In this document: positions 1-64,000 of the stretch, one piece after another
How positions within the stretch are numbered: position 1 is the stretch's first letter
How the letters are laid out: the number at the start of each line of letters is the position of its first letter
Assembly (NCBI GenBank): GCA_027307335.1
Contig: DAHUXD010000036.1
Location: 1-64,000, forward strand
Direction: 5' to 3'
Length of the DNA: 64,000 nucleotides
DNA from: Acidobacteriota bacterium
GTDB lineage: Bacteria > Acidobacteriota > Thermoanaerobaculia > UBA5066 > Gp7-AA6
The notes under the pieces: generated by a model
What the model was told of the DNA's origin: nothing
The model's input: the letters and a program-made list of their open reading frames with translations, nothing else
The model's database searches: none
Position numbers and translations under genes: made by a program

Positions 1-1196
1 TGATCGCGTTCCTCGGCATCGCGCTCGCCGCCGCGGCCGCCTTCGCGCTTCCGGGCTCCTCCAGCGGCCCGGGCGCCGCCGGGCTCCTGCGGCGAGGGCC
101 CCGGTCGCGCCGCGCCGCCGCCGTTCTGGCCGCGGCCGCGCTCCTCCTCGCGCTCCTCGCCGCCCTCCTCTCGCCGCGGCGGGCCGTGTCGCTCGACGCA
201 CTCCGCGCAGTCGCGGTCTTCGCGCTGCTCCTTCCGCTCGGCGCCTCGGCCGCCGTCGCCCGCGGCCGGCACTGGCTCGCCGGGACGTTCCTCGGCGCGA
301 CGGCGGTCAACGCGATCGTCTCGCTCCTCGAGAGCCGCGGCCTCTTCCACCCGTTTGCGCTGGAGACCTTCGGCTCGCGCCAGGAGACCGGCGCCTACGC
401 CGGCAACGTCGGCTACCTCGCGATCACGCTCTCGCTCGCCGCGGTCCTGTCCCTGGGGCTGCTGCTGACGGCGGTGCGGCCCCGCGTCCGCGTCGCGGCC
501 GCCGTCTCGCTCCTTCTCGACGCGGCGGCGCTCCTCGTGAACCAGAATCTCACCGCGCTGACCGCGGCGCTCGCGGGCGCGGCCGTGCTGCTCGGGATGC
601 TCCACGGCCGGCGAGCGGCGGTGCCGATGGCGGGCGCGGTGCTCGCGGCCGCGTTCGCCTTCGCCGCGTACCCGCCGCTCCGCTTTCGCGCGCGCGAGGC
701 GGTCGCGGCCGTGCGGACGGGCAACTGGGACGCGCTGGTGTCGTTCCGCGGCGGCGCGTGGGCGGCGGGCGTCGAGATGGCGCGGGACCGGCCGCTGACC
801 GGATACGGGCCCGGCACCTTCGGGGCCGAGTACGTGCCGCACCGGCTCGCCGCCGAGATCCGCGCGCGGCACCGGTTCGTGGCGCCGCTCCTGACCTCGA
901 GCTATGCCGAGGCCCATTGCGACTACCTTCAGGTCTTCAGCGACGCGGGAGCGCCGGCGGGGCTGCTCGTCCTCGCGGCGGTCGGGTGTCTCTTCGCGGC
1001 GCTCGTCCGCGCGGTCCGGCGCCGGCCGACGGCCGAGGCCGTGATCCTCCTCGGCGTCCTCGCCGCCTCGGCGACGGCGGCCCTGACGTGGTTCCCGCTG
1101 CAGCGCCCCGTGACGGCGGTTCCGATCCTGCTCGCCGCGGGCCGGGCCTGGCGGATCTCGGAGGAGCCCGCCGAGCCGGAGGAGACCGGCGGATGA
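1..1196 (+). CDS. O-antigen ligase / Wzy-like membrane protein (5' partial)
   Basis: The reading frame is open from base 3, so the true start lies before the window. The visible part is a series of hydrophobic segments. Near the C-terminus it has a motif beginning GYGPGTFGAEY and then AHCDYLQVFSDAG, the arrangement seen in Wzy_C/O-antigen ligase proteins, where the His-containing loop faces the periplasm. The likely role is joining or polymerising lipid-linked glycan at the inner membrane. The stop overlaps the next start as ATGA, so the two genes are probably translated together. The opposing strand carries a glycosyltransferase operon, which supports the polysaccharide role. Ligase and polymerase cannot be separated from this fragment. 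Confidence 0.75.
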   Translation, partial: IAFLGIALAAAAAFALPGSSSGPGAAGLLRRGPRSRRAAAVLAAAALLLALLAALLSPRRAVSLDALRAVAVFALLLPLGASAAVARGRHWLAGTFLGATAVNAIVSLLESRGLFHPFALETFGSRQETGAYAGNVGYLAITLSLAAVLSLGLLLTAVRPRVRVAAAVSLLLDAAALLVNQNLTALTAALAGAAVLLGMLHGRRAAVPMAGAVLAAAFAFAAYPPLRFRAREAVAAVRTGNWDALVSFRGGAWAAGVEMARDRPLTGYGPGTFGAEYVPHRLAAEIRARHRFVAPLLTSSYAEAHCDYLQVFSDAGAPAGLLVLAAVGCLFAALVRAVRRRPTAEAVILLGVLAASATAALTWFPLQRPVTAVPILLAAGRAWRISEEPAEPEETGG

Positions 1197-1726
1197 GACG
1201 GATCGCCGGCCTCGCCCTGATCGCCGCGCTCGTCGCCGTCGTCGTGCCGGACGTCGCGCGCTACCGCGCGGAGCGGCGCGTCGGCTGGGCCACGAACGCC
1301 TTCCGCGCGCTCCTCGACCGAGCCGGCGACCCGGAGACCGCTCGGAACATCCTGGAGGTCGGCGCGCTCGCGCTCTCGTCGACCGGAGCGCTCCCCGGCG
1401 ATCCGCGTCCCTGGATGGTCGTCGGGTCCTCGTTCCTCGTGACCGGACAGCCCGAGCGCGCCCTCGAGTTCTATCGCGAGGCGTTCGCGACCGGCGAGCG
1501 CTCCGAGATCGATCTCAACCTCGGCCGCGCCTACGGGCTCCTGCGCCGCGCCGACAGCGAGAGCGCCGCCTACGTCCGCGCCGGCTGGGTCAGCCCCGAA
1601 ATCCTGGCGACGCTCCCCGAGGCCGCGCGCGCGAAGGCGCAGGCGGAGATCGAGAGACTGGCGATACGGCTCTCCGAGGGGAAGCTCGACGCGCCGCCGC
1701 CGCTGCCGGCGGAGGAGAGGCGGTGA
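1193..1726 (+). CDS. TPR-like membrane-anchored protein, partner of O-antigen ligase
   Basis: 177 aa. An N-terminal hydrophobic segment (about residues 4-20) is followed by helical sequence resembling one or two tetratricopeptide units, for example GQPERALEFYREAF and the following LNLGRAYGLLRRAD. O-antigen ligase-family genes are often followed by, or fused to, TPR proteins, which probably act as periplasmic scaffolds. The ATG overlaps the upstream stop by four bases. Function beyond a scaffold role is inference. Confidence 0.6.
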   Translation: MRRIAGLALIAALVAVVVPDVARYRAERRVGWATNAFRALLDRAGDPETARNILEVGALALSSTGALPGDPRPWMVVGSSFLVTGQPERALEFYREAFATGERSEIDLNLGRAYGLLRRADSESAAYVRAGWVSPEILATLPEAARAKAQAEIERLAIRLSEGKLDAPPPLPAEERR

Positions 1727-1743
1727 GCGGCTGTCGGACGCCC

Positions 1744-1829
1744 CTCACCCCTACCCCCTCTCCCGGAGGGAGAGGGGTGGCTGTTCGTTGTATGCCTCAC
1801 CCCTACCCCCTCTCCCGGAGGGAGAGGGG
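1744..1829. repeat. Tandem pair of 34-bp palindromic (REP-like) repeats
   Basis: Two identical 34-bp copies (1744-1777 and 1796-1829), same orientation, separated by 18 bp. Each has a pyrimidine-rich head (CTCACCCCTA) and a hairpin with arms CCCTCTCCC / GGGAGAGGG. They fill the gap between two convergent genes. A third copy in reverse orientation is at 57450-57483 and a degraded one at 38703-38726. Likely role: 3'-end hairpin or bidirectional terminator. Confidence 0.85.
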
Positions 1830-1831
1830 AG

Positions 1832-2590
1832 CTATCTCTTGTCGCGGAAGATCCGGCTCGACCAGATCCTCCAGACGTGGAGCTTGTACAGCGCCATCGT
1901 CTTCAGGATCGCGAGTCCGTAGCGCACCGAGGGTCCGAAGGCGATCTGCGAGGCCTCGTCGAAGTACCGCGTCTCGATCGGGATCTCGCGGATGCGGAGG
2001 CCCTTCGCCATGCCCTGCGCGATGATCTCCGTGTCGAAGACGAAGCCATCCGAGTTCGCCTCGAGGTTCACGGTCTCGAGGTACCGGCGCGTGTACGCGC
2101 GGAAGCCGCTGTGGTACTCGGTCAGGTAGATCAGGAAGGTCGCGTTCTCGATCGCCGTCAGCAGGATGTTTCCGAGGTACTTCCACTTCGGCATGCCGCC
2201 CTGGATCGGCCGACCGCCCAGCATGCGGCTGCCGAACGCAGCGTCGTAGCTCCCGTCGGCCAGCGCCTCGAGGAGGTGCGGAATGACGGTGGGGTCGTAC
2301 TGGTGGTCGGGGTGGACCATGACCACCACGTCCGCTCCCCGCTCGAGCGCCGTGCGGTAGCACGTCTTCTGGTTGCCGCCGTAGCCGCGGTTCTTCGGAT
2401 GCACGACGACGTGAATGCCGAGCTTCCGGGCGATCTCGACGGTCCGGTCCCGGGAGGCGTCGTCCACGAGGATGACCTCGTCCACGTGGTCCTTCGGCAC
2501 GTCCGCCCACGTGCGCTCGAGCGTCTGCTCCGCGTTGTACGCGGGCATGACGACGGCGACGCGGCGCCGCGGGCGAGCCTCAGATGCCAC
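1832..2590 (-). CDS. Glycosyltransferase family 2, dolichyl/polyprenyl-phosphate mannose synthase-like
   Basis: 252 aa GT-A fold enzyme. It has an N-terminal strand followed by PAYNAEQTLERTW, the nucleotide-sugar aspartates VDDAS (D43-D44), and PDHQYDP as the metal-binding region. It lacks the C-terminal membrane segments of GtrB-type proteins, as in soluble DPM1-like synthases. The predicted reaction is transfer of a hexose from NDP-sugar to polyprenyl phosphate. Start is GTG at 2590, inside the end of the upstream sugar-transferase gene (11-bp overlap). It is the last gene of the minus-strand glycan operon. Confidence 0.85.
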   Translation of the reverse strand: MASEARPRRRVAVVMPAYNAEQTLERTWADVPKDHVDEVILVDDASRDRTVEIARKLGIHVVVHPKNRGYGGNQKTCYRTALERGADVVVMVHPDHQYDPTVIPHLLEALADGSYDAAFGSRMLGGRPIQGGMPKWKYLGNILLTAIENATFLIYLTEYHSGFRAYTRRYLETVNLEANSDGFVFDTEIIAQGMAKGLRIREIPIETRYFDEASQIAFGPSVRYGLAILKTMALYKLHVWRIWSSRIFRDKR

Positions 2591-3950
2591 GGCGCGTCAG
2601 GACGACGGGGAGTGTGCGCAGCAGGATCGCGAGGTCGAGGAAAAACGACCAGTTGTTCAAGTACGCGAGATCGTAGCGCAACTTGATGTCGGGCTCGCTC
2701 GTGTACTCGCCCGAGATCTGCGCGAGGCCGGTGAGCCCCGGCCGCGCCGCATGGCGCAGCCCATAGCCCGGGATCGCCTTCGCGAACCGCTCCGCGAACT
2801 CGGGACGCTCGGGCCGCGGACCGACGAGACTCATGTCTCCGCACAGCACGTTCCAGAGCTGGGGGATCTCGTCGATGCGCGCGCCGCGCAGCGCGCGGCC
2901 GATCGCGGTCACGCGCGGATCGTCGGCCGTCGCGAGCACGGCGCCCGTCTCCACCTCCGCGCCCTCGCGCATCGTGCGCAGCTTCCAGAGCTGGAAGAGC
3001 CGGCCGTCGCGGCCGACGCGCGTCTGGCGGTAGAAGACGCCGCCGCGCGAGGTCGACGCGACGAGCGCCGCGGCGAGGGCGAGACCGGGCGCGAGCAGGA
3101 CCAGTCCGGCCGCCGCGGCCGCGGCGTCGAACGCGCGCTTGAAGAACGCGCCCGCGCCCTCGTTGGGCCTCACGCGCGCCTCGAGCAGGGGCAGGTCGCC
3201 CACGATGCGGAAGCGCAGCCGGCCGATCATCGTCTCGAACGGCGACGGCCAGACGAGGAGGTCCGCGCGCCAGCCCGCCGGAACGCGCGCCGCGATCTCG
3301 TCCCGCCACCACGATGCCTCCGGGGTGAGGATGACCTCGTCCACCGCCCGCGCCTCGACGATCGCGATGAGGTCCTCGACGGGGCCGAGCCCGGGAAGCC
3401 CGCGCGCATCGGACGCCGCGTCGCCGCCGACGACGCCGATGACCTCGACGCCCGTCCAGGCGTGCCGCCGGATCGTGTCGGCGATGAGAGCCGCCGCCGG
3501 GCCGCCGCCCACGATCACGGCGCGCCGTCGCGGCGCGGGGAACAGCCGGTCGAGCAGCGCGCGCCACGCGGCGAGCGCGAGACCGTTCGCCGCCAGATAG
3601 ACGACGAGGACCGAGCGTGGAAACGAGTAGGGCTGCGCGAGGAAGTAGACGGACGCGAGGGTCAGCAGCTGGATGCCGAGCGCCGGCAGCAGGAGCCGGC
3701 CGAGCGGCTCCCGGAAGCGCTCGTGGTCGCGGTAGAGGCCGAAGAAGGACAGGGAAGCGGCCTGGACGACGGCGACGATGACGATGTTCCAGAAGGTGAA
3801 CCGGACGCTGCCGGGTGGCAGGAGCGTCAGCGTGCCCGGAATGTCGACGTGCGCGCGCAGGAAGAAGGCGGCGTCGAGCGCGGCGATCGCGATCACGAGG
3901 TCGCCGGCGAGCGCGACGAGGCGGAAGGACGTGAGGCGGCGCCGCGCCAT
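2580..3950 (-). CDS. Polyprenyl-phosphate sugar-1-phosphate transferase (WbaP/WcaJ family)
   Basis: 456 aa. The N-terminus has several membrane helices, a central Rossmann-like domain follows (VIVGGGPAAALI), and the C-terminal catalytic domain is typical of bacterial sugar transferases: a membrane hairpin after FFKRAFD, then YRQTRVGRDG, WKLRTM, IDEIPQLWNVL and MSLVGPRPERPEF. Family members start repeat-unit synthesis by moving a sugar-1-phosphate from a UDP-sugar to undecaprenyl phosphate. Start ATG at 3950 overlaps the upstream stop (ATGA). This is the likely priming enzyme for the polysaccharide made by this cluster. Confidence 0.9.
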   Translation of the reverse strand: MARRRLTSFRLVALAGDLVIAIAALDAAFFLRAHVDIPGTLTLLPPGSVRFTFWNIVIVAVVQAASLSFFGLYRDHERFREPLGRLLLPALGIQLLTLASVYFLAQPYSFPRSVLVVYLAANGLALAAWRALLDRLFPAPRRRAVIVGGGPAAALIADTIRRHAWTGVEVIGVVGGDAASDARGLPGLGPVEDLIAIVEARAVDEVILTPEASWWRDEIAARVPAGWRADLLVWPSPFETMIGRLRFRIVGDLPLLEARVRPNEGAGAFFKRAFDAAAAAAGLVLLAPGLALAAALVASTSRGGVFYRQTRVGRDGRLFQLWKLRTMREGAEVETGAVLATADDPRVTAIGRALRGARIDEIPQLWNVLCGDMSLVGPRPERPEFAERFAKAIPGYGLRHAARPGLTGLAQISGEYTSEPDIKLRYDLAYLNNWSFFLDLAILLRTLPVVLTRRGI

Positions 3951-5089
3951 CAGGACCGCGCCGTCCGCGTCCAGACCGGACGGGCGTAGCCGGCGAGCCC
4001 CGCCGCCACGCCGAGGGCGAGCGCGACGTTGATCACGCCGAAATAATAGAGCCTCCCCACGGAGCCGCCGCCGCTCGGCGTCCACCGCGACGCGGCGAGG
4101 AGAAGGGCCGCCAGAGCGAGCACGGCGGCGCCGGCCGGGCGCAGCGCCGGAGAGCCGAGGGCGGCGAGCGCCGCGGCGAGACCCGCGAGCGGCGCGAGCC
4201 AGCGCGCCGCCTTGCGCGAGAGAAACGCGAACGACAGGCGCGGCCGCGAGCGCGCGAACCAGAGCCAGCGCTCGCGCCGCAGCACCTGGCCGGCGCCGAT
4301 CCCGATGCGGAAGCGACGCGCCGCCTCGGCCCCGGCATCGCGGGCCGCGTCCTCGCGCGCCACCGCGTTCCCCGCGAAGACGACGCGCCGCCCGGACCGC
4401 GCGACCCGCACCGGGATCAGGAAGTCGTCCATGGAGGTCGTGTCCGGCGGCAGCGGCGTCACCAGCTCCCGGCGCGCCGCGTAGATCCCCCCGTTCGCGC
4501 CGAGGCAGACGCCGAGCGCCCCCTCCGCCTCCTTCAGGGCCGTCTCGCGGTCCCAGTAGACGGCCTCGGGCGTCCCGCGCGCGCCGGGCGCCGTCTCGAA
4601 ACGGAGGCGGCCGCAGGCCGCCCCGACGTCCGGATCCGCGAAGGCCGCGGCGAGGGCTCTCACGGCTCCCGGCTCGAAGGCGGTGTTCGCGTCGGTGAAG
4701 ACGATGAGATCGGCCGACGAGGCGCGCACGAGATCGTTCAGCACGGACGCCTTGCCGCGCCGCTCCGGGAACTCGACGACGCGCACCCGCCCGTCCCCGG
4801 CCGCCCGTGCCGCGGCGGCCGTGCCGTCGGCGGACCCGTCGCAACCGACCGTGATCGAGAGCCGTCCCGGCGCCTCCTGCGCGAGGAGGTTCGAGACCCT
4901 GGCGCCGATGACCCTCTCCTCGTCCGCCGCGGAGATCACGACCTCGACGCTCGGCGAGCCGAGGCCGGCCGCCGGGCCGGCGTGCCGTGCGCGCGCCGCC
5001 AGCCGCAGGACGAGCGGCGGGTAGACGAGGTAGGACCATGCGGCGAGGAGGATCGACAGCGCCGCGAGCGAGACGGCGAGCGCCGTCAC
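3950..5089 (-). CDS. Membrane-associated glycosyltransferase family 2
   Basis: 379 aa. An N-terminal membrane helix is followed by a GT2 catalytic domain, with DGSADGTAAAARAAG as the nucleotide-binding segment and FTDANTAFEPGAV as the DxD-like region. The acceptor-side motif is probably in MDDFLIPVRVARSGRRV. Three or four C-terminal hydrophobic stretches follow. This layout is common in processive or envelope glycan transferases. Start is GTG at 5089, because its GTGA overlaps the upstream stop, the spacing used throughout this operon. Substrate unknown. Confidence 0.8.
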   Translation of the reverse strand: MTALAVSLAALSILLAAWSYLVYPPLVLRLAARARHAGPAAGLGSPSVEVVISAADEERVIGARVSNLLAQEAPGRLSITVGCDGSADGTAAAARAAGDGRVRVVEFPERRGKASVLNDLVRASSADLIVFTDANTAFEPGAVRALAAAFADPDVGAACGRLRFETAPGARGTPEAVYWDRETALKEAEGALGVCLGANGGIYAARRELVTPLPPDTTSMDDFLIPVRVARSGRRVVFAGNAVAREDAARDAGAEAARRFRIGIGAGQVLRRERWLWFARSRPRLSFAFLSRKAARWLAPLAGLAAALAALGSPALRPAGAAVLALAALLLAASRWTPSGGGSVGRLYYFGVINVALALGVAAGLAGYARPVWTRTARS

Positions 5090-6273
5090 CCGCGCGGCTC
5101 CGCGCGCCGCCGCAGCGCGTCGGCGAACCGCGCCCCGATCCGGTCCCAGCCGTACGCCGCCTCGACGCGCGCCCGGGCCGCGGCGGCCTGACGCCGGGCC
5201 CCGGCCGGATCGGCGAGCAGCGCCACGACGGCCGCGGCGAACGCCTCTGGCGAGTCCGCGATCCGCACCTCCCCGGGAGAAAAGTCGAGCCCCTCGGCGC
5301 CGACGGGCGTCGAGACGACCGGCACGCCGCAGGCGGCGGCCTCGAGGATCTTCAGCCGCGTGCCGCCGCCGGCGGCGAGCGGGACGACGGCGACGGCCGC
5401 GCGGGCCCAGTGAGGCCGCGTGTCGCCGCCCTCCCCGAGGAGGACGAAGTCGGGCCGGGCGAGCCGCGAGAGGTCCGGCGGAGCGCCGCGGCCGAGCACC
5501 TCCGCGCGCGCCCCCGGGCGGCGCTCGCGCACGAGCGGCCAGACGCGCTCGGCGAACCAGCGAATCCCCTCCGCGTTCGGAGGCCACGAGAGATCGCCCA
5601 CGAAGAAGACCGTCTCCTCCGGCGCGACCGCGCCGCGGAAGGGGTACCGGGAGAGGTCCACGCCGTTCGGCACGACGAGGGGCTTCGCGGCGCCGAGCTC
5701 GGCGAGAGCGGCCGCGTCGCTGCGCGACACGCAGGAGACCCCGTCGGCGCGGCGGACCAGCGCCTTCTCCAGCCTCCGCACGCGCGGCGCCTGCCCGCGC
5801 GCGAACCGCCGTCGGGCCGCGGACGACGCGGTCTCCCCCATCCGCTCCCAGATCCGGGAGTCGAGGTTGTGAAAGTCGATCCACACGGGGGCGCCGGCGG
5901 CCTCGGCGGCCGGAGCGACGTGGTACGCGTGGGCGACGATCCACGCGGGGCGGCGCTCGGCGCACGCGCTCGCGAGCCGGCGCGCGAGGTCGCGCGACCG
6001 GTAGAGGATCGCGGAGTACGGCTCCCCGGTCGCGAGGCTCGCGAGGACGGCCGCCGGCCGGCGCGCCGCGCGCGCCCGTTGCGGCACCCACTCGACGGCG
6101 ACGCCCTCCGGCACCGCGCCGCCCCCGTATGCCCGCTCCGGGTCGAGCAGCGAGAACGCGCGCACCTCGAAACGCTCCACGAGCGCCGCGAGGAGGTGGT
6201 AGTTGCGGATCGCGAGGCCGTCCCGGGAGGGGTGCGGCGGCCTCGGCAGCACGCTGTAGACGAGCGGCTTCAT
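5086..6273 (-). CDS. Glycosyltransferase family 4 / group 1
   Basis: 395 aa GT-B enzyme. The N-terminal domain begins with a PRPPHPSRDGLAIRNYHLL motif typical of group 1 transferases. The C-terminal domain has FVGDLSWPPNAEGIRWF and the UDP-sugar binding region PLAAGGGTRLKILEAAACG with the EX7E-type glutamate. The carrier is probably the growing lipid-linked oligosaccharide at the cytoplasmic membrane face. ATG at 6273 overlaps the upstream stop. Sugar specificity is not predictable from sequence alone. Confidence 0.85.
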   Translation of the reverse strand: MKPLVYSVLPRPPHPSRDGLAIRNYHLLAALVERFEVRAFSLLDPERAYGGGAVPEGVAVEWVPQRARAARRPAAVLASLATGEPYSAILYRSRDLARRLASACAERRPAWIVAHAYHVAPAAEAAGAPVWIDFHNLDSRIWERMGETASSAARRRFARGQAPRVRRLEKALVRRADGVSCVSRSDAAALAELGAAKPLVVPNGVDLSRYPFRGAVAPEETVFFVGDLSWPPNAEGIRWFAERVWPLVRERRPGARAEVLGRGAPPDLSRLARPDFVLLGEGGDTRPHWARAAVAVVPLAAGGGTRLKILEAAACGVPVVSTPVGAEGLDFSPGEVRIADSPEAFAAAVVALLADPAGARRQAAAARARVEAAYGWDRIGARFADALRRRAEPRG

Positions 6274-7196
6274 CGGGCCGGCGCGGCGAACGCGGTGCGG
6301 CGGCGCAGCGCCGCGGCGTACCGGGTGCGGCGGCGGCGTCCCGCGTCGCCCGGCGTCAGCAGCGCCGCCGCGTACCGCAGCGCCGCCCCCGCGTCGAGCG
6401 AGAGGCCCGCGGCGCGGGCGGCGCGCGGACCGTGGTGCTTCCGCGCGTACCGCACGAGCGAGGCGTGGAGGTGCCCGAACAGCGCGTCGCCGCCGGAGCG
6501 CCCGCCCTCGTGGAGGACCCGCGCCTCCGGCTCGTAGAGGATGCGCCACTTGCGCGCGGCCCAGCGCGCCATGAGGTCGGTCTCCTCGGCGTAGAGGAAG
6601 AACGCCTCGTCGAAACCGCCCGCGTCGTCGAAGGCCTCGCGCCGCACGAGCAGCGCGGCGCCCATGAGCGCCTCGACCGACCGCGCCCGCGCGTGGTCCT
6701 GCCGCGTCGCGGTATGTCCCTCGAACGGCCGGCGCCCCCCGGCGAGAAAGGCGAGGCCCGAGCTCTCGCAGAAGATCCGCCAGGGAGTGGGCAGGCGCCG
6801 GATCGACGGCTGCAGCGTCCCGTCGCCATTCCACAGGCGCGGTCCGGCGGCGGCGGCCCGCCGGTCCGCGTCGAGCGCCGCCTCGAGCGCGGCCACGGCG
6901 CCGGGCGCCACCGCGGTGTCCGAGTTGAGGAAGAGGAGGTACGGCCGCACGGTCTCCCGCGCGCCGCGATTGCAGCCCGCGCCGTAGCCGCGGTTCGAGG
7001 TCTCGACGAGGAGCCGCGCCGATGGAACCCTCCTCGCGAGCGCGGGGCCGATGCCGTCGTGCGAGGCGTTGTCGACGACGACGATCTCCGCCCCGGGCGC
7101 CGTCGCCGCCACGGCCGCGGCCGCGCGCAGCGTCTCCGGCGCGGTCCGGAAGTGCACGATCACCGCCGAGACCCGCTCTCCCGCGGCGTCCGTCAC
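6270..7196 (-). CDS. Glycosyltransferase family 2, rhamnosyltransferase-like
   Basis: 308 aa. Early motifs are VIVHFRTAPETL, VVDNASHDG and NRGYGAGCNRGA, then LFLNSDTAV (DxD-like), a GAALLVRREAF segment and FFLYAEETDLMARW, the acid-pair motif of the rhamnosyltransferase-like GT2 group. The protein appears soluble. GTG at 7196 forms a GTGA overlap with the upstream ATPase stop, so translation is probably coupled. Likely adds a deoxyhexose to the lipid-linked oligosaccharide; this is inferred from family resemblance. Confidence 0.82.
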   Translation of the reverse strand: MTDAAGERVSAVIVHFRTAPETLRAAAAVAATAPGAEIVVVDNASHDGIGPALARRVPSARLLVETSNRGYGAGCNRGARETVRPYLLFLNSDTAVAPGAVAALEAALDADRRAAAAGPRLWNGDGTLQPSIRRLPTPWRIFCESSGLAFLAGGRRPFEGHTATRQDHARARSVEALMGAALLVRREAFDDAGGFDEAFFLYAEETDLMARWAARKWRILYEPEARVLHEGGRSGGDALFGHLHASLVRYARKHHGPRAARAAGLSLDAGAALRYAAALLTPGDAGRRRRTRYAAALRRRTAFAAPAR

Positions 7197-8347
7197 TCGC
7201 CCCACAGCTCGCCGCTCCAGAGGCGGTCGAGGAAGACGCGCCACGGGAGGACCTCGATGCCGTCCTCCGTGACGCGCGGGCTCGGCTCGAGCGAGGCGAC
7301 CACCCGTCGGCGCACCGTCGGCTGGTCGACGGCGAGCTGCCGCAGGCCCTTCAGGTGGTCCGAGGTGACCCGGGCGGCGGCGCGGGCGTCCACCGCGCAG
7401 CGCAGGTCGCCGATCACGAAGTCCACCTCGATGCCGCTCGCGAGCCGCCAGTACGACAGGTCGTGGTACCGCTCGCGGTAGTGCGTCGCCGCGGTCAGCT
7501 CGTGGAAGACCCAGTTCTCGAAGGCGCGGCCGAAGAGCTCCGAGCCCGGCGCGAGCGTGCCGCGGCCGGCCAGGACGTTGACGAGGCCCACGTCTGCGAA
7601 GAAGAACTTCGGTGCGCCGATCACGCGCCGCTTCGGCCGCTGGGTGAACGCCGGCAGGAAGCGGCCGAGACGGGTGTCGACGAGGATCCCGTAGTACTCG
7701 CGCGCGGTCGGCGCGGAAACGCCGCACTCCCGGGCGATCGTGGCGTAGTTGACGAGGTCGGTGTCGGCGAGCGCGGCCCGGGTCAGGAACCCCGAGAACG
7801 CCGGCAGGCTCCGGGTGAGGCCCGCCTGGAGGACCTCCTCCTTCAGGTACCGCTGCAGGTAGGCGCGCAGGGCGCGGCCGGGCGACTCGGAGAGGTAGTG
7901 CCTCGGCAGATAGCCGTGGTTGAGCATCCGGACGAGGTCGAATCCGCGGCCGATCTCCGCCGACGTCAGGCCGAAGAGATCGAACCCGGCGACCCGCCCC
8001 GGCGGCAGGGCCGGCGAGGCCTGGCGCGCCGCGCGGGAGCTCGACCCCGACATCGCGAACACCCGGCCGCGGTTCTCGACGAGCCAGCGCACCTCGTCGA
8101 AGAGCGGCGGCACCCGCTGGATCTCGTCGATCACGACGACCGGGTCCTGCGGCACGTCCTCGAGCTCCTCGCGCAGCAGCGTCGGCCGCTCGCCGTAGCG
8201 CACGAACTCCTCGGTCTTGCCGAGGTCGATGCGGCGGGCGAGCGGGTAGAGCGTCCGCAGAAGCGTGCTCTTGCCGGTCTGACGGGGGCCCCAGAGAAAA
8301 AAGGACTCGCGCGGCCGCTCGGGGAGACGGACCAGGCGCCGAAACAT
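7193..8347 (-). CDS. AAA_14 / DUF4143 family ATPase
   Basis: 384 aa. Walker A GPRQTGKST lies near the N-terminus, with Walker B as VVVIDEIQRV. The C-terminal half matches the DUF4143 layout: a winged-helix-like segment (YATIARECGVSAPTAREYYGIL), then a restriction-nuclease-like core with FGRAFENWVFHEL and the S-G-I-E-VDFVI segment. Family role is poorly known; members are accessory ATPases, often variable between strains. It is the first gene of the minus-strand operon and is coupled by GTGA to the glycosyltransferase genes, which is unusual. A -10-like box sits 7 nt before its ATG. Confidence 0.85.
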   Translation of the reverse strand: MFRRLVRLPERPRESFFLWGPRQTGKSTLLRTLYPLARRIDLGKTEEFVRYGERPTLLREELEDVPQDPVVVIDEIQRVPPLFDEVRWLVENRGRVFAMSGSSSRAARQASPALPPGRVAGFDLFGLTSAEIGRGFDLVRMLNHGYLPRHYLSESPGRALRAYLQRYLKEEVLQAGLTRSLPAFSGFLTRAALADTDLVNYATIARECGVSAPTAREYYGILVDTRLGRFLPAFTQRPKRRVIGAPKFFFADVGLVNVLAGRGTLAPGSELFGRAFENWVFHELTAATHYRERYHDLSYWRLASGIEVDFVIGDLRCAVDARAAARVTSDHLKGLRQLAVDQPTVRRRVVASLEPSPRVTEDGIEVLPWRVFLDRLWSGELWGE

Positions 8348-8354
8348 GGACTTT

Positions 8355-8360
8355 ACTTTA
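8355..8360 (-). promoter_or_regulatory. -10-like box (TAAAGT) for ATPase/glycan operon
   Basis: On the minus strand TAAAGT ends 7 nt before the ATG of the ATPase gene, in a locally AT-rich stretch. No good -35 was seen. The spacing implies a leaderless or near-leaderless transcript. Confidence 0.45.
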
Positions 8361-8463
8361 TCATGATATTCGAAGTCGGCGCCTTCGGCTGTTGCCTATT
8401 TTATTGTGCAATGCGCGGAGGGCTCCCCCGCCGGCATCCTGCCCCGCGATATAAGGCGGAGCC

Positions 8464-9336
8464 ATGCGGTGGGAGGACGGGCGAGAGAGCGACCAGATCG
8501 AGGATCGCCGCGGAGTCGGGGGCGGCCGCCTCGCGATCGGCGGCTGCGGGACGCTCATCGTCGTCCTCGTCATCTCGGTCCTAACCGGCGCGAACCCGCT
8601 GCGCGTCCTGCAGCTCTTAAAGGGCGGCGAGACGCCGCAGGCCGACACCTCGCGAGCGCCGTCGGCGCCCTCGGGCGGAGGGGAGCCGGGAGCTTCCGAC
8701 CCGCAGAAGAAGTTCGTCTCGGTCGTCCTCGCGTCGACGGAGGACACCTGGTCGTCGATCTTCGCGGAGTCGGGACGCCAGTACGAGAAGCCCACGCTCG
8801 TCCTCTTCACCGACTCGACGCCGACCGCGTGCGGCTACGGCCAAGCCGCGCAGGGCCCCTTCTACTGCCCGCCCGACCGGAAGGTCTATCTCGACCTCGG
8901 CTTCTTCGACGAGCTCACGCGCCTCGGCGCGCCGGGCGACTTCGCGCGCGCCTACGTCGTGGCGCACGAGGTCGGCCACCATGTGCAGAACCTGCTCGGC
9001 ACCGAGCGCAAGGTCGACGACCTGCGGCGGCGCGTCTCGGAGTCGCAGAGCAACGCGCTGTCGGTCCGGCTGGAGCTCCAGGCCGACTGCTACGCGGGCG
9101 TCTGGGGCAACCGCGGCGCGCGCACGGGCTTGATCGAGCCGGGCGATGCCGAGGCCGGACTCCGCGCGGCCGCCGCGATCGGCGACGACCGCCTCCAGAG
9201 GCTCGGCGGCGGCCGGGTCCAGCCGGAGTCGTTCACGCACGGCTCCTCGGCCGAGCGCGTCGAGTGGCTCCGGCGCGGCCTCCAGTCGGGCGACCCCGGC
9301 GCCTGCAACACGTTCCAGGACGCGTCCGAACGCTGA
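8464..9336 (+). CDS. ypfJ: Putative neutral zinc metallopeptidase (YpfJ family)
   Basis: 290 aa. One membrane helix lies at about residues 25-41 after a short charged N-terminus. The extracytoplasmic domain has the zinc-protease motif HEVGHH at 168-173, and LELQADCYAGVW supplies the downstream family motif. Conserved cysteines (TACGYG, FYCPPD) and the final GACNTF are typical of the family. The protein is probably anchored in the inner membrane with its protease domain outside. Its substrate is unknown. It stands alone between divergent and convergent neighbours. TATAAG sits 8 nt before the ATG, and a GGCGGA sequence could act as a ribosome site. Confidence 0.9.
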   Translation: MRWEDGRESDQIEDRRGVGGGRLAIGGCGTLIVVLVISVLTGANPLRVLQLLKGGETPQADTSRAPSAPSGGGEPGASDPQKKFVSVVLASTEDTWSSIFAESGRQYEKPTLVLFTDSTPTACGYGQAAQGPFYCPPDRKVYLDLGFFDELTRLGAPGDFARAYVVAHEVGHHVQNLLGTERKVDDLRRRVSESQSNALSVRLELQADCYAGVWGNRGARTGLIEPGDAEAGLRAAAAIGDDRLQRLGGGRVQPESFTHGSSAERVEWLRRGLQSGDPGACNTFQDASER

Positions 9337-9409
9337 CGGGCTGCCGCGCGCGGCTCGACCTTCAGGAGGTCCTCATGGCCTTCGACGCTCCGAGGCCCGG
9401 CGGAAACCG

Positions 9410-10486
9410 CTACCTCGCCGGCTGCTGGCGCGTGAGGCAGTGGATCGTGCCGAGGCCCCACACGAGGTCTCCGGCGTGGATGCCGACGACCGGGCGGTCG
9501 CGGACGAGCTCGCCGAGGATCCCGAGCGCGATCCGGTCGCGCGGATCGTTGAAGGTCGGCACGAGCACCGCCGCGTTGGCGATCAGGAAGTTCGCATAGG
9601 AGGCGGGGAGCCGCCGGCCGTCGAAGACGACCGCCCGCGGCATCGGCAGCGCGACCACGTCGAGCCGCGATCCGTCCTCCAGCCGCGCCCCCTGGAGGCG
9701 CTCCCGGTTCTCCTCGAGCACGGCGTAGTTCTCGTCCGTGGGATCCTCTTCCCGGCAGAGGACGACCGTGCGCGGTCCGACGAAGCGGCAGAGATCGTCC
9801 ACGTGGCCGTGCGTGTCGTCGCCCGCGATGCCGCGCCCGAGCCAGATCGTGTTCGGGGCGCCGAGGAAGTCCCGGAACACGCCCTCGTACTCCCGGCGCG
9901 TCAGGCCGGGATTGCGGACCTGCACCTCCGGGTCGAGCAGGCACTCCTCGGTCGTGAGGATCGTCCCTGCTCCGTTGACGTCGATCGCCCCGCCCTCTAG
10001 GACGACCCCGTGCCCGGCCCGCTCCGCCGGAAAGACCCGCAGCCTTAGCGCGTCCGCCACCCGCTCCGGCACGCGGTCGTCTTTGCGCCAGTCCGGATAC
10101 TTCGCCCATCCGTTGAAGCGGAACCGGCTCACCGCGACCTCGCCGCTCGGGCCGTCGCGGCGCACGAAGGCCGGGCCCGAGTCGCGGGTCCAGCCGCGGT
10201 CGGTCGGAATCCGGAAGAACTCGACGCGGGAAAGATCAATGCCGGCGCGCGCGAGGACCCGCCGCGCGCGCGACTCAAGAACGCGGTCCTGCACGAGGAT
10301 CCGCGCCGTCTCTCCCGCCGTCAGCCACCGGACGATCTCCGCGTAGACCCACGGAATCGGGCCGAAGCGCCCCGGCCAGTCGGTCGTATTGTGGGGCCAG
10401 CCGATCCAGGTCGCCGCGTGCGGCTCCCACTCGGCCGGCATGCGGTAGCCGGCCAGGGAGGGCGGCCGAGGGCCTCGCGGACTCAC
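9410..10486 (-). CDS. aguA: Agmatine deiminase
   Basis: 358 aa. Converts agmatine to N-carbamoylputrescine and ammonia. Recognised from MPAEWEPHAATWIGWPHN near the start, a DTHGHVDDLCRF segment (substrate and catalytic His/Asp), and the C-terminal GLGTIHCLTRQQP with the nucleophilic cysteine. GTG at 10486 is chosen because it gives the usual short extension before MPAEWEP and lies just after the aguB stop; ATG at 10441 is the alternative. Pairs with aguB for putrescine synthesis from agmatine; no arginine decarboxylase gene is in the window. Confidence 0.92.
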   Translation of the reverse strand: MSPRGPRPPSLAGYRMPAEWEPHAATWIGWPHNTTDWPGRFGPIPWVYAEIVRWLTAGETARILVQDRVLESRARRVLARAGIDLSRVEFFRIPTDRGWTRDSGPAFVRRDGPSGEVAVSRFRFNGWAKYPDWRKDDRVPERVADALRLRVFPAERAGHGVVLEGGAIDVNGAGTILTTEECLLDPEVQVRNPGLTRREYEGVFRDFLGAPNTIWLGRGIAGDDTHGHVDDLCRFVGPRTVVLCREEDPTDENYAVLEENRERLQGARLEDGSRLDVVALPMPRAVVFDGRRLPASYANFLIANAAVLVPTFNDPRDRIALGILGELVRDRPVVGIHAGDLVWGLGTIHCLTRQQPAR

Positions 10487-10499
10487 CGGCGGAGCGGCG

Positions 10500-11411
10500 T
10501 CAGCGCGCCGCGCCGGGCGGCGCGTCGAGGAAGCGCTTCGTGATCCCCTCGTAGGCGTCGATCCGGCGATCGCGCAGGAACGGCCAGTTGCGGCGCACGT
10601 CCTCGATGCGGGCGGGATCGACCTCCGCAACGAGGATCTCTTCCCGGTCGGCGGAGGCCCGCGCGACGAGGACGCCCTGCGGGTCCGCGACGAAGGAATT
10701 GCCCCAGAACTCGATCCCGGCGCCCTCCCCCTCCGGCTTCTCGTGGCCGACGCGGTTGACCGCGGCGACGTAGAGGCCGTTGGCGATCGCGTGCCCGCGC
10801 TGGATCGTGACCCAGGCGTCGAGCTGCGCAGCGCCGTGAGTCGCCTTCTCGTGCGGGTGCCAGCCGATCGCGGTCGGGTAGAAGAGGACCGAGGCCCCGC
10901 GCAGCGCCATCAGGCGCGCCGCCTCCGGATACCACTGGTCCCAGCAGATGAGAGTCCCGACGGAGCCCCGCCGCGCCGCGAAGACCGGAAAGCCGAGGTC
11001 GCCGGGCGCGAAGTAGAACTTCTCGTAATAGGCCGGGTCGTCCGGGATGTGCATCTTCCGGTAGAGGCCGGCGAAGCGGCCATCCTCGTCGAGGAACGCG
11101 GCGCTGTTGTGGTACACGCCCGCGGCCCGGCGCTCGAAGACCGGCGCGACGACCGCGACGCCGAGGCGCTTCGCGACCTCCCCGAGGCGCTCGGTCGAGG
11201 GTCCGGGCACCGGCTCGGCGAGGTCGAAGGTCGCGGGGTCCTCCTTCTGGCAGAAGTAGCGCGAGCGGAAGAGCTCCGGCAGGCAGACGACGTCGGCTCC
11301 CGCGCGCGCCGCCTCCTCGACCTTCGCGGCCGCCTTCTGGAGATTCGCCGCGGGATCGGCCGAACAGGCCATCTGAACTAAGCCGATCCGGAACTTCGAC
11401 TCGGGACTCAT
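10500..11411 (-). CDS. aguB: N-carbamoylputrescine amidohydrolase
   Basis: 303 aa nitrilase-superfamily enzyme that hydrolyses N-carbamoylputrescine to putrescine, CO2 and ammonia. The Glu-Lys-Cys triad is visible: E46 in CLPELF, K119 in YRKMHIP and C156 in LICWDQWYPE. The HIPDDPAYYEKFYF sequence is characteristic of AguB within the superfamily. It precedes aguA by 13 bp in the same operon. The ATG is preceded by a TATGAT box 8 nt away, so the mRNA may start almost at the initiation codon. Confidence 0.93.
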   Translation of the reverse strand: MSPESKFRIGLVQMACSADPAANLQKAAAKVEEAARAGADVVCLPELFRSRYFCQKEDPATFDLAEPVPGPSTERLGEVAKRLGVAVVAPVFERRAAGVYHNSAAFLDEDGRFAGLYRKMHIPDDPAYYEKFYFAPGDLGFPVFAARRGSVGTLICWDQWYPEAARLMALRGASVLFYPTAIGWHPHEKATHGAAQLDAWVTIQRGHAIANGLYVAAVNRVGHEKPEGEGAGIEFWGNSFVADPQGVLVARASADREEILVAEVDPARIEDVRRNWPFLRDRRIDAYEGITKRFLDAPPGAAR

Positions 11412-11419
11412 GGGGGCGC

Positions 11420-11425
11420 ATCATA
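11420..11425 (-). promoter_or_regulatory. -10-like box (TATGAT) for aguBA
   Basis: TATGAT on the minus strand, 8 nt before the aguB ATG. The -35 position falls in the T-rich tail of the groEL terminator. Suggests a leaderless aguB transcript. Confidence 0.5.
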
Positions 11426-11442
11426 GCGTCTGCGCCTCGCCG

Positions 11443-11509
11443 GAAAAAAAGAAGGGCCGGCTCGCGCCGGCCCTGGAAAAGAGAGCCGGGCGGCGCGAAG
11501 CCGCCCGGC
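11443..11509 (-). terminator. Double hairpin terminator after groEL
   Basis: Reading the minus strand after the groEL stop there are two GC hairpins: 11485-11509 (10-bp arms GCCGGGCGGC, 5-nt loop) followed by CTCTCTTTT, and 11453-11474 (AGGGCCGGC arms) followed after a few bases by seven T. The second is a classic intrinsic terminator; the pair should insulate aguBA from groESL. Confidence 0.85.
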
Positions 11510-11519
11510 GAGAGAGAGC

Positions 11520-13178
<1,659 letters not shown>

Positions 13179-13472
13179 TTACTTCCCTTCGACGACCGCG
13201 AGCACTTCGTCTTCCCGCAGGATCAGGTGCTCCTCGTCGTCGATCTTGATTTCGGTGCCGGCGTACTTGCCGATGAGGATGCGGTCGCCCTTCTTGACGT
13301 CCAGGGGGAACTGCTTGCCTTCATCGTTGACCTTCCCCTTGCCCACGGCGACGACCTCCGCCTCCATCGGCTTTTCCTTGGCGGTATCCGGGATGATGAT
13401 GCCGCCCTTCTTCATTTCACCCGTCTCGAGACGCTTGACCAGAATCCGGTCGTAAAGTGGACGAACCTTCAT
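13179..13472 (-). CDS. groS: Co-chaperonin GroES (Hsp10)
   Basis: 97 aa, full length. Starts [16 protein letters not shown] and contains the mobile loop ([15 protein letters not shown]) that contacts GroEL. A strong AGGAGG ribosome site precedes the ATG, in contrast to the many leaderless-looking genes here. First gene of the groESL operon, with the HrcA operator just upstream. Confidence 0.98.
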
Positions 13473-13528
13473 GACTCCTCCTTGAAGCTGTATGGCTTTC
13501 GTTGGCCCCGTTTCCGGGGGAACGCGAT

Positions 13529-13557
13529 ACTAGCACTCCTCATAGACGAGTGCTAGT
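13529..13557 (-). promoter_or_regulatory. CIRCE operator (HrcA site)
   Basis: Inverted repeat CTAGCACTC - 9 bp - GAGTGCTAG, one base off the CIRCE consensus arms, located 57 bp before groES. CIRCE binds the HrcA repressor, which represses groESL until heat shock. No hrcA gene is in this window. The element probably overlaps the groESL transcription start. Confidence 0.95.
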
Positions 13558-13627
13558 AGGCGGACGCATCCTCCCGGCCTTCCATGTAAGCGACTGAATA
13601 CAAGCGACTTCCAACTCCGAAACATGT

Positions 13628-13633
13628 TAGTGT
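13628..13633 (+). promoter_or_regulatory. -10-like box (TAGTGT) for SDR gene
   Basis: TAGTGT ends 7 nt before the ATG at 13641. No convincing -35. Fits the leaderless pattern found at other transcription-unit heads in this window. Confidence 0.4.
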
Positions 13634-13640
13634 CCGCTCG

Positions 13641-14624
13641 ATGAGCGGCCTCGCCGGGAAGAGCATCCTGATCACCGGCGGCCTCGGGTTCATCGGCTCG
13701 AACCTCGCCCGCCGCCTCGTCGCCGAGGGCGCGCGGCCGACCGTCTGCGACGCGCTCATCGAGGGATACGGAGGCAACCCCGCCAACGTCGCCGAGATCC
13801 GGGATGCGATCGCGGTCGAGCGGGCCGACGTGCGGGACGCCGCGGCCATGGAGCGTCTCGTCGAGGGAAGGGACGTCGTCTTCCACCTCGCGGCGCAGGT
13901 CTCCCACGTCATGTCCCTCTCGGATCCGTACCCGGACATCGACATCAACATCAAGGGGACCGCGGTCGTCCTCGAGGCCTGCCGGAAGAGGAACCCCGCG
14001 GCGCTCGTCGTGCGCTCGGGGACCCGCGGGCAGTACGGACCGGCGGTGAAGCTCCCGGTCTCCGAGGAGACGCCGTCGGATCCGCGCGGCATCTACGAGA
14101 TCTCGCAGCTCTCCGCCGAGATGATCTGCCGCACGTACACCCGCATTCACGGCATCCGCACGGTGCCGCTGCGCCTGACCAACGTGTACGGTCCCCGCGG
14201 CCAGATGCGGCACTCGCAGTTCGGCGTCGTGAACTGGTTCGTCCGCCTGGCGCTCGAGGGGCGGCCGATCCCGATCTTCGGCAGCGGGAAGATCCTCCGC
14301 GACTTCCTCTACGTGGACGACTGCGTCGACGCGCTCGTGCGCGCGGCCGGCGAGCCCGCGGCCGTCGGCGAGATCCTGAACGTCGGCCACGATCGGCCGT
14401 CGACCTTTCTCGAGGTCGCCGAGATCCTGCGCGAGCTCGTTCCCGGCACGGAGATCGCGTTCACCGACTTCACGCCCGAGCGCCGGGCGCAGGAGCCGGG
14501 GGACTTCGTCTCGGACATCGCGAAGATCCGTCGCATCCTCGGCTGGGAGCCCACGGTCTCTCTGCGCGAGGGGCTCGCCCGCACCGTCGCGTTCTACCGC
14601 GAGCGGCGGGCCGAGTACTTCTGA
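13641..14624 (+). CDS. NAD-dependent epimerase/dehydratase-like SDR protein with altered active site
   Basis: 327 aa extended SDR. NAD-binding GGLGFIG is at 13-19, and the Ser/Thr region is RSGTRGQYG. The C-terminal substrate domain has LTNVYGPRGQMRHSQFG and DFLYVDDCVDAL. The family modifies nucleotide-activated sugars (4-epimerases, 4,6-dehydratases). In the YxxxK catalytic motif the Tyr is present (Y152) but the Lys is replaced by Gln (Q156, codon CAG). Activity may therefore be changed or lost, unless another residue substitutes. It lies beside acetyltransferase, aminotransferase and glycosyltransferase genes, consistent with sugar-nucleotide synthesis for surface glycan. Confidence 0.85.
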   Translation: MSGLAGKSILITGGLGFIGSNLARRLVAEGARPTVCDALIEGYGGNPANVAEIRDAIAVERADVRDAAAMERLVEGRDVVFHLAAQVSHVMSLSDPYPDIDINIKGTAVVLEACRKRNPAALVVRSGTRGQYGPAVKLPVSEETPSDPRGIYEISQLSAEMICRTYTRIHGIRTVPLRLTNVYGPRGQMRHSQFGVVNWFVRLALEGRPIPIFGSGKILRDFLYVDDCVDALVRAAGEPAAVGEILNVGHDRPSTFLEVAEILRELVPGTEIAFTDFTPERRAQEPGDFVSDIAKIRRILGWEPTVSLREGLARTVAFYRERRAEYF

Positions 14625-14635
14625 GCCGCGGCGGC

Positions 14636-14664
14636 TTGACGAAGCGTACGCTTTCCCGTACGCT
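14636..14664 (+). promoter_or_regulatory. Promoter of yefM-yoeB (TTGACG-17-TACGCT)
   Basis: -35 TTGACG at 14636-14641, a 17-bp spacer and -10 TACGCT at 14659-14664, with the yefM ATG only 6 nt further. This is a near-consensus sigma-70 promoter that leaves essentially no 5' leader. Confidence 0.75.
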
Positions 14665-14667
14665 TTC
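14642..14667 (+). promoter_or_regulatory. Candidate YefM-YoeB autoregulatory operator
   Basis: AAGCGTACGCTT (14642-14653) is a perfect 12-bp palindrome. The core GTACGCTTTC recurs as a direct repeat (14646-14655 and 14658-14667), placing two GTAC centres 12 bp apart between and over the promoter elements. In E. coli, YefM-YoeB binds two palindromes with TGTACA cores about 12 bp apart, so this is a good match in geometry. Binding is inferred. Confidence 0.6.
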
Positions 14668-14670
14668 GAG

Positions 14671-14913
14671 ATGACCACCCGAACCGCCACCGAGGCGCGC
14701 GCTCAGCTGTATCGGCTCATCGACGAGGTCGCCCAGAGCCACGAACCCGTGGAGATCACCGGCCGGCGACACAAGGCCGTCCTGATCTCCGAGGACGACT
14801 GGCGCGCGATCGAGGAAACGCTCTACCTGCTTTCAATTCCGGGCATGAGGGCCTCGATCCGAAGGGGTTTGAAGACTCCCCTGTCGAAGACTTCGGAGAA
14901 GCCGGGCTGGTAG
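14671..14913 (+). CDS. yefM: Antitoxin of the Phd/YefM family
   Basis: 80 aa. The N-terminal DNA-binding Phd/YefM fold is clear (TATEARAQLYRLIDEV, then PVEITGRRHKAVLISEDDW). The C-terminal part (EETLYLLSIPGMRASI) is the toxin-binding region, matching the YefM pattern EETAYLL. It neutralises YoeB and represses the operon together with it. The toxin gene follows directly, its GTG adjoining the antitoxin TAG. The operon lies inside a sugar-nucleotide gene block. Confidence 0.92.
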   Translation: MTTRTATEARAQLYRLIDEVAQSHEPVEITGRRHKAVLISEDDWRAIEETLYLLSIPGMRASIRRGLKTPLSKTSEKPGW

Positions 14914-15192
14914 GTGGCCGAACCGAAGCGGAACGGGAGGGTCGTCTTCACGGCGCCGGCCCAGAAGGACGCGCGGAAGCTGGCGAGAAGCGGCCTCAGG
15001 AAGAAGGCCGAGGAGTTGCTCGACGTCCTCCGGTCGGACCCGCGCCGAAGTCCCCCGCCGTTCGAGAAGCTCGTTGGAGACCTCTCGGGCGCATACTCCC
15101 GGCGCATCAACATCCAGCATCGCCTCGTCTATCAGATCCTCGACGACGATCGGACCGTCAAGGTGCTCCGAATGTGGACTCATTACGAGTAG
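14914..15192 (+). CDS. yoeB: Toxin of the YoeB/Txe family (mRNA interferase)
   Basis: 92 aa RelE-superfamily ribosome-dependent mRNA endonuclease. Family residues are visible: a Glu in FEKLVGDLSG, SRRIN...HRLVYQI for the basic catalytic face, and the C-terminal THYE with the His-Tyr pair (H90, Y91) used in YoeB. It cleaves mRNA in the ribosomal A site when free of YefM. Starts with GTG immediately after the yefM stop, with no gap, so translation should be coupled. Confidence 0.92.
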   Translation: MAEPKRNGRVVFTAPAQKDARKLARSGLRKKAEELLDVLRSDPRRSPPPFEKLVGDLSGAYSRRINIQHRLVYQILDDDRTVKVLRMWTHYE

Positions 15193-15226
15193 GTTTCGCA
15201 CGCCTGCAGTACGCTATGGCGCGCGC

Positions 15227-15883
15227 ATGATCTCCATTCATCCGACGGCCCTGGTCGCCACCCGAGCGATCGGAGACGGCACGCGCATCTGGGCGTTCGT
15301 CAACATCCTGGAGGGCGCACGGATCGGCCGGGACTGCAACATCTGCGACCGCTGCTTCGTCGAGAACGACGTCGTCCTGGGCGATCGCGTGACCGTCAAG
15401 TGCGGCGTCTCCCTGTACGACGGGCTCGTGCTCGAGGACGGCGTCTTCGTGGGCCCGGACGTCGCCTTCGCGAACGACCCCCGGCCGCGCAGCGGACGGC
15501 ACCTGCCGGCGCATCCGCGCACGCGCGTCCGGGAGGGCGCGAGCCTCGGCGCGGGCGCGATTCTCCTGCCGGGAGTCACCGTCGGACGGTTCGCGATGGT
15601 CGGCGCGGGCGCCCTCGTCACCCGCGACGTGCCGGATTTCGCGCTCGCCTACGGCAGCCCCGCCCGCGTCCACGGCCACGTCTGCCGGTGCGGAAACCCG
15701 CTGTCGTTCGACGAAGCCCGCGGCGAGGGAACGCCGCGTCGGAAGCCCGAGTCCGACGTCAGTCGGGGCCGGGCTTCCGAAGAGAATCCAGCCCGCGGCG
15801 AACAGAACGCCGCCGAGGCGCGATGCGCCTGCGGCCATCGCTACGTCCGCGAACCGACGGGCGACGTCCGGGAGTCCGCGTGA
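15227..15883 (+). CDS. Left-handed beta-helix N-acetyltransferase (WbpD/WlbB-like) with interrupted C-terminal zinc ribbon
   Basis: 218 aa. Hexapeptide repeats run from the start (IHPTALVATRAIGDGTRIW) to about residue 145, with DRCFVENDVVLGDRVTVKCGV typical of WbpD/WlbB acetyltransferases that acetylate the 3-amino group of UDP- or dTDP-amino sugars. After the helix there is a CRC pair (C153, C155), then a second pair CAC (C200, C202), forming a zinc ribbon. Between them lie about 45 residues, of which 168-187 come from a dispersed DNA repeat (15729-15786). ATG at 15227 is chosen because upstream sequence in the frame lies inside yoeB. GTGA overlap couples it to the aminotransferase. Confidence 0.88.
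   Translation: MISIHPTALVATRAIGDGTRIWAFVNILEGARIGRDCNICDRCFVENDVVLGDRVTVKCGVSLYDGLVLEDGVFVGPDVAFANDPRPRSGRHLPAHPRTRVREGASLGAGAILLPGVTVGRFAMVGAGALVTRDVPDFALAYGSPARVHGHVCRCGNPLSFDEARGEGTPRRKPESDVSRGRASEENPARGEQNAAEARCACGHRYVREPTGDVRESA
15729..15786. repeat. Dispersed palindromic repeat, copy 1 (within acetyltransferase gene)
   Basis: Left arm GAACGCCGCGTCGGAAGCC (15729-15747) and right arm GGCTTCCGAAGAGAA (15772-15786) enclose a 24-bp middle. Inner arms GGAAGCC/GGCTTCC are complementary. The same arms recur at 30629-30685 with a different middle. It is read in frame as residues 168-187 of the acetyltransferase. Confidence 0.8.
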
Positions 15884-17016
15884 GCGCTCCGACCGCCGCC
15901 GTCGCGCCGAGAGTCGCGTTCGGCGATCTCGCGGAGGACTATCGCGTCCGGCGCGCCGAGATCGACGCGGCGATCCGCCGCGTGCTCGCCCGGGGCCGCT
16001 TCATCCTCGGCGACGAGGTCCGGCGCTTCGAGGAGGAATTCGCGGAGGCGGTCGGCGCCGCCTACGCGGTCGCGTGCGGGAGCGGCACCGACGCGGTCGC
16101 GATCGCCCTCGCCGCGTCGGGGTTGAAGCCCGGCGGCGAGGTCGTCCTGCCCGCCAACACCTGCTCCCCGACGCTCGCGGGCGCGCGGATGGCGGGAGCG
16201 CGGCCGCGGCTCGCCGACGCCGAGGCCGACACCCTCACGCTCGATCCCGTCGCCGCGGAGCGGGCCGCGACGGCCGAGACGCGCTTTTTCCTGCCCGTCC
16301 ACCTCTACGGCGGCGTCGCCGACCTCGACGCGCTCGCGCTCGCGGCGGCGCGCAAGGGCGCCCTGCTCGTGGAGGACTGCGCCCAGAGCCACGGCGCCTC
16401 GTGGAAATCGCGGCCGACGGGCACCTTCGGCCGGGCGGCCGCCTACTCGTTCTATCCCTCGAAGAACCTCGGCGCCTACGGCGACGGCGGCGCGGTCGCG
16501 ACGAACGATCCGGAGGTCGCGGCAAGAGCGCGGGCGCTTCGCCAGTACGGCTGGACGAGGCGCGACTTCTGCGAGTCGGAGGGCTGGAACTCCCGCCTGG
16601 ACGAGATCCAGGCCGCGATCCTGCGCGCGAAGCTTCCGTTCCTCGCCCGCGAGAACGCGCGGCGGCGCGAGATCGCGGAGCGTTACGACGCGGCCCTCGC
16701 GGCCCTGCCGCTGCGCCTCCTCACGGCGCGGCCGGGCTCGATCCCGGCTCGCCATCTCTATCCCGTGCGCCTCGCCGCGCGCGACGCGTTCCGCGGCCAC
16801 CTCGCCGCGCGGGGCGTCGAGACGGGCATCCACTACCCCGTCCCGCTCCACCTGCATCCCGCCTATGCGTTCCTCGGATACCGGCGCGGCGACTTCCCCG
16901 TCGCCGAGGGAGCCTGCGACTCGGTCGTCTCCCTGCCCCTCTACGGCGGACTCTCGGACGCGCAGGTCGACACCGTGATCGCGGCCGTGCGGTCCTTCTT
17001 CGAGACGAAGGGATGA
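15880..17016 (+). CDS. DegT/DnrJ/EryC1 family PLP sugar aminotransferase
   Basis: 378 aa. Transfers an amino group (usually from Glu) to a keto-sugar nucleotide. Motifs: GRFILGDEVRRFEEEFA near the N-terminus, CGSGTDAVAIAL, VEDCAQSHGA with the PLP-ring aspartate, and SFYPSKNLGAYGDGGA with the PLP lysine. C-terminal HYPVPLHLHPAY is a family signature. Start is GTG at 15880, overlapping the acetyltransferase stop as GTGA. The pairing suggests a 3-acetamido-type sugar made by amination then acetylation. Confidence 0.92.
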   Translation: MSAPTAAVAPRVAFGDLAEDYRVRRAEIDAAIRRVLARGRFILGDEVRRFEEEFAEAVGAAYAVACGSGTDAVAIALAASGLKPGGEVVLPANTCSPTLAGARMAGARPRLADAEADTLTLDPVAAERAATAETRFFLPVHLYGGVADLDALALAAARKGALLVEDCAQSHGASWKSRPTGTFGRAAAYSFYPSKNLGAYGDGGAVATNDPEVAARARALRQYGWTRRDFCESEGWNSRLDEIQAAILRAKLPFLARENARRREIAERYDAALAALPLRLLTARPGSIPARHLYPVRLAARDAFRGHLAARGVETGIHYPVPLHLHPAYAFLGYRRGDFPVAEGACDSVVSLPLYGGLSDAQVDTVIAAVRSFFETKG

Positions 17017-17951
17017 CGCGCACGAGGATCTCCGTCGTCGTCCCGGTCTACTTCAACGCGGAGAGCCTGCCCCGCCTCGCGGAACGGCTGCGCCGGATCG
17101 CGGACGCGGCCGACTTCGACGTCGAGGTCCTCTTCGTCGACGACGGATCCGGCGACGCTTCCTGGGAAGCGATCCTCGCGATTTCCCGCGACTGGCCCGC
17201 GGCCCGCGGCGTCCGGCTGACGCGCAACTTCGGCTCGCAGATGGCGATCTCGGCGGGCCTCGCGGAGGCGACCGGCGAGGCCGCCGCCGTGCTGTCGGCG
17301 GACCTCCAGGAGCCTCCCGAGCTGTTGCCCGAGATGGTGGCCGCGTGGCGCCGCGGCGCGACGGCGGTGCTCGCCGTGCGGCGCAGCCGTCCCGAGGGGC
17401 TGGCGAGCCGCGCCGCCGCCGGCTTCTACTACCGGACGCTCCAGCGCCTCGCGTTCTCGCAGATGCCCGAGGGCGGATTCGACTGCTTCCTGATCGGACG
17501 GCCCGCGATCGACTTCCTCGTCGAGGCCCGCGAGGTCCACACGACCCTGCCCGGGCTGCTCCTCTGGGCGGGGTTCCCCGCCGCGCTCGTGCCCTACGAC
17601 CGCGTCGCGCGCGAGGACGGAGAGTCGCGCTGGACGTTCGCGAAGAAGCTCAAATACTTCCTCGACGCCGTGATCGCGTTCTCGTACGCCCCCCTGCGCT
17701 GGATGTCCGTGGCGGGAGCGGCCCTGTCCGCCCTGGCGATCGCGTACGCGGCGTTCCTCGTCGCCTACAAGCTCGTCCACGGCCAGCCGATCCAGGGCTG
17801 GACGTCGCTCATGGTCGCGATCGCGTTCTTCTCGGGCGTCCAGCTGCTCTCGCTCGGCGTTCTCGGCGAGTACCTCTGGCGCACGCTCGACGCCGCGCGG
17901 GCGCGGAAGGGATATCTCGTGCGCGAGCGGACGGGAGCGGGGAAAGCCTAG
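17013..17951 (+). CDS. Glycosyltransferase family 2 with C-terminal membrane helices (GtrB/ArnC-like)
   Basis: 312 aa. The catalytic domain has VVVPVYFNAESLP, FVDDGSGD, RNFGSQMAISAGL and the metal motif LSADLQEPPEL. Two C-terminal membrane helices (about residues 230-295) match GtrB/ArnC-type proteins that transfer a sugar from a nucleotide donor to undecaprenyl phosphate. ATGA overlap with the aminotransferase makes it the last gene of the amino-sugar operon. Its stop overlaps the stop of the convergent aminotransferase by four bases, leaving no intergenic terminator. Confidence 0.88.
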   Translation: MTRTRISVVVPVYFNAESLPRLAERLRRIADAADFDVEVLFVDDGSGDASWEAILAISRDWPAARGVRLTRNFGSQMAISAGLAEATGEAAAVLSADLQEPPELLPEMVAAWRRGATAVLAVRRSRPEGLASRAAAGFYYRTLQRLAFSQMPEGGFDCFLIGRPAIDFLVEAREVHTTLPGLLLWAGFPAALVPYDRVAREDGESRWTFAKKLKYFLDAVIAFSYAPLRWMSVAGAALSALAIAYAAFLVAYKLVHGQPIQGWTSLMVAIAFFSGVQLLSLGVLGEYLWRTLDAARARKGYLVRERTGAGKA

Positions 17952-19084
17952 GACCCCTCGAGGCTCTCGCGCAGAGCCTCGGCGACGCGCGCGGCCTCGT
18001 CGTCGCGGAGCTCGGGGAAGATCGGCAGCGCGAGGACCTCGCCGGCCGCGCGCTCGGCCTCCGGAAAGTCACCGGGCCGGCCGCCGAGCTCCCGGAAGCA
18101 CGCCTGGAGGTGCAGCGGGATCGGGTAGAAGACCGACGTCGCGACGCCCCGCTCCGCCATGCGCCGGCGGACCCGGTCGCGGCCGCCGGTGCGCAGGCGC
18201 ACGACGAACTGGTGGTACACGTGGCGGCGGCCCGGCAGCTCCGCCGGCAGGACGAGACGGCCGGCGCGCTCGAGGCCCGCGAGCCGTTCGCGGTAAAGCG
18301 CCGCGATCGAGCGGCGGCGCTCGTTCCATCCCGGAAGGCGAGGGAGCTTGGCGCGTAGAACCGCCGCCTGGATCGCGTCGAGCCGGAAGTTGCCGCCGAC
18401 GCGCTCGTGCACGTACGTCTGTGCCGCGCCGTGCACGCGGAGGTCGCGCAGCAGCGCCGCGAGCGCGTCGTCGTTGGTCGCCACCGCGCCGGCATCCCCG
18501 GCCGCGCCGAGGTTCTTCGTCGGGTAGAACGAGAAGGCGCCCAGATCGCCGATCGCGCCGGCCGCGCGCCCGTCCACCGTCGCGCCGATCGCCTGGCACG
18601 CGTCCTCGAGGACCGGGATTCCCCGCGCCTGCGCCACCGCGAGGATCGCTCCCATGTCGGCGCCCTGGCCGTAGAGGTGCACCGGCACGATCGCCCTCGT
18701 GCGCTCCGACAGGGCGTCCGCGAGCCGCGCGGGATCGAGCTGAAACCCGGCGGGCTCGATGTCGACGAAGACGGGCCTCGCGCCGAGCCGCGCGACGACG
18801 CCGCCCGAGGCGAAGAACGTGAAGGGCGACGTGACCACCTCGTCGCCGGGCCCGACGCCGAGCGCCATCAGGGCGACCAGCAGCGCGTCCGTGCCCGAGG
18901 AGACGCCGACGACGTGCCGGCATCCGAGGAACGCGGCGAGGTCGTGCTCGAACGACTCGACGGCCGGCCCGAGGACGAAGCGGCCCGAGGCGAACACGTC
19001 CCCGACGGCGCGGGCGATGTCCCCCTTCAGGGCCTCGTCGTACCGGGTCAGGTCGAGAACCGGAATGGACGTCGCCCGACTCAC
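17948..19084 (-). CDS. DegT/DnrJ/EryC1 family sugar aminotransferase (second copy)
   Basis: 378 aa, same family as the gene at 15880 but clearly diverged. Motifs: GRFVLGPAVESFEHDLAAF, GVSSGTDALLVALMALG, LEDACQAIGA and SFYPTKNLGAAGDAGA (PLP lysine). The TFFASGGVVARLGA segment resembles WbpE/PglE-type enzymes acting on UDP- or dTDP-4-keto or 3-keto sugars. Starts with GTG at 19084, 9 nt after a TAGAAT box. It is transcribed towards the amino-sugar operon and may supply another amino sugar. Confidence 0.92.
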   Translation of the reverse strand: MSRATSIPVLDLTRYDEALKGDIARAVGDVFASGRFVLGPAVESFEHDLAAFLGCRHVVGVSSGTDALLVALMALGVGPGDEVVTSPFTFFASGGVVARLGARPVFVDIEPAGFQLDPARLADALSERTRAIVPVHLYGQGADMGAILAVAQARGIPVLEDACQAIGATVDGRAAGAIGDLGAFSFYPTKNLGAAGDAGAVATNDDALAALLRDLRVHGAAQTYVHERVGGNFRLDAIQAAVLRAKLPRLPGWNERRRSIAALYRERLAGLERAGRLVLPAELPGRRHVYHQFVVRLRTGGRDRVRRRMAERGVATSVFYPIPLHLQACFRELGGRPGDFPEAERAAGEVLALPIFPELRDDEAARVAEALRESLEGS

Positions 19085-19093
19085 GCGGAGAGG

Positions 19094-19099
19094 ATTCTA
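19094..19099 (-). promoter_or_regulatory. -10-like box (TAGAAT) for second aminotransferase
   Basis: Minus-strand TAGAAT, 9 nt before the GTG start at 19084. No clear -35. Another leaderless-type head. Confidence 0.4.
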
Positions 19100-19159
19100 T
19101 CCGTCCGGCGATGCAACGTTTCTCCTCCCGGCTCCGTTCTGTTCTTCGAGGAAGCCGTC

Positions 19160-19873
19160 ATGCGAAGACCGAGCGCGCTCACGATCCCTCTGGCCCTCGG
19201 CTCGTTCGTCCTGGCGGGCGCGACGGCTCTCGGGGTGGACTATCCCAACCTGAGCGGCACCTGGCAGCTCGACAAGGACGCGAGCGACGACGCGCAGAAA
19301 GCCATGAAAGAAGCCCGCGCGGCCGAAAACCGGGGCGGCGGAGGCGGAATGGGCGGCGGACGCGGCGGCCATGGCGGCGGCATGGGAGGCGGAGGCGGAA
19401 TGGGCGGCGGACGCGCAAGCCGCGGGGATTCCGGGAGCCAGAGTGCCAGCGGCAACGGGGACTGGTTCGGCGCGCTCGACACCCTCGTCATTCAGCACGC
19501 CGAGCCCTCGCTGACGATCACCGACGCCGCGGGCCGGGTCCACGCCCTCTCCACGGACGGCCGCAAGACCGAGGACGAGCGGTCCCATGGGGGCACGACG
19601 ACGGTGACGGCGACCTGGAAGGACGGACACGTCGAGGTGGTCTCGCGCCCGCAGAACGGTTCGAAGATCACCGAGACCTATTCGATCACCGCCGACCGCT
19701 CCCAATTGACGGTCGTGACGAAAATCGAAGGCGCGCGCGGCCCCGCGTTCACGATCCGGCGCGTGTACGAAGCGGTCCAGCCGGGGGCGCCGAAGCCGAC
19801 CCCGCCCGCGCGCCGGTCACCGGCGACCCCGCCGCCGGCCGGAGACGACGACGGCGTCGACCCGTCGGTCTAG
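19160..19873 (+). CDS. Secreted protein of unknown function with Gly-Met-rich insert
   Basis: 237 aa. The signal peptide (residues 1-25, ending near ATALG) is followed by DYPNLSGTWQLDKDASDD, a lipocalin-like opening (NLSGTW) seen in many secreted proteins. A glycine-rich stretch containing GGGGGMGGGRGGHGGGMGGG interrupts the domain. The rest looks beta-rich (LTITDAAGRVHALSTDGRK, TVTATWKDGHVEVV), and the tail is Pro-rich. The Gly block is encoded by a 25-bp direct repeat (19340-19364 and 19391-19415). ATG at 19160 is used because it begins the signal peptide and a GAGGA sequence lies upstream. Function unknown. Confidence 0.75.
   Translation: MRRPSALTIPLALGSFVLAGATALGVDYPNLSGTWQLDKDASDDAQKAMKEARAAENRGGGGGMGGGRGGHGGGMGGGGGMGGGRASRGDSGSQSASGNGDWFGALDTLVIQHAEPSLTITDAAGRVHALSTDGRKTEDERSHGGTTTVTATWKDGHVEVVSRPQNGSKITETYSITADRSQLTVVTKIEGARGPAFTIRRVYEAVQPGAPKPTPPARRSPATPPPAGDDDGVDPSV
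19340..19415 (+). repeat. 25-bp in-frame direct repeat in glycine-rich coding region
   Basis: Identical 25-bp units at 19340-19364 and 19391-19415, offset 51 bp (17 codons), so copy-number change would keep the frame. Encodes the repeated GGGMGGGR segment. Confidence 0.8.
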
Positions 19874-21225
19874 CCTCGACCCGGCGAGCGCGGGCACGGC
19901 TCGTGCGGCCGTCGCCGCAGGAGGTGCGCCGTGAACCCGTCGGTCGTCGCATCCGGAAAGAGCCGCAGGCGCGCTCCGTCGACGAACGGCTCGAGCCCGG
20001 CCGGGGCGGCGATTGGCGCCTTCTCGAGTTCCGGCGCGCGGCCGACGACCGCGTCGACCACGCGCTCGTTCTCTTCCTCCTCGAGGCTGCACGTCGCGTA
20101 GAGCAGATAGCCGCCGGGCGCGAGCAGAGCGGCCGATGCCGTGAGGGCCGCGACCTGCGCCCGGGCCAGCCGCTCGATCGCCTCGGGCGTGACCCGGTAG
20201 CGGATCTCGGGGTTCTTGCGCAGGGTTCCGGTGCCGCTGCACGGCGCGTCGAGGAGAACGCGGTCGAACGCGGCGCTCGGAAGCGGCGTCGCCGCGACGT
20301 CGGCCGCGACCGGCCGCACCTCGGGAACGCCCAGGCGCTTCCCGTTCTCCGCGACGCGGAGGAGGCGGCCCCACGAGCGGTCGAGCGCGAGCGTCCTTCG
20401 CGCCCGGCCGTGCGCGATCGCCGACAGGGACTTGCCGCCCGGCGCCGCCGCGAGATCGACGAGGAGGTCCCCCTCGGGAAGCAGCAGCGGCAGGAGCTGC
20501 GAGCCGACGTCCTGGATGCTGAAGCGTCCCTCGGCAAACGCCCGCGCGCGGAGCGGGTTTCCGGATTGGACGGTCAGCGCGAGGGGCGCGATCGGGGACG
20601 GCTCGGTCACGACGCCCTCGCGTGCGAGGCCTTCGCGCAGAGCGTCGCGGGTCCCCCGCCGCGGATGGACGAGGAGGTCGAGCCGGGGCGCCGCGTTGTC
20701 GGCCTCGAGGATCGCGCGCGTCCGCTCGGGGCCGAACCGCGCGAGCCAGCGCTCGACGAGAAACGCCGGATGCGAAAAGTGGCGGGCGAGCGCCGCCGCG
20801 TCCCGGGCGTCCTTCGGCGGCCCGGGCTGCGGCAGCAGGAGGACCCCTCGCAGCACGCCGTTGACGAGCCGCGCCGCACCCTCGCCGCCGCTGCCGCGAG
20901 CGAGGTCGACCGCCTCGCTCACCGCGGCGTAGGCGGGGATCCGATCGAGATGTCGCGCCTGGTAGAGCGCCACCTCGAGGATCTCGCGCAGGTTCGGCGC
21001 GAGCTTGCCCAGCGGCACGCGGCACATTCCGGCGATCTCGTCGTCGAGCGCGGACTTCCAGCGCAGCACGCCGAGCACGAGCTCGCGCAGGAGGTCCTGG
21101 TCGGGCCGGGACAGGCCGCGCGCCATCTCGCCCGCGAGAGGGCCCGCGCGCTCGCCCCGCTCGAGCACCCGCCGCAGCGCCTCGACGGCCCGGCCGCGCG
21201 CCGTCGCCGGCCGCGACCGCTTCAC
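19870..21225 (-). CDS. rsmB: 16S rRNA (cytosine-C5)-methyltransferase RsmB
   Basis: 451 aa. An N-terminal NusB-like helical domain (about residues 1-140) is followed by a SAM-binding RsmB/Nop2 domain with DLAAAPGGKS, DAPCSGTGTLRKNPEIRY (one catalytic Cys) and YATCSLEEEENE (second Cys). Methylates C967 of 16S rRNA in E. coli. GTG at 21225 forms a GTGA overlap with fmt, the common fmt-rsmB pairing. The usual def gene is absent upstream of fmt here. Confidence 0.93.
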   Translation of the reverse strand: MKRSRPATARGRAVEALRRVLERGERAGPLAGEMARGLSRPDQDLLRELVLGVLRWKSALDDEIAGMCRVPLGKLAPNLREILEVALYQARHLDRIPAYAAVSEAVDLARGSGGEGAARLVNGVLRGVLLLPQPGPPKDARDAAALARHFSHPAFLVERWLARFGPERTRAILEADNAAPRLDLLVHPRRGTRDALREGLAREGVVTEPSPIAPLALTVQSGNPLRARAFAEGRFSIQDVGSQLLPLLLPEGDLLVDLAAAPGGKSLSAIAHGRARRTLALDRSWGRLLRVAENGKRLGVPEVRPVAADVAATPLPSAAFDRVLLDAPCSGTGTLRKNPEIRYRVTPEAIERLARAQVAALTASAALLAPGGYLLYATCSLEEEENERVVDAVVGRAPELEKAPIAAPAGLEPFVDGARLRLFPDATTDGFTAHLLRRRPHEPCPRSPGRG

Positions 21226-22160
21226 GGCGAGGCCTGGAAGCGGGCGGGGAGGCGGATCGAGCGCGCGAGCTCGGCGCCCGTGACCGGATTTCTTCCCGCG
21301 CGCTGCAGGCGCTCGAGGACGAGCGCCGTGCCGGCGCCCGCCGACGCGACGAGCTCGCCGCCCTCGAGGCGCAGGTCGCCGGGCTCGCCCTCCCCGCCGG
21401 CCGACGCCGGCCGCGCCGCGAGGATCTTGACGCGTTCGCCCCCGAGAAACGTGAAGAGGCCGGGCCACGGGGTGAAGGCGCGCAGCCGCCGCGCGAGCTC
21501 TTCCGCGGGACGCGTCCAGTCCGCGGCCGCATCCTCGCGCCGGATCGGACGGCAGAGGGACGGCTCGCCCCGCTGCGGCCGCGGCGACAGCGTTCCCGCC
21601 TCGAGCCCGCGGAGCGTCTCGACGAGGAGCTCGCCGCCGATGGCGGCGAGCCGTGAGGACAGCGCGCCGGCCGTCTCGCCCTTCCCGATCGGCACGCGCC
21701 GCTCGAGGTACACCGGCCCCGTGTCCAGCCCTTCCTCCATGCGCATCGTCGCGACGCCCGTCTCGGGGTCGCCCGCGAGGATCGCCGCCTGGACGGGCGA
21801 GGCGCCGCGGTGGCGCGGCAGGAGCGAAGCATGCACGTTGACGCAGCCGAGCGGCGGGATCGAGAGGAGATCCGGCGGGAAGATCCGCCCGTAGGCGACC
21901 ACCGCGATCGCGGCCGGCCGCGCGGCGGCGAGGGCCTCGCGAAGGGCCGCATTGTCGCGCAGGCGCTCGGGCTTCTCGAGCGGGAGGCCGCGCGCGGCGG
22001 ACCACGAAGCGACGGCGGACGGTCGAAGCGCGGCGTGCCGCCCGACCGGGCGGTCCGGCTGCGTGACGACGAGCGGCACCGGGAAGCCGGCGGCGACGAG
22101 CGCGGCGAGAGGCGGCACGGCGAAATCGGGAGTGCCGAAGTAGACGACCCGCGCCGTCAT
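21222..22160 (-). CDS. fmt: Methionyl-tRNA formyltransferase
   Basis: 312 aa, standard length. Formylates Met-tRNAi using 10-formyl-THF. Catalytic motif: VNVHASLLPRHRGASP (Asn, His) and EEGLDTGPVY (Asp). N-terminal GTPDFAVPPL is typical, and the C-terminal tRNA-binding OB domain follows WTRPAEEL. Coupled to rsmB by GTGA. Upstream is a small membrane protein gene on the same strand. Confidence 0.96.
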   Translation of the reverse strand: MTARVVYFGTPDFAVPPLAALVAAGFPVPLVVTQPDRPVGRHAALRPSAVASWSAARGLPLEKPERLRDNAALREALAAARPAAIAVVAYGRIFPPDLLSIPPLGCVNVHASLLPRHRGASPVQAAILAGDPETGVATMRMEEGLDTGPVYLERRVPIGKGETAGALSSRLAAIGGELLVETLRGLEAGTLSPRPQRGEPSLCRPIRREDAAADWTRPAEELARRLRAFTPWPGLFTFLGGERVKILAARPASAGGEGEPGDLRLEGGELVASAGAGTALVLERLQRAGRNPVTGAELARSIRLPARFQASP

Positions 22161-22182
22161 GGTGTCGGCTCCCGCGGCGGCG

Positions 22183-22569
22183 TCAGGAGGGCGAGCCCCC
22201 GGTTCCCGGATCCTCCGCGGGGGCGGGCTCGGGCGCGGACGCCGGCGGCGCTCCGGGCGCCGGATGACGGAGCCTCCAGAGCCGGCGCACCGCCCGCAGT
22301 CCGACGGCCGCGAAGAAGACGAGCGCGAGCGCGTTCGCGACGCCGAAGAGGATCCACACCCGAGGCCAGGAGTTCGCGTAGCCGTAGAGGAAGACGCACA
22401 GGAAGAGGAGCAGGGCGTAGAGGGACGCGATGATCGTGCGCCGCTCCTCGTGCTCGGCGTTCCAGGGCGGATCCAGGAACCCGAGCTCCTTCGCGAGGCG
22501 GGCGACGCCCCACGCGAGCGCCGGCGCCGCGAGGAGCGCGAGGACGAAGAGCGGCCATGCCCACTTCAT
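22183..22569 (-). CDS. Small membrane protein of unknown function
   Basis: 128 aa. Three hydrophobic segments (about residues 2-20, 46-64, 68-90) and a Pro/Ala-rich hydrophilic tail. Not recognised. The ATG at 22569 overlaps the ftsK stop (ATGA), so it is co-translated with the DNA translocase and precedes fmt by 22 bp. Confidence 0.65.
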   Translation of the reverse strand: MKWAWPLFVLALLAAPALAWGVARLAKELGFLDPPWNAEHEERRTIIASLYALLLFLCVFLYGYANSWPRVWILFGVANALALVFFAAVGLRAVRRLWRLRHPAPGAPPASAPEPAPAEDPGTGGSPS

Positions 22570-24902
22570 CGCGGCTGGCGGTCGACTTCGGCGAAGTAGT
22601 CCTCCGCGACGAGGACCTCGCGCGGCTTCGACCCGCGCGGCGGCCCGAGCAGGCCGTCGCGCGCCATCATGTCGATGAGCTTGCCCGCGCGCGAGAAGCC
22701 GACGCCCATGCGCCGCTGGAGGAACGAGATCGACGCCATCTTCTCGCGCACGACGAGACGCGCGGCCTCGTCGTAGAGCGGGTCGGTCTCGTCGCCGGCG
22801 TCGTCGCGCTGCACGGACTCGCTGCGGTCCTTCGTGATCTCCTCGTCGAACTGCGGCTTCGCCTGCTTCTTCAGGAACTTCACCAGCGCCGCGGTCTCCT
22901 GCACGGACACGTAGGCGCCGTGCACGCGCTTCAGGCGCGAGGTCCCCGGCGGCAGGAACAGCATGTCGCCGCGGCCGAGCAGGCGCTCGGCGCCGTTGCC
23001 GTCGAGGATGACGCGCGAGTCGATCTTCGAGGACACCTTGAAGGCGATGCGCGACGGCATGTTCGCCTTGATCACGCCCGTCAGCACGTCCACGGACGGC
23101 CGCTGCGTCGCGACGACGAGATGGATCCCGACCGCGCGCGCCTTCTGCGCGATGCGGACGATCGACTCCTCGACCTCCTTCGGCGCCGTCATCATCAGGT
23201 CGGCGAGCTCGTCGATGATGATGACGATGAGCGGCATCGGCTCGAGCTTGAGGTCCGGATCGTCGGGATGCTGGGCGCGGACGCGGGCCACGGCCTCCGG
23301 GTCCTTGATGGCCGCGTTGTACTGCTCGGCGTTGCGGACCTGGCCGAAGTCGGAGAGCGTCTGGAAGCGCTCCTCCATCTGCGCGACGGCCCACTTCAGC
23401 GCGTTCGCCGCCTTCTTCGGATCCGTGATGATCGGCGTCGCGAGGTGCGGGAGGCTCTCGTACATCTCGAGCTCGACCATCTTCGGGTCGATGAGGATGA
23501 GCTTCACCTTGTCGGGCGACGCCTTGTAGAGGACCGAGGTGATGAGCGCGTTGATGCCGACGCTCTTGCCGGAGCCGGTGGTGCCGGCGATGAGGAGGTG
23601 GGGCATCGCCCTTAGGTCGTCCACGACCGGCTCGCCGTGGATGTCCTTGCCGAGGGCGAGCGTCAGCAGCGAGCGCGAGCTCTGGAAGCGCTCGGACTCG
23701 ACGACGTCGCGGACCGCGATTACGTCGCCGCCTCCGGGGTTCGGCACCTCGATGCCGACGCTCGCGCGGCCCGAGAGCCGCTCGACGCGGATCGACTCCG
23801 CCGACAGCGCGAGCGCGAGGTCCTCGGAGAGGCCCATCACCTGGTTGACCTTGATGCCCGCGGCGGGACGGAACTCGTACGTCGTGACGACGGGGCCAGG
23901 GTGGTACTCGGTGACCTCGCCCTCGACGCCGAACTCGGCGCACTTGGCCGCGATGAGGCGCCCCGTCTCCGCCAGCGCCCTGCGGTCGATGGCGTGGGCG
24001 GACTGGGGCTGCTTCTCGAGGAGCGAGACCGGCGGAAGCGCGTAGCCGTCGAGCGTCAGCGGCAGGCTCTGCTGCGGCTCGGGCTTCTTCTTCGGCGCCG
24101 CGGCCGCTGCCGGTGTCTTCGCCCGCGTCGGGGCCGTCGTCTTCTTGATCGAGAACTTGCCGGGGCCCGGGACCTCGCGGACGATGGGGGGCGCGTCGTC
24201 GGGCGCGAAGGGAATGTCCTCGAGCGAGACCTCCTCCTTCTTGGCCTTCTCGAGATGCTTCGTCACGACGGTCCGGCGGAGGCGCTCCTTGGTCCGCCGG
24301 TCCCGGCTCCGGGCCCAGCCCACCGTGAGGCGCCCCGCCAGGCTCGCGAAGCGCACCCTCAATCTCAGGAAGACGTCCGCGAGGGAGACCCGGGTCGCGA
24401 GGGGAACGGCGAGCAGAGCGAGCGTCAGCGCGAGGAGCACCGCACCCGTCGTGCCGATGCGCGACCGGAACAGGTCCGCGAGCGCGCGCCCGATCACGCC
24501 GCCGGTGTCCATGTCCTCGCCGCGGAGGCGGCGGTGGCCGAGCGTCAGCGCGAGGAGCATCGGGAAGGCGGCGAGGGCGAGGCCGAACCCGGCCGCCTTG
24601 GTGCCGGGATTGGGAAGCGGACGGGCCCAGAAGCGCCGCCAGCCGAGGACGAAGAGGAGCGCGGTCGCGCCCCAGGCCGCGAGGCCGAAGACCGAGTAGA
24701 GGGCGGCCGCGAGAGAGGCGCCGAAGCCGCCGATCCAGTTCGTCGGCGAGGCGGCCTCGCCCCCCGCGGTCCACGAGAAGATGTTGGGGTCGTGCGGGTC
24801 GTACGACGCGAGCGAGAGCGCCGCGAGCAGCCCGGCGAGCAGCAGCAGGAGTCCGATCGCCTCGCTCGCGAGACGGCTCTTCCGGAACGGTTCCTGGCTC
24901 AA
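22566..24902 (-). CDS. ftsK: DNA translocase FtsK/SpoIIIE
   Basis: 778 aa. Four or five N-terminal membrane helices (about residues 10-170), a Pro/Lys-rich linker, then the alpha/beta motor with Walker A GTTGSGKSVGIN and Walker B IVIIIDELADLMM. The C-terminal gamma winged helix (FLQRRMGVGFSRAGKLIDMM) reads the polar DNA motifs that direct translocation towards dif. It moves chromosome ends through the division septum. No ATG lies at the right place, so TTG at 24902 is the best start. GATAAT lies about 10 nt before it. Confidence 0.93.
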   Translation of the reverse strand: MSQEPFRKSRLASEAIGLLLLLAGLLAALSLASYDPHDPNIFSWTAGGEAASPTNWIGGFGASLAAALYSVFGLAAWGATALLFVLGWRRFWARPLPNPGTKAAGFGLALAAFPMLLALTLGHRRLRGEDMDTGGVIGRALADLFRSRIGTTGAVLLALTLALLAVPLATRVSLADVFLRLRVRFASLAGRLTVGWARSRDRRTKERLRRTVVTKHLEKAKKEEVSLEDIPFAPDDAPPIVREVPGPGKFSIKKTTAPTRAKTPAAAAAPKKKPEPQQSLPLTLDGYALPPVSLLEKQPQSAHAIDRRALAETGRLIAAKCAEFGVEGEVTEYHPGPVVTTYEFRPAAGIKVNQVMGLSEDLALALSAESIRVERLSGRASVGIEVPNPGGGDVIAVRDVVESERFQSSRSLLTLALGKDIHGEPVVDDLRAMPHLLIAGTTGSGKSVGINALITSVLYKASPDKVKLILIDPKMVELEMYESLPHLATPIITDPKKAANALKWAVAQMEERFQTLSDFGQVRNAEQYNAAIKDPEAVARVRAQHPDDPDLKLEPMPLIVIIIDELADLMMTAPKEVEESIVRIAQKARAVGIHLVVATQRPSVDVLTGVIKANMPSRIAFKVSSKIDSRVILDGNGAERLLGRGDMLFLPPGTSRLKRVHGAYVSVQETAALVKFLKKQAKPQFDEEITKDRSESVQRDDAGDETDPLYDEAARLVVREKMASISFLQRRMGVGFSRAGKLIDMMARDGLLGPPRGSKPREVLVAEDYFAEVDRQPR

Positions 24903-24987
24903 TCGCCCGTCATTATCGGACGGAAACCGGCAAAGGGCCAGCGCACCGGCCCGGATCGGCGCGGCGTGGCACAATCGACTCGGACGG

Positions 24988-25845
24988 ATGGAGACCGAGA
25001 AGAAGCGGATCCTGTTTCTCTGCACCGGCAACGCGGCGCGCAGCCAGATGGCGGAGGCGCTCGCGCGCATCGACTACGGCGACGTGGTCGAGCCGGTGTC
25101 CGCGGGCTCCCGCCCGGCGGGCTTCGTCCATGAGCTCGCGGTCCTCGCGATCGCCGAGCTCGGCGTCTCGATCGAAGAGGCCGAGTCGAAGCCCGCGGAG
25201 GACTACTCGGCGGAGAAGCTCGACCTCGTCGTCACCGTCTGCGACTCCGCCGCCGCCGACTGTCCCACCTGGCCCGGCGCCCGGCACATCGTCAACTGGT
25301 CGATCGCCGACCCGAGCTTCGTCCGGGGCACCGAGTCGGAGCGCCTCGACGCCTTCCGGACGACACGGGACGAGCTGCGGCGCCGGATCGACGGGCTCAT
25401 CGAGGCCCTGCGCCGCTCCGTGCCGCGCCGCACCGATGCCGAACTCCTCGCCGAGGGCGCGCGGATCCTCGAGGCGACGATGGCGGATCACGGCTTCCGT
25501 TTCGGCGGCGTCTCCGAGGAGAAGGTCGGCCACCGCGTCGCCGCCCGGGGGCGCTTCAGCCGCCGGGGCCGCGCGCTCGACCTGGAGGTTCGATCCGGCG
25601 TCGCGATCGCCGCCTACGTCGCGCGGGAACGGCTGCTCCTCCACCCCGACTACATGGCGGGACTCGGGGCGACGGCCGCGATGCGCTACCCGGGCCTGTC
25701 CTCGGATCCCCTGGACGCGTTCCGACGCCTGCGCGCCGACCTCGTCCGCTTCGCCCGGCCGTTTCTCGCGGGCCGGGGGATGCGCGAGTTCGAGAAGATC
25801 GCGGACGCCCACGGCGCGAGCAACGGGCCCGCGAAGACGGCATGA
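24988..25845 (+). CDS. ArsC-like low-molecular-weight phosphatase fused to an unrecognised C-terminal domain
   Basis: 285 aa. The N-terminal 145 residues match thioredoxin-coupled arsenate reductases: FLCTGNAARSQMAE with C12 and R18 (CX5R), VTVCDSAAADCP with C85 and C92 as the redox pair, and the ADP aspartate at D108. The remaining about 135 residues (SVPRRTDAELL to the end) do not match ArsC; they contain ATMADHGFRFGG and LHPDYMAGLGATAAMRYPG. ArsC proteins normally end near 135 aa, so this is a fusion. No arsenite pump or arsR gene is nearby, so arsenate need not be the substrate. Confidence 0.8.
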   Translation: METEKKRILFLCTGNAARSQMAEALARIDYGDVVEPVSAGSRPAGFVHELAVLAIAELGVSIEEAESKPAEDYSAEKLDLVVTVCDSAAADCPTWPGARHIVNWSIADPSFVRGTESERLDAFRTTRDELRRRIDGLIEALRRSVPRRTDAELLAEGARILEATMADHGFRFGGVSEEKVGHRVAARGRFSRRGRALDLEVRSGVAIAAYVARERLLLHPDYMAGLGATAAMRYPGLSSDPLDAFRRLRADLVRFARPFLAGRGMREFEKIADAHGASNGPAKTA

Positions 25846-25849
25846 CGCG

Positions 25850-26860
25850 CTAGGGTTTCGTCACCACCTCGTCCCAGGCGATCGCCGCCGCGCCCTGGAA
25901 CCGGTCCCTGTAGCCGTCGTACTTCCGGTACGCGGGCAGGTCGACCGACGCGAGGAACTGCTCCTTCGTCCGGCCCGCCGCTCTTGCCGCGCGAGCGGCG
26001 TCGAGCAGGTCGGCGACGAACTGCCGCGCCCCCTTCAGGCCGGCGAGGTCCGACACGTCGCCGTGCCCGGGGATCACGGTCACGTTCGGCGGCACCCGCG
26101 CGAGCACCTGGTCGATCGCGGCGAGATACCCGCGCGCCGAGCCGCCGGCGCCGACGTCGATGAACGGGATCATGTCGTGGAAGTACAGGTCGCCCATGTG
26201 GACGACGTTCGCCTTCGTGAAGTAGACGACGCTGTCGCCGTCCGTGTGCGCCGGCGGCGTGTGCCAGACCTCGATGGTCTCGCCGCCCACGTGAATCCGG
26301 AGCTCCGAGTCGAAGGTCACGACGGGCGCGGCGATCTCCTCGACCTTCACCTTCTTCGCCCACGCGATCGCGTCCTCGAGGGACTTCACGTCCTCCGCGT
26401 TGCCGGCCTTCTTCGCCTCCTCGAGCTCCTTCGGGTACTCGGCGAGGATCCTCTGCGGGGACTCGAGCATCCGGCGCCGCACGCTGTCGTGCGCGATGAT
26501 CACGGCGAACTGCCGGAAGGTCTCGTTGCCGCCCGTGTGGTCGCCGTGGTGGTGCGTGTTGACCAGGTACTTGATCGGCTTGTCGGTCACCGAGCGGATC
26601 TGCGCGAGGATGCCGGGCGCCACGTCCTGGTACTCCGAGTCCACCATCACGACGGCGTCCCCGCCGACGAAGAAGCCGACGTTGCCGCCCCGCCCGTACA
26701 GCACGTAGACGCCTCCCGGGAGCGGCTGCAGGCGGAAGACGTCGCCGGGCCTGCGCTCGTGGTGGTCCGGGGTCGGCGTCGGGTTCGGCGTCGCAGCGAC
26801 CGTGACGACGAGCGCGGCGGCGGCGAGCGCGAAGAGCGGGGCGCGGCGGAGCTTCCGCAT
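25850..26860 (-). CDS. Secreted MBL-fold metallo-hydrolase
   Basis: 336 aa. Signal peptide (residues 1-23, cleavage near VAA/TPN), then a metallo-beta-lactamase fold with THHHGDHTGG as the metal motif, WHTPPAHTDGDSVVYF, and IPGHGDVSD. The pattern is that of periplasmic subgroup proteins resembling SoxH or B3-like hydrolases rather than true lactamases. A 40-residue helical insert follows the first metal motif. An AAGGAGG ribosome site precedes the ATG. Substrate unknown. Confidence 0.82.
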   Translation of the reverse strand: MRKLRRAPLFALAAAALVVTVAATPNPTPTPDHHERRPGDVFRLQPLPGGVYVLYGRGGNVGFFVGGDAVVMVDSEYQDVAPGILAQIRSVTDKPIKYLVNTHHHGDHTGGNETFRQFAVIIAHDSVRRRMLESPQRILAEYPKELEEAKKAGNAEDVKSLEDAIAWAKKVKVEEIAAPVVTFDSELRIHVGGETIEVWHTPPAHTDGDSVVYFTKANVVHMGDLYFHDMIPFIDVGAGGSARGYLAAIDQVLARVPPNVTVIPGHGDVSDLAGLKGARQFVADLLDAARAARAAGRTKEQFLASVDLPAYRKYDGYRDRFQGAAAIAWDEVVTKP

Positions 26861-26889
26861 GGATCCTCCTTTTCGGCGCGGCGAAACTC

Positions 26890-26895
26890 TATACT
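26890..26895 (+). promoter_or_regulatory. -10-like box (TATACT) for radical SAM gene
   Basis: TATACT ends 9 nt before the ATG at 26905. The -35 is weak. Leaderless-type spacing, in the short gap shared with the divergent MBL gene. Confidence 0.45.
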
Positions 26896-26904
26896 CGGCG
26901 CGGC

Positions 26905-27930
26905 ATGCCCCGCCCGGTCTCCAACCCCCCGAACCCCTGGGACTCTCTCCATGCGGAGTGGCTCGGCGAGCCGCCGGCGGCCGAACTCCAGGTCTTCGAG
27001 GAGGAGGCCCGTTCGATCATCGCCGAGAACGACAGCCCCGACGTCGGCTTCCGCTTCAGCGTCAATCCATACCGCGGATGCTTTCATGGCTGCAGTTATT
27101 GCTACGCCCGCCCCACGCACCAGTACCTCGGCTGGGGCGCGGGGACGGACTTCGACCGGAAGATCGTCGCGAAGGTCAACGCCCCGGAGCTCCTCCGGCG
27201 CGAGCTGAAGAAGGCGTCGTGGCGGGGCGACACGCTCGTCTTCTCCGGCGTGACCGACTCCTACCAGCCGCTCGAGGCCGTCTACGGCCTCACGCGCCGT
27301 TGCCTCGAGACGTGCCTCGAGTTCCGCAACCCCGTGGGCGTCGTGACGAAGGGCGCGCTCGTCCGCCGCGACGCCGAACTCCTCGGCGCGCTCGCCCGAG
27401 AGGCGGACGCGACCGTCTACGTCAGCATCCCGTTCGCCGACGCGGAGACCGCCCGCGCGATCGAGCCGAACGTCGCGGCGCCGGAACAGCGCCTCGAGGC
27501 GATCGCCGCGCTCTCGGCCGCCGGCGTCTCGACCGGCGTCGCGCTCGCGCCGATCATCCCGGGCTTGAACGACAGCGACATCGCGAAGATCCTGTCGGGC
27601 GCCCGCGCCGCCGGCGCGACGAAGGCGTTCCTGACGCTCCTGCGCCTTCCAGCGGAGACGCGCCTCGTCTTCGAGGAGCGGATCGCCGAGGCGTTTCCGG
27701 CGCGCGTGGCGAAGATCTTCTCGAACCTCGAGCAGACCCGAGGCGGCAAGCGCAACGAGAGCCGCTTCGGCGACCGCATGGAGGGCGCCGGGCCGCGCTG
27801 GAGGGCGATCGAGACTCTCTTCGAGATCGAGTGCCGGCGGCTCGGCTTCATGGCCGGGGAGCACGAGAAGCCGCGCCACACGAGCACGTTCCGGCGCCCG
27901 GGACCGGCTCAGGCGCGTCTCTTCGAGTAG
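26905..27930 (+). CDS. Radical SAM protein of the PA0069/Rv2578c (SPL-like) family
   Basis: 341 aa. The radical SAM cluster is CFHGCSYCYARPTHQYLG (CX3CX2C). NPYRGCFHGC and FSGVTDSYQPLE are hallmarks of this uncharacterised family distantly related to spore photoproduct lyase. APIIPGLNDSDI and FSNLEQTRGGKRNESRFG complete the pattern. Function is unknown; a DNA-photoproduct or RNA modification role has been suggested only by similarity. It lies between secreted and membrane proteins and gives no operon clue. Confidence 0.88.
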   Translation: MPRPVSNPPNPWDSLHAEWLGEPPAAELQVFEEEARSIIAENDSPDVGFRFSVNPYRGCFHGCSYCYARPTHQYLGWGAGTDFDRKIVAKVNAPELLRRELKKASWRGDTLVFSGVTDSYQPLEAVYGLTRRCLETCLEFRNPVGVVTKGALVRRDAELLGALAREADATVYVSIPFADAETARAIEPNVAAPEQRLEAIAALSAAGVSTGVALAPIIPGLNDSDIAKILSGARAAGATKAFLTLLRLPAETRLVFEERIAEAFPARVAKIFSNLEQTRGGKRNESRFGDRMEGAGPRWRAIETLFEIECRRLGFMAGEHEKPRHTSTFRRPGPAQARLFE

Positions 27931-27943
27931 ATCTCGGCCATTC

Positions 27944-27968
27944 ACTTTTTGACGCAAAGTACTTGACA
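27944..27968 (+). promoter_or_regulatory. Candidate operator overlapping promoter of membrane protein/HTH operon
   Basis: ACTTT (27944-27948) - 7 bp - AAAGT (27956-27960), with an overlapping AAGTACTT palindrome (27957-27964) that runs into the -35. A natural binding site for the HTH protein encoded second in the operon; binding is inferred. Confidence 0.45.
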
Positions 27969-27991
27969 ACGATTCCCACACGCCGTAGCGT
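27963..27991 (+). promoter_or_regulatory. Promoter TTGACA-17-TAGCGT
   Basis: Consensus -35 TTGACA at 27963-27968, 17-bp spacer, -10 TAGCGT at 27986-27991, GTG start 7 nt later. Strong match for a sigma-70 promoter giving a leaderless mRNA. Confidence 0.7.
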
Positions 27992-27998
27992 CCGGAGC

Positions 27999-28574
27999 GT
28001 GCAGCCGCTCGACGCGCACGCCGCCGAAAACCTCCGCTACATCCGGGGCGCGATGGAGCGCGCCGCCTCCTTCACCGCCGTTCCGGGATGGGGCGGCGTC
28101 GCGATGGGAGCGACCGCGCTCGCCGCGGCGTTCCGGGCGCGGCAGGAGACCTCCCCGCAGCGATGGCTCGGCGTCTGGCTCCTGGAGGCGTGCGTCGCCC
28201 TCGTCATCGGCGTCGCGGCGATGGCGCTCAAGGCGCGCCGGAGCGGCTCGACGCTCTCGTCGGGACCGGCGCGGCGGTTTCTCCTCACGCTCACGCCGCC
28301 GATCGGCGCGGGTGCGGTGCTCACGCTCGCGCTCGAGCGCGAGGGACTCGTGACGCTCTTGCCCGGCGTCTGGCTCCTCCTCTACGGGACGGCCGTCGTG
28401 ACCGGCGGCGCGATGTCGGTCCGGCCGGTTCTCGCCATGGGCGCGCTCTGCATGCTGCTCGGCTGCGCGGCGCTCGCCTCGCCGGCCGCGTGGGGGACGG
28501 CGTACATGGCCGCCGGATTCGGCGGCCTCCACGTCGGCTTCGGTCTCGTGATCGCGCGGAGGCACGGTGGCTAG
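27999..28574 (+). CDS. Integral membrane protein of unknown function
   Basis: 191 aa. After a soluble N-terminus containing NLRYIRGAMERAASFTAVPGWGGVAMG, there are four or five hydrophobic segments, with little polar sequence between them. Genes of this type are commonly paired with a winged-helix regulator, as here. Start is GTG at 27999, 7 nt after the -10. Overlaps the regulator start by 8 bp. Function unknown. Confidence 0.7.
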   Translation: MQPLDAHAAENLRYIRGAMERAASFTAVPGWGGVAMGATALAAAFRARQETSPQRWLGVWLLEACVALVIGVAAMALKARRSGSTLSSGPARRFLLTLTPPIGAGAVLTLALEREGLVTLLPGVWLLLYGTAVVTGGAMSVRPVLAMGALCMLLGCAALASPAAWGTAYMAAGFGGLHVGFGLVIARRHGG

Positions 28575-28932
28575 GACCGCCCGGAAGTCCCGAGTCGCGC
28601 CTCCCGCGACCCGTACTTTCCCGGCGGGAACTCGGGGCATTCCCGAGCTCGACCGGCTCATTCACGAGCGCGTCCGCCTCGGCATCGTGAGCGCGCTCGC
28701 CGCCAGCGATACGCTCACCTTCCTCGAGCTGAAGCGCCTTCTCGGCACGAGCGACGGCAATCTCTCCGTACATGCCCGCCGCCTCGAGGAGGCGGGATAC
28801 CTCTCCTGCACGAAGACCTTCGAGGGCCGCGTGCCGCGGACCGAATACCGGCTGACGGCCGACGGCCGCCGCGCCTTCGAACGCTACCTCGCGCACCTCG
28901 AGGCCCTGATCGCGCACGCGCGCCGCCGCTGA
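28567..28932 (+). CDS. Winged-helix transcriptional regulator (HTH_34/MarR-like)
   Basis: 121 aa. A basic N-terminus, then a single winged-helix domain: ELDRLIHERVRLGIVSALA, TFLELKRLLGTSDGNLSVHARRLEEAGYL (recognition helix) and EYRLTADGRRAFERYLAHLE. Domain matches the HTH_34 group. It probably regulates its own operon through the palindromes at the promoter near 27963. Start GTG, overlapping the membrane gene. A run of eight T follows its stop, then the next gene's ribosome site. Confidence 0.85.
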   Translation: MARTARKSRVAPPATRTFPAGTRGIPELDRLIHERVRLGIVSALAASDTLTFLELKRLLGTSDGNLSVHARRLEEAGYLSCTKTFEGRVPRTEYRLTADGRRAFERYLAHLEALIAHARRR

Positions 28933-28953
28933 TTTTTTTTGGAGGTTTGCTTT

Positions 28954-29658
28954 ATGTGGCAAAGCGCTCTGCTCTCTCTCGCGATGGACGCGTCGGTGCC
29001 GCCGCTGGCGCCCCTCGTCGCGATGGCCCTCCTCGGCACCGGGCTCCTGCTCACCGGTCTCGTCCTGGGCGCCGGCGTCGCCCTCGCCGCCCGGAGGCGG
29101 CGCATCGCGGCAATGCTCGCGCTCGCCGCGGCCGCCGTCGCGGCGCTCTATGTGGCGGCGCTCGGCGCCGGCGCGGTCGTCTCGCGGGAGCGAACGCTCG
29201 CCGTCGGCGAGCGCAAGTACTTCTGCGAGGTCGACTGCCACATCGCCTACGAGGTCGTCGGCGCGGCGGCGGCCGGCGCGGGGAAGCGGGCGGTCACCGT
29301 GCGCACGTGGTTCGATCCGTCGACGATCGCCCCGTTCCGAGGAGACGCGCCGCTCTCGCCCGGACCGCGGAGCGTGTTCCTGCTCGACGAGGGCGGCCGC
29401 CTCTACCTTCCATCGCCCGAGGCGACCGATGCCTGGCAGGCCGCCCACCCGGACTCGACGCCGTTCGGGCGGGAGCTCCGGCCCGGCGAGTCGTACCGGA
29501 CGACGTTCGTCTTCGACGTGCCGGCGGACGCCCGCTCGCCACGCCTCTTCGTCGGCGACCCGCCGGCCGGGCTCGACCGTCTCGTGATCGGGCACGAGAA
29601 CAGCCCTTTCCACGCCCGGACGTACTTCGCGCTGCCGGCCGCCGCGGTGTCGCCATGA
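28954..29658 (+). CDS. Membrane-anchored protein of unknown function
   Basis: 234 aa. Two N-terminal hydrophobic helices (about residues 20-45 and 50-70), then a soluble domain with a Cys pair KYFCEVDCHIAY and a beta-rich C-terminus resembling an Ig/DUF4352-like fold (SYRTTFVFDVPADAR). ATG at 28954 is preceded by GGAGG, favoured over TTG at 28939. ATGA overlap with the downstream gene. The paired Cys near the membrane could form a disulfide. Confidence 0.65.
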   Translation: MWQSALLSLAMDASVPPLAPLVAMALLGTGLLLTGLVLGAGVALAARRRRIAAMLALAAAAVAALYVAALGAGAVVSRERTLAVGERKYFCEVDCHIAYEVVGAAAAGAGKRAVTVRTWFDPSTIAPFRGDAPLSPGPRSVFLLDEGGRLYLPSPEATDAWQAAHPDSTPFGRELRPGESYRTTFVFDVPADARSPRLFVGDPPAGLDRLVIGHENSPFHARTYFALPAAAVSP

Positions 29659-30377
29659 ACCCATCCGGCGTATCGTCGAGGGCCGTGAGCGACTCCCCCG
29701 CGCTCCGCGAGCATTTTCGCCAGGCGCTCGGAGCGGATCCGGTCGGCGCGTATCGCGACTGGTTCCGCGCGCAGGAGGAGCTCTGCGGGAGGGGCGATGC
29801 GGGGCTCGTCCGCGCGCTCGCCGACGACCTCTGGGAGCTCCTCCCGGGGCTCCGCTTCGACGCGGCCGAGGAACGGGCGCGCTTCTTCCACAACGCGGCG
29901 GTCTTCTACGGAAGCCCGGGCCCGGCCGCGGACCTCGGGCGCGCGCGCGAGGCCTTCGCGATCGCGCTCGCCCACTTCGCGCGTGACGACGACGGCGGCT
30001 GGCGCGCCCGCGCGCTCCACAACATGGCGACCGCCCTGTCGAATCTCGGGTCGACGCAGGAGGAGCTCGCCGAGGCGGTCGGGCTCTTCCACGAGGCCCT
30101 CTCCTGGCGGACGGTCGACCGCGAGATCGCGCGAGGCGTCACGCTCCACAATCTCGGGCTCGCCCGGCGGCGGCTGGCCGAGCTCGATCCGGACCGCGCG
30201 GCCGAGCACCTCGACGCGAGCGCCGCCGCGCTCCGCGAAGCCGTCACGATCCGGGAGCGGCACGGCCTCGCCGAGGGCCGCGCCCTCTCCGAGCGGCAGC
30301 TCGACGGGGTCCGGTCTCTCCGAGAGCGGCTTCGACCCGGGATCGCCATCGAGAGACCTGACCCCGAAGCGCGATAG
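29655..30377 (+). CDS. TPR-like helical protein of unknown function
   Basis: 240 aa, soluble. Helical repeats are visible: RFFHNAAVFYGSPG, ARALHNMATALSNLGSTQEELAEAVGLFHEAL and TLHNLGLARRRLAELD, the spacing of tetratricopeptide units. No enzymatic motif. ATG overlaps the upstream membrane gene stop, so the two may work together at the membrane. Confidence 0.65.
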   Translation: MNPSGVSSRAVSDSPALREHFRQALGADPVGAYRDWFRAQEELCGRGDAGLVRALADDLWELLPGLRFDAAEERARFFHNAAVFYGSPGPAADLGRAREAFAIALAHFARDDDGGWRARALHNMATALSNLGSTQEELAEAVGLFHEALSWRTVDREIARGVTLHNLGLARRRLAELDPDRAAEHLDASAAALREAVTIRERHGLAEGRALSERQLDGVRSLRERLRPGIAIERPDPEAR

Positions 30378-30380
30378 ATT
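30375..30380 (+). promoter_or_regulatory. -10-like box (TAGATT)
   Basis: TAGATT ends 6 nt before the GTG at 30387. The -35 is weak. Could drive the small membrane gene separately from the upstream operon. Confidence 0.35.
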
Positions 30381-30386
30381 CGCGCA

Positions 30387-30701
30387 GTGACGCCGCGGCG
30401 CTGGATCGAATACCTCGTGGCGATTCTCGCCGGCAACGGGATCTACTTCGCGGTCCTCCATCCGACGCTGCCGCTCTCGCTGCGCCACGAGCCCTACCGG
30501 ATCGACGCGGGACTCCTGATCGACTTCGCCTGCTGCGTCCTCGTCTACGCCGCGATCCGGCTGGGGGCGAAGCACGCGAGACGGGAGAACGTTCGGCGGA
30601 ACGCTCCCCCTCCCCCCACGCGGCGAGAGAACGCCGCGTCGGAAGCCTGGCCCGCGCGACGCGCGGAACAGGCCTCCGAAGAGAACTCTCAGACCCCGTA
30701 G
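30387..30701 (+). CDS. Small membrane protein with repeat-derived C-terminal tail
   Basis: 104 aa. Two hydrophobic segments (about residues 9-25 and 42-60) and then a polar Pro/Arg/Glu-rich tail. The tail from about residue 81 (RRENAASEAWP to SEENSQ) is encoded by the dispersed repeat copy at 30629-30685. Start GTG at 30387. It overlaps the convergent DUF2142 gene end by 13 bp. Without the repeat, the original protein may have been shorter. Function unknown. Confidence 0.6.
   Translation: MTPRRWIEYLVAILAGNGIYFAVLHPTLPLSLRHEPYRIDAGLLIDFACCVLVYAAIRLGAKHARRENVRRNAPPPPTRRENAASEAWPARRAEQASEENSQTP
30629..30685. repeat. Dispersed palindromic repeat, copy 2 (3' end of small membrane gene)
   Basis: Left arm GAACGCCGCGTCGGAAGCC (30629-30647), identical to copy 1, and right arm GGCCTCCGAAGAGAA (30671-30685), one base different. 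Spacer sequence differs. Read in frame as the protein's C-terminal tail. Confidence 0.8.
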
Positions 30702-31960
30702 AAACGCACCGCGTCGGAAAGCCAGGCGGCGTTCGCGGCGACGACGAGCGCCGCCTCGAGCCCGAGGAGCGGCCGCGCCGCCCGCGCGGGCAGGGTCGTC
30801 AGGTCCGCGGCCGCTTCCGCGATCCACGGACTCCAGCTCCAGAGATACCAGCCCGCGACGCCTCCCCACACGCCGTAGAGCCGCCGGTTCGCCACGGCGA
30901 AGACCGCGAAGCCCGCGACGGCGCCGGCGAGCGCGGCGGCATGGGCCGGGACGCGCCGCGGCGAGGAGCGCGGTCGCGCGGCCAGGGCCGTCGCGCCGAT
31001 CGCGGCGAACCAGGGCGCCACGAGCCAGCGGGGCGGCCGCCGCAGGCTCTGACCGCCGACCCACAGCGCGGTCTTCACGAACGCGTACGCCGAGCGCAGG
31101 AGACCGGCGGCGACGGCGCCGAACGACTCGGCGATCGGAGCGCCCGCCGAGTTCAGCTCGAGCGTGCCTCCCCACATCCAGCCGCGGAGCGCCTGCACGG
31201 GCACGAAGGCGAGCGACGCCGCGAGGGACGCCGCCGCGAGGGCCGGCCCCCTCTCGCGGGCGAGCACGACGAGAGCGAAGACCGCGATCGGGATCGCGGT
31301 GAGCTTCAGCAGGGGACCGGCCGCCATCAGGAGCAGCATCGTCCAGGCCGGCGTCCGCCGCGCGAGGCGGTCGAGGACGAGCGCGGCCCACAGGAAGACG
31401 GCCGCGTCGTTGGAGCACCGGGCGAGCGCCTCCGAGGCGCCGGGCAGGAGCAGCGCGAGGAGCCCGGCGGCGGCGAGCCCCGACGGCCACTCCCGGGAGA
31501 GGCGGCGCAGCGGCCCGAAGAGCGCGCCGGCGACGAGAGCGACCGCGAGGAGCCGGATGGCGAGCAGCTGCGCCGAGGGCCGGAGCGGGAAGGGGCGCAG
31601 CAGCAGCCCGGCGGCGGCATAGAAGAGCGGCGGCTGGTTCGCCTCCACGTTCGCAATCGGCCGGGCATCCCGGGGTGCTCGCGGCGCCGGAGCGGCACGG
31701 ATCAGGTCGAAACCGCCCGGGACCTCGCCGAACTCGGGGCAGCCTGCGGCCGCGCGCACGTGAGCGTCGCAGGGGTACAGCCCCTGCTCCTCGAGCAGCG
31801 GCGCGTCGACGAGGCGCCCCGCGAACGCCTCGGAGAGCGGCCGGGCGGCAAAGTCGCGGATGCGGGCGAGGTGCTGCGGCTCGTCCGGTCCCGCGAACGC
31901 CGGCAGGAACGCGGCGTGGAACGCGAGCCGCGCGACGGCCAGCGCCGCGAGACAGCCCAT
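30689..31960 (-). CDS. DUF2142-type polytopic membrane protein
   Basis: 423 aa, about ten hydrophobic segments. An N-terminal motif PDEPQHLARIRDFA after the first helix and NVEANQPPLFYAAAGLL match DUF2142/GT-C-like proteins, where the acidic loop is thought to bind the lipid-linked donor. ATG at 31960 is chosen for its GGGG ribosome-site context. The gene follows RNase J on the same strand with a 14-bp gap. Likely a glycan-related transferase, but substrate unknown. Confidence 0.75.
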   Translation of the reverse strand: MGCLAALAVARLAFHAAFLPAFAGPDEPQHLARIRDFAARPLSEAFAGRLVDAPLLEEQGLYPCDAHVRAAAGCPEFGEVPGGFDLIRAAPAPRAPRDARPIANVEANQPPLFYAAAGLLLRPFPLRPSAQLLAIRLLAVALVAGALFGPLRRLSREWPSGLAAAGLLALLLPGASEALARCSNDAAVFLWAALVLDRLARRTPAWTMLLLMAAGPLLKLTAIPIAVFALVVLARERGPALAAASLAASLAFVPVQALRGWMWGGTLELNSAGAPIAESFGAVAAGLLRSAYAFVKTALWVGGQSLRRPPRWLVAPWFAAIGATALAARPRSSPRRVPAHAAALAGAVAGFAVFAVANRRLYGVWGGVAGWYLWSWSPWIAEAAADLTTLPARAARPLLGLEAALVVAANAAWLSDAVRFYGV

Positions 31961-31974
31961 CCCCCTTCGCGATG

Positions 31975-33591
31975 TCAGACGATCACCGGCACGATCACCG
32001 GACGCAGGCCGAGCGCCCGCCGGCACGCGCGCTTGCCCGCGAGCGTGATCTCCGCCCGGAGCCACTCGGGGTCGGCTCGCTCCTCCTCCGACGCGCGGGC
32101 GAGCACCGCGCGCGCCGCGCCGGAGACCTCGGCGGCGAGCTCCTCCGCGTGCGCGGCGACGCCGCGCGAGACGACGTCCACGTCGTATCCACGGATGAGG
32201 ACGACGACCACGCCCTCCTCGGCGAGAATGCGGCGCTCGCGCACGATCCCGGGGTCGACCGGCTCCGTGCGCTCGTCGAGAAAGACCGTGCCGCACGCGA
32301 CCGCCCGCGGCGTCACGCTCTCGGTTCCGTCCTCGACCGTCAGGCGGTCGCCGTTGTCGAGCAGGTGGACCCGCCCGGGCGAGATGCCGGCGCCCGCCGC
32401 GACCTCCCCGGCCGCCGCGAGCATCCGCCGGTCGCCGTGGACGGGCATGACGGCGCGCGGCCGCACCAGCTTCAGCCACTCGGCGATCTCGTCGCGATGC
32501 GCGTGTCCCGAGACGTGGATCGGCGGGTCGGTCTCCCGCACGACGCGCGCGCCGCGCCGCACGAGGTGATCGGTCATCCGGTTGACCGAGCGCTCGTGGC
32601 CCGGGATCGTGCGCGCCGACAGGAGCACGAGGTCGCCCTCCGACAGCTCGAGGTCCGCGTGCTCGCCGAGCGCGAGGCGGTAGAGCGCCGAGGTGGGCTC
32701 GCCCTGGCTCCCCGACGCCAGGCACAGGAGCCGGCCGGGGGAGGTGGCGCGCAGGTCCGCCGCCGCGACGCGGGCGCCGACCGGCACCCGGAGGCGGCCG
32801 AACCGCTCGGCGATCTCGGAGACCGTGCACATGCTGCGCCCGAGCAGCGCGACCCGGCGGCCCGAGGCGAGCGCGAGCTCGGAGGCCTGCGACAGCCGCG
32901 CCACGTGGCTCGAGAAGGTCGTCACGACGATGCGCCCGCGCGCGGTCACCATCGCCGACCGGAGGCCCTGGCCGGCGACGCGCTCGGACTGGGATCGGCC
33001 CGGGCGCTCCGCGTTCGTCGAGTCGACCAGCGCCAGATCGACGCCCTCGCCCGACGCGCTCGCGATGCCCTCGCGGTCGGTCGTCTCACCGTCGGGCGGA
33101 TCGTCGTCCAGCTTGAAGTCGCCCGAGTGGAAGAGGCGGCGCCCGCCCGCCTCGACGAGGAGCGCGGCGGAGTCCGGCACCGAGTGCGAGACCCGGAAGA
33201 AGGTGACCGTGAAGGCGCCCGCCCGCACCGGCTGGCGCCCGCGCGCCTCCTCGAGGCGCTCGGCGGAGAGTCCCGCTTCCTCCAGCCGCCGCCGCGCGAG
33301 CGCGAGCGTGAACGGGAAGCCCCACACCGGCGCCGCCCCGAACCGCTCCCGCAGGAACGAGAGCCCGCCGACGTGGTCCTCGTGGCCGTGCGTCAGGAAG
33401 ACGCCGTCGAGCCGCGCATCCGACAGCGCGGAGAGGTCCGGCGCGATGCGGTCGATCCCGGGGAACGTCTCGTCGGGGAAGGACACGCCGACGTCGAGGA
33501 GGATGCTCGATCCGCCCGAGCGCAGCCACAGCACGTTCTTGCCGAACTCGCCGACGCCCCCGAGGGGGACGACCTCGAGGGGAACGCTCAT
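31975..33591 (-). CDS. rnj: Ribonuclease J family protein
   Basis: 538 aa. Metallo-beta-lactamase/beta-CASP nuclease: LTHGHEDHVGGL metal motif, SHSVPDS, HSGDFKLD, then the beta-CASP domain with VTTFSSHVARLSQ, CLASGSQGEPTSAL and HVSGHAHRDEI. RNase J proteins process and degrade mRNA and rRNA by endonuclease and 5' exonuclease activity. ATG overlaps the rsmA stop (ATGA). Its presence, with RNA 5' ends near start codons in this genome, is of interest because RNase J acts on 5' ends. Confidence 0.92.
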   Translation of the reverse strand: MSVPLEVVPLGGVGEFGKNVLWLRSGGSSILLDVGVSFPDETFPGIDRIAPDLSALSDARLDGVFLTHGHEDHVGGLSFLRERFGAAPVWGFPFTLALARRRLEEAGLSAERLEEARGRQPVRAGAFTVTFFRVSHSVPDSAALLVEAGGRRLFHSGDFKLDDDPPDGETTDREGIASASGEGVDLALVDSTNAERPGRSQSERVAGQGLRSAMVTARGRIVVTTFSSHVARLSQASELALASGRRVALLGRSMCTVSEIAERFGRLRVPVGARVAAADLRATSPGRLLCLASGSQGEPTSALYRLALGEHADLELSEGDLVLLSARTIPGHERSVNRMTDHLVRRGARVVRETDPPIHVSGHAHRDEIAEWLKLVRPRAVMPVHGDRRMLAAAGEVAAGAGISPGRVHLLDNGDRLTVEDGTESVTPRAVACGTVFLDERTEPVDPGIVRERRILAEEGVVVVLIRGYDVDVVSRGVAAHAEELAAEVSGAARAVLARASEEERADPEWLRAEITLAGKRACRRALGLRPVIVPVIV

Positions 33592-34430
33592 CCGGCGGGC
33601 CGCCACTGCCGGGCGAGCGCGAGGAAGTCGTCGAGCGACAGCTCCTCGGCCCGCACGCGCGGATCCTTGCCGATGCAGGCCAGCGCCTCCTCCCAGGCCG
33701 CTCGCGGCGCGGCGGAGGCGAGCGCGTTCGGAAGCGTCTTGCGCCGCGCGTTGAATCCGAGCGAGGCGAGACAGAGCGCCCGCCGCGCGAGCTCGCGGTC
33801 GGGCGGATCGGCGAGCGGCACGAGCTCGAGGACGCTCGAGGTGACCTTCGGGCGCGGCCGGAACGCGCCCGGAGGGAGATCGAAGAGGACGCGCCCCGTC
33901 GCGCGCGACGCGGCGCGCACCGAGAGGAAGCCGTACGCCTCGTCGCCGGGCCGCGCGACGAATCGGCGCGCGACCTCGCGCTGCACGGTCGCGACCGAAC
34001 GCCGGATCGTCTCCGGCGCGTCGAGCGCCGCCGTCAGGATCGGCGTCGCCACGTTGTACGGCAGGTTCGCGACGAGCACGGCGGCGCCGGAGGCGCCTCC
34101 CTCGGCGAGCCACTCCGAGAACGGGCGCGCGAGGACGTCGCCCCGGAGGATGCGGACGCTCTCCCGTCCCGCGAATTCGGTCTCCAGAACGCGCGCCCGC
34201 AGTGGATCGATCTCGACCGCGACGACGCGCGCCCCCGCCTGCGCGAGCGGCCGCGTGAGCGCTCCCTCGCCGGGACCGACCTCGAGGACCGTGTCGCCCG
34301 GACCGACGCGCGCCGCGGCGACGATCTTCTCGGCGGTCTCGGGATTCGCCAGGAAGTTCTGGCCCCAGCGCCGGCGCGTCGGAATCCCGGGGCGGCGCGG
34401 CCGCGCGCCGCGCTCATGCTGTGGCGGCAT
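33588..34430 (-). CDS. rsmA: 16S rRNA (adenine1518/1519-N6)-dimethyltransferase RsmA (KsgA)
   Basis: 280 aa. Start WGQNFLANPETAEKIV, SAM site EVGPGEGALT, VAVEIDP, and catalytic NLPYNVATPI; C-terminal helical domain with FRPRPKVTSSV and LGFNARRKTLPNAL. Dimethylates two adenines of 16S rRNA helix 45 late in 30S assembly. Operon head with rnj; no TANNNT box close to the ATG. Confidence 0.96.
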   Translation of the reverse strand: MPPQHERGARPRRPGIPTRRRWGQNFLANPETAEKIVAAARVGPGDTVLEVGPGEGALTRPLAQAGARVVAVEIDPLRARVLETEFAGRESVRILRGDVLARPFSEWLAEGGASGAAVLVANLPYNVATPILTAALDAPETIRRSVATVQREVARRFVARPGDEAYGFLSVRAASRATGRVLFDLPPGAFRPRPKVTSSVLELVPLADPPDRELARRALCLASLGFNARRKTLPNALASAAPRAAWEEALACIGKDPRVRAEELSLDDFLALARQWRPAG

Positions 34431-34490
34431 GGCGTCGCGTGACAGGGGCCACGATTCGCGAGGCTATCAGATGGTAAACTTTTTGAGGGG

Positions 34491-35642
34491 TTGAGCCGCT
34501 TGTTACAGGTCTTTACGCTGGAGAATCGTCGTCTCGAGAACTTCCTCGAACGGCACAAGGCGTACTACGCCTACAGCGGCGAGATCGAGGTCGACCGGTT
34601 CCTCCGCGAGATCCTCCAGAAGGCGAACGAGTTCGTGCCGTCCGAGGCGGGCTCGATTCTCCTCGACGACCCGATGACGAAGAACTCCGACGACCGGATG
34701 GAGAACGAGCTCGTCTTCATCGCGACCTACGGCGCGCACGGCGAGGCGCGGCTCTCCAAGCGGATGAACGCGCGCGTCGGCATCGTGGGCCACGTCTATG
34801 CCACCGGCGTCGCGTACATGACCGACGACGTCGTCGACGACCCGTTCTTCTACCCCACGCTCGACCTGACGGACGGCTTTCAGACGAAGTCGGTCCTCTG
34901 CGTCCCGGTGCGCATCGAGTCCTCGGTGTGCGGCGTGCTCGAGCTCGTCAACCGCTCCGGACCGGGCGGGTTCCGCGAGAAGGACCGGCGCCTCCTCGAG
35001 ATCTTCGCCGACTACGCGTCGATCTCGATCCAGAACCTGCTCGACGCGCGGCGCGCGTACGAGGTCGCGAAGCGCGACGGCCTGACCGGCCTCTACAACG
35101 AGCGCTACCTCCACCTGCGGCTGACCCAGGAACTCTCGCGCATCTCGCGCGACGGCGGCGACTGCTGCGTCATCTTTCTGGACCTCGACAACTTGAAGTC
35201 GGTCAACGACCGCCACGGCCATCTCGCGGGAAGCCAGGTGCTGCGCGAAGTCGGCTACCTCCTGCGGCGCACCGTGACCGACGAGCGCGCCACGCTGACC
35301 CGCTACGGCGGCGACGAGTTCGTGCTGATCCTCCCGGGGCACAGCCTGAAGGAGGGCCTCGAGGTGTCGGAGGCGATCCGCGCGGCGATCCGGAGCGCGA
35401 CGTTCCTCTTCCGCCCGTACGGCTTCAACGAGCCGGCGCTGAACCTGCAAGGAGTGATCACCGCATCGCTCGGGCTCTCGTCGATCCGCTCGCACGCGAC
35501 GCCGGGCGCCTCGGTCGAGCAGCAGAAGAACGAGCTGCTCCGCGCCGCCGACACCGCGCTCTACCGCGCGAAGGAGCACGGGAAGGATCGCTGCGTGTCG
35601 GCCAGCCTCGAAGACGCGCGCGTGCCCGCCTTGTCCCACTGA
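34491..35642 (+). CDS. GAF-GGDEF protein (putative diguanylate cyclase)
   Basis: 383 aa. A GAF domain (about residues 35-185: RFLREILQKANEFVPSEAG, GIVGHVYATG, VPVRIESSVCGVLELVN) is followed by a GGDEF domain (about 195-365) with the intact RYGGDEFVLI and DGLTGLYNERYL. Predicted to make c-di-GMP from GTP. No RxxD inhibitory site is seen before GGDEF, so product inhibition may be absent. Two residue insertions around LFRPYGFNEPALNLQG are unusual. TTG at 34491 follows GAGGGG; divergent from rsmA. GAF ligand unknown. Confidence 0.85.
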   Translation: MSRLLQVFTLENRRLENFLERHKAYYAYSGEIEVDRFLREILQKANEFVPSEAGSILLDDPMTKNSDDRMENELVFIATYGAHGEARLSKRMNARVGIVGHVYATGVAYMTDDVVDDPFFYPTLDLTDGFQTKSVLCVPVRIESSVCGVLELVNRSGPGGFREKDRRLLEIFADYASISIQNLLDARRAYEVAKRDGLTGLYNERYLHLRLTQELSRISRDGGDCCVIFLDLDNLKSVNDRHGHLAGSQVLREVGYLLRRTVTDERATLTRYGGDEFVLILPGHSLKEGLEVSEAIRAAIRSATFLFRPYGFNEPALNLQGVITASLGLSSIRSHATPGASVEQQKNELLRAADTALYRAKEHGKDRCVSASLEDARVPALSH

Positions 35643-35671
35643 GGGCGCGCCAGGCCGCTCTCGTCTCCTGA

Positions 35672-35690
35672 CCCGGGGTCGTCCCCCGGG
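35672..35690. terminator. Possible hairpin between GGDEF gene and lat
   Basis: CCCGGGG - TCGTC - CCCCGGG, a 7-bp GC stem 30 bp after the GGDEF stop. The following T run is short, so an intrinsic terminator is only possible. Confidence 0.4.
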
Positions 35691-35775
35691 GGTTACTTTC
35701 GCTTCGGGGAAGTGCTAGCCTTCGGCTTCGCGTCCGGGTACTCCCGCCCGATTTGCGCCTGAAGAGGGGGATTCC

Positions 35776-37119
35776 ATGGCGACCGTCACGCGCGAGCAGC
35801 TTTCGCCGAAGAACGTCCTCGACGTTCTCTCGCGGCACATCCTGGTGGACGGCTACCACGTCGTCATGGACATGAAGCGGAGCCGCGGCTCGTACTTGTG
35901 CGACGCCCGGAGCGACCGGCCGATCCTCGACTTCTTCTCCTGCTTCGCGACTCTTCCGGTCGGCTACAACCACCCTCGGATGAACGACCCGGAGTTCCGC
36001 GAGGCGCTCATGGAGGGAGCCCTCACGAAGCCCTCGACGAGCGACATCTACACCGAGCACTTCGCCCGGTTCGTCGAGACCTTCTCGGAGCTCGCGGTCC
36101 CGAAGAATTTCCGCGATCACATGTTCTTCGTCGAGGGCGGCACGCTCGCGATCGAGAATACGCTGAAGACCGCGTTCGACTGGAAGATCCGGAAGAACGT
36201 CGCGAAGGGCCAGGGCGAGAAGGGCACGAAGGTCCTCCACTTCAAGAACGCCTTCCACGGCCGCTCCGGCTACTCGCTCTCGATGACCAACACCGCCGAT
36301 CCGCGCAAGACCCAGTACTTCCCGAAGTTCGACTGGCCGCGGCTCTCCTGTCCGAAGCTGTCGTTCCCGGTCACCGAGAGCGTCCTGAAGGACGTCGCGG
36401 CCGCGGAGGAGCAGGTCGAGAGGGAGATCCGCGCCGCCTGCGCCGCGAACCCGGACGACATCGCGGCGCTCATCCTCGAGCCGATCCAGGGCGAGGGCGG
36501 CGACAACCACTTCCGCCCGGAGCTCTTCCGCCGCCTGCGGAAGCTCGCCGACGAGCTCGACTTCCTCTTCATCCTCGACGAGGTCCAGACCGGCGTCGGC
36601 CTGACCGGCTCGATGTGGTGCTGGCAGCAGATGGGCGTCGAGCCCGACCTGTTCGCGTTCGGCAAGAAGACCCAGGTCTGCGGCTTCGCGGCCAATCACC
36701 GCGTCGACGAGGTGCCGGACAACGTGTTCAAGGTGTCGTCCCGCATCAACTCGACCTGGGGCGGCAACCTGGTCGACATGATCCGCTGCGCGAAGTACCT
36801 CGAGATCATCGCCGAGGACAACCTCGTCGAGAACGCGCGCGTCGTCGGCGAGTACCTGCAGGGACGGCTCGCGGAACTCGCGACCGAGTTCCCGGGCACG
36901 ATGTCGAATGTCCGCGGCCGCGGCCTCTTCATCGCCTTCGACCTTCCGGACAAGGCGACCCGCGACAAGACGCTCGCCGCGTGCCTCGAGAACGGAATGA
37001 TGGGACTCGCCTCGGGCGCGAACGCCGTGCGTTTCCGGCCGCACCTAGTGCTTTCCCGGGACGAAGCGGACGAAGGCGTGCGGAAACTGCGGAGAGCGCT
37101 GACGTCCGTTCGGGGATGA
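35776..37119 (+). CDS. lat: L-lysine 6-aminotransferase
   Basis: 447 aa class III aminotransferase. It moves the epsilon-amino group of lysine to 2-oxoglutarate, giving allysine (piperideine-6-carboxylate). Recognised by FFSCFATLPVGYNHPRM, FVEGGTLAIENTLKTAFDW, FKNAFHGRSGYSLSMTNT and LDEVQTGVGLTGSMW, with PLP lysine in FAFGKKTQ. These are specific to the Lat family, known in beta-lactam producers and in mycobacteria. Stands alone; no beta-lactam genes are near, so lysine catabolism or stress survival is more likely. Confidence 0.93.
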   Translation: MATVTREQLSPKNVLDVLSRHILVDGYHVVMDMKRSRGSYLCDARSDRPILDFFSCFATLPVGYNHPRMNDPEFREALMEGALTKPSTSDIYTEHFARFVETFSELAVPKNFRDHMFFVEGGTLAIENTLKTAFDWKIRKNVAKGQGEKGTKVLHFKNAFHGRSGYSLSMTNTADPRKTQYFPKFDWPRLSCPKLSFPVTESVLKDVAAAEEQVEREIRAACAANPDDIAALILEPIQGEGGDNHFRPELFRRLRKLADELDFLFILDEVQTGVGLTGSMWCWQQMGVEPDLFAFGKKTQVCGFAANHRVDEVPDNVFKVSSRINSTWGGNLVDMIRCAKYLEIIAEDNLVENARVVGEYLQGRLAELATEFPGTMSNVRGRGLFIAFDLPDKATRDKTLAACLENGMMGLASGANAVRFRPHLVLSRDEADEGVRKLRRALTSVRG

Positions 37120-37132
37120 TTCCCGCGATCCA

Positions 37133-37801
37133 TTGATCCGCCGCCTCGTCCTCGCGCTCCTCGCCGCGGCCCTCGGGGCCGCGGTTCTGTTATGGGCGAC
37201 GCTGCCGGACGTCCGGCCGCTCGCGAGCGCATGGCCGAAGACGACCTCCTTCATGGAGCGGCGCAAGGCCGAGCTCTCCCGCCACGGGGAGAGCGCGCGC
37301 CTCGAGTGGACGCCCGTGCCCCTCGCGCGCATCTCCCCCGAGCTTCAGCGCGCGGTCGTCGTCGCGGAAGATGCGCGCTTCTACGAGCACGACGGCGTCG
37401 ACTGGGAGGCGATGCGCGGCGCGATGGAGCGCAACTGGGAGAAGGGCGGCCTCAAGGTCGGCGGCTCGACCATCACCCAGCAGCTCGCGAAGAACCTGTA
37501 CCTCTCCCCCGCCCGCACGCCGTGGCGGAAGCTGCGCGAGATCCTGATCGCGAAGCGGCTCGAACGAGACCTGTCGAAGAAGCGGATCCTCGAGCTGTAC
37601 TTGAACGTCATCGAGTTCGGCCGCCGCACCTTCGGCGCCGAGGCCGCCGCGCGGCGCTACTTCGGCGAGAGCGCGAAGGAGCTCTCCCGCGACCAGGCGG
37701 CGACGCTCGCCGCCATCATCCCCTCGCCGCGGATCTTCGATCCGAAGAGGCATCCCGACCGCGTCCGGCGCCGGGCCGAGCGGATCCTGAGGTGGATGTG
37801 A
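37133..37801 (+). CDS. mtgA: Monofunctional peptidoglycan glycosyltransferase (GT51)
   Basis: 222 aa. One N-terminal membrane helix, then the GT51 domain: VVVAEDARFYEHDGVDW with the catalytic Glu, GGSTITQQLAKNLYL, RKLREILIAKRLERDLSKKRILELYLN and RYFGESAKELSRDQAATL. Polymerises lipid II into glycan strands in the periplasm without transpeptidase activity. Start TTG at 37133, 14 bp after lat. Supports a Gram-negative wall. Confidence 0.95.
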   Translation: MIRRLVLALLAAALGAAVLLWATLPDVRPLASAWPKTTSFMERRKAELSRHGESARLEWTPVPLARISPELQRAVVVAEDARFYEHDGVDWEAMRGAMERNWEKGGLKVGGSTITQQLAKNLYLSPARTPWRKLREILIAKRLERDLSKKRILELYLNVIEFGRRTFGAEAAARRYFGESAKELSRDQAATLAAIIPSPRIFDPKRHPDRVRRRAERILRWM

Positions 37802-37841
37802 CGAATCTGCTATCCTCGAAGGAACCTCGGAGGAAGACAGG

Positions 37842-38663
37842 ATGCGTTTTCGACGGACCGCGCTCGCTCTGATCGCGGCGGCCATTGCCGCGTCCGCCTG
37901 CTCCCGGAAGCCCGGCTCGATCGACATCTCGCCGAAGAAGGTCAAGATTTACGGCATCGAGCGCGGGCAGAGGCTCACCGCGCGAGTGCTCGACCGCAAG
38001 GGACAGCCGCTCGAGGGCGCGCCGACGTGGAGCGCCTCGAACGACGTCGTCGTGGCGGAGTCGGGAGGCCGGGTCGTCGCGAAGAAAGCCGGGAAGTCGA
38101 TGGTCACGGCGGCGTTCGGCGACGTCTCCGCGCAGGTCCCCGTCGAGGTCGTCGACGTGGCGTCGATCGACATCGCGCCGCCCGCGCTCTCGCTCACGGG
38201 ACCCGCGGGCACCTCGTTGCCGATCTCGTATGCCGTCAAGGACTCGCACCAGAAGGCGATCGACCTGAAGCCCGCGTGGACGTCGTCGAACCCCAAGGCC
38301 GCGACGATCTCGGAGGACGGCGTCATCACCTCCGTCGCCGCCGGCACGACGATGATCGTCGGCAAGATCGGCGACATCCAGGGCGGCTGCGACGTCACGG
38401 TCGCGGTCCGACCCATCGATCGCCTCGAGCTCCGGCCCGCGACCGCGCTCGCCCGCGTCGGCGAGACGCAGCACTTCGAGGTCAAGGCGTTCGGACCGGA
38501 CGGGCTGCCGATCTCCGACGTCGCGGCCGTCTTCAAGTCGTCCGACCCAGCGGTGGCGACGATCGATGGCGCGGGCATCGCCACGGGCAGGAAGGCCGGC
38601 GCCGCCAGGATCCGCGTCGAGCTCGCCGGCAAGGCGGCGGAGGCGACGCTCCTCGTCAACTGA
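37842..38663 (+). CDS. Lipoprotein with three Ig-like (BIG2) domains
   Basis: 273 aa. Lipoprotein signal with lipobox AASAC and lipidated C20. Three repeats of about 80 residues of the bacterial Ig-like group 2 type, each with a W-x-S-(S/N)-N/D pattern: PTWSASNDVVVAES, PAWTSSNPKAATIS and AVFKSSDPAVATID. Probably an envelope adhesion or structural protein. A TATCCT box and a GGAGG ribosome site lie upstream. Confidence 0.8.
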   Translation: MRFRRTALALIAAAIAASACSRKPGSIDISPKKVKIYGIERGQRLTARVLDRKGQPLEGAPTWSASNDVVVAESGGRVVAKKAGKSMVTAAFGDVSAQVPVEVVDVASIDIAPPALSLTGPAGTSLPISYAVKDSHQKAIDLKPAWTSSNPKAATISEDGVITSVAAGTTMIVGKIGDIQGGCDVTVAVRPIDRLELRPATALARVGETQHFEVKAFGPDGLPISDVAAVFKSSDPAVATIDGAGIATGRKAGAARIRVELAGKAAEATLLVN

Positions 38664-38702
38664 GGCTCGTCGCGGCACGAAGCGCCGCCGCCACCTCAGG
38701 GC

Positions 38703-38726
38703 GGGAGAGGGTCGGGGGGCGAGGGG
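38703..38726. repeat. Degraded REP-like copy between convergent genes
   Basis: GGGAGAGGGT followed by CGGGGGGCGAGGGG resembles the 3' half of the repeat at 57450-57483. Only one hairpin arm remains. It sits between the ends of the BIG2 lipoprotein and the SPASM gene. Confidence 0.5.
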
Positions 38727-38727
38727 A

Positions 38728-40044
38728 TCAGCGCGCCGGCGCCGGCGCCGCCGGATGCAGCGGCAGAGTCCGCGGTCCCGCGGGGGCGAGGGTCGAGAAC
38801 GGCTCACCGTCCGGCGCCCGCATCGTCTCGACGGACGCGTCAAACCTTCGCCGGAACGGAAAATCGTCGGCCCAGTAGAACGAACGGTTCGGACAGGACC
38901 CCTTCTCCGCGCAGATCGACTCGACGCAGCGTGCCCGTCCGAAGCCTCCGACCTCGCCCCGGCGCGCCATGATCTCGCGGAGCTCGGACCGGAATCGGTC
39001 GTACGCCTCGCCGAACCAGATCTCGGAGAGCGACTGCGCGCCGATGTTGCCGAGCACCGCGCTCTTCCGGTCCTGAAGGATGCAGCAGGTGACCACGTCC
39101 CCGTTGGCGTTGATCGCCGTCGAGTACCAGCCGACGAGGCAGAACTCGTGCAGCGTGGCGTTTTCCCGCTCTCGCCGCCGGCCGCGGGTCCGAATCTGAC
39201 GGAGCTTGACGCGGGCCCGCCGCGACAGCGGCGCCGAGGCGAAGACACGCCGCTCCGCCGCCGCGATCCGCTCGGCGATCGGCTGCTCCCAGAATCCGAA
39301 CCGCTCGAGGTGGTCGAAGTAGTCCATGGAGAGGACCTCCTCGTACAGGTCGAGCATCCGCGCGATGTCGCTCTCCTCCATCGCCGGCATCGGCCGGACG
39401 GGATAGAGGCCGTTGAACCAGAAGCCGTCCGCGCCGCTCTCCCGGAACACCCGATACATCTCGGGGATCTGGTGGTAGTTGTCGCGATAGATCAGGAACT
39501 GGATCTTGATAGCGCAGCGCGCGCCGGTCTCCCGCTTGATCCGCGCCGCGCGCCGCACGTTCTCGACGACGCGGTCGAAGTTCTTCGGCGCCGTCTGCAT
39601 CATCGCCGCGTAGGACTCCGCCTCTCCCGCGTTCAGCGAGACGCGGATCTCGTCGCAGCCGGTGGCGTAGAGCGCGCGCACGACCGGCTCGGTCAGGAGG
39701 ACGCCATTGGTCGTGACGTCGTTGATCCCCAGCCCGCGCCGGCCCAGCGCGGCGATGAGCTCCGCACAATCTTTGCGAAAGAGAGGCTCGCCGCCGCCGA
39801 CCAGCCGCACGCCGCGGACGCCGAGCGTCCGCATCTCGTCGAAGAGCCGCTCGAGGCGCTCGCGAGTCAGCTCCCGGTTGCCGGCCCGGACCTCCGCGGT
39901 CGAGCAGAAGAAGCAGTCGATGTTGCAGCGGTCCTGCCAGGAGATCTCGACGACCCGGGGCGGAGGCACCGCCCCGCCTGACCCGATGCTCCCGAGAATC
40001 GCGGCCTTCTCGGGCTCGTCGAGGCGCTCCCAGGAGTAGGCCAT
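38728..40044 (-). CDS. Radical SAM/SPASM domain protein
   Basis: 438 aa. The radical SAM cluster is CNIDCFFC (C40, C44, C47), GGGEPLFR the SAM motif. The C-terminal SPASM region has CLVGWYS, TCCILQDR and later Cys in RCVESICAEKGSCPNR, enough for extra clusters. SPASM enzymes modify peptides, mature cofactors or act on sugars. No peptide precursor was seen adjacent. A TAGGAT box is 6 nt before the ATG. Divergent from the Memo-family gene, with 60 bp between. Confidence 0.85.
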   Translation of the reverse strand: MAYSWERLDEPEKAAILGSIGSGGAVPPPRVVEISWQDRCNIDCFFCSTAEVRAGNRELTRERLERLFDEMRTLGVRGVRLVGGGEPLFRKDCAELIAALGRRGLGINDVTTNGVLLTEPVVRALYATGCDEIRVSLNAGEAESYAAMMQTAPKNFDRVVENVRRAARIKRETGARCAIKIQFLIYRDNYHQIPEMYRVFRESGADGFWFNGLYPVRPMPAMEESDIARMLDLYEEVLSMDYFDHLERFGFWEQPIAERIAAAERRVFASAPLSRRARVKLRQIRTRGRRRERENATLHEFCLVGWYSTAINANGDVVTCCILQDRKSAVLGNIGAQSLSEIWFGEAYDRFRSELREIMARRGEVGGFGRARCVESICAEKGSCPNRSFYWADDFPFRRRFDASVETMRAPDGEPFSTLAPAGPRTLPLHPAAPAPAR

Positions 40045-40050
40045 GAAGGC

Positions 40051-40056
40051 ATCCTA
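40051..40056 (-). promoter_or_regulatory. -10-like box (TAGGAT) for SPASM gene
   Basis: Minus-strand TAGGAT, 6 nt before the ATG at 40044. No good -35. Confidence 0.4.
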
Positions 40057-40092
40057 CTCAACCCTGACCGCCGCGGGGGGAGAACAGAAGGA

Positions 40093-40098
40093 TACGAT
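40093..40098 (+). promoter_or_regulatory. -10-like box (TACGAT) for Memo gene
   Basis: TACGAT ends 6 nt before the ATG at 40105. The divergent SPASM gene has a matching box on the other strand. Confidence 0.4.
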
Positions 40099-40104
40099 CC
40101 CCGC

Positions 40105-40911
40105 ATGACGGTTCGCCCTCCCGCCGTCGCCGGGATGTTCTACGAATCCCGCCCCGATCGCCTCGAGCGCGACGTCCGCGGGTTCCTCGCCGTGGACGCG
40201 TCCCCCGCCGACGCCATCGGCGTGATCGCGCCGCACGCCGGCTACGTCTACTCGGGCGCCGTCGCCGGGGCCGCCTACGCGCGCGTGCGGGTGCCCGCGA
40301 CGTGCGTGATCCTGTGCCCGAACCACACCGGCCGGGGCGCGCCGGCCTCGGTCGAGCCCTCCGAGGCGTGGCGCACGCCGCTCGGGGACGTGAGGGTGGA
40401 CCGCGCGATGGCCGACCGGCTCCGCGCGCTCGCGCCGTCGCTCACCGAGGACGCCGAGGCGCACCGCCGCGAGCACTCCCTCGAGGTGCAGCTCCCCTTT
40501 CTCCAGGTGCTGCGGCCGGACGTGTCGATCGTTCCCGTCTGCCTCGGCGATCCGAGTCTCGCGCTCTGCCGCGAGGTCGGCGAGGCCGTCGCGCGGCTGC
40601 GCGCCGAGTCGAGGGAGCCGCCGCTCGTCGTCGCCTCCTCCGACATGAACCACTACGAGTCGCGCGCCGTGGGCCGCCGGAAGGACGACCTCGCGCTCGC
40701 GCGCGTCGGGAACCTCGACCCCGAGGGCCTCTTCCGCACCGTCCTCACCGAGGACATCTCGATGTGCGGCTTCCTGCCGGCGACGGCGCTCCTCTTCGCA
40801 GCACGCGCCGCGAAGGCGAAGGAGGCGAAGGTCGTCGCGCGGGCGGACAGCGGGGATCAGACCGGCGACGCGTCGAGCGTCGTGGGATACGCTGGCGTCG
40901 TCGTTTCCTAG
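40105..40911 (+). CDS. Memo family protein (AmmeMemoRadiSam system protein B)
   Basis: 268 aa. Starts RPPAVAGMFYESRPDRL, then APHAGYVYSGAVAG, REHSLEVQLPFLQVL and ASSDMNHYES, residues that line the Memo metal site (His/Asp/Cys). The C-terminal DISMCGFLPATALLFAA and GDASSVVGYAGV are typical. Memo proteins resemble extradiol dioxygenases and often occur with AMMECR1 and a radical SAM protein; only a SPASM-type radical SAM gene lies beside it here. Function in bacteria is not settled. Confidence 0.9.
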   Translation: MTVRPPAVAGMFYESRPDRLERDVRGFLAVDASPADAIGVIAPHAGYVYSGAVAGAAYARVRVPATCVILCPNHTGRGAPASVEPSEAWRTPLGDVRVDRAMADRLRALAPSLTEDAEAHRREHSLEVQLPFLQVLRPDVSIVPVCLGDPSLALCREVGEAVARLRAESREPPLVVASSDMNHYESRAVGRRKDDLALARVGNLDPEGLFRTVLTEDISMCGFLPATALLFAARAAKAKEAKVVARADSGDQTGDASSVVGYAGVVVS

Positions 40912-40936
40912 AACGAAAGCAGCGGAGGAGCACGCC

Positions 40937-41464
40937 ATGAGGATCGTCTCGGCCCTGGTCGGAGTCCTGCTCGGGGCGACAGCGGCCGCGCAGACGCACG
41001 TCGACGTCCCGACGATTCCGCCGCGCCCCGCCGACGTCGAAACGATCGACGGCATGGTCAAGGCCTGGTACGAGGTCATCTCCGGCCCCGCCGGCCAGCC
41101 GCGCGACTGGGCGCGCGACCGGACGCTCTACATCAAGGACCTCCGTTTCGCGATGGTCGAGACGGACAAGGACGGCAAGCCGGATCCGAAGATCGTGGAT
41201 CACCAGCAGTTCGTGGACGGCTCGAACGCCGGCGTGACGAGGGGTTTCTTCGAGAAGGAGATCCACCGCGTGACCGAGCGCTTCGGACCGATCGCCCACG
41301 TCTGGAGCACCTACGAGACCCGCCGCACGGAGACGGGACCGATCGTGAAGCGCGGCATCAACTCGATCGAGCTCTTCTGGGACGGGAAGCGCTGGTGGAT
41401 CGCCAACGCGATCTGGACCGACGAGACGAAGGACAACCCGATCCCGAAGGAGTACCTGCCCTGA
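40937..41464 (+). CDS. Secreted NTF2/SnoaL-like protein
   Basis: 175 aa. A signal peptide (residues 1-18, ending AAA/QTH) precedes an alpha-beta fold typical of NTF2-like/DUF4440 proteins (MVKAWYEVISG, IHRVTERFGPIAHVWSTYETRR and a closing WDGKRWWIANAIWTDE). No catalytic residues identified. A GGAGGAG ribosome site lies upstream. May be co-transcribed with the Memo gene, 25 bp before it. Confidence 0.7.
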   Translation: MRIVSALVGVLLGATAAAQTHVDVPTIPPRPADVETIDGMVKAWYEVISGPAGQPRDWARDRTLYIKDLRFAMVETDKDGKPDPKIVDHQQFVDGSNAGVTRGFFEKEIHRVTERFGPIAHVWSTYETRRTETGPIVKRGINSIELFWDGKRWWIANAIWTDETKDNPIPKEYLP

Positions 41465-41500
41465 CGTCGGTCGGCGGGGCGCCGGCTCGTTGAACCGGGT

Positions 41501-43861
41501 GTGCTGATCGGAGCCGGAGCCCTCGCCGTCTACGGCCTCTCCGCGGCGGCGGCGCTGGCCCTTTCGCACCGCTACGTCCGGCCGCTGCGGTTCGGCACCT
41601 GCGTCCTGCTCGCGGCGCTCCCCCTCCTCTTAACGGGACGGGCGATGATCCAGGGAGGCGCCTACGCGAGCGTCGACATCCTGTACGCCGACCCGCCGCT
41701 CCGCGCCCACCGGGAGGAGCTCGGGATCTCGGGAGTTCGATCCCCGTCGCTCGGCGACGTCGTGTATCAGCACATTCCCTGGCGATACGCGGTCCGGCGG
41801 GCGCTCCGACACGGTCAGATTCCTCTCTGGAACCCGAACGTCCTCGCCGGCGAGCCGCTGATCGCGGTCCAGCAGGCCGGCGTGCTGCGGCCGGCCGTCT
41901 GGATCGGCATGCTGCTTCCGCCCGCGGCCTCCTGGACGTTCGACGTCACGGTCCGGCTCTTCACGGCGCTTTTGTGCGCGTATCTCTTCCTCGCCGACCT
42001 CGGCTGCGGCACCGCGCCCGCGCTGCTCGGCGCCGCCGGGTGGGCGTTCTCGGACTTCCTCGTCTTCTTCCTGGGATTCTCGATCGCTCCGCCGACCGCG
42101 CCGTTCCCGCTCGCCCTCCTCGGCGCCCGCCGCGTCGTCCGGGAGCCCGGCGAGAGGAGCGGCGCGCTCCTGACCGTCGCGCTCGCGGGCGCGCTGGCGG
42201 GCGGCCACCCGGAGACCGCGGTGCACACGGGCACCGCGGCGGCGCTCTATTTCCTCTTCGATCTCGCCCGAGCGCCGCGGGGAAATCGCCTCCGCTCCTG
42301 CGCGGTCGGCGCCGCCGCGTCGGTTCTGGCGCTCGGCCTCTGCGCCGTCGTGCTCCTGCCGATGGCGGAGATCCTGCCCGTCACCTACGAGCACGCGCTG
42401 CGAAAGGGATGGTACGCCCTGCAGAAGCGCTCCGTGCCGGCGGCCGAGAGCCTCTTCCGTCTCGCTTCCCAGATCGTTCCCTACGGCGTGGGCGTCGACG
42501 GCGTGAGCGCGATCAAGCCGGGCCATCTCGTCCCCTCGTCGTACGCCGGCGCCCTTCTGCTGCCGTTCGCGGCGATCGGCCTCGCCTCTCGCCGACGGGA
42601 GCGATGGTTCTTCTTAGCACTCGGGCTCGCCAGCCTCGCCGTCTGCACCAAAACGGCCGCCGCCGACTGGATCGCCCGGCTTCCCTTCTTCGACATCGCG
42701 ATCAACGAGTACATGATCGTGCTCGTCGCGTTCTCGGCCTGCGCGCTCGCCGCTCTCGGCGCCCAACGGGTGGCGGAGGGACGGTCCCGGGCCGCCCTGT
42801 TCGTCGCGATCGGGTCGGCCGCCATTCTCCTCGCGCTCGTCCACGAGCGCCTTCGTCCTTCGATGAACTCCCTCCACACGCCGCCCGCCTACCGGCACGC
42901 GCGCCTCGCGGAGCAGCTCGCCCCGCTGCTCGCTGCCGGGGTCGCGATCGCGGCCCTCGGGAGACGACGGGCCCCGGAGGGAGTCGCGGTCGCGACCGTG
43001 ATCCTCGTCGCGAGCCGGGTCCTCGAAGAAGGGCGCGTCAACCCGACGATCCGGGCCGAGGCCTTCTATCCCCCTCCCGCCGTGCTGGCCCGCGTCCCGA
43101 GGGATGCGCCATGGCGGATCGCCGCGGTGGGGAACCGGTTCCTGCCGAACCTCTCGGCCGTGTACGACGTCGAAGACGTTCGCGGCTACTCGGCGATGAC
43201 GCTCCTGGCGCTCCGCGAGACGGACGAGCTCTGGTGCGTGCCTCAGGGAGTCTGGTTCAACCGAATCGACGATCCCGCGAGACCGTTTCTCTCCTTCCTC
43301 AACATGCGCTGGGCGCTCCTGCCGGCCGGCGCGCCGTCGCCTCCGGGCTGGCCCGTCATCGCCGAGGCCGAGGGACTGCGTCTCGTGGAGAATCCCCACG
43401 CGCTTCCGAGAGCTTTCGTTCCGGGACGCGTCCGCGGAGAACCCGATGCGGGGAAACGGCTCGCGCTCCTCCGGACGATCAAGGACTTCCAGTCCGACGG
43501 GGTCGTCTCGGAAGCCGCCGGCGACTGGACTGTCAACGGGGACGCCACGTGCGCCGTCGAGTCCTACGGGGCGGACTCGATCACGGTAAGCACGAAGGGG
43601 ACCACGGTCACAATGGTGGGCACTTCGGTCCCGGCCTGGAAGGGCTGGAACGCGGAGATCGACGGACGGGCGATGCCCTTGCTGACGTTCAATCACGCGT
43701 TCGTCGGGTTCCGCGTTCCGCCGGGCTCCCACCGCGCGGTGCTCCGTTATCTCCCGGACGGATTCCTGCGGGGCGCCGCCGTGAGCCTCGCCTCCCTCCT
43801 CGTGCTCGCGGCCTGGATCGCGCGATCCCGTCAGCGCGGCTCGGCGACGACGACCGCCTGA
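41501..43861 (+). CDS. YfhO-like large membrane protein (GT-C type)
   Basis: 786 aa. About 12 membrane helices, with an extracytoplasmic loop after the first containing DIL...DPP and SPSLGDVVYQHIPWRYAVRRALRHGQIPLWNPNVLAGEPLI, characteristic of YfhO-type proteins. A C-terminal beta-rich domain (about residues 520-755) ends with a final helix. YfhO proteins are GT-C glycosyltransferases using lipid-linked sugars to decorate envelope polymers. GTG at 41501. Its end overlaps the convergent methyltransferase gene by 31 bp. Confidence 0.78.
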   Translation: MLIGAGALAVYGLSAAAALALSHRYVRPLRFGTCVLLAALPLLLTGRAMIQGGAYASVDILYADPPLRAHREELGISGVRSPSLGDVVYQHIPWRYAVRRALRHGQIPLWNPNVLAGEPLIAVQQAGVLRPAVWIGMLLPPAASWTFDVTVRLFTALLCAYLFLADLGCGTAPALLGAAGWAFSDFLVFFLGFSIAPPTAPFPLALLGARRVVREPGERSGALLTVALAGALAGGHPETAVHTGTAAALYFLFDLARAPRGNRLRSCAVGAAASVLALGLCAVVLLPMAEILPVTYEHALRKGWYALQKRSVPAAESLFRLASQIVPYGVGVDGVSAIKPGHLVPSSYAGALLLPFAAIGLASRRRERWFFLALGLASLAVCTKTAAADWIARLPFFDIAINEYMIVLVAFSACALAALGAQRVAEGRSRAALFVAIGSAAILLALVHERLRPSMNSLHTPPAYRHARLAEQLAPLLAAGVAIAALGRRRAPEGVAVATVILVASRVLEEGRVNPTIRAEAFYPPPAVLARVPRDAPWRIAAVGNRFLPNLSAVYDVEDVRGYSAMTLLALRETDELWCVPQGVWFNRIDDPARPFLSFLNMRWALLPAGAPSPPGWPVIAEAEGLRLVENPHALPRAFVPGRVRGEPDAGKRLALLRTIKDFQSDGVVSEAAGDWTVNGDATCAVESYGADSITVSTKGTTVTMVGTSVPAWKGWNAEIDGRAMPLLTFNHAFVGFRVPPGSHRAVLRYLPDGFLRGAAVSLASLLVLAAWIARSRQRGSATTTA

Positions 43862-44682
43862 AACGTCGGCGCCCCGCGCGCCAGCATCCGATCCTCGGCG
43901 TCCAGAAAGTCGAGCACCACCCGGTCGAACAGCTCCCGCGGCGGGCCGCCGGGCTGATCGGGCCGGAGGAGGTTCGGATAGATCGGCGCGAGCAGGTTGC
44001 CGCCGTAGTCGCGCCGCGCGAGGACGCGGAAGTGCGCCGACACGGCCGGAAGGATTCCCGACGACGCGACCGCCTCGGTCGGGTCCTCGCGATTGATCGG
44101 GCGGCGGATGATCTTCGTCCGGCGCACGGCGGCGGGGAGCCGCCGGTACGCAAGGTTCCAGCGCGCGAGATGCTGCCAGCTCCACTCATCGCGCGCCGGC
44201 CCGACGTACTCGTCGAGATAGAGGATCCCGCGAGGCTTCAGCGCCCGCCGCACGAGTCCCAGGAACTCCGGAAGGCGCTCGAAGTGATGGAGCGACGCGT
44301 GGAAGAAGACTGCATCAAATGGATCACAATCCCGCAGGTACCGCCACGCATCCGCGACGACGAAGGACGCCCGTTTCTCTCCCCCTCCGCCCGTCAGCCG
44401 CCCCGCTTCCTCGACGGCGGCGGCGCTCGTGTCGATCCCCGTGACGTGGGCGACGACCCGGTGATCCAGCAGGCTTCGCTCGAGGTGACCCATTCCGCAA
44501 CCGACGTTGAGCGCGTTCGGAAACGGCACCCGGTCCGGCACGACGCCCGCCAGCCACTGAATGGGCCAGACGCCGGGGTCGCCCGTCACGCGCCGGTTGA
44601 TCCGCTCGCGGACGAACCGGTGGTTCATCCACAGCTCGTCCCAGGAGTAGGTGCCGAGGTCGGACCAGTAGCCGGCCGTCAC
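43831..44682 (-). CDS. Class I SAM-dependent methyltransferase
   Basis: 283 aa. SAM motif NALNVGCGMGHLERSLL, then VTGIDTS, and FDAVFFHASLHHFERLPEFL as motif IV/V. The long C-terminal region resembles sugar or glycan methyltransferases but is not specific. GTG at 44682 is preferred to ATG at 44733 because it gives a GTGA overlap with the upstream GT-C gene, the rule in this genome. Sits between two GT-C-like genes, which suggests a glycan substrate (inference). Confidence 0.82.
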   Translation of the reverse strand: MTAGYWSDLGTYSWDELWMNHRFVRERINRRVTGDPGVWPIQWLAGVVPDRVPFPNALNVGCGMGHLERSLLDHRVVAHVTGIDTSAAAVEEAGRLTGGGGEKRASFVVADAWRYLRDCDPFDAVFFHASLHHFERLPEFLGLVRRALKPRGILYLDEYVGPARDEWSWQHLARWNLAYRRLPAAVRRTKIIRRPINREDPTEAVASSGILPAVSAHFRVLARRDYGGNLLAPIYPNLLRPDQPGGPPRELFDRVVLDFLDAEDRMLARGAPTFQAVVVAEPR

Positions 44683-46247
44683 GCGGGAGACCGCCGCTCG
44701 AAGACGATCACGATCTGTTCGTTGCCGTGCCACCAGAACTGAAACGGAACGGTCGGCTGGTCACCGGCCGTGAGAACGGGCCGGTAATCCGAAAGCTCGG
44801 GCCAGCCGGCCGCGGCGTCGAGCGATCGATCCGGGCGCATGAGCACGCCGGCCACCACGAAGCGCGGCGCCTCGGCACGGATCCGTGCCGGCGCCTCGGC
44901 CGCGGACACGCGAACGGTTCTTCCGGGCACTCGCGCGACCTCGCCCTCGAGGATCGCCAACTCCCGGAGGTAGAGAGTCGAGTCGGCCGTTCGCGCCTTC
45001 GCCGCGAGCCAGTCGATCGCGGCGCTTCTCGGATCGACGAGGTCGAGTCGACGCTTCGCGTGCGCGGCCATGGGCGCGCCGAAGAGGACGAGCAGCGCGA
45101 GACCTCCGAGCGCGTCGACGATCCGCGGCCGTCGCGACCACTCACGGAGCCGCGCGAACGCGATGCCGGCGCCGACGCACGCCACCGGCACGAGCGGCAT
45201 CAGGTTGCGAAAGGGCCGGAATTCGCCGCGGGCGAAGAGGGCGCACATGGCCGCGGCGAAGGCACACCAGCCGGCGACCGTCGCGGCCAGGGGCCGCCGG
45301 CGCGCGGCGATCACGAGGCCCGCGAACGCGAGTACACATAGCACGACGCCGAGCTCCGGACCCGGGTAGTAGAGATCCGACTCGGCGCGCCCGAGCACCT
45401 GACGCCACAGGGAACGCTCGAAGACGTCGTGCGCGTAGGTTTCCCAGTGAGACCGGAACACGTGCGGCAGCTCGGCCGCGTGCCGCCAGAGCGCCGGCAT
45501 GGCCGTCAGAATGCCGACGATCGCACCAATGGCGCCGGCGAATAGGCGTCGGATCTTCTCGCGCGTCGAGATCGGGAGGAGTAGGGTCGTCACGGCGAGC
45601 GCGACGCTCACGAGCAACGCCGGGTATTTCGACGCGAACGCCACTCCGGCGAAATAGCCCGCCGCGAAGGCCGCCACTGCCGGTTGCCGCGAGGTTCGAG
45701 TCTCGTCCGTCGCATAGAGGCATGCAAGACAGGCGAGAGTCGCCCAGGAGTCGACGCTGGCGATCGACCCGCGCAGCGCGAGCGCCGGAACGAATGCCGC
45801 GAGAAGGGCCGCGGCCGCACCCGCTGCCGGCCCGAAGAGCCGGCGCGCGAAGAGCCCCGTCAAGACGACGATGGTCATCCCGACCATGACGCTCAACCCT
45901 CGTGCGATCAGCAGGAACGCGAACGGCTCGAGCTGGTCGTAGCCGTCCAACCGCGCCGGTATGCGATCCCGCAACGATGGACCGCCGGCGAGCCGCACCG
46001 CGCCGTCGATGAAACGGGAGGCGGCCGCGATCACGAGCCTCGGAAACTGGGGATAGACGAACTCGCGGGGATCCCAGGTTCGATCCCGGATCATCGAATA
46101 GACGGGCCGGAGCACGTGGCCTTCGTCGACGTAGTGGATGTAGGGCCGCGCTGCCGCCACGGGGACGGCCCGCAGCGCGAGGCCGGCGAGCAGGGCGGCG
46201 ATCCAGGCGAAGACCGTGCCGCGACCTCGTTCCGGCGTCTCCAACAC
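44679..46247 (-). CDS. GT39/ArnT-like membrane glycosyltransferase
   Basis: 522 aa with about ten membrane helices. The first loop has YIHYVDEGHVLRPVY, giving the acidic DE pair of GT-C (PMT/ArnT) enzymes that use polyprenyl-phosphate sugars outside the membrane. The C-terminal soluble domain ends WWHGNEQIVIVFERR. Start GTG at 46247 is chosen after a GGAG sequence; TTG at 46244 is an alternative. Follows the asparaginase-like gene by 41 bp. Confidence 0.75.
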   Translation of the reverse strand: MLETPERGRGTVFAWIAALLAGLALRAVPVAAARPYIHYVDEGHVLRPVYSMIRDRTWDPREFVYPQFPRLVIAAASRFIDGAVRLAGGPSLRDRIPARLDGYDQLEPFAFLLIARGLSVMVGMTIVVLTGLFARRLFGPAAGAAAALLAAFVPALALRGSIASVDSWATLACLACLYATDETRTSRQPAVAAFAAGYFAGVAFASKYPALLVSVALAVTTLLLPISTREKIRRLFAGAIGAIVGILTAMPALWRHAAELPHVFRSHWETYAHDVFERSLWRQVLGRAESDLYYPGPELGVVLCVLAFAGLVIAARRRPLAATVAGWCAFAAAMCALFARGEFRPFRNLMPLVPVACVGAGIAFARLREWSRRPRIVDALGGLALLVLFGAPMAAHAKRRLDLVDPRSAAIDWLAAKARTADSTLYLRELAILEGEVARVPGRTVRVSAAEAPARIRAEAPRFVVAGVLMRPDRSLDAAAGWPELSDYRPVLTAGDQPTVPFQFWWHGNEQIVIVFERRSPA

Positions 46248-46288
46248 CGACTCCGTGCGCTCCCCCGCCGAACCGGCGATCGGGACTC

Positions 46289-47449
46289 CTACCCGCTCGT
46301 GTTTCCCGGCAGCAGCCCCTCGACCGGGATGGAGCGCGGCCCGTTCGCGTCGCACACGGCGTAGCGCACCGCATTCGTCTTGTTGCCCGCCCAGCCCCGG
46401 TCGTCCGGGTCCTCGCCGTACATCGCGACGCCGGCGTACTCGCCCTTCGCGTTGATGACGTAGAAGCTCACGTTGAAGTTCGGGTCGCCGTTCGCCTTGC
46501 GCAGGCGCTTCTCGACCGTGTTCGCCTTGATGCGATTCAGCGCCTCCATGCCCGCGTCCTTCGGGTGCATGCCCCGCCGCATGCAGTCCACGATGTAGAA
46601 CGACGACAGGTTGTAGAGGTTCGCCTCGCCGCGGCCCGTCGAGCCCGCCGCGCCCACCGCGCCATCGACGTAGAGCCCCGCGCCGAGGATCGGCGAGTCG
46701 CCGACGCGGCCGGGGATCTTGAAGAAGAGGCCCGACGTCGTCGTGACGCCGCAGATCTCGCCCTTCGCGTTGATGCCGTCGCAGTTGATCGTCCCGTACA
46801 TCTGGCCGCCCGCGAACCAGCCCTCGCGCGCCATCTGCCGCCGGACGTCGTGGGCGGCGATCTCGCGGTCCTTCGCCGTCGGGTAGTGCTCGGGATCGGT
46901 GCGCTGCTTCCACTCGAGCCACATCTTGCGCGAGCGCGGCGTGTTCAGGTCGTCCTCGATCGTGAAGCCCATGTTCCGCGCGAACGTCTGCGCGCCCTTG
47001 CCGACGAGGAGGTGGTTGTCGGTCCGATTCATCACCTCGCGGGCGACGCGGGACGGCGTGCGGACGCCCTCGAGCGCGGCCACGCCGCCGGCGCGCTTCG
47101 TCGGGCCGTGCATGCACGAGGAGTCGAGCTGGACGACGCCCTCGGAGTTCGGCACGCCGCCGTAGCCGACGCTGTAGTCCTCGGGATCGAGCTCGACGAT
47201 GTTGACGCCCTCGATGAGCGCGTCGAGCACGTCGGAGCCCTGCGTCATCAGCGTCCAGGCCTTCGCGACGCACGTGACCGTGCCGCCGTTCTTGAACCAG
47301 TTCCCGTTGGCGGAGGAGACGACGACCGGTTTCACGCCTCCCGTCACGACGGCGGGCGCCTTCTGCGCGAGCGCGCGCGGGGCCGAGGCCGCGATGCCGG
47401 CCGCGGCCGAGGCGCGGACGAAGTCCCGGCGGGTGAAGCGTCGAGCCAT
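46289..47449 (-). CDS. N4-(beta-N-acetylglucosaminyl)-L-asparaginase family protein (Tat-exported)
   Basis: 386 aa Ntn-hydrolase. An N-terminal Tat signal (RRDFVRASAAAGIAASAPRA) predicts folded export. The core has QLDSSCMHGPTKRAGGVAAL, then YGTINCDGINAKGE, where the Thr is the likely autoprocessing nucleophile, and KIPGRVGDSPILGAGLY, all typical of glycosylasparaginases. The residue before the Thr is Gly, not Asp as in the classic HDT. Would remove Asn-linked GlcNAc. An AAGGAGG site and a TAGACT box precede the ATG. Confidence 0.88.
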   Translation of the reverse strand: MARRFTRRDFVRASAAAGIAASAPRALAQKAPAVVTGGVKPVVVSSANGNWFKNGGTVTCVAKAWTLMTQGSDVLDALIEGVNIVELDPEDYSVGYGGVPNSEGVVQLDSSCMHGPTKRAGGVAALEGVRTPSRVAREVMNRTDNHLLVGKGAQTFARNMGFTIEDDLNTPRSRKMWLEWKQRTDPEHYPTAKDREIAAHDVRRQMAREGWFAGGQMYGTINCDGINAKGEICGVTTTSGLFFKIPGRVGDSPILGAGLYVDGAVGAAGSTGRGEANLYNLSSFYIVDCMRRGMHPKDAGMEALNRIKANTVEKRLRKANGDPNFNVSFYVINAKGEYAGVAMYGEDPDDRGWAGNKTNAVRYAVCDANGPRSIPVEGLLPGNTSG

Positions 47450-47581
47450 GGAGCCCCTCCTTCTCTCGTTGCGCGGAGTCTAGCAGGCACTTTCAGCGGC
47501 GCTCGACGCGCCGACGTGAGAGGAAACGTCGCACGCGCCGCATGCCGACGGACCCGGGCCGTCCTACCGAGCGGAACCTGC

Positions 47582-47587
47582 TAGGCT
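47582..47587 (+). promoter_or_regulatory. -10-like box (TAGGCT) for Rieske gene
   Basis: TAGGCT ends 8 nt before the ATG at 47596. No -35 recognised. Confidence 0.35.
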
Positions 47588-47595
47588 CGCCCGCC

Positions 47596-48705
47596 ATGGA
47601 GTTCCGCGGCCACGCCCTCGTCGAGCGCGCGACGACGCTGCCCGGCGAGTTCTACACGTCCGACGCGATCTTCGCGCGCGAGCAGGAACGGATCTTCTCG
47701 CGCCGATGGCTCTGCGCCGGCCGCGCGGATGCGCTCGATGCCCCCGGCGACTTCGTGAAGCTCGACGTCGGGAGAGAGAGCCTCCTCCTCGTCCGCGGAC
47801 GCGACCGGAAGGCGCGCGCCTTCTTCAACGTCTGCCGCCACCGCGGCACGCGCCTCTGCGAGGCGGAGGCGGGTCGCTTCGCCGGCGGAATCCAGTGTCC
47901 GTACCACGCGTGGACCTACGCGCTCGACGGGACGCTCGTCGGCGCGCCGCACATGGCCGACGTGCCGTGGTTCGACCGCGAGGAGTACCCGCTCGTCGGC
48001 GCCGCCGCCGCGGAGTGGGAGGGATTTCTCTTCGTGAACCTCGGCAAGGAGCCCGAGCCGCTCGAGACCGCGCTGTCGCCGCTCCTCGGCCGCTTCGCGC
48101 CCTGGCAGCTGCCCTGGTTGCGCCCGGTGCGGCGGATCGCCTACGACGTGCGCGCGAACTGGAAGCTCGTCTTCCAGAACTTCTCGGAGTGTTACCACTG
48201 CCCGCCCGTCCATCCGGCGCTCGCGAAGCTCTCGCACTACCGGAGCGGCGCGAACGACCTGCGCGAGGGCTCGGTCCTCGGCGGCTACATGACGATCAAC
48301 GAGAAGGGCGGCAGCATCTCGACGAGCGGCCGGATGTGCGGGGCGCCTCTCGGCGAGCTGTCCGAGGACGAGCGGCAGCGCGTCTACTACTACTCGGTCT
48401 TTCCGGGGCTCTTCCTGACCGTCCAGCCCGACTTCGTCATGGCGACGCGGCTCGAGCCGCAGGCGCCCGACCGCACGCGCGTTGCCTGCGAGTGGCTGTT
48501 CGCGCCGGCGACGCTCGAGAACGCGGAGCTGCGGCCGGAGGAGGGCGTCGAGATCTGGGACGTCACGAACCGGCAGGACTGGCACATGTGCGAGCTCGCG
48601 CAGCAGGGCGTTTCCTCGCGCGCGTACCGGCCGGGACTCTACTCGCGCGAGGAGAGCCTCCTGGCGGCGTTCGACCGCGAGTACCGGAGGAGCCTGGAGG
48701 GCTGA
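47596..48705 (+). CDS. Rieske non-heme iron oxygenase, alpha subunit
   Basis: 369 aa. The Rieske [2Fe-2S] motif is CRHRGTRLCEAEAG...CPYHAWTY (CXH-X-CX2H), the mononuclear iron site FSECYHCPPVHPAL. The layout resembles aromatic-ring hydroxylating or quaternary-amine (choline/carnitine/glycine betaine) oxygenases. No reductase or ferredoxin gene adjoins it, so electrons come from elsewhere. ATG at 47596 chosen over the upstream ATG because MEFRGHALVERATTLPGEFY begins the domain. Substrate unknown. Confidence 0.88.
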   Translation: MEFRGHALVERATTLPGEFYTSDAIFAREQERIFSRRWLCAGRADALDAPGDFVKLDVGRESLLLVRGRDRKARAFFNVCRHRGTRLCEAEAGRFAGGIQCPYHAWTYALDGTLVGAPHMADVPWFDREEYPLVGAAAAEWEGFLFVNLGKEPEPLETALSPLLGRFAPWQLPWLRPVRRIAYDVRANWKLVFQNFSECYHCPPVHPALAKLSHYRSGANDLREGSVLGGYMTINEKGGSISTSGRMCGAPLGELSEDERQRVYYYSVFPGLFLTVQPDFVMATRLEPQAPDRTRVACEWLFAPATLENAELRPEEGVEIWDVTNRQDWHMCELAQQGVSSRAYRPGLYSREESLLAAFDREYRRSLEG

Positions 48706-48706
48706 C

Positions 48707-49105
48707 CTAGGGCCGGCCGGCCCGGGCTTCGACGGCGGCGAGCCAGCGGTCAATCAGGTCCGCATAGGCCGGCAGGCGCCCGAAGATGCGGATCGCAAGG
48801 GCTTCGTTGTACGTGTGGGTCGTGAGGTTCCGATCCGAAACCATTTCGAGCGCCTCCCGCGCGTCCGCTTCCTCGAGGAGACCGACGGCGTGGCTCTGAC
48901 GAACGGCGGAGGACGGAGACGCCGCGTCGATGCCTTCGTGGTCGCGCAGGAAACGCTGCGCCGCTTTCCAGGCCGTCTCGAAGACGTACTCGAATCGCTG
49001 GATCGAGGCGTCGCGAACGAGGGCGGAGGCCGGCTCGCGGAGAGCCTCCCGGAGGGTCGCGAGCGCCCGGCGCGCCAGTGCCAGCCGGCGCCTCAGCTCG
49101 TCCAC
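48707..49105 (-). CDS. HEPN toxin of HEPN-MNT system (HI0074 family)
   Basis: 132 aa helical HEPN protein. The motif R92-x4-H97-x-Y99 (RNLTTHTY) is exactly the RX4HXY pattern of the type VII HEPN toxins, an RNase whose Tyr is adenylylated by the MNT partner. The MNT gene lies upstream and overlaps it by 13 bp. Whether it is toxic in this host is not known. Confidence 0.88.
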   Translation of the reverse strand: MDELRRRLALARRALATLREALREPASALVRDASIQRFEYVFETAWKAAQRFLRDHEGIDAASPSSAVRQSHAVGLLEEADAREALEMVSDRNLTTHTYNEALAIRIFGRLPAYADLIDRWLAAVEARAGRP

Positions 49106-49401
49106 GGAATTCCTTCCCGCTCGACTCTGGCCCGGAGGCCGGGATCGGCGTCGAGAAGGTTGACGAGGTCCACCGTGGCCAGAACGCGACTCGACTCGAG
49201 GTCTTCGCGAATCCCGGCCAGCAGCCCCGCCGGCAGCGGCTCGAGGGGAAGGATCGCGACGTCGATGTCCGAGCCACGGCGGGCCTGACCGGAGGAGCGG
49301 GACCCGAAGAGCCAGACCTTCGCGCGCCGCGTACCGAGCCCCCCGAGCACGATCCGGCGGACCTCTTCGACGTCCGGCGCCTCCGATCGGGAGAAGGACA
49401 T
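49093..49401 (-). CDS. MNT nucleotidyltransferase antitoxin (HI0073 family)
   Basis: 102 aa minimal nucleotidyltransferase. GSX10DXD is visible: G33 S34 then D45 and D47 (GSDIDVAI), the metal-binding catalytic motif. In characterised pairs MNT adds AMP units to the HEPN toxin Tyr to inactivate it. First gene of the two, with a perfect TATAAT box 5 nt before its ATG. Confidence 0.9.
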   Translation of the reverse strand: MSFSRSEAPDVEEVRRIVLGGLGTRRAKVWLFGSRSSGQARRGSDIDVAILPLEPLPAGLLAGIREDLESSRVLATVDLVNLLDADPGLRARVEREGIPWTS

Positions 49402-49406
49402 GCCGG

Positions 49407-49412
49407 ATTATA
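49407..49412 (-). promoter_or_regulatory. -10 box (TATAAT) for MNT-HEPN
   Basis: Minus-strand consensus TATAAT, 5 nt before the MNT ATG. The -35 is poor. The shortest start spacing in the set. Confidence 0.55.
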
Positions 49413-49531
49413 GGATCGCCAGTGACCTGGAACTGAACGCGACGACCGTCTTGCCGGAATCGCCCCCAACTCCCCCATGGTCAGAGCCGGAACGCCGGGA
49501 AGTTGCCGAGCGGCGATGTCGAGACTTCGGC

Positions 49532-50341
49532 CTAGATGCTCCCCTCGTCCACGATCCCCCTCGACACGGCGCGCAGGCCCTCCGCGACTCCCCTCGATCC
49601 CGCGACCACGTTGCCGCGCTCGAGGTAGCCCTTCCCGCCCGCGAAGTCGGTGAGCTCGCCGCCCGCCTCCTCGATCAGGAGCGCGCCCGCGGCGATGTCC
49701 CACGGCGCGAGGCGGAACTCGAAGAAGCCGTCGAAGACGCCGGCCGCGACGTACGCGAGGTCGAGCGCCGCCGAGCCGGCGCGCCGGATCGCGCGGGCGT
49801 GCACGAAGACGGCCTTGAACAGGGCCAGGTACGCGTCGATCTTGTGGCGGTTGCGGAACGGGAATCCCGTCGCGATGAACGCCCCGTCGAGCGTCGAGCG
49901 GCCGCTGACCGAGAGCCGCGTCCCGTTGCGCCACGCGCCGCCGCCCTTCTCCGCCGTGTACATCTCGTCGCGCAGAGGGTCCCACACGACGGCCGCGACG
50001 AGCTCCTCGCGCTCCCGGGCCGCGATCGAGACGCACCAGAAGGGGAAGCCCGACACGAAGTTCGACGTGCCGTCGAGCGGGTCGATGATCCAGACGCGCG
50101 CGCCCTCGCCGCCCTTCCGCGCGCCGCCCTCCTCGGCGAGGAACGCGTCGTCCGGGAAGCGCTCGCGGATCGCCGCGATGATCCGTTCCTCGCTCTCGCG
50201 GTCCGCGTGGGTGACGAAGTCGTTCTTCGTCTTCTCCTCGACGGAGCCGTGCGGGAGGTTGCGCCAGTTGGCGGTGAGGACCTCGCCGCCGGCCCGCGCG
50301 GCGGCGACGGCCGCGTCGACGAGGGAACCGAGAGAGCTCAT
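49532..50341 (-). CDS. suhB: Inositol-1-monophosphatase family protein
   Basis: 269 aa. Li-sensitive phosphatase fold: EEKTKNDFVTHADRESE, LAEEGG and IDPLDGTSNFVSGFPFW form the metal site, and the second motif is LAPWDIAAGALLIEEAGG. Acts on inositol phosphate or related sugar phosphates; SuhB also has RNA-related roles in some bacteria. ATGA overlap with the upstream GH113-like gene. Confidence 0.92.
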   Translation of the reverse strand: MSSLGSLVDAAVAAARAGGEVLTANWRNLPHGSVEEKTKNDFVTHADRESEERIIAAIRERFPDDAFLAEEGGARKGGEGARVWIIDPLDGTSNFVSGFPFWCVSIAAREREELVAAVVWDPLRDEMYTAEKGGGAWRNGTRLSVSGRSTLDGAFIATGFPFRNRHKIDAYLALFKAVFVHARAIRRAGSAALDLAYVAAGVFDGFFEFRLAPWDIAAGALLIEEAGGELTDFAGGKGYLERGNVVAGSRGVAEGLRAVSRGIVDEGSI

Positions 50342-52509
50342 CGGGACTCCGACGGCGCCGGCAGGCCCCGGAAGCCGTCCGCGATCGCCCTCTCGGCCGG
50401 CGTGCCGAGGACGTTGAAGCCGCGCTCCCCGGCGCGCGCCGGCTTGCCGTCGGAGAACGCCTTCCACCAGTAGACGCCCTTCCACCACGGCTGGCCGGAA
50501 AGGGCCCGGAAGACGGCCGCGACCGCGCGGCCCGAGTCCTCGCCGCCGGCCGGCCGCCGGACGTCCTCGGCGTGCGGCGCGATCCAGGGTGCCCGCTCCC
50601 ACGGGTACCCGATCTCGGTGAAAATGACGGGCTTCTTGGCGCGCGCCGCCAGCTCCGCGACCGGCTGCGCCGCCTCGCGCACCGCCTGGTCGAGCGCCGG
50701 GTCCTTCACCTTCTCCGCCTTCGACAGCGGATCGTAGAAGTCGACGCCGATCGCGTCCAGCCCCTCCCAGAACGGGACGCGCGCGGCGTTCGACGATCCG
50801 TTCGCCGCGTAGAGGAGCGGCGCCCCCGTGGCGAGGCGCGCCGCGGCGATCACGCCGCGCCAGTTCCGCTCGCGGACCTCGGCGCGCGTCAGCTCCGTCC
50901 CGACGCAGAAGAGCGCCGCCCCGGCCGCCTCGGCGACGACCGCGGCGTGGACGACGTAGACCCGATACGCGTCGAACCAGCGGTTCCAGGATGCGTCGTC
51001 CGCCATCGCGACGTCGCCGACGGAGGCGCCGCCGCCGACCCAGAGCTGCGGGGCGACCAGCGCGGTCATGCCGAGCGCCCGCGCGTCGAGGGCCGCCCGA
51101 AGGATCGCCTCGTCCGTCTCGCCGAGCGCCGTCCGGTGGACGAAGAGGACCGCCTCGCCGGACGGATCCCGGACCAGCGCGTACGGCAGCACCGAGACGG
51201 AGTTGGCGCCGAGGTCCTTCAGCCGCTTCAGCGTCGCGGCCGACGCCGGCGTGGCGTAGCCCTCCTCGAGCGTGTTCGTCATCGCGTACGAGATGCCCCG
51301 CAGGAACCCCTCCGGCAGCGGGCGGCGCGGCGGCGGCGCGACCGCCTGGCGCCATGCGGCATCGCGCCAGCGCGAGAGCTTCGTCGCGAGGACGCCCTCC
51401 TTGTCGGTGAGCGCCTTCGCGACCGCGGGCTCGCCCTCGAGGCGCGCGCCCGCGTCGAGCCAGGCCGCGCCGGCCCCCACGGTCAGGATCGGCGAGGCGT
51501 CCTCGGAACCGCGGACGACGTCCTCGAGCGACGGGTCGACGCCGGCGGCGTGCGTGAACGCGGCGAAGCTCTTGACGTCCCTCCCCCACCACTTCCCGAC
51601 GCGGCGCGCGCCCTCGGCGAGGAGCAGCACGCGGCGATCGAGCAGCGCCGGGTTCGCCGCCGCGAGGCCGGCGGCCGCGAGTGCCGACTCGACGAGGTCG
51701 GGCTCGGCGGGCGTCGAGGCGTCGACCTCGACGACGATGCGTCCGTCGTCGGCGAGGATGTCGGCCGGCCGCGAGGAGCCCGTGTACAGCGCCTTCGCGG
51801 CGGCGTCGGGGAACACGCGCACGAGGAAGCCGGCCTTGCCGGCATCCTTCGCCGCCGCCTTCTCCCAGCGCGCGACCGCGGGCGCCTCCGTCTCGCGGAA
51901 CTCCCACTCGACCGCGCCGCGCTTCTCCCGCCGGAGCGATTTGTAGAACGCCTCCTTCGCGGCGATGCGGTCGCGGTCGCTCGCGCGATCGATCTCGAGG
52001 CTCCGGTCGCGAACGGCGAAGCGGCCCTCCTTGACGAGCGCGCCCGAGACGACGCGGTAGCCGGCGGGGCGATCGGGGGACTCGACGAGCGCCGACGCCG
52101 TCAGATCCAGAACCGCCTTCTCGGACCCGCCGAGGACGAAGGCGTCCGACGGCTTCGACGGGTCGACGAGCAGGATCGCGTCGGAGGGCGCCGCGTACGT
52201 CCGCCCGTCGAACGCGAAGCCGCCGCGTTCGAAGGAGATCGGGAAGCGGGACAGGAGCGGCTTCAGCTTCTCGGACGGCGGAACGAGCGACAGGTGAGCG
52301 ACGTCGAAGCCGCGCGGCACGGACGAGCCCTCCGGCGCCTCCTGGAGCTCGACGCCGTGTCCCTTCGCGCGCTCGGTCAGGCGCTCGAGCGCCGGCACGG
52401 CCGTGATGCCCTCGGAGAGGCGGAGCGCGATCTTGCGGGGCTCGGGCTCCTTGGCGGCGAGAGCCAGGACGGCCGTGCAGGCGAGGGAGAGGACTCGACG
52501 AAGCCTCAT
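50338..52509 (-). CDS. Secreted glycoside hydrolase-like (GH113-type) protein with large N-terminal region
   Basis: 723 aa. Signal peptide (residues 1-19), then about 390 residues of unassigned sequence including LVDPSKPSDAFVLGG and an internal extracellular solute-binding-like feel, then a TIM-barrel part from about residue 400: ISYAMTNTLEEGYATPAS, LGANSVSVLPYALVRD, LFCVGTEL and FTEIGYPWERAPW (likely acid/base and nucleophile Glu), as in GH113 beta-mannanase-like proteins. Ends with WWKGVYWWKAFSD. Probably acts on a mannan or other polymer at the cell surface. Substrate is inference. Confidence 0.7.
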   Translation of the reverse strand: MRLRRVLSLACTAVLALAAKEPEPRKIALRLSEGITAVPALERLTERAKGHGVELQEAPEGSSVPRGFDVAHLSLVPPSEKLKPLLSRFPISFERGGFAFDGRTYAAPSDAILLVDPSKPSDAFVLGGSEKAVLDLTASALVESPDRPAGYRVVSGALVKEGRFAVRDRSLEIDRASDRDRIAAKEAFYKSLRREKRGAVEWEFRETEAPAVARWEKAAAKDAGKAGFLVRVFPDAAAKALYTGSSRPADILADDGRIVVEVDASTPAEPDLVESALAAAGLAAANPALLDRRVLLLAEGARRVGKWWGRDVKSFAAFTHAAGVDPSLEDVVRGSEDASPILTVGAGAAWLDAGARLEGEPAVAKALTDKEGVLATKLSRWRDAAWRQAVAPPPRRPLPEGFLRGISYAMTNTLEEGYATPASAATLKRLKDLGANSVSVLPYALVRDPSGEAVLFVHRTALGETDEAILRAALDARALGMTALVAPQLWVGGGASVGDVAMADDASWNRWFDAYRVYVVHAAVVAEAAGAALFCVGTELTRAEVRERNWRGVIAAARLATGAPLLYAANGSSNAARVPFWEGLDAIGVDFYDPLSKAEKVKDPALDQAVREAAQPVAELAARAKKPVIFTEIGYPWERAPWIAPHAEDVRRPAGGEDSGRAVAAVFRALSGQPWWKGVYWWKAFSDGKPARAGERGFNVLGTPAERAIADGFRGLPAPSESR

Positions 52510-52518
52510 GCGGACACC

Positions 52519-52605
52519 AAAGGGATCCCTCGCTTTGCTCGGGATGACAAATGGATGGATGCCCCTGTTGTCATCCCGAGGAGCGAAGCGACGAGGGATC
52601 CCTTT
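52519..52605. repeat. Inverted pair of GGGATCCCTCG-type repeats
   Basis: Left arm 52519-52550 (AAAGGGATCCCTCGC... GGGATGACAA) and right arm 52568-52605 (TTGTCATCCCGAG... GGGATCCCTTT) are reverse complements apart from a few bases and a short insertion in the right arm. The 17-bp gap forms a loop. Arms are each partly palindromic. It fills the gap between the GH113-like gene and pyrC. Confidence 0.85.
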
Positions 52606-52630
52606 CTACTCCGAGCAAATGCTCGGCGGG

Positions 52631-53926
52631 TTACAGCTCGACGCGCTGCCACACGACCGCCCCGCCGACGATCGTCGCCGCCGGCGCTCCCGCGAGCTCC
52701 CAGCCGGCGAACGGCGTCGACCTCCCCTTCGAGACGAAGCGGTCGGGATCGACCTTCCAGCGCGCCTCGGGATCGAACAGCGTGAGGTCGGCGGGCGAGC
52801 CGGGCGCGAGCGTGCCGCCGGGCAGCCCGAAGGCGCGCGCGGGTCCGGCGGAGAAGAGCGCCACGAAGCGATTCAGCGACAGCTTGCCGCGGGCGACGAG
52901 CCGGTCGTGGACGACGGAGACCGCCGTCTCGAGGCCGACGACGCCGAAGGGAGCCGAGTCGAAGTCGACCGCCTTCTCGTCCGCGTGGTGCGGCGCGTGG
53001 TCGGTGGCGATCGCGTCGACCGTGCCGTCCTCGAGTCCAGCCACCAGCGCGGCGAGGTCCGACGCCTCGCGCAGCGGCGGGTTCATCTTCACGCGGGTCG
53101 AGAAGGCCGACGCGGCGACCTCCTCGTCCGTCAGGACGAGGTGGTGCGGCGTTGCCTCACAAGTCACTCTGAGTCCGTTCTCCTTTGCCCGCCGGACCAG
53201 CTCGAGGGCGCGCGCCGTCGAGAGGTGCGCCACGTGCAGGCGCCCTCCCGCGGTCTCCGCCACCAGCAGATCGCGTGCCACGGCCGTGGCCTCGGCGATC
53301 GCGGGCTGGCCGGCGAGGCCGAGGCGGGTCGACACCGCGCCCTCGTGCATCGGCGCGCGCTCCGAGAGGCTCCGGTCCTCGGCGTGCTGGACGATCGGGA
53401 GATGGAAGAGCGAGGCGTGCTCGAAGGCGTGGCGCAGCAGCGCGCCGTCCGCCAGCCAGTCGCCGTCGTCCGAGAGGGCCACGGCGCCGGCCTCGGCGAG
53501 CTCGCCGAAGGCCGTCATCTCCTCGCCCTTCCGCCCCTTCGAGATCGCCCCGATCGGGTACAGCCGCGTCCCGCCGATCTCCGCGCCGCGCTCGGCCACG
53601 AACCGGCAGACCTCGCGGGTGTCGATGACCGGCGTCGTGTTCGGCATGGCGCACACCGCGGTAAACCCCCCGGCGGCGGCCGCGGCGAGCCCCGACGCGA
53701 TCGTCTCGGCGTACTCGCGGCCCGGCTCGCGCAGGTGGGCGTGCAGGTCGATGAATCCGGGGAAGACCATCAGCCGGGACGCGTCGAAGACCTCCGCGTC
53801 GCCCGCCTCGATCCGGTCCCCGACCTCGGCGACGACGCCGTCGCGCAAGAGCACGTCGGCGCGCCCGTCGCGGCCGGCGGCGGGATCGACGACGCGGCCC
53901 CCGCGGACGAGGAGCGTTCGGCTCAC
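52631..53926 (-). CDS. pyrC: Dihydroorotase (class I)
   Basis: 431 aa, the class I length. HAHLREPG (HxH metal motif), CAMPNTTPV, then [17 protein letters not shown] and ATDHAPHH with further metal and catalytic residues. Cyclises carbamoyl-aspartate to dihydroorotate. GTG at 53926 overlaps the pyrB stop (GTGA). In many bacteria this class pairs with PyrB as a complex. Last gene of pyrR-pyrB-pyrC. Confidence 0.95.
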
Positions 53927-54870
53927 GCCTCGCCCTCCCACGGATGCCCGCCGAGGAGCAGGTAGAGGACGGCCATCCGCACGGCGACGCCGTTCGCGAC
54001 CTGTTCGAGGATGACGGACCGTCCCGAGTCGGCGACGTCGGAGGCGATCTCGACGCCGCGGTTCATCGGTCCGGGGTGCATCACGATCGCGTCCTTCTTC
54101 GCGCGCGCGAGCCGCTTCGCGTCGAGCCCGTAGTGGCGGAAGTACTCGCGCACCGAGGGGAAGAGGGACTTGCCCTGCCGCTCGAGCTGCATCCGGAGCA
54201 TCATCACGACGTCGGCGCTCTCGAGCGCCGCGTCGAAGTCGGTCGTCGCCGCGACCCCCATCTCCTCGATGCGCGGCGGGAGCAGCGTCGGCGGCGCGCA
54301 GACGGTGACCTTCGCTCCCATCGTCTTCAGCAGCCAGATGTTCGAGCGGACCACCCGCGAGTGCGCGATGTCGCCGACCATCGACACGTTCAGCCCCTCG
54401 AGGCGGCCGAGACGCTGGCGGATCGTGAGCGCGTCGAGGAGGGCCTGCGTCGGGTGCTCGTGCGCGCCGTCGCCCGCGTTGACGACGCCCGCCTTGAGGT
54501 GGCGCGCGAGGAAGTGCGGCACGCCCGGCGAGGAGTGGCGGATGACGATCAGGTCGGGCGACATCGCCTGGAGGTTGCGCGCGGTGTCGAGGAGCGACTC
54601 GCCCTTCTCGACCGAGCTCCCCTTCGCGGAGAAGTTCAGCGAGTCCGCCGACAGCCACTTCTCGGCGGTCTCGAACGAGAACCGCGTCCGCGTCGAGGCC
54701 TCGAAGAAGAGGTTGACGACCATGCGTCCGCGCAGCGCGGGCACCTTCTTGATCGGCCGCTGCCCGATCGAGCGCATGGACTCCGCGGTGTCGAGGAGAA
54801 GCGTGATCTCGTCGGGAGTCAGCGGTTCGATCCCGACGAGGTCCTTGGAGCGGAGGGCGGCGACCGTCAA
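53923..54870 (-). CDS. pyrB: Aspartate carbamoyltransferase catalytic chain
   Basis: 315 aa. Carbamoyl-phosphate site [29 protein letters not shown] and the C-terminal [11 protein letters not shown]. Forms carbamoyl-aspartate in de novo pyrimidine synthesis. TTG start at 54870, 7 bp after pyrR. No regulatory pyrI gene is seen. Coupled to pyrC. Confidence 0.96.
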
Positions 54871-54877
54871 TCCGTTC

Positions 54878-55435
54878 CTATTGCGGCCGCTCGAGGATCC
54901 AGACCTCGTCCGAGCCGTCGGTCTCCTGGAAGAGGACCTGGATCGTCTCCCGGTTCGCGGTCGGCACGCTCTTGCCGACGTAGTTGGCCTCGATCGGGAA
55001 TTCGCGATGGCCGCGGTCGATTAAAACCGCGAGCCGGATCGCGCGCGGCCGGCCGAGGTCGATGACGCCGTCGAGCGCCGCGCGGATCGTCCGCCCGGTG
55101 TAGAGGACGTCGTCGCAGAGGAGCACGGTGCGGCCGTTCAAGTCGAAGTCGATCTCGGTCTTCTTCAGGAGGGGCTGCGGCGCGACCGTCGAGAGGTCGT
55201 CGCGGTAGAGCGTGATGTCGAGCGTGCCGACCGGGAAGTGCCCCCCCGGGACGAGGTCGGCGAGGCGGGTGGCGAGGCGGTTCGCGAGCGGGACGCCGCG
55301 CGTCCGGATCCCGATGAGGGCGAGGCCGGACAGGTCCTTCTGGCGTTCCGCGATCTCGTGGGCCATGCGGTCGACCATCCGGCGGATGCGGTCCGCGTCG
55401 AGAATGCGCGCCTTGCGGATCAGGTCCTCGCTCAA
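54878..55435 (-). CDS. pyrR: Bifunctional pyrimidine operon regulator / uracil phosphoribosyltransferase PyrR
   Basis: 185 aa. PRPP-binding loop [20 protein letters not shown]-terminal region with [18 protein letters not shown]-terminal [17 protein letters not shown] all specific for PyrR. Usually binds the 5' leader of pyr mRNA in response to UMP to favour termination and has uracil phosphoribosyltransferase activity. Start is TTG at 55435, only 9 nt after the -10, so no leader is available for that mode of action. Confidence 0.95.
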
Positions 55436-55444
55436 ATCCGCGCG

Positions 55445-55473
55445 AGTCTATGGGGTCGGTCCCGGGGCGTCAA
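55445..55473 (-). promoter_or_regulatory. pyrR operon promoter (TTGACG-17-TAGACT)
   Basis: Minus-strand -35 TTGACG at 55468-55473, 17-bp spacer and -10 TAGACT at 55445-55450. The TTG start of pyrR lies 9 nt on. A close sigma-70 consensus match and the clearest leaderless-type promoter with yefM. Confidence 0.75.
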
Positions 55474-55541
55474 GGAAACGGCCGAAACCGGGCGCGGGCC
55501 CGGCGATTCGGCGTTAAAATCGGGGCAAAGAACGGAGTCCC

Positions 55542-57443
55542 ATGGTCATTTACAACGCCGCCACGCGCGAGCTGACCGCGAAGATCGTGTACTACGGCCC
55601 GGGTCTCTGCGGGAAGACCACGAACCTGAAGGTCCTGCACGACCGGCTCGAGCCCGGCACCGCCGGCAAGCTCCTGAACCTTCAGACGCAGACCGACCGC
55701 ACGATCTACTTCGACCTGCTGCCGGTCGAGCTCGGCGACATCAAGGGCTACAAGATCCGCTTCCAGCTCGCGACGGTTCCCGGTCAGACCGCGTTCAACG
55801 AGACGCGCCGCGTGGTGCTCAAGGGCGTCGACGGCGTCGTGTTCGTGGCCGACTCGCAGTGGACCATGCTCCCGAAGAACCTCGAGAGCTGGCAGAACCT
55901 GAAGGACAACCTCAAGTCGAACGACATCTCGTTCGAGAAGATCCCGATCGTCATCCAGTACAACAAGCGCGACCTCGGGGACATCCTCGCGGTCGACGCC
56001 ATGCAGGAGGCGCTGGGGCTCTCCTCGTACCCGTTCGTCGAGGCCGTCGCCTCGGCCGGCCGCGGCGTGACCGAGACGTTCAAGCTGATCTCGAAGCTCA
56101 CGTTCGTCGACCTGCTCCGCCGGCTCCAGGGCAAGCGGGCCGAGGAGGCGGCGGCCGCCGGCGCCGTCGAGCCGCCGAGCGAGGGGCGCCCGGACGACCT
56201 GCAGACGTGGAAGGACTCGCTCCTGAATCGCGAGTCGCAGTCGACGATCCAGATCCCGCGCGCGCCCGCGCGCCCGCTGTCGCTGGTGCCGCCGGTCCAC
56301 GACGAGGCGCCGTTCGACACGACCGAGCTCGGCCGCGGCGTCGACGACGAGGACGAGAGCCCCTACGCCGTTCCGGAACCGCCGGGCCTCGAGCCCGGGC
56401 CGCCGATGCCGCTCGCGCCGAGTCCGTCGGCGACGATCCAGATGGACATCATCGGCATGGAGGAGATCGGCAGCACGATCGACCCGCCGGAGGAGCTGAC
56501 GCCCGCCGACGAGATCGACGAAATCGAGGCGATCGAGCCCGGGGAGATCGCGGCGCCCGCCCCGCCCCACCGTGCCGAGGCGGCCTTCGTGCCGAGCGAG
56601 GCCGTCAGCGACGAGCGCCTCGAGCTCCTCGAGCAGCGCCTGCGCGAGGCCGCGGGCCGCACCGCCGGCGAGCGCGAGGCGGTCGAACGGCTCGGCGCGA
56701 GCGTCTCGGCGGTCCAGGAACGCACCGAGGCGGCGCTCGAGCACATCGCCGCCCTCGCCGATCGCCTGAACGCGCTCGAGAACGGCGTCGGCGGCGTCCA
56801 CGAGGCGCTCGCGGCGCTCCAGCAGCGCCTCGGTCCGCTCGAGGCCGGCGCCGGCCGCCACGACGAGATGCAGCAGGCGATCCAGGCCTTCGAGCACGGG
56901 CTCCGGGGCGTCGAGGAGCGGATGGGCGCCGAGGCGACGCGCCAGCGCAAGGACGCGGACGACCTCGGAATGGCCCTCCACGCCCTCGGCGAGCGGTTCC
57001 AGAACGACGAGCGCTTCCGCGCGCTGTCCTCTCTGCACGAGCGCTTCCAGGCGATGGAGCAGCAGGTCGCGGTCCTCCTCTCGCAGACGGGTTCGCACGA
57101 GGACCAGATGAGCTCGGTGCGCTGGCTCGCCGAGACGATCCCTCAGCTCGAGGCGCGGGTCACGGCGCTTTCCGCGCACGGAGAACGGCTCGGCGAGATC
57201 GAGGGGCGGCTCGAGAACACGGTCCGGCAGCATCGCGAGCTCGAGTCCACCTTCGAGGAGAAGACGCAGCAGGGCCGCCGCGAGGCCGAGGACATCCGGT
57301 CCCAGATCGCGCCGCTCCTCGAGGAGCGCGTGCGCCGGCACGAGTCCGACGCGCTGCTCTTCTCCGAGATGGAGCGCCTGCGCGAGTCGCTGTCGGAGTC
57401 GCTCCACGACCTCGCGGACCGGCTGCGCAACACCGTTCGCTAA
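55542..57443 (+). CDS. MglA-like small GTPase fused to a long coiled-coil tail
   Basis: 633 aa. Residues 1-200 are an MglA/Arf-type GTPase: G1 GPGLCGKTT (19-27), G3 TVPGQ (78-82) and G4 NKRD (141-144). A Pro/Glu-rich disordered linker spans about 200-350, and residues about 355-633 form a long heptad-rich coiled coil with repeated LE.R and ALEHIAAL-type units. MglA controls cell polarity and motility and is normally about 195 aa on its own. The extension may give self-assembly or anchoring. No MglB (roadblock) gene is adjacent. TAAAAT at 55515 and GGAG precede the ATG. Confidence 0.85.
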   Translation: MVIYNAATRELTAKIVYYGPGLCGKTTNLKVLHDRLEPGTAGKLLNLQTQTDRTIYFDLLPVELGDIKGYKIRFQLATVPGQTAFNETRRVVLKGVDGVVFVADSQWTMLPKNLESWQNLKDNLKSNDISFEKIPIVIQYNKRDLGDILAVDAMQEALGLSSYPFVEAVASAGRGVTETFKLISKLTFVDLLRRLQGKRAEEAAAAGAVEPPSEGRPDDLQTWKDSLLNRESQSTIQIPRAPARPLSLVPPVHDEAPFDTTELGRGVDDEDESPYAVPEPPGLEPGPPMPLAPSPSATIQMDIIGMEEIGSTIDPPEELTPADEIDEIEAIEPGEIAAPAPPHRAEAAFVPSEAVSDERLELLEQRLREAAGRTAGEREAVERLGASVSAVQERTEAALEHIAALADRLNALENGVGGVHEALAALQQRLGPLEAGAGRHDEMQQAIQAFEHGLRGVEERMGAEATRQRKDADDLGMALHALGERFQNDERFRALSSLHERFQAMEQQVAVLLSQTGSHEDQMSSVRWLAETIPQLEARVTALSAHGERLGEIEGRLENTVRQHRELESTFEEKTQQGRREAEDIRSQIAPLLEERVRRHESDALLFSEMERLRESLSESLHDLADRLRNTVR

Positions 57444-57449
57444 ACGAAA

Positions 57450-57483
57450 CCCCTCTCCCCCCGGGAGAGGGGCAGGGGTGAGG
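57450..57483. repeat. REP-like palindromic repeat (reverse copy)
   Basis: Hairpin CCCCTCTCCC - CCC - GGGAGAGGGG (57450-57472), then CAGGGGTGAG. It matches the reverse complement of the 1744-1829 repeats with a few changes and lies between the convergent ends of the MglA-like gene and era. Likely a bidirectional terminator or mRNA-end hairpin. Confidence 0.8.
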
Positions 57484-57502
57484 GGAACCCGGAAGCCGCG
57501 CT

Positions 57503-58399
57503 CTAGGTCTTCCCTCCCCTCAGCCGCGACAGGAACCTCTCGTCGTTGCGCCAGTCCGGCTGCACCCGGACGGTCAGCTCCAGATAGAAGCGCCGCCCGA
57601 GCTCGCGCTCGAGCTCCTCGCGAGCGGCCTGGCCGATCGACCGGATCATCGCGCCGCCCTTCCCGACCACGATCCCCTTCTGGCCCTCGCGCTCGACGAC
57701 GATCGTCGCGGTCACGACCGTGATGTCCGGGTCGGCGCCCGGGCGCACCGACTCGATCACGACGGCGTGGGCGAACGGGATCTCGTCCCGCGTGCGCTCG
57801 AGGAGCTTCTCGCGGATCACCTCGCCGATCCACTCGGTCTCGGGGGTGGCGGTCAGGAAGTCGGCCGGATAGGCCGCGTCGCCCTCCGGAAGCCGGCCCG
57901 CGAGCACCGCGAACAGCCGGTCGACGTTCTCCCCCGTCCTCGCCGAGACCGGCACGAGGTCGGCGAAGCCGCGGTACACGGGATCCCCGCCGAGCGCGGC
58001 GAGGATGGGCAGGAGCCGGTCCTTCTTCAAGAGGTCGATCTTGTTGACGGCGAGCACGACCGGCGTGCCCGCGTTGCGGCAGAGGCCGGCGACGGCCGCG
58101 TCCCCCGCGCCGCGCTCCTCGGCGGCGTCGACGACGAAGAGGATGCCGTCGGCGCCGGACAGCGCGTCGGTCGCCTCGCGCACCATGGCCGAGTTCATCC
58201 GGTACTGCGGGCGGTGGATCCCGGGCGTGTCCACGAGCGCGATCTCGGCGTCGGGACGCCGGGCCACGCCGAGAATGCGCGACCGCGTCGTCTGCGGCTT
58301 GTCGGAGACGATCGCCACCTTCTCGCCGACGAGGGCGTTGACGAGCGTGGACTTGCCGGCGTTGGGCCGGCCGACGACCGCGATCTCGCCGACCCTCAT
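57503..58399 (-). CDS. era: GTPase Era
   Basis: 298 aa. G1 GRPNAGKST, G2/G3 with KPQTTRSR and DTPGIHRP, G4 NKID, and a C-terminal KH domain (ILVVEREGQKGIVVGKGGAMIRSIG-like core). Binds 16S rRNA 3' end and helps 30S maturation. ATG at 58399. Member of the phoH-yqfF-ybeY-CorC-era cluster. Ends at the REP-like hairpin. Confidence 0.96.
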   Translation of the reverse strand: MRVGEIAVVGRPNAGKSTLVNALVGEKVAIVSDKPQTTRSRILGVARRPDAEIALVDTPGIHRPQYRMNSAMVREATDALSGADGILFVVDAAEERGAGDAAVAGLCRNAGTPVVLAVNKIDLLKKDRLLPILAALGGDPVYRGFADLVPVSARTGENVDRLFAVLAGRLPEGDAAYPADFLTATPETEWIGEVIREKLLERTRDEIPFAHAVVIESVRPGADPDITVVTATIVVEREGQKGIVVGKGGAMIRSIGQAAREELERELGRRFYLELTVRVQPDWRNDERFLSRLRGGKT

Positions 58400-58417
58400 C
58401 GCGTTCGGGCTCGCCGG

Positions 58418-59674
58418 CTAGGAGGTCTTGCGGACGGGCGCCTCGACGCCCGCCGGCGCCGCGCCGACCGGCTCGATGCGCACGCGGTGGACGCGGCGCC
58501 GGTCGGCCTCCTCGACCGTGAACCGGAGGTCCGATTCCCGGAACGTCTCGCCCGGCTTCGGGATGTGCCCGAGGCGGCTGGCGAGGAAGCCGCCCACGGT
58601 CGTGAACTCCTCCCCCTCCGGGCCCCGCGCGAACAGGTCCCGGACGACCTCGATGTTGGCCTTCCCCGACACGGAGTACGCGTTCTCTCCGGAGCGCGTG
58701 ACCGGCTCCCGCTCGTCCTCGTGCTCGTCGGAGATCTCGCCGACGATCTCCTCGAGGAGGTCCTCGACCGTGACGAGCCCCGACACGCCGCCGTACTCGT
58801 CCACGACGATCGCCATCCAGAGGTGGCGGCGCTGGAACTCCCGGAGCAGCTCCGAGACCTTCTTCGTCTCGGGCACGAAGTAGGCCTCGCGCATCACGGC
58901 CGCCACGGTGCCCGCCGCGCCGGACCGGACGACCTCGAGCGCATCCTTGACGTGCACGACGCCGACGACCGTGTCGATCGAGCCGCGGACGACCGGGATG
59001 CGCGAGTACTTGGACTCGACGAAGAGATCGAAGAGAACCGTCAGCGACGCGGCGACGTCGATCCAGACGATGTCGGTGCGGGGCGTCATCACCTCGCGCA
59101 CGCGCGTGTCTCCGAAGTCGACGATCGACATGAGGAGCTTCTCCTCGTCCTTCTCGAGGATGCCCTCCTGGCGGCCGACGTCGATGTAGGCGCGGACCTC
59201 CTGCTCCGTCGCCTCGGCGGGCGCCGGCGCGGGCGCGCGGCCGGCGAAGATGCGGCGAATGAAGAAACCGATCGGCCACAGCAGCCAGGAGGCGGCGGTG
59301 ACGAGCGGGAGGAGGCTGCCGACGATCCGCTCCGGGTCGCGGTTCGCGTCGCGGCGGAGGATCACGATCTCGGTCAGGAGCCAGCCGACGACGAAGGAGG
59401 CGCCGCCCCAGAGCCAGGGCCGGTGGACCTCCCACGTCTCGAGCGCGGAGACGGTCGTCAGGAGGCCCGCGAGGAGGAGCGCCTGGACCAGGACCTTCGT
59501 CGTCGTGCGCACGATCTCGACCTCGCCCGCGCCGGAGAGCAGGCGCGCGCGCTCCGGGTGCTCCTCGAGGAGCCCGCGGACCTTGATCGGCGAGAGGCGG
59601 TCGAGCGCCAGCGCGAACGACTCGAAGAGCAGGAACGCGCCGTAGCAGAAGGCGGCCGAGAGGATCGCGATCAC
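58418..59674 (-). CDS. CorC/HlyC-type membrane protein with CBS pair (CNNM family)
   Basis: 418 aa. N-terminal DUF21 membrane domain of about three or four helices, a CBS domain pair (from [14 protein letters not shown] to [25 protein letters not shown]), and a C-terminal CorC_HlyC domain. Family members take part in magnesium or cobalt efflux. GTG at 59674 overlaps the ybeY stop (GTGA). This order is typical around ybeY. Confidence 0.9.
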
Positions 59675-60132
59675 CGCCGAACGCCCCCCGGACGGCCCGC
59701 GTCCGCAATCCCCAGGCGCCGGCGCACCCGCGCCTCGAGCGCGTCCATCTCGCCGTCGTCGGTCTCGTGGTCGTAACCCATCAGGTGCAGCAGCCCGTGG
59801 ACGAGGAGCCGGTCGATCTCCCGGGCGGCCGGCTCGCGCCGCCGCCGCGCCTCGCGCGCCGCGTACGGCACCGAGATGACGATGTCGCCGAGGAAGCCGT
59901 TCGCGGCACCCCCGGCGGGAAACGCCAGCACGTCCGTCGAGCGGTCCTTGCCGCGCCAGCGGCGGTTGAGCGTCTTCATCCGCGCGTCCGAGCAGAACAG
60001 CACGGACACACCGGGGGTCAGGCTTAAGCCTGACCCCGCTTCCCGCGCCGCGCGCGCCGCCTTCGAGAGCAGCCGCCGCACCCGCAGGGGGCCCGGGGCC
60101 CCGGCCGCGGTCGCCCGCACGTCGATCTCCAT
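59671..60132 (-). CDS. ybeY: Endoribonuclease YbeY with palindromic repeat in its coding sequence
   Basis: 153 aa. Zinc motif HGLLHLMGYDHETD and the upstream RWRGKDRSTDVLAFP are characteristic. Needed for 16S rRNA 3' end maturation and quality control. Residues 32-40 (AGSGLSLTP) are encoded by a perfect 24-bp palindrome (60014-60037), at the junction between the N-terminal helix and the first strand. ATGA overlap with the 7TM-HD gene upstream. Confidence 0.95.
   Translation of the reverse strand: MEIDVRATAAGAPGPLRVRRLLSKAARAAREAGSGLSLTPGVSVLFCSDARMKTLNRRWRGKDRSTDVLAFPAGGAANGFLGDIVISVPYAAREARRRREPAAREIDRLLVHGLLHLMGYDHETDDGEMDALEARVRRRLGIADAGRPGGVRR
60014..60037. repeat. Perfect 24-bp palindrome inside ybeY
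   Basis: GGGGTCAGGCTT followed by its exact reverse complement, with no spacer. Reads in frame through ybeY. No second copy was noticed in this window. Confidence 0.85.
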
Positions 60133-62435
60133 CAGACCGCCCTCGGCCCCGTGGCGGTGTCGGCGCTCCGGCGGCGGGACCGCTCGCGATTGAAGTCGAA
60201 GCCCGGGTAGTCGATCCGGTGGTGGAAGACCGTGGTGACCGTGCGCTCGAGCGCCTCGACGATCACCGAGAGGTCGCGCATCGTCAGGTCGCACTCGTCG
60301 AACTGCCCGTCCCGGAGGCAGTCGTCGACGATCTGGCGAATCATCGCGCGGATCTTCGCGGGCGTCGGCTCGATGAGCGTCCGCGAGGCCGCCTCGACGG
60401 CGTCCGCGATCATCAGGATGCCGAGGATGCGCGTCGACGGCTTCGGCCCCGGGTAGCGGTACTCGGTCTCCGCGACCTCCTCGCCGGGGGCCGCCTTGCT
60501 GACGGCCTTCTGGAAGAAGTACCGGATCAGCTTCGTCCCGTGGTGCTCGCGGATCGCGGTGACGATCGGCTCGGGGAGCCGGGCGCGCCGGGCCATCTCG
60601 ACGCCCTCCTTCACGTGCGCCGCGATGATGAGCGCGCTCATCGAGGGCTCGAGCCGGTCGTGCCGGTTGTAGCCCTTCGCCTGGTTCTCGATGAAGTAGT
60701 CGGGCATCTTGGTCTTGCCGATGTCGTGGTAGTAGCCCGACACGCGCGCGAGCAGGGAATCGGCGCCGATCGCCTCCGCCGCCGCCTCGGCGAGGTGACC
60801 GAGCATCAGCGAGTGCTGGTACGAGCCCGGCGCCTCGAGCGCGAGCGTGCGGAGAAGCGGCAGGTTCTGGTTCGACAGCTCGAGCAGCCGGATGTCGGTC
60901 ACGACCGAGAAGAGGTGCTCGAACACCGGCAGCATCAGCGCGACCACCATCGAGACGGTCAGGCCGCCGGCGACGCCCGCGAGCGCATCGAAGAGGAAGT
61001 CCCAGCCCCACGGTCCCGCGTTCAGGAAGTGCAGCGCGACGATCGCGACGAGGTTGCCGCTGGCGACGATGCCGCCCATCGCGAGGAGGACGCTGCGCGC
61101 GCCGACGCGCCCCAGCCCGTAGATTCCGGCGAGCGATCCGACCACCGAGAAGAGCGCGAAAGGGAACGACAGGCCCATCAGGACGCCCGCGCCGAGCGAG
61201 AACACGAGCGCGACGAGGAGCGCGGGGCCCATGCCGGCCACGAGGCTCACCACGATCGGCCCGGCCGCGAACGGGATCGCGAAATTGACGGCGCCGGACG
61301 CCCCCTCGAGGCTCGGCGACAGGGCCTGCGCGAGCGCGTAGGTGGCCCGCGTGACGAACGCGAACACGATCCCCGTCGCGAGCACCGATCCGAAGACGAC
61401 GCCCGGCGAGCGCTCCCGCCGGCGGCGCCGCTGCCGGCGCGCGTCGAGCCAGAACGCCGCGGCGGCGAGGACCTGGAGAATCAGGATCCCCGTCACCTTC
61501 ACCCAGGAGGATGGGTCCGAGGCGGACGCGCGGATCGCGGCGATCCACTGCGCGGTGCGCGGCGTGATCTCGTCGCCCCGGCGCACGATGACCTTGCCGC
61601 GCGGCAGCCGCGTGAACACGCTCTCGACGCCGCGCGCGGCGTCGGCACGGCGCTCGGCGGTCAGGGGCGCGTCGTAGACCAGGTTCGGACGCAGCGTCGC
61701 GGCGAGGAACGCGGCGACCTCGGCGCGCTCGCGCGGCGTGAACGGGCTGTCGGCGAGCCGCGATGCGATCGCCGAGCGCGCCTCGTTGCCGAACTCGATC
61801 GCCCCGCTCTCGCGGCGGCGGCTCTCGCGGCCGGACGACGTGTCGCGCGCCGTGATGCCGCGGCTCCTCGCCTCCGGCGCGAGGTCCCGATGGTCGATCA
61901 CGCCGCCCCGGTAGAGATCGAGCCCGATGACCGCGAACTGGTCCTCGAGCCGGGCCGAAAAGCCCTGTCGGGCGAGCGCGGCCAGGGCCTCGTCTCCGAT
62001 CGGCAGCGCGAACGCGTCGGCGAGCTCGGGCGTGACACGCCCTTTCGGGCGGGTGTGAGCGAAGGCCGTGCGCGCCTTCTCGAAGGACTCGCGCAGCTGC
62101 GACTCGAAGCGCGCGGGCGCCCCCGCGTCGTAGTCGTAGATCGGCAGGACCTCGGCCGAAACCTCGGCACGGCGCCGGGCCGTCGCGTCGGGGTCCGGGA
62201 CGATCAGGTCCCGCGGTGCGACGATGTCCCGCGGCGCGACCATGCCCGGGACCGCGGGGCGGTCGCGGAAGGACAGCGTCGGCGAGAAGCAGAGCGTCGT
62301 CGCGATGACGTACGCGATGGCCCAGAGCAGCGGCCGGACGCGCACCGCGGGCCGTTCGCCGTCTTCGCGCGAGGGCGGCGGCGGCGTCTTCTGAAAATCG
62401 ATCGTCGTGCGCCCGGGGGGCGCGCCCGTGGACAT
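60132..62435 (-). CDS. 7TM-HD family protein (YqfF/PgpH-like)
   Basis: 767 aa. One helix at about residue 35, a large extracytoplasmic 7TMR-HDED domain (about 60-320), seven membrane helices (about 320-520), and a cytoplasmic HD domain with YYHDIGKTKMPDYFIENQ and REHHGT. PgpH-type proteins hydrolyse c-di-AMP. ATG at 62435, 10 bp after phoH. The gene overlaps ybeY by four bases. No c-di-AMP synthase is in this window. Confidence 0.9.
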   Translation of the reverse strand: MSTGAPPGRTTIDFQKTPPPPSREDGERPAVRVRPLLWAIAYVIATTLCFSPTLSFRDRPAVPGMVAPRDIVAPRDLIVPDPDATARRRAEVSAEVLPIYDYDAGAPARFESQLRESFEKARTAFAHTRPKGRVTPELADAFALPIGDEALAALARQGFSARLEDQFAVIGLDLYRGGVIDHRDLAPEARSRGITARDTSSGRESRRRESGAIEFGNEARSAIASRLADSPFTPRERAEVAAFLAATLRPNLVYDAPLTAERRADAARGVESVFTRLPRGKVIVRRGDEITPRTAQWIAAIRASASDPSSWVKVTGILILQVLAAAAFWLDARRQRRRRRERSPGVVFGSVLATGIVFAFVTRATYALAQALSPSLEGASGAVNFAIPFAAGPIVVSLVAGMGPALLVALVFSLGAGVLMGLSFPFALFSVVGSLAGIYGLGRVGARSVLLAMGGIVASGNLVAIVALHFLNAGPWGWDFLFDALAGVAGGLTVSMVVALMLPVFEHLFSVVTDIRLLELSNQNLPLLRTLALEAPGSYQHSLMLGHLAEAAAEAIGADSLLARVSGYYHDIGKTKMPDYFIENQAKGYNRHDRLEPSMSALIIAAHVKEGVEMARRARLPEPIVTAIREHHGTKLIRYFFQKAVSKAAPGEEVAETEYRYPGPKPSTRILGILMIADAVEAASRTLIEPTPAKIRAMIRQIVDDCLRDGQFDECDLTMRDLSVIVEALERTVTTVFHHRIDYPGFDFNRERSRRRSADTATGPRAV

Positions 62436-62445
62436 CCGCGCCGCC

Positions 62446-63465
<1,020 letters not shown>

Positions 63466-63576
63466 CGGCGCAGCTCCTTGAAGGGGAAAACGGTACCACG
63501 GCCGGGGGGGCCCCTGCGGCCGGCCCCCTCCAGCTCGTCAAGCGACTGCAGGACAAGGAGTTGTCCCGCTCTTCCC

Positions 63577-64000
63577 TCACTTCCCCTTGGAGATGTCCTT
63601 CGCGCAGTCCTCGAGGCCGTTTTCGACGGCGTCGTGAATTGTCGAGCCCTTGGCCTTTTCCCGGATCTCGGCCACGATCGCGCCGCTCTTGTCCTTGATG
63701 ATCAGCTCCATGCCGACCCCGGGGTTGGCGCCCCAGCCGCCCCAGACGCGCGCCGCGCCGCTCGGCTCCCAGGCGTTGAAGATGTTGCCCTCGACCGTGT
63801 AGTCGGCGGGCCCCTTGTCCACCACGTCGTAGCCCTGCTTCTGGAGCCACTGCTCCATGTACTCCTTGCCGTACGAGGCCGCTTCCTTGGGCTCGCGGCC
63901 CTTCCCGTTGTGCTCGAACTCCTTCACGAGGACCGTCTTGCCCTTGAGCGCCCCGTTCGGGAAATAGACCCAGTCGGCGTCCTTGCCCTTGACCAGCTTG
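63577..64000 (-). CDS. DUF4410-like protein of unknown function (5' partial)
   Basis: The frame is open to the window edge on the minus strand, so the start lies outside. Visible: about 141 residues with YMEQWLQKQGYDVVDKG, ADYTVEGNIFNAWEP and GMELIIKDKSGAIVAEI, a pattern like DUF4410 envelope proteins (a strand with V/Y-x-E-G and a final G-x-L-x-x-V core). Probably secreted or a lipoprotein, but the N-terminus is not seen. It is transcribed towards phoH. Confidence 0.6.
   Translation of the reverse strand, partial: KLVKGKDADWVYFPNGALKGKTVLVKEFEHNGKGREPKEAASYGKEYMEQWLQKQGYDVVDKGPADYTVEGNIFNAWEPSGAARVWGGWGANPGVGMELIIKDKSGAIVAEIREKAKGSTIHDAVENGLEDCAKDISKGK

Follow-up and report, generated by a model that had tools for sequence, protein, structure and literature searches.

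A coiled-coil-tailed architecture of the MglA GTPase in Acidobacteriota

The window, which is the whole 64,000-nt stretch of DNA analysed here, carries a 633-aa open reading frame (ORF) on its forward strand (55542..57443) that begins with ATG behind a probable Shine-Dalgarno sequence (GGAG, 55534..55537, +). We use 'MglA-CC' as a working label, coined in this analysis, for this 633-aa coiled-coil-tailed MglA. The GC content of the gene at codon positions 1, 2 and 3 is 0.73, 0.43 and 0.96 overall, and GC3 stays between 0.95 and 0.97 in each part, so that the G domain, linker and tail all display the same codon-position pattern. The constancy of this pattern along the gene argues that the tail is translated in the same frame as the G domain, and that the long ORFs in other frames over mglA-CC are GC artefacts. 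The ORF call, codon-position GC and synteny together identify 55542..57443 as a real ORF. Orthologs with the same layout and synteny rule out an assembly artefact as the origin of the fusion.

mglA-CC stands alone, with a divergent gene for a PyrR-like phosphoribosyltransferase upstream (54878..55435, −; PF00156) and a convergent gene for an Era-like GTPase with a KH domain downstream (57503..58399, −; Pfam scan). The position of pyrR is kept in the same-family loci L117 and L118. Most relatives of the order have an era-hlyC-ybeY-phoH run beyond mglA-CC: era, accompanied by all or part of the hlyC, ybeY and phoH set, is found in both same-family genomes and at eight f2 loci, and two f3 loci have different neighbours. 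The synteny shared between the own family (f1) and f2 identifies these mglA-CC genes as orthologs. The neighbours (pyrimidine genes, era, ybeY and phoH) carry no hint of motility. A 7TM-HD phosphohydrolase gene lies between phoH and ybeY (60132-62435, −) and occupies the same place in L117 and L118; it was not detected in the f2 loci. Elsewhere in the window are adjoining genes for a nucleotidyltransferase (Polbeta/NTP_transf_2) and an NTase substrate-binding/HepT-like protein, a pair of the MNT-HEPN type (48707-49401, −), and a gene adjoining the pyrimidine genes for a 723-aa protein with a C-terminal GH113-like domain (50338-52509, −). In the f8 relatives L128-L135, mglA-CC is followed in conserved order by genes for a probable lipoprotein without a Pfam match and a PLP-dependent enzyme.

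Residues 1-196 of MglA-CC (55542..56129, +) form an MglA-family G domain, as indicated by alignments, AlphaFold2 fold comparison and the match to solved MglA. The solved structures 5ymx and 6h17 match residues 3-192 with an E-value of 3e-59, which bears out the description of the protein as an MglA-type GTPase in an earlier note on this DNA. The P-loop GPGLCGKTTN (GxxxxGKT) and the NKRD element (NKxD) are present, and their columns are invariant in both family alignments. In the G3 element, TVPGQ, T78 replaces Asp and Q82 is the catalytic residue; R53 corresponds to the intrinsic Arg finger. R53, T54, D58, T78 and Q82 are invariant in 118/118 MglAs examined. MglA-CC also keeps L64, I67, K181 and K185, the pocket that receives the C-terminal helix of MglB, and across its subfamily K185 is conserved in 29/29 members and K181 in 24/29, with aliphatic residues at positions 64 and 67. 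We modelled MglA-CC with AlphaFold2 as a single chain from a 27-sequence alignment. The pLDDT of the modelled G domain is mostly 78-97, and its closest solved folds are MglA-GTPγS structures (6izw and 6h17; TM 0.92-0.94 by target length), the closest being Myxococcus xanthus MglA with GTPγS bound. Judged by its sequence, this region is an intact MglA G domain that keeps all catalytic residues.

The G domain is followed by an acidic, Pro-rich linker (aa 197-355; 56130..56606, +) with 17% Pro, 22% Asp+Glu and a net charge of −25. The linker is predicted to be disordered, its pLDDT being mostly below 50 over residues ~205-355. A short helix is predicted at aa 220-228 (56199..56225, +) within the motif DDLQTWKDSLLN, which was delineated by alignment, AlphaFold2 and motif counts; it is common to the same-family L006 (DDLLSWKDSLLN) and the f3 member L008 (ENLSAWKSSIV) and occurs in 4/29 subfamily members and in none of the shuffled sequences. 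Motif counts against shuffles also mark the linker motif VHDEAPFDTTELGR (aa 252-265; 56295..56336, +). PF[EADP], located ~30-130 residues past the G domain, occurs in 29/29 subfamily linkers against a shuffled mean of ~7.5 (maximum 14), the 29 rows being related. In other long MglAs it does not rise above the shuffled level, and the Nitrospirota coiled-coil rows contain none. MglA-CC thus bears both marks of the subfamily, a C-terminal heptad-periodic helix and PF[EADP] in the linker. Motif counts further identified the acidic-aliphatic motif DEIDEIE (aa 323-329; 56508..56528, +). Motifs of the DEIDEIE/DEIEEL type are found in 17/29 members against a shuffled mean of 1.5 (maximum 6); the DEIEEL type occurs in f8, f10 and f5 relatives, and EEVSLEQLL is also common to f8 and f10. 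A DEIDEIE-like motif is absent from the same-family L006 and L007, which rules it out as ancestral and suggests that the copy in the window may be due to chance.

The remaining residues, 356-633 (56607..57440, +), were assigned as a coiled-coil tail from periodicity, heptad score, AlphaFold2 and alignment. AlphaFold2 places five helices in the tail (357-433, 439-487, 490-513, 519-599 and 606-632) at a pLDDT of mostly 60-77. The Fourier power is 3.77 at a period of 3.46 residues, a value reached in 0/500 shuffles (mean of shuffled maxima 0.78). Heptad windows, detected with a home-made score (not COILS) that is fit for ranking but not calibrated, cover 224/278 tail residues against a shuffled mean of 46.7 (maximum 173; reached in 0/200 shuffles). 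Within f1, conservation of the tail is highest in the last ~60 residues. In Pfam and NCBIfam scans, generic coiled-coil models scored below their curated cut-offs, and the tail could not be assigned to a named family (BLOC1_2, Dynamitin, SpiroCoCo, SMC or Rad50). The tail is thus predicted, at moderate model confidence, to be a helical, heptad-periodic coiled coil. The layout proposed in the earlier note, a linker and a coiled-coil tail of about 280 residues, therefore holds.

The genome (4.37 Mb, 96.5% complete) encodes three MglAs: the 633-aa MglA-CC on contig C39, a 455-aa protein on contig C14 and a canonical 194-aa protein on contig C7. A single Robl_LC7 gene was found in this genome; it encodes an MglB that matches M. 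xanthus MglB (E 2e-54), and it adjoins the canonical mglA on C7. No roadblock gene is present in the 64,000-nt window, in agreement with the earlier note, which saw none nearby, and MglA-CC itself contains no Robl_LC7 domain. MglAs outnumber roadblock genes in this genome (3 versus 1), in the 61 genomes searched (186 versus 102) and in f8 (4-6 versus 1-2). Hence either several MglAs share one MglB or part of them work without it, and service in trans or another form of regulation must be common among the relatives. The residues on which MglB acts (R53, T54, D58 and Q82) and the helix pocket are retained in MglA-CC, which argues that this GTPase is probably not the self-contained switch that the earlier note had envisaged. 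The C14 protein (L002/L036; G domain at C14:50296-50883) has a linker rich in Pro, followed by a small C-terminal module that matches no Pfam family and is beta-rich in the modelled relative L068. Its gene lies ~8 kb from pilT (C14:59281), so that this paralog, not MglA-CC, is nearest to pilT. pilT is likewise found within ~6-10 kb of C14-clade MglA genes in G013, G019 and G040 and within ~8-15 kb of genes for long MglAs in G003, G005 and G011.

MglA is present in 51/61 genomes searched, comprising the own genome and its relatives. Extracted tails of the members of the order that were examined contain a C-terminal heptad helix, the longest of them reaching ~250 residues. The sequence of a coiled coil diverges fast, and identity among the tails of orthologs is low; in the subfamily the length of the coiled coil ranges from ~30 (L017, L019) to ~280 residues, with ~40-60 in f8 and f10. 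Among the matches listed by a name search, coiled-coil MglAs occur in Acidobacteriota (Thermoanaerobaculia, gp7 and Holophagales), in Nitrospirota and, once, in a Rokubacteria bin, and other types of tail in further groups, among them Zixibacteria, Latescibacteria and Aminicenantes. The majority of the MglA matches listed for Acidobacteriota are long open frames. In a G-domain tree of 118 rows, the coiled-coil MglAs of Acidobacteriota form a clade of 29 (support 99/94) that includes the G domain of MglA-CC; three of its rows (L017, L019 and L139) fall below the tail threshold yet have a shorter heptad helix. The Nitrospirota coiled-coil rows form a clade of their own (100/98), the C14-type long MglAs are in a clade separate from MglA-CC, and the short canonical MglAs cluster except for one long-branch row. 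The coiled-coil label requires 5 changes on this tree, compared with a mean of 32.4 for shuffled labels; the coiled-coil architecture follows the phylogeny of the G domain. The coiled-coil tail likely has a single origin within Acidobacteriota, as deduced from the G-domain tree rather than from tail homology, and the claim is limited to this phylum because the Nitrospirota clade joins the Acidobacteriota clade weakly (78/81). MglA-CC is thus not a one-off but belongs to an old and widespread subfamily of Acidobacteriota. Several Nitrospirota coiled-coil MglAs end in basic-aromatic, KRRSWFRF-like tips that may bind membranes. The long MglAs L077, L087 and L067, from Zixibacteria and Deferrisomatales, end in KKKPGFFKRLFGIQ or KKGLLSRMFG-type tips, which are candidate amphipathic membrane anchors.

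In a set of 197 genomes from the phylum, an MglA, whatever its type, occurs in 144/175 genomes with PilT above the family cut-off versus 1/22 without (Fisher p 4e-13, a value that overstates independence because the genomes are related). The 22 PilT-less genomes and the overlap were counted by hand from two listings, and 32 genomes were scored MglA-negative by their absence from the positive list. Among the close relatives, the ten genomes without MglA are the same ten that lack PilT, and all belong to one genus. These observations support a pilus setting for MglAs at large but do not single out MglA-CC. In Nitrospirota relatives, a gene for a GAF-GGDEF diguanylate cyclase (assigned in three cases by Pfam and in the others by similarity) is located directly upstream of the coiled-coil mglA. 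The GAF-GGDEF-mglA order occurs in L045, L047, L054, L057, L076 and L091, with a large conserved gene, secA-like by eye, before GAF-GGDEF. In two f2 relatives, genes for PilZ-domain proteins (L121:5578-5973 and L127:9333-9713) are convergent with the coiled-coil mglA; no Pfam match was obtained for similar small ORFs of L122 and L136. The GGDEF and PilZ neighbours hint at a link between coiled-coil MglAs and c-di-GMP.

The reading we favour, to which we give an even chance, is that MglA-CC is an orphan, GTP-switched MglA paralog that relies on MglB in trans or on another regulator, is assembled or anchored by its coiled coil and has an output linked to type IV pili. The G domain would cycle between GTP and GDP as MglA does, and the single MglB of the genome, or another regulator, would serve it in trans. 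The coiled coil may dimerise or multimerise the protein and anchor the switch at one place in the cell, for instance the pole, and the flexible linker would allow the tethered G domain to reach regulators and partners. In M. xanthus, MglA works with the coiled-coil proteins AglZ and FrzS (PMC11580455, PMC3000849), and the C-terminal coiled coil of FrzS is sufficient for its polar localisation (PMC11580455). MglA-CC may accomplish in one chain what these separate partners do. Given what MglA, AglZ and FrzS do in M. xanthus, MglA-CC is most likely a GTP switch whose own coiled coil provides assembly or anchoring. PilB reaches the leading pole through SgmX, a protein recruited by MglA (PMC11580455); control of type IV pilus-dependent surface behaviour by MglA-CC would be the least certain step.

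The coiled-coil switch may instead organise another envelope process, such as division, secretion or signalling, an alternative that we consider possible but distinctly less probable. It is favoured by the own-family mglA-CC genes, which have no adjacent motility gene, by the probable lipoprotein and PLP enzyme encoded next to mglA-CC in f8, and by the GAF-GGDEF and PilZ neighbours, which point towards c-di-GMP and not towards pili themselves. However, MglA is nearly absent from PilT-less genomes, and the best studied role of MglA is in the polarity of motility machines.

A further alternative is that the linker regulates the switch in cis, a PF/acidic-helix element docking onto the protein's own α5/β2-β3 pocket to tune nucleotide exchange. 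The C-terminal helix of MglB docks on MglA at K181, K185, L64 and I67 and drives nucleotide exchange, and the acidic helix of RomR can substitute for it (PMC6785124). MglB C-termini across several phyla, that of M. xanthus MglB included, are conserved as SPFAEI[TS]D[DE]DIDxLF; a peptide of the SPFAEITDEDIDxLF type is present in L035:4543-5040 and in the MglBs of L078, L093, L097, L099, L100, L113, L115, L141 and L146. Together with the retained pocket and the PF[EADP] in every subfamily linker, this likeness is a lead only. The strict MglB C-terminal core motif is found in 0/29 subfamily linkers, which rules it out as a linker element; the helix modelled in 6izw does not include the PF, DEIDEIE is missing in L006 and L007, the low-confidence AlphaFold2 linker shows no confident docking, and MglB in trans may be all that the pocket binds. 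We therefore regard regulation in cis as unlikely. A bolder version, in which MglA-CC represents a distinct switch class whose linker carries an MglB/RomR-type exchange helix in cis, whose coiled coil assembles a polar polymer and for which MglB is only the reset, is more unlikely still; if it were true, polarity could be set by one gene.

We give little credence to a switch that needs no MglB and whose tail replaces both regulator and effector: the window lacks a roadblock gene and MglAs exceed roadblock genes in most relatives, but MglB is encoded elsewhere in the genome, the MglB-dependent Arg finger and pocket are kept, and Pfam and NCBIfam scans revealed no roadblock or GAP similarity in the tail. 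We find it least credible that the tail is a rapidly drifting extension lacking any specific role. The variable length and low ortholog identity of the tails speak for this, but heptad character persists in almost every member despite great divergence, and also in the separate Nitrospirota clade, and the last ~60 residues are conserved within f1.

Of the Ras-like polarity switches in bacteria, MglA has been studied best, and it is known as a small protein to which separate partners are recruited. If the tail of MglA-CC confers localisation or assembly, as the favoured reading holds, natural fusions of this kind would reveal which of the partner functions cannot be dispensed with, and MglA-CC would offer a simpler system for reconstituting polarity.

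Known MglAs are tail-less proteins of ~195 aa, usually encoded with mglB. MglA-CC resembles the Group 1 MglAs of M. xanthus and Thermus thermophilus in its G fold, R53, T78 and Q82 of the TxPGQ element and the helix-pocket residues, but has 437 additional residues and no mglB nearby. The M. xanthus genome, which also has mglBA, encodes a second MglA-family GTPase, SofG, that acts with type IV pili (PMC4316618). MglA-CC is likewise a second MglA-family GTPase in an mglBA genome, a comparison made by description. We know of no coiled-coil tail in SofG. AglZ and FrzS are similar as coiled-coil proteins that work with MglA at defined cell sites, but they are separate from MglA, and the pseudo-receiver domain of FrzS (PMC11580455) is absent from MglA-CC, in which a Pfam scan detected no (pseudo-)receiver, LRR or COR domain. 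The 455-aa C14 protein shares the MglA G domain, a long Pro-rich linker and a C-terminal module, which in the C14 type is small and mostly beta (from the model of L068), whereas that of MglA-CC is a coiled coil. Roco proteins and Group 1 Rup systems are comparable in that a small-GTPase domain forms part of a long protein or has a coiled-coil gene next to it; the G domain of MglA-CC, however, matches MglA, and LRR and COR domains are missing. A 2014 survey of Ras-like prokaryotic GTPases counted MglA members of ≤240 aa (PMC4316618), which places the tailed, 633-aa architecture outside that census, and a literature search judged by title and abstract returned no paper on tailed MglAs. As 633 aa exceeds single-domain size, we do not class MglA-CC with the canonical MglAs but treat it as a new architecture built on an MglA G domain. 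The mechanism is what we infer; the known kind is the MglA switch, and what is new here is the coiled-coil-tailed architecture, its anatomy and its distribution in Acidobacteriota.
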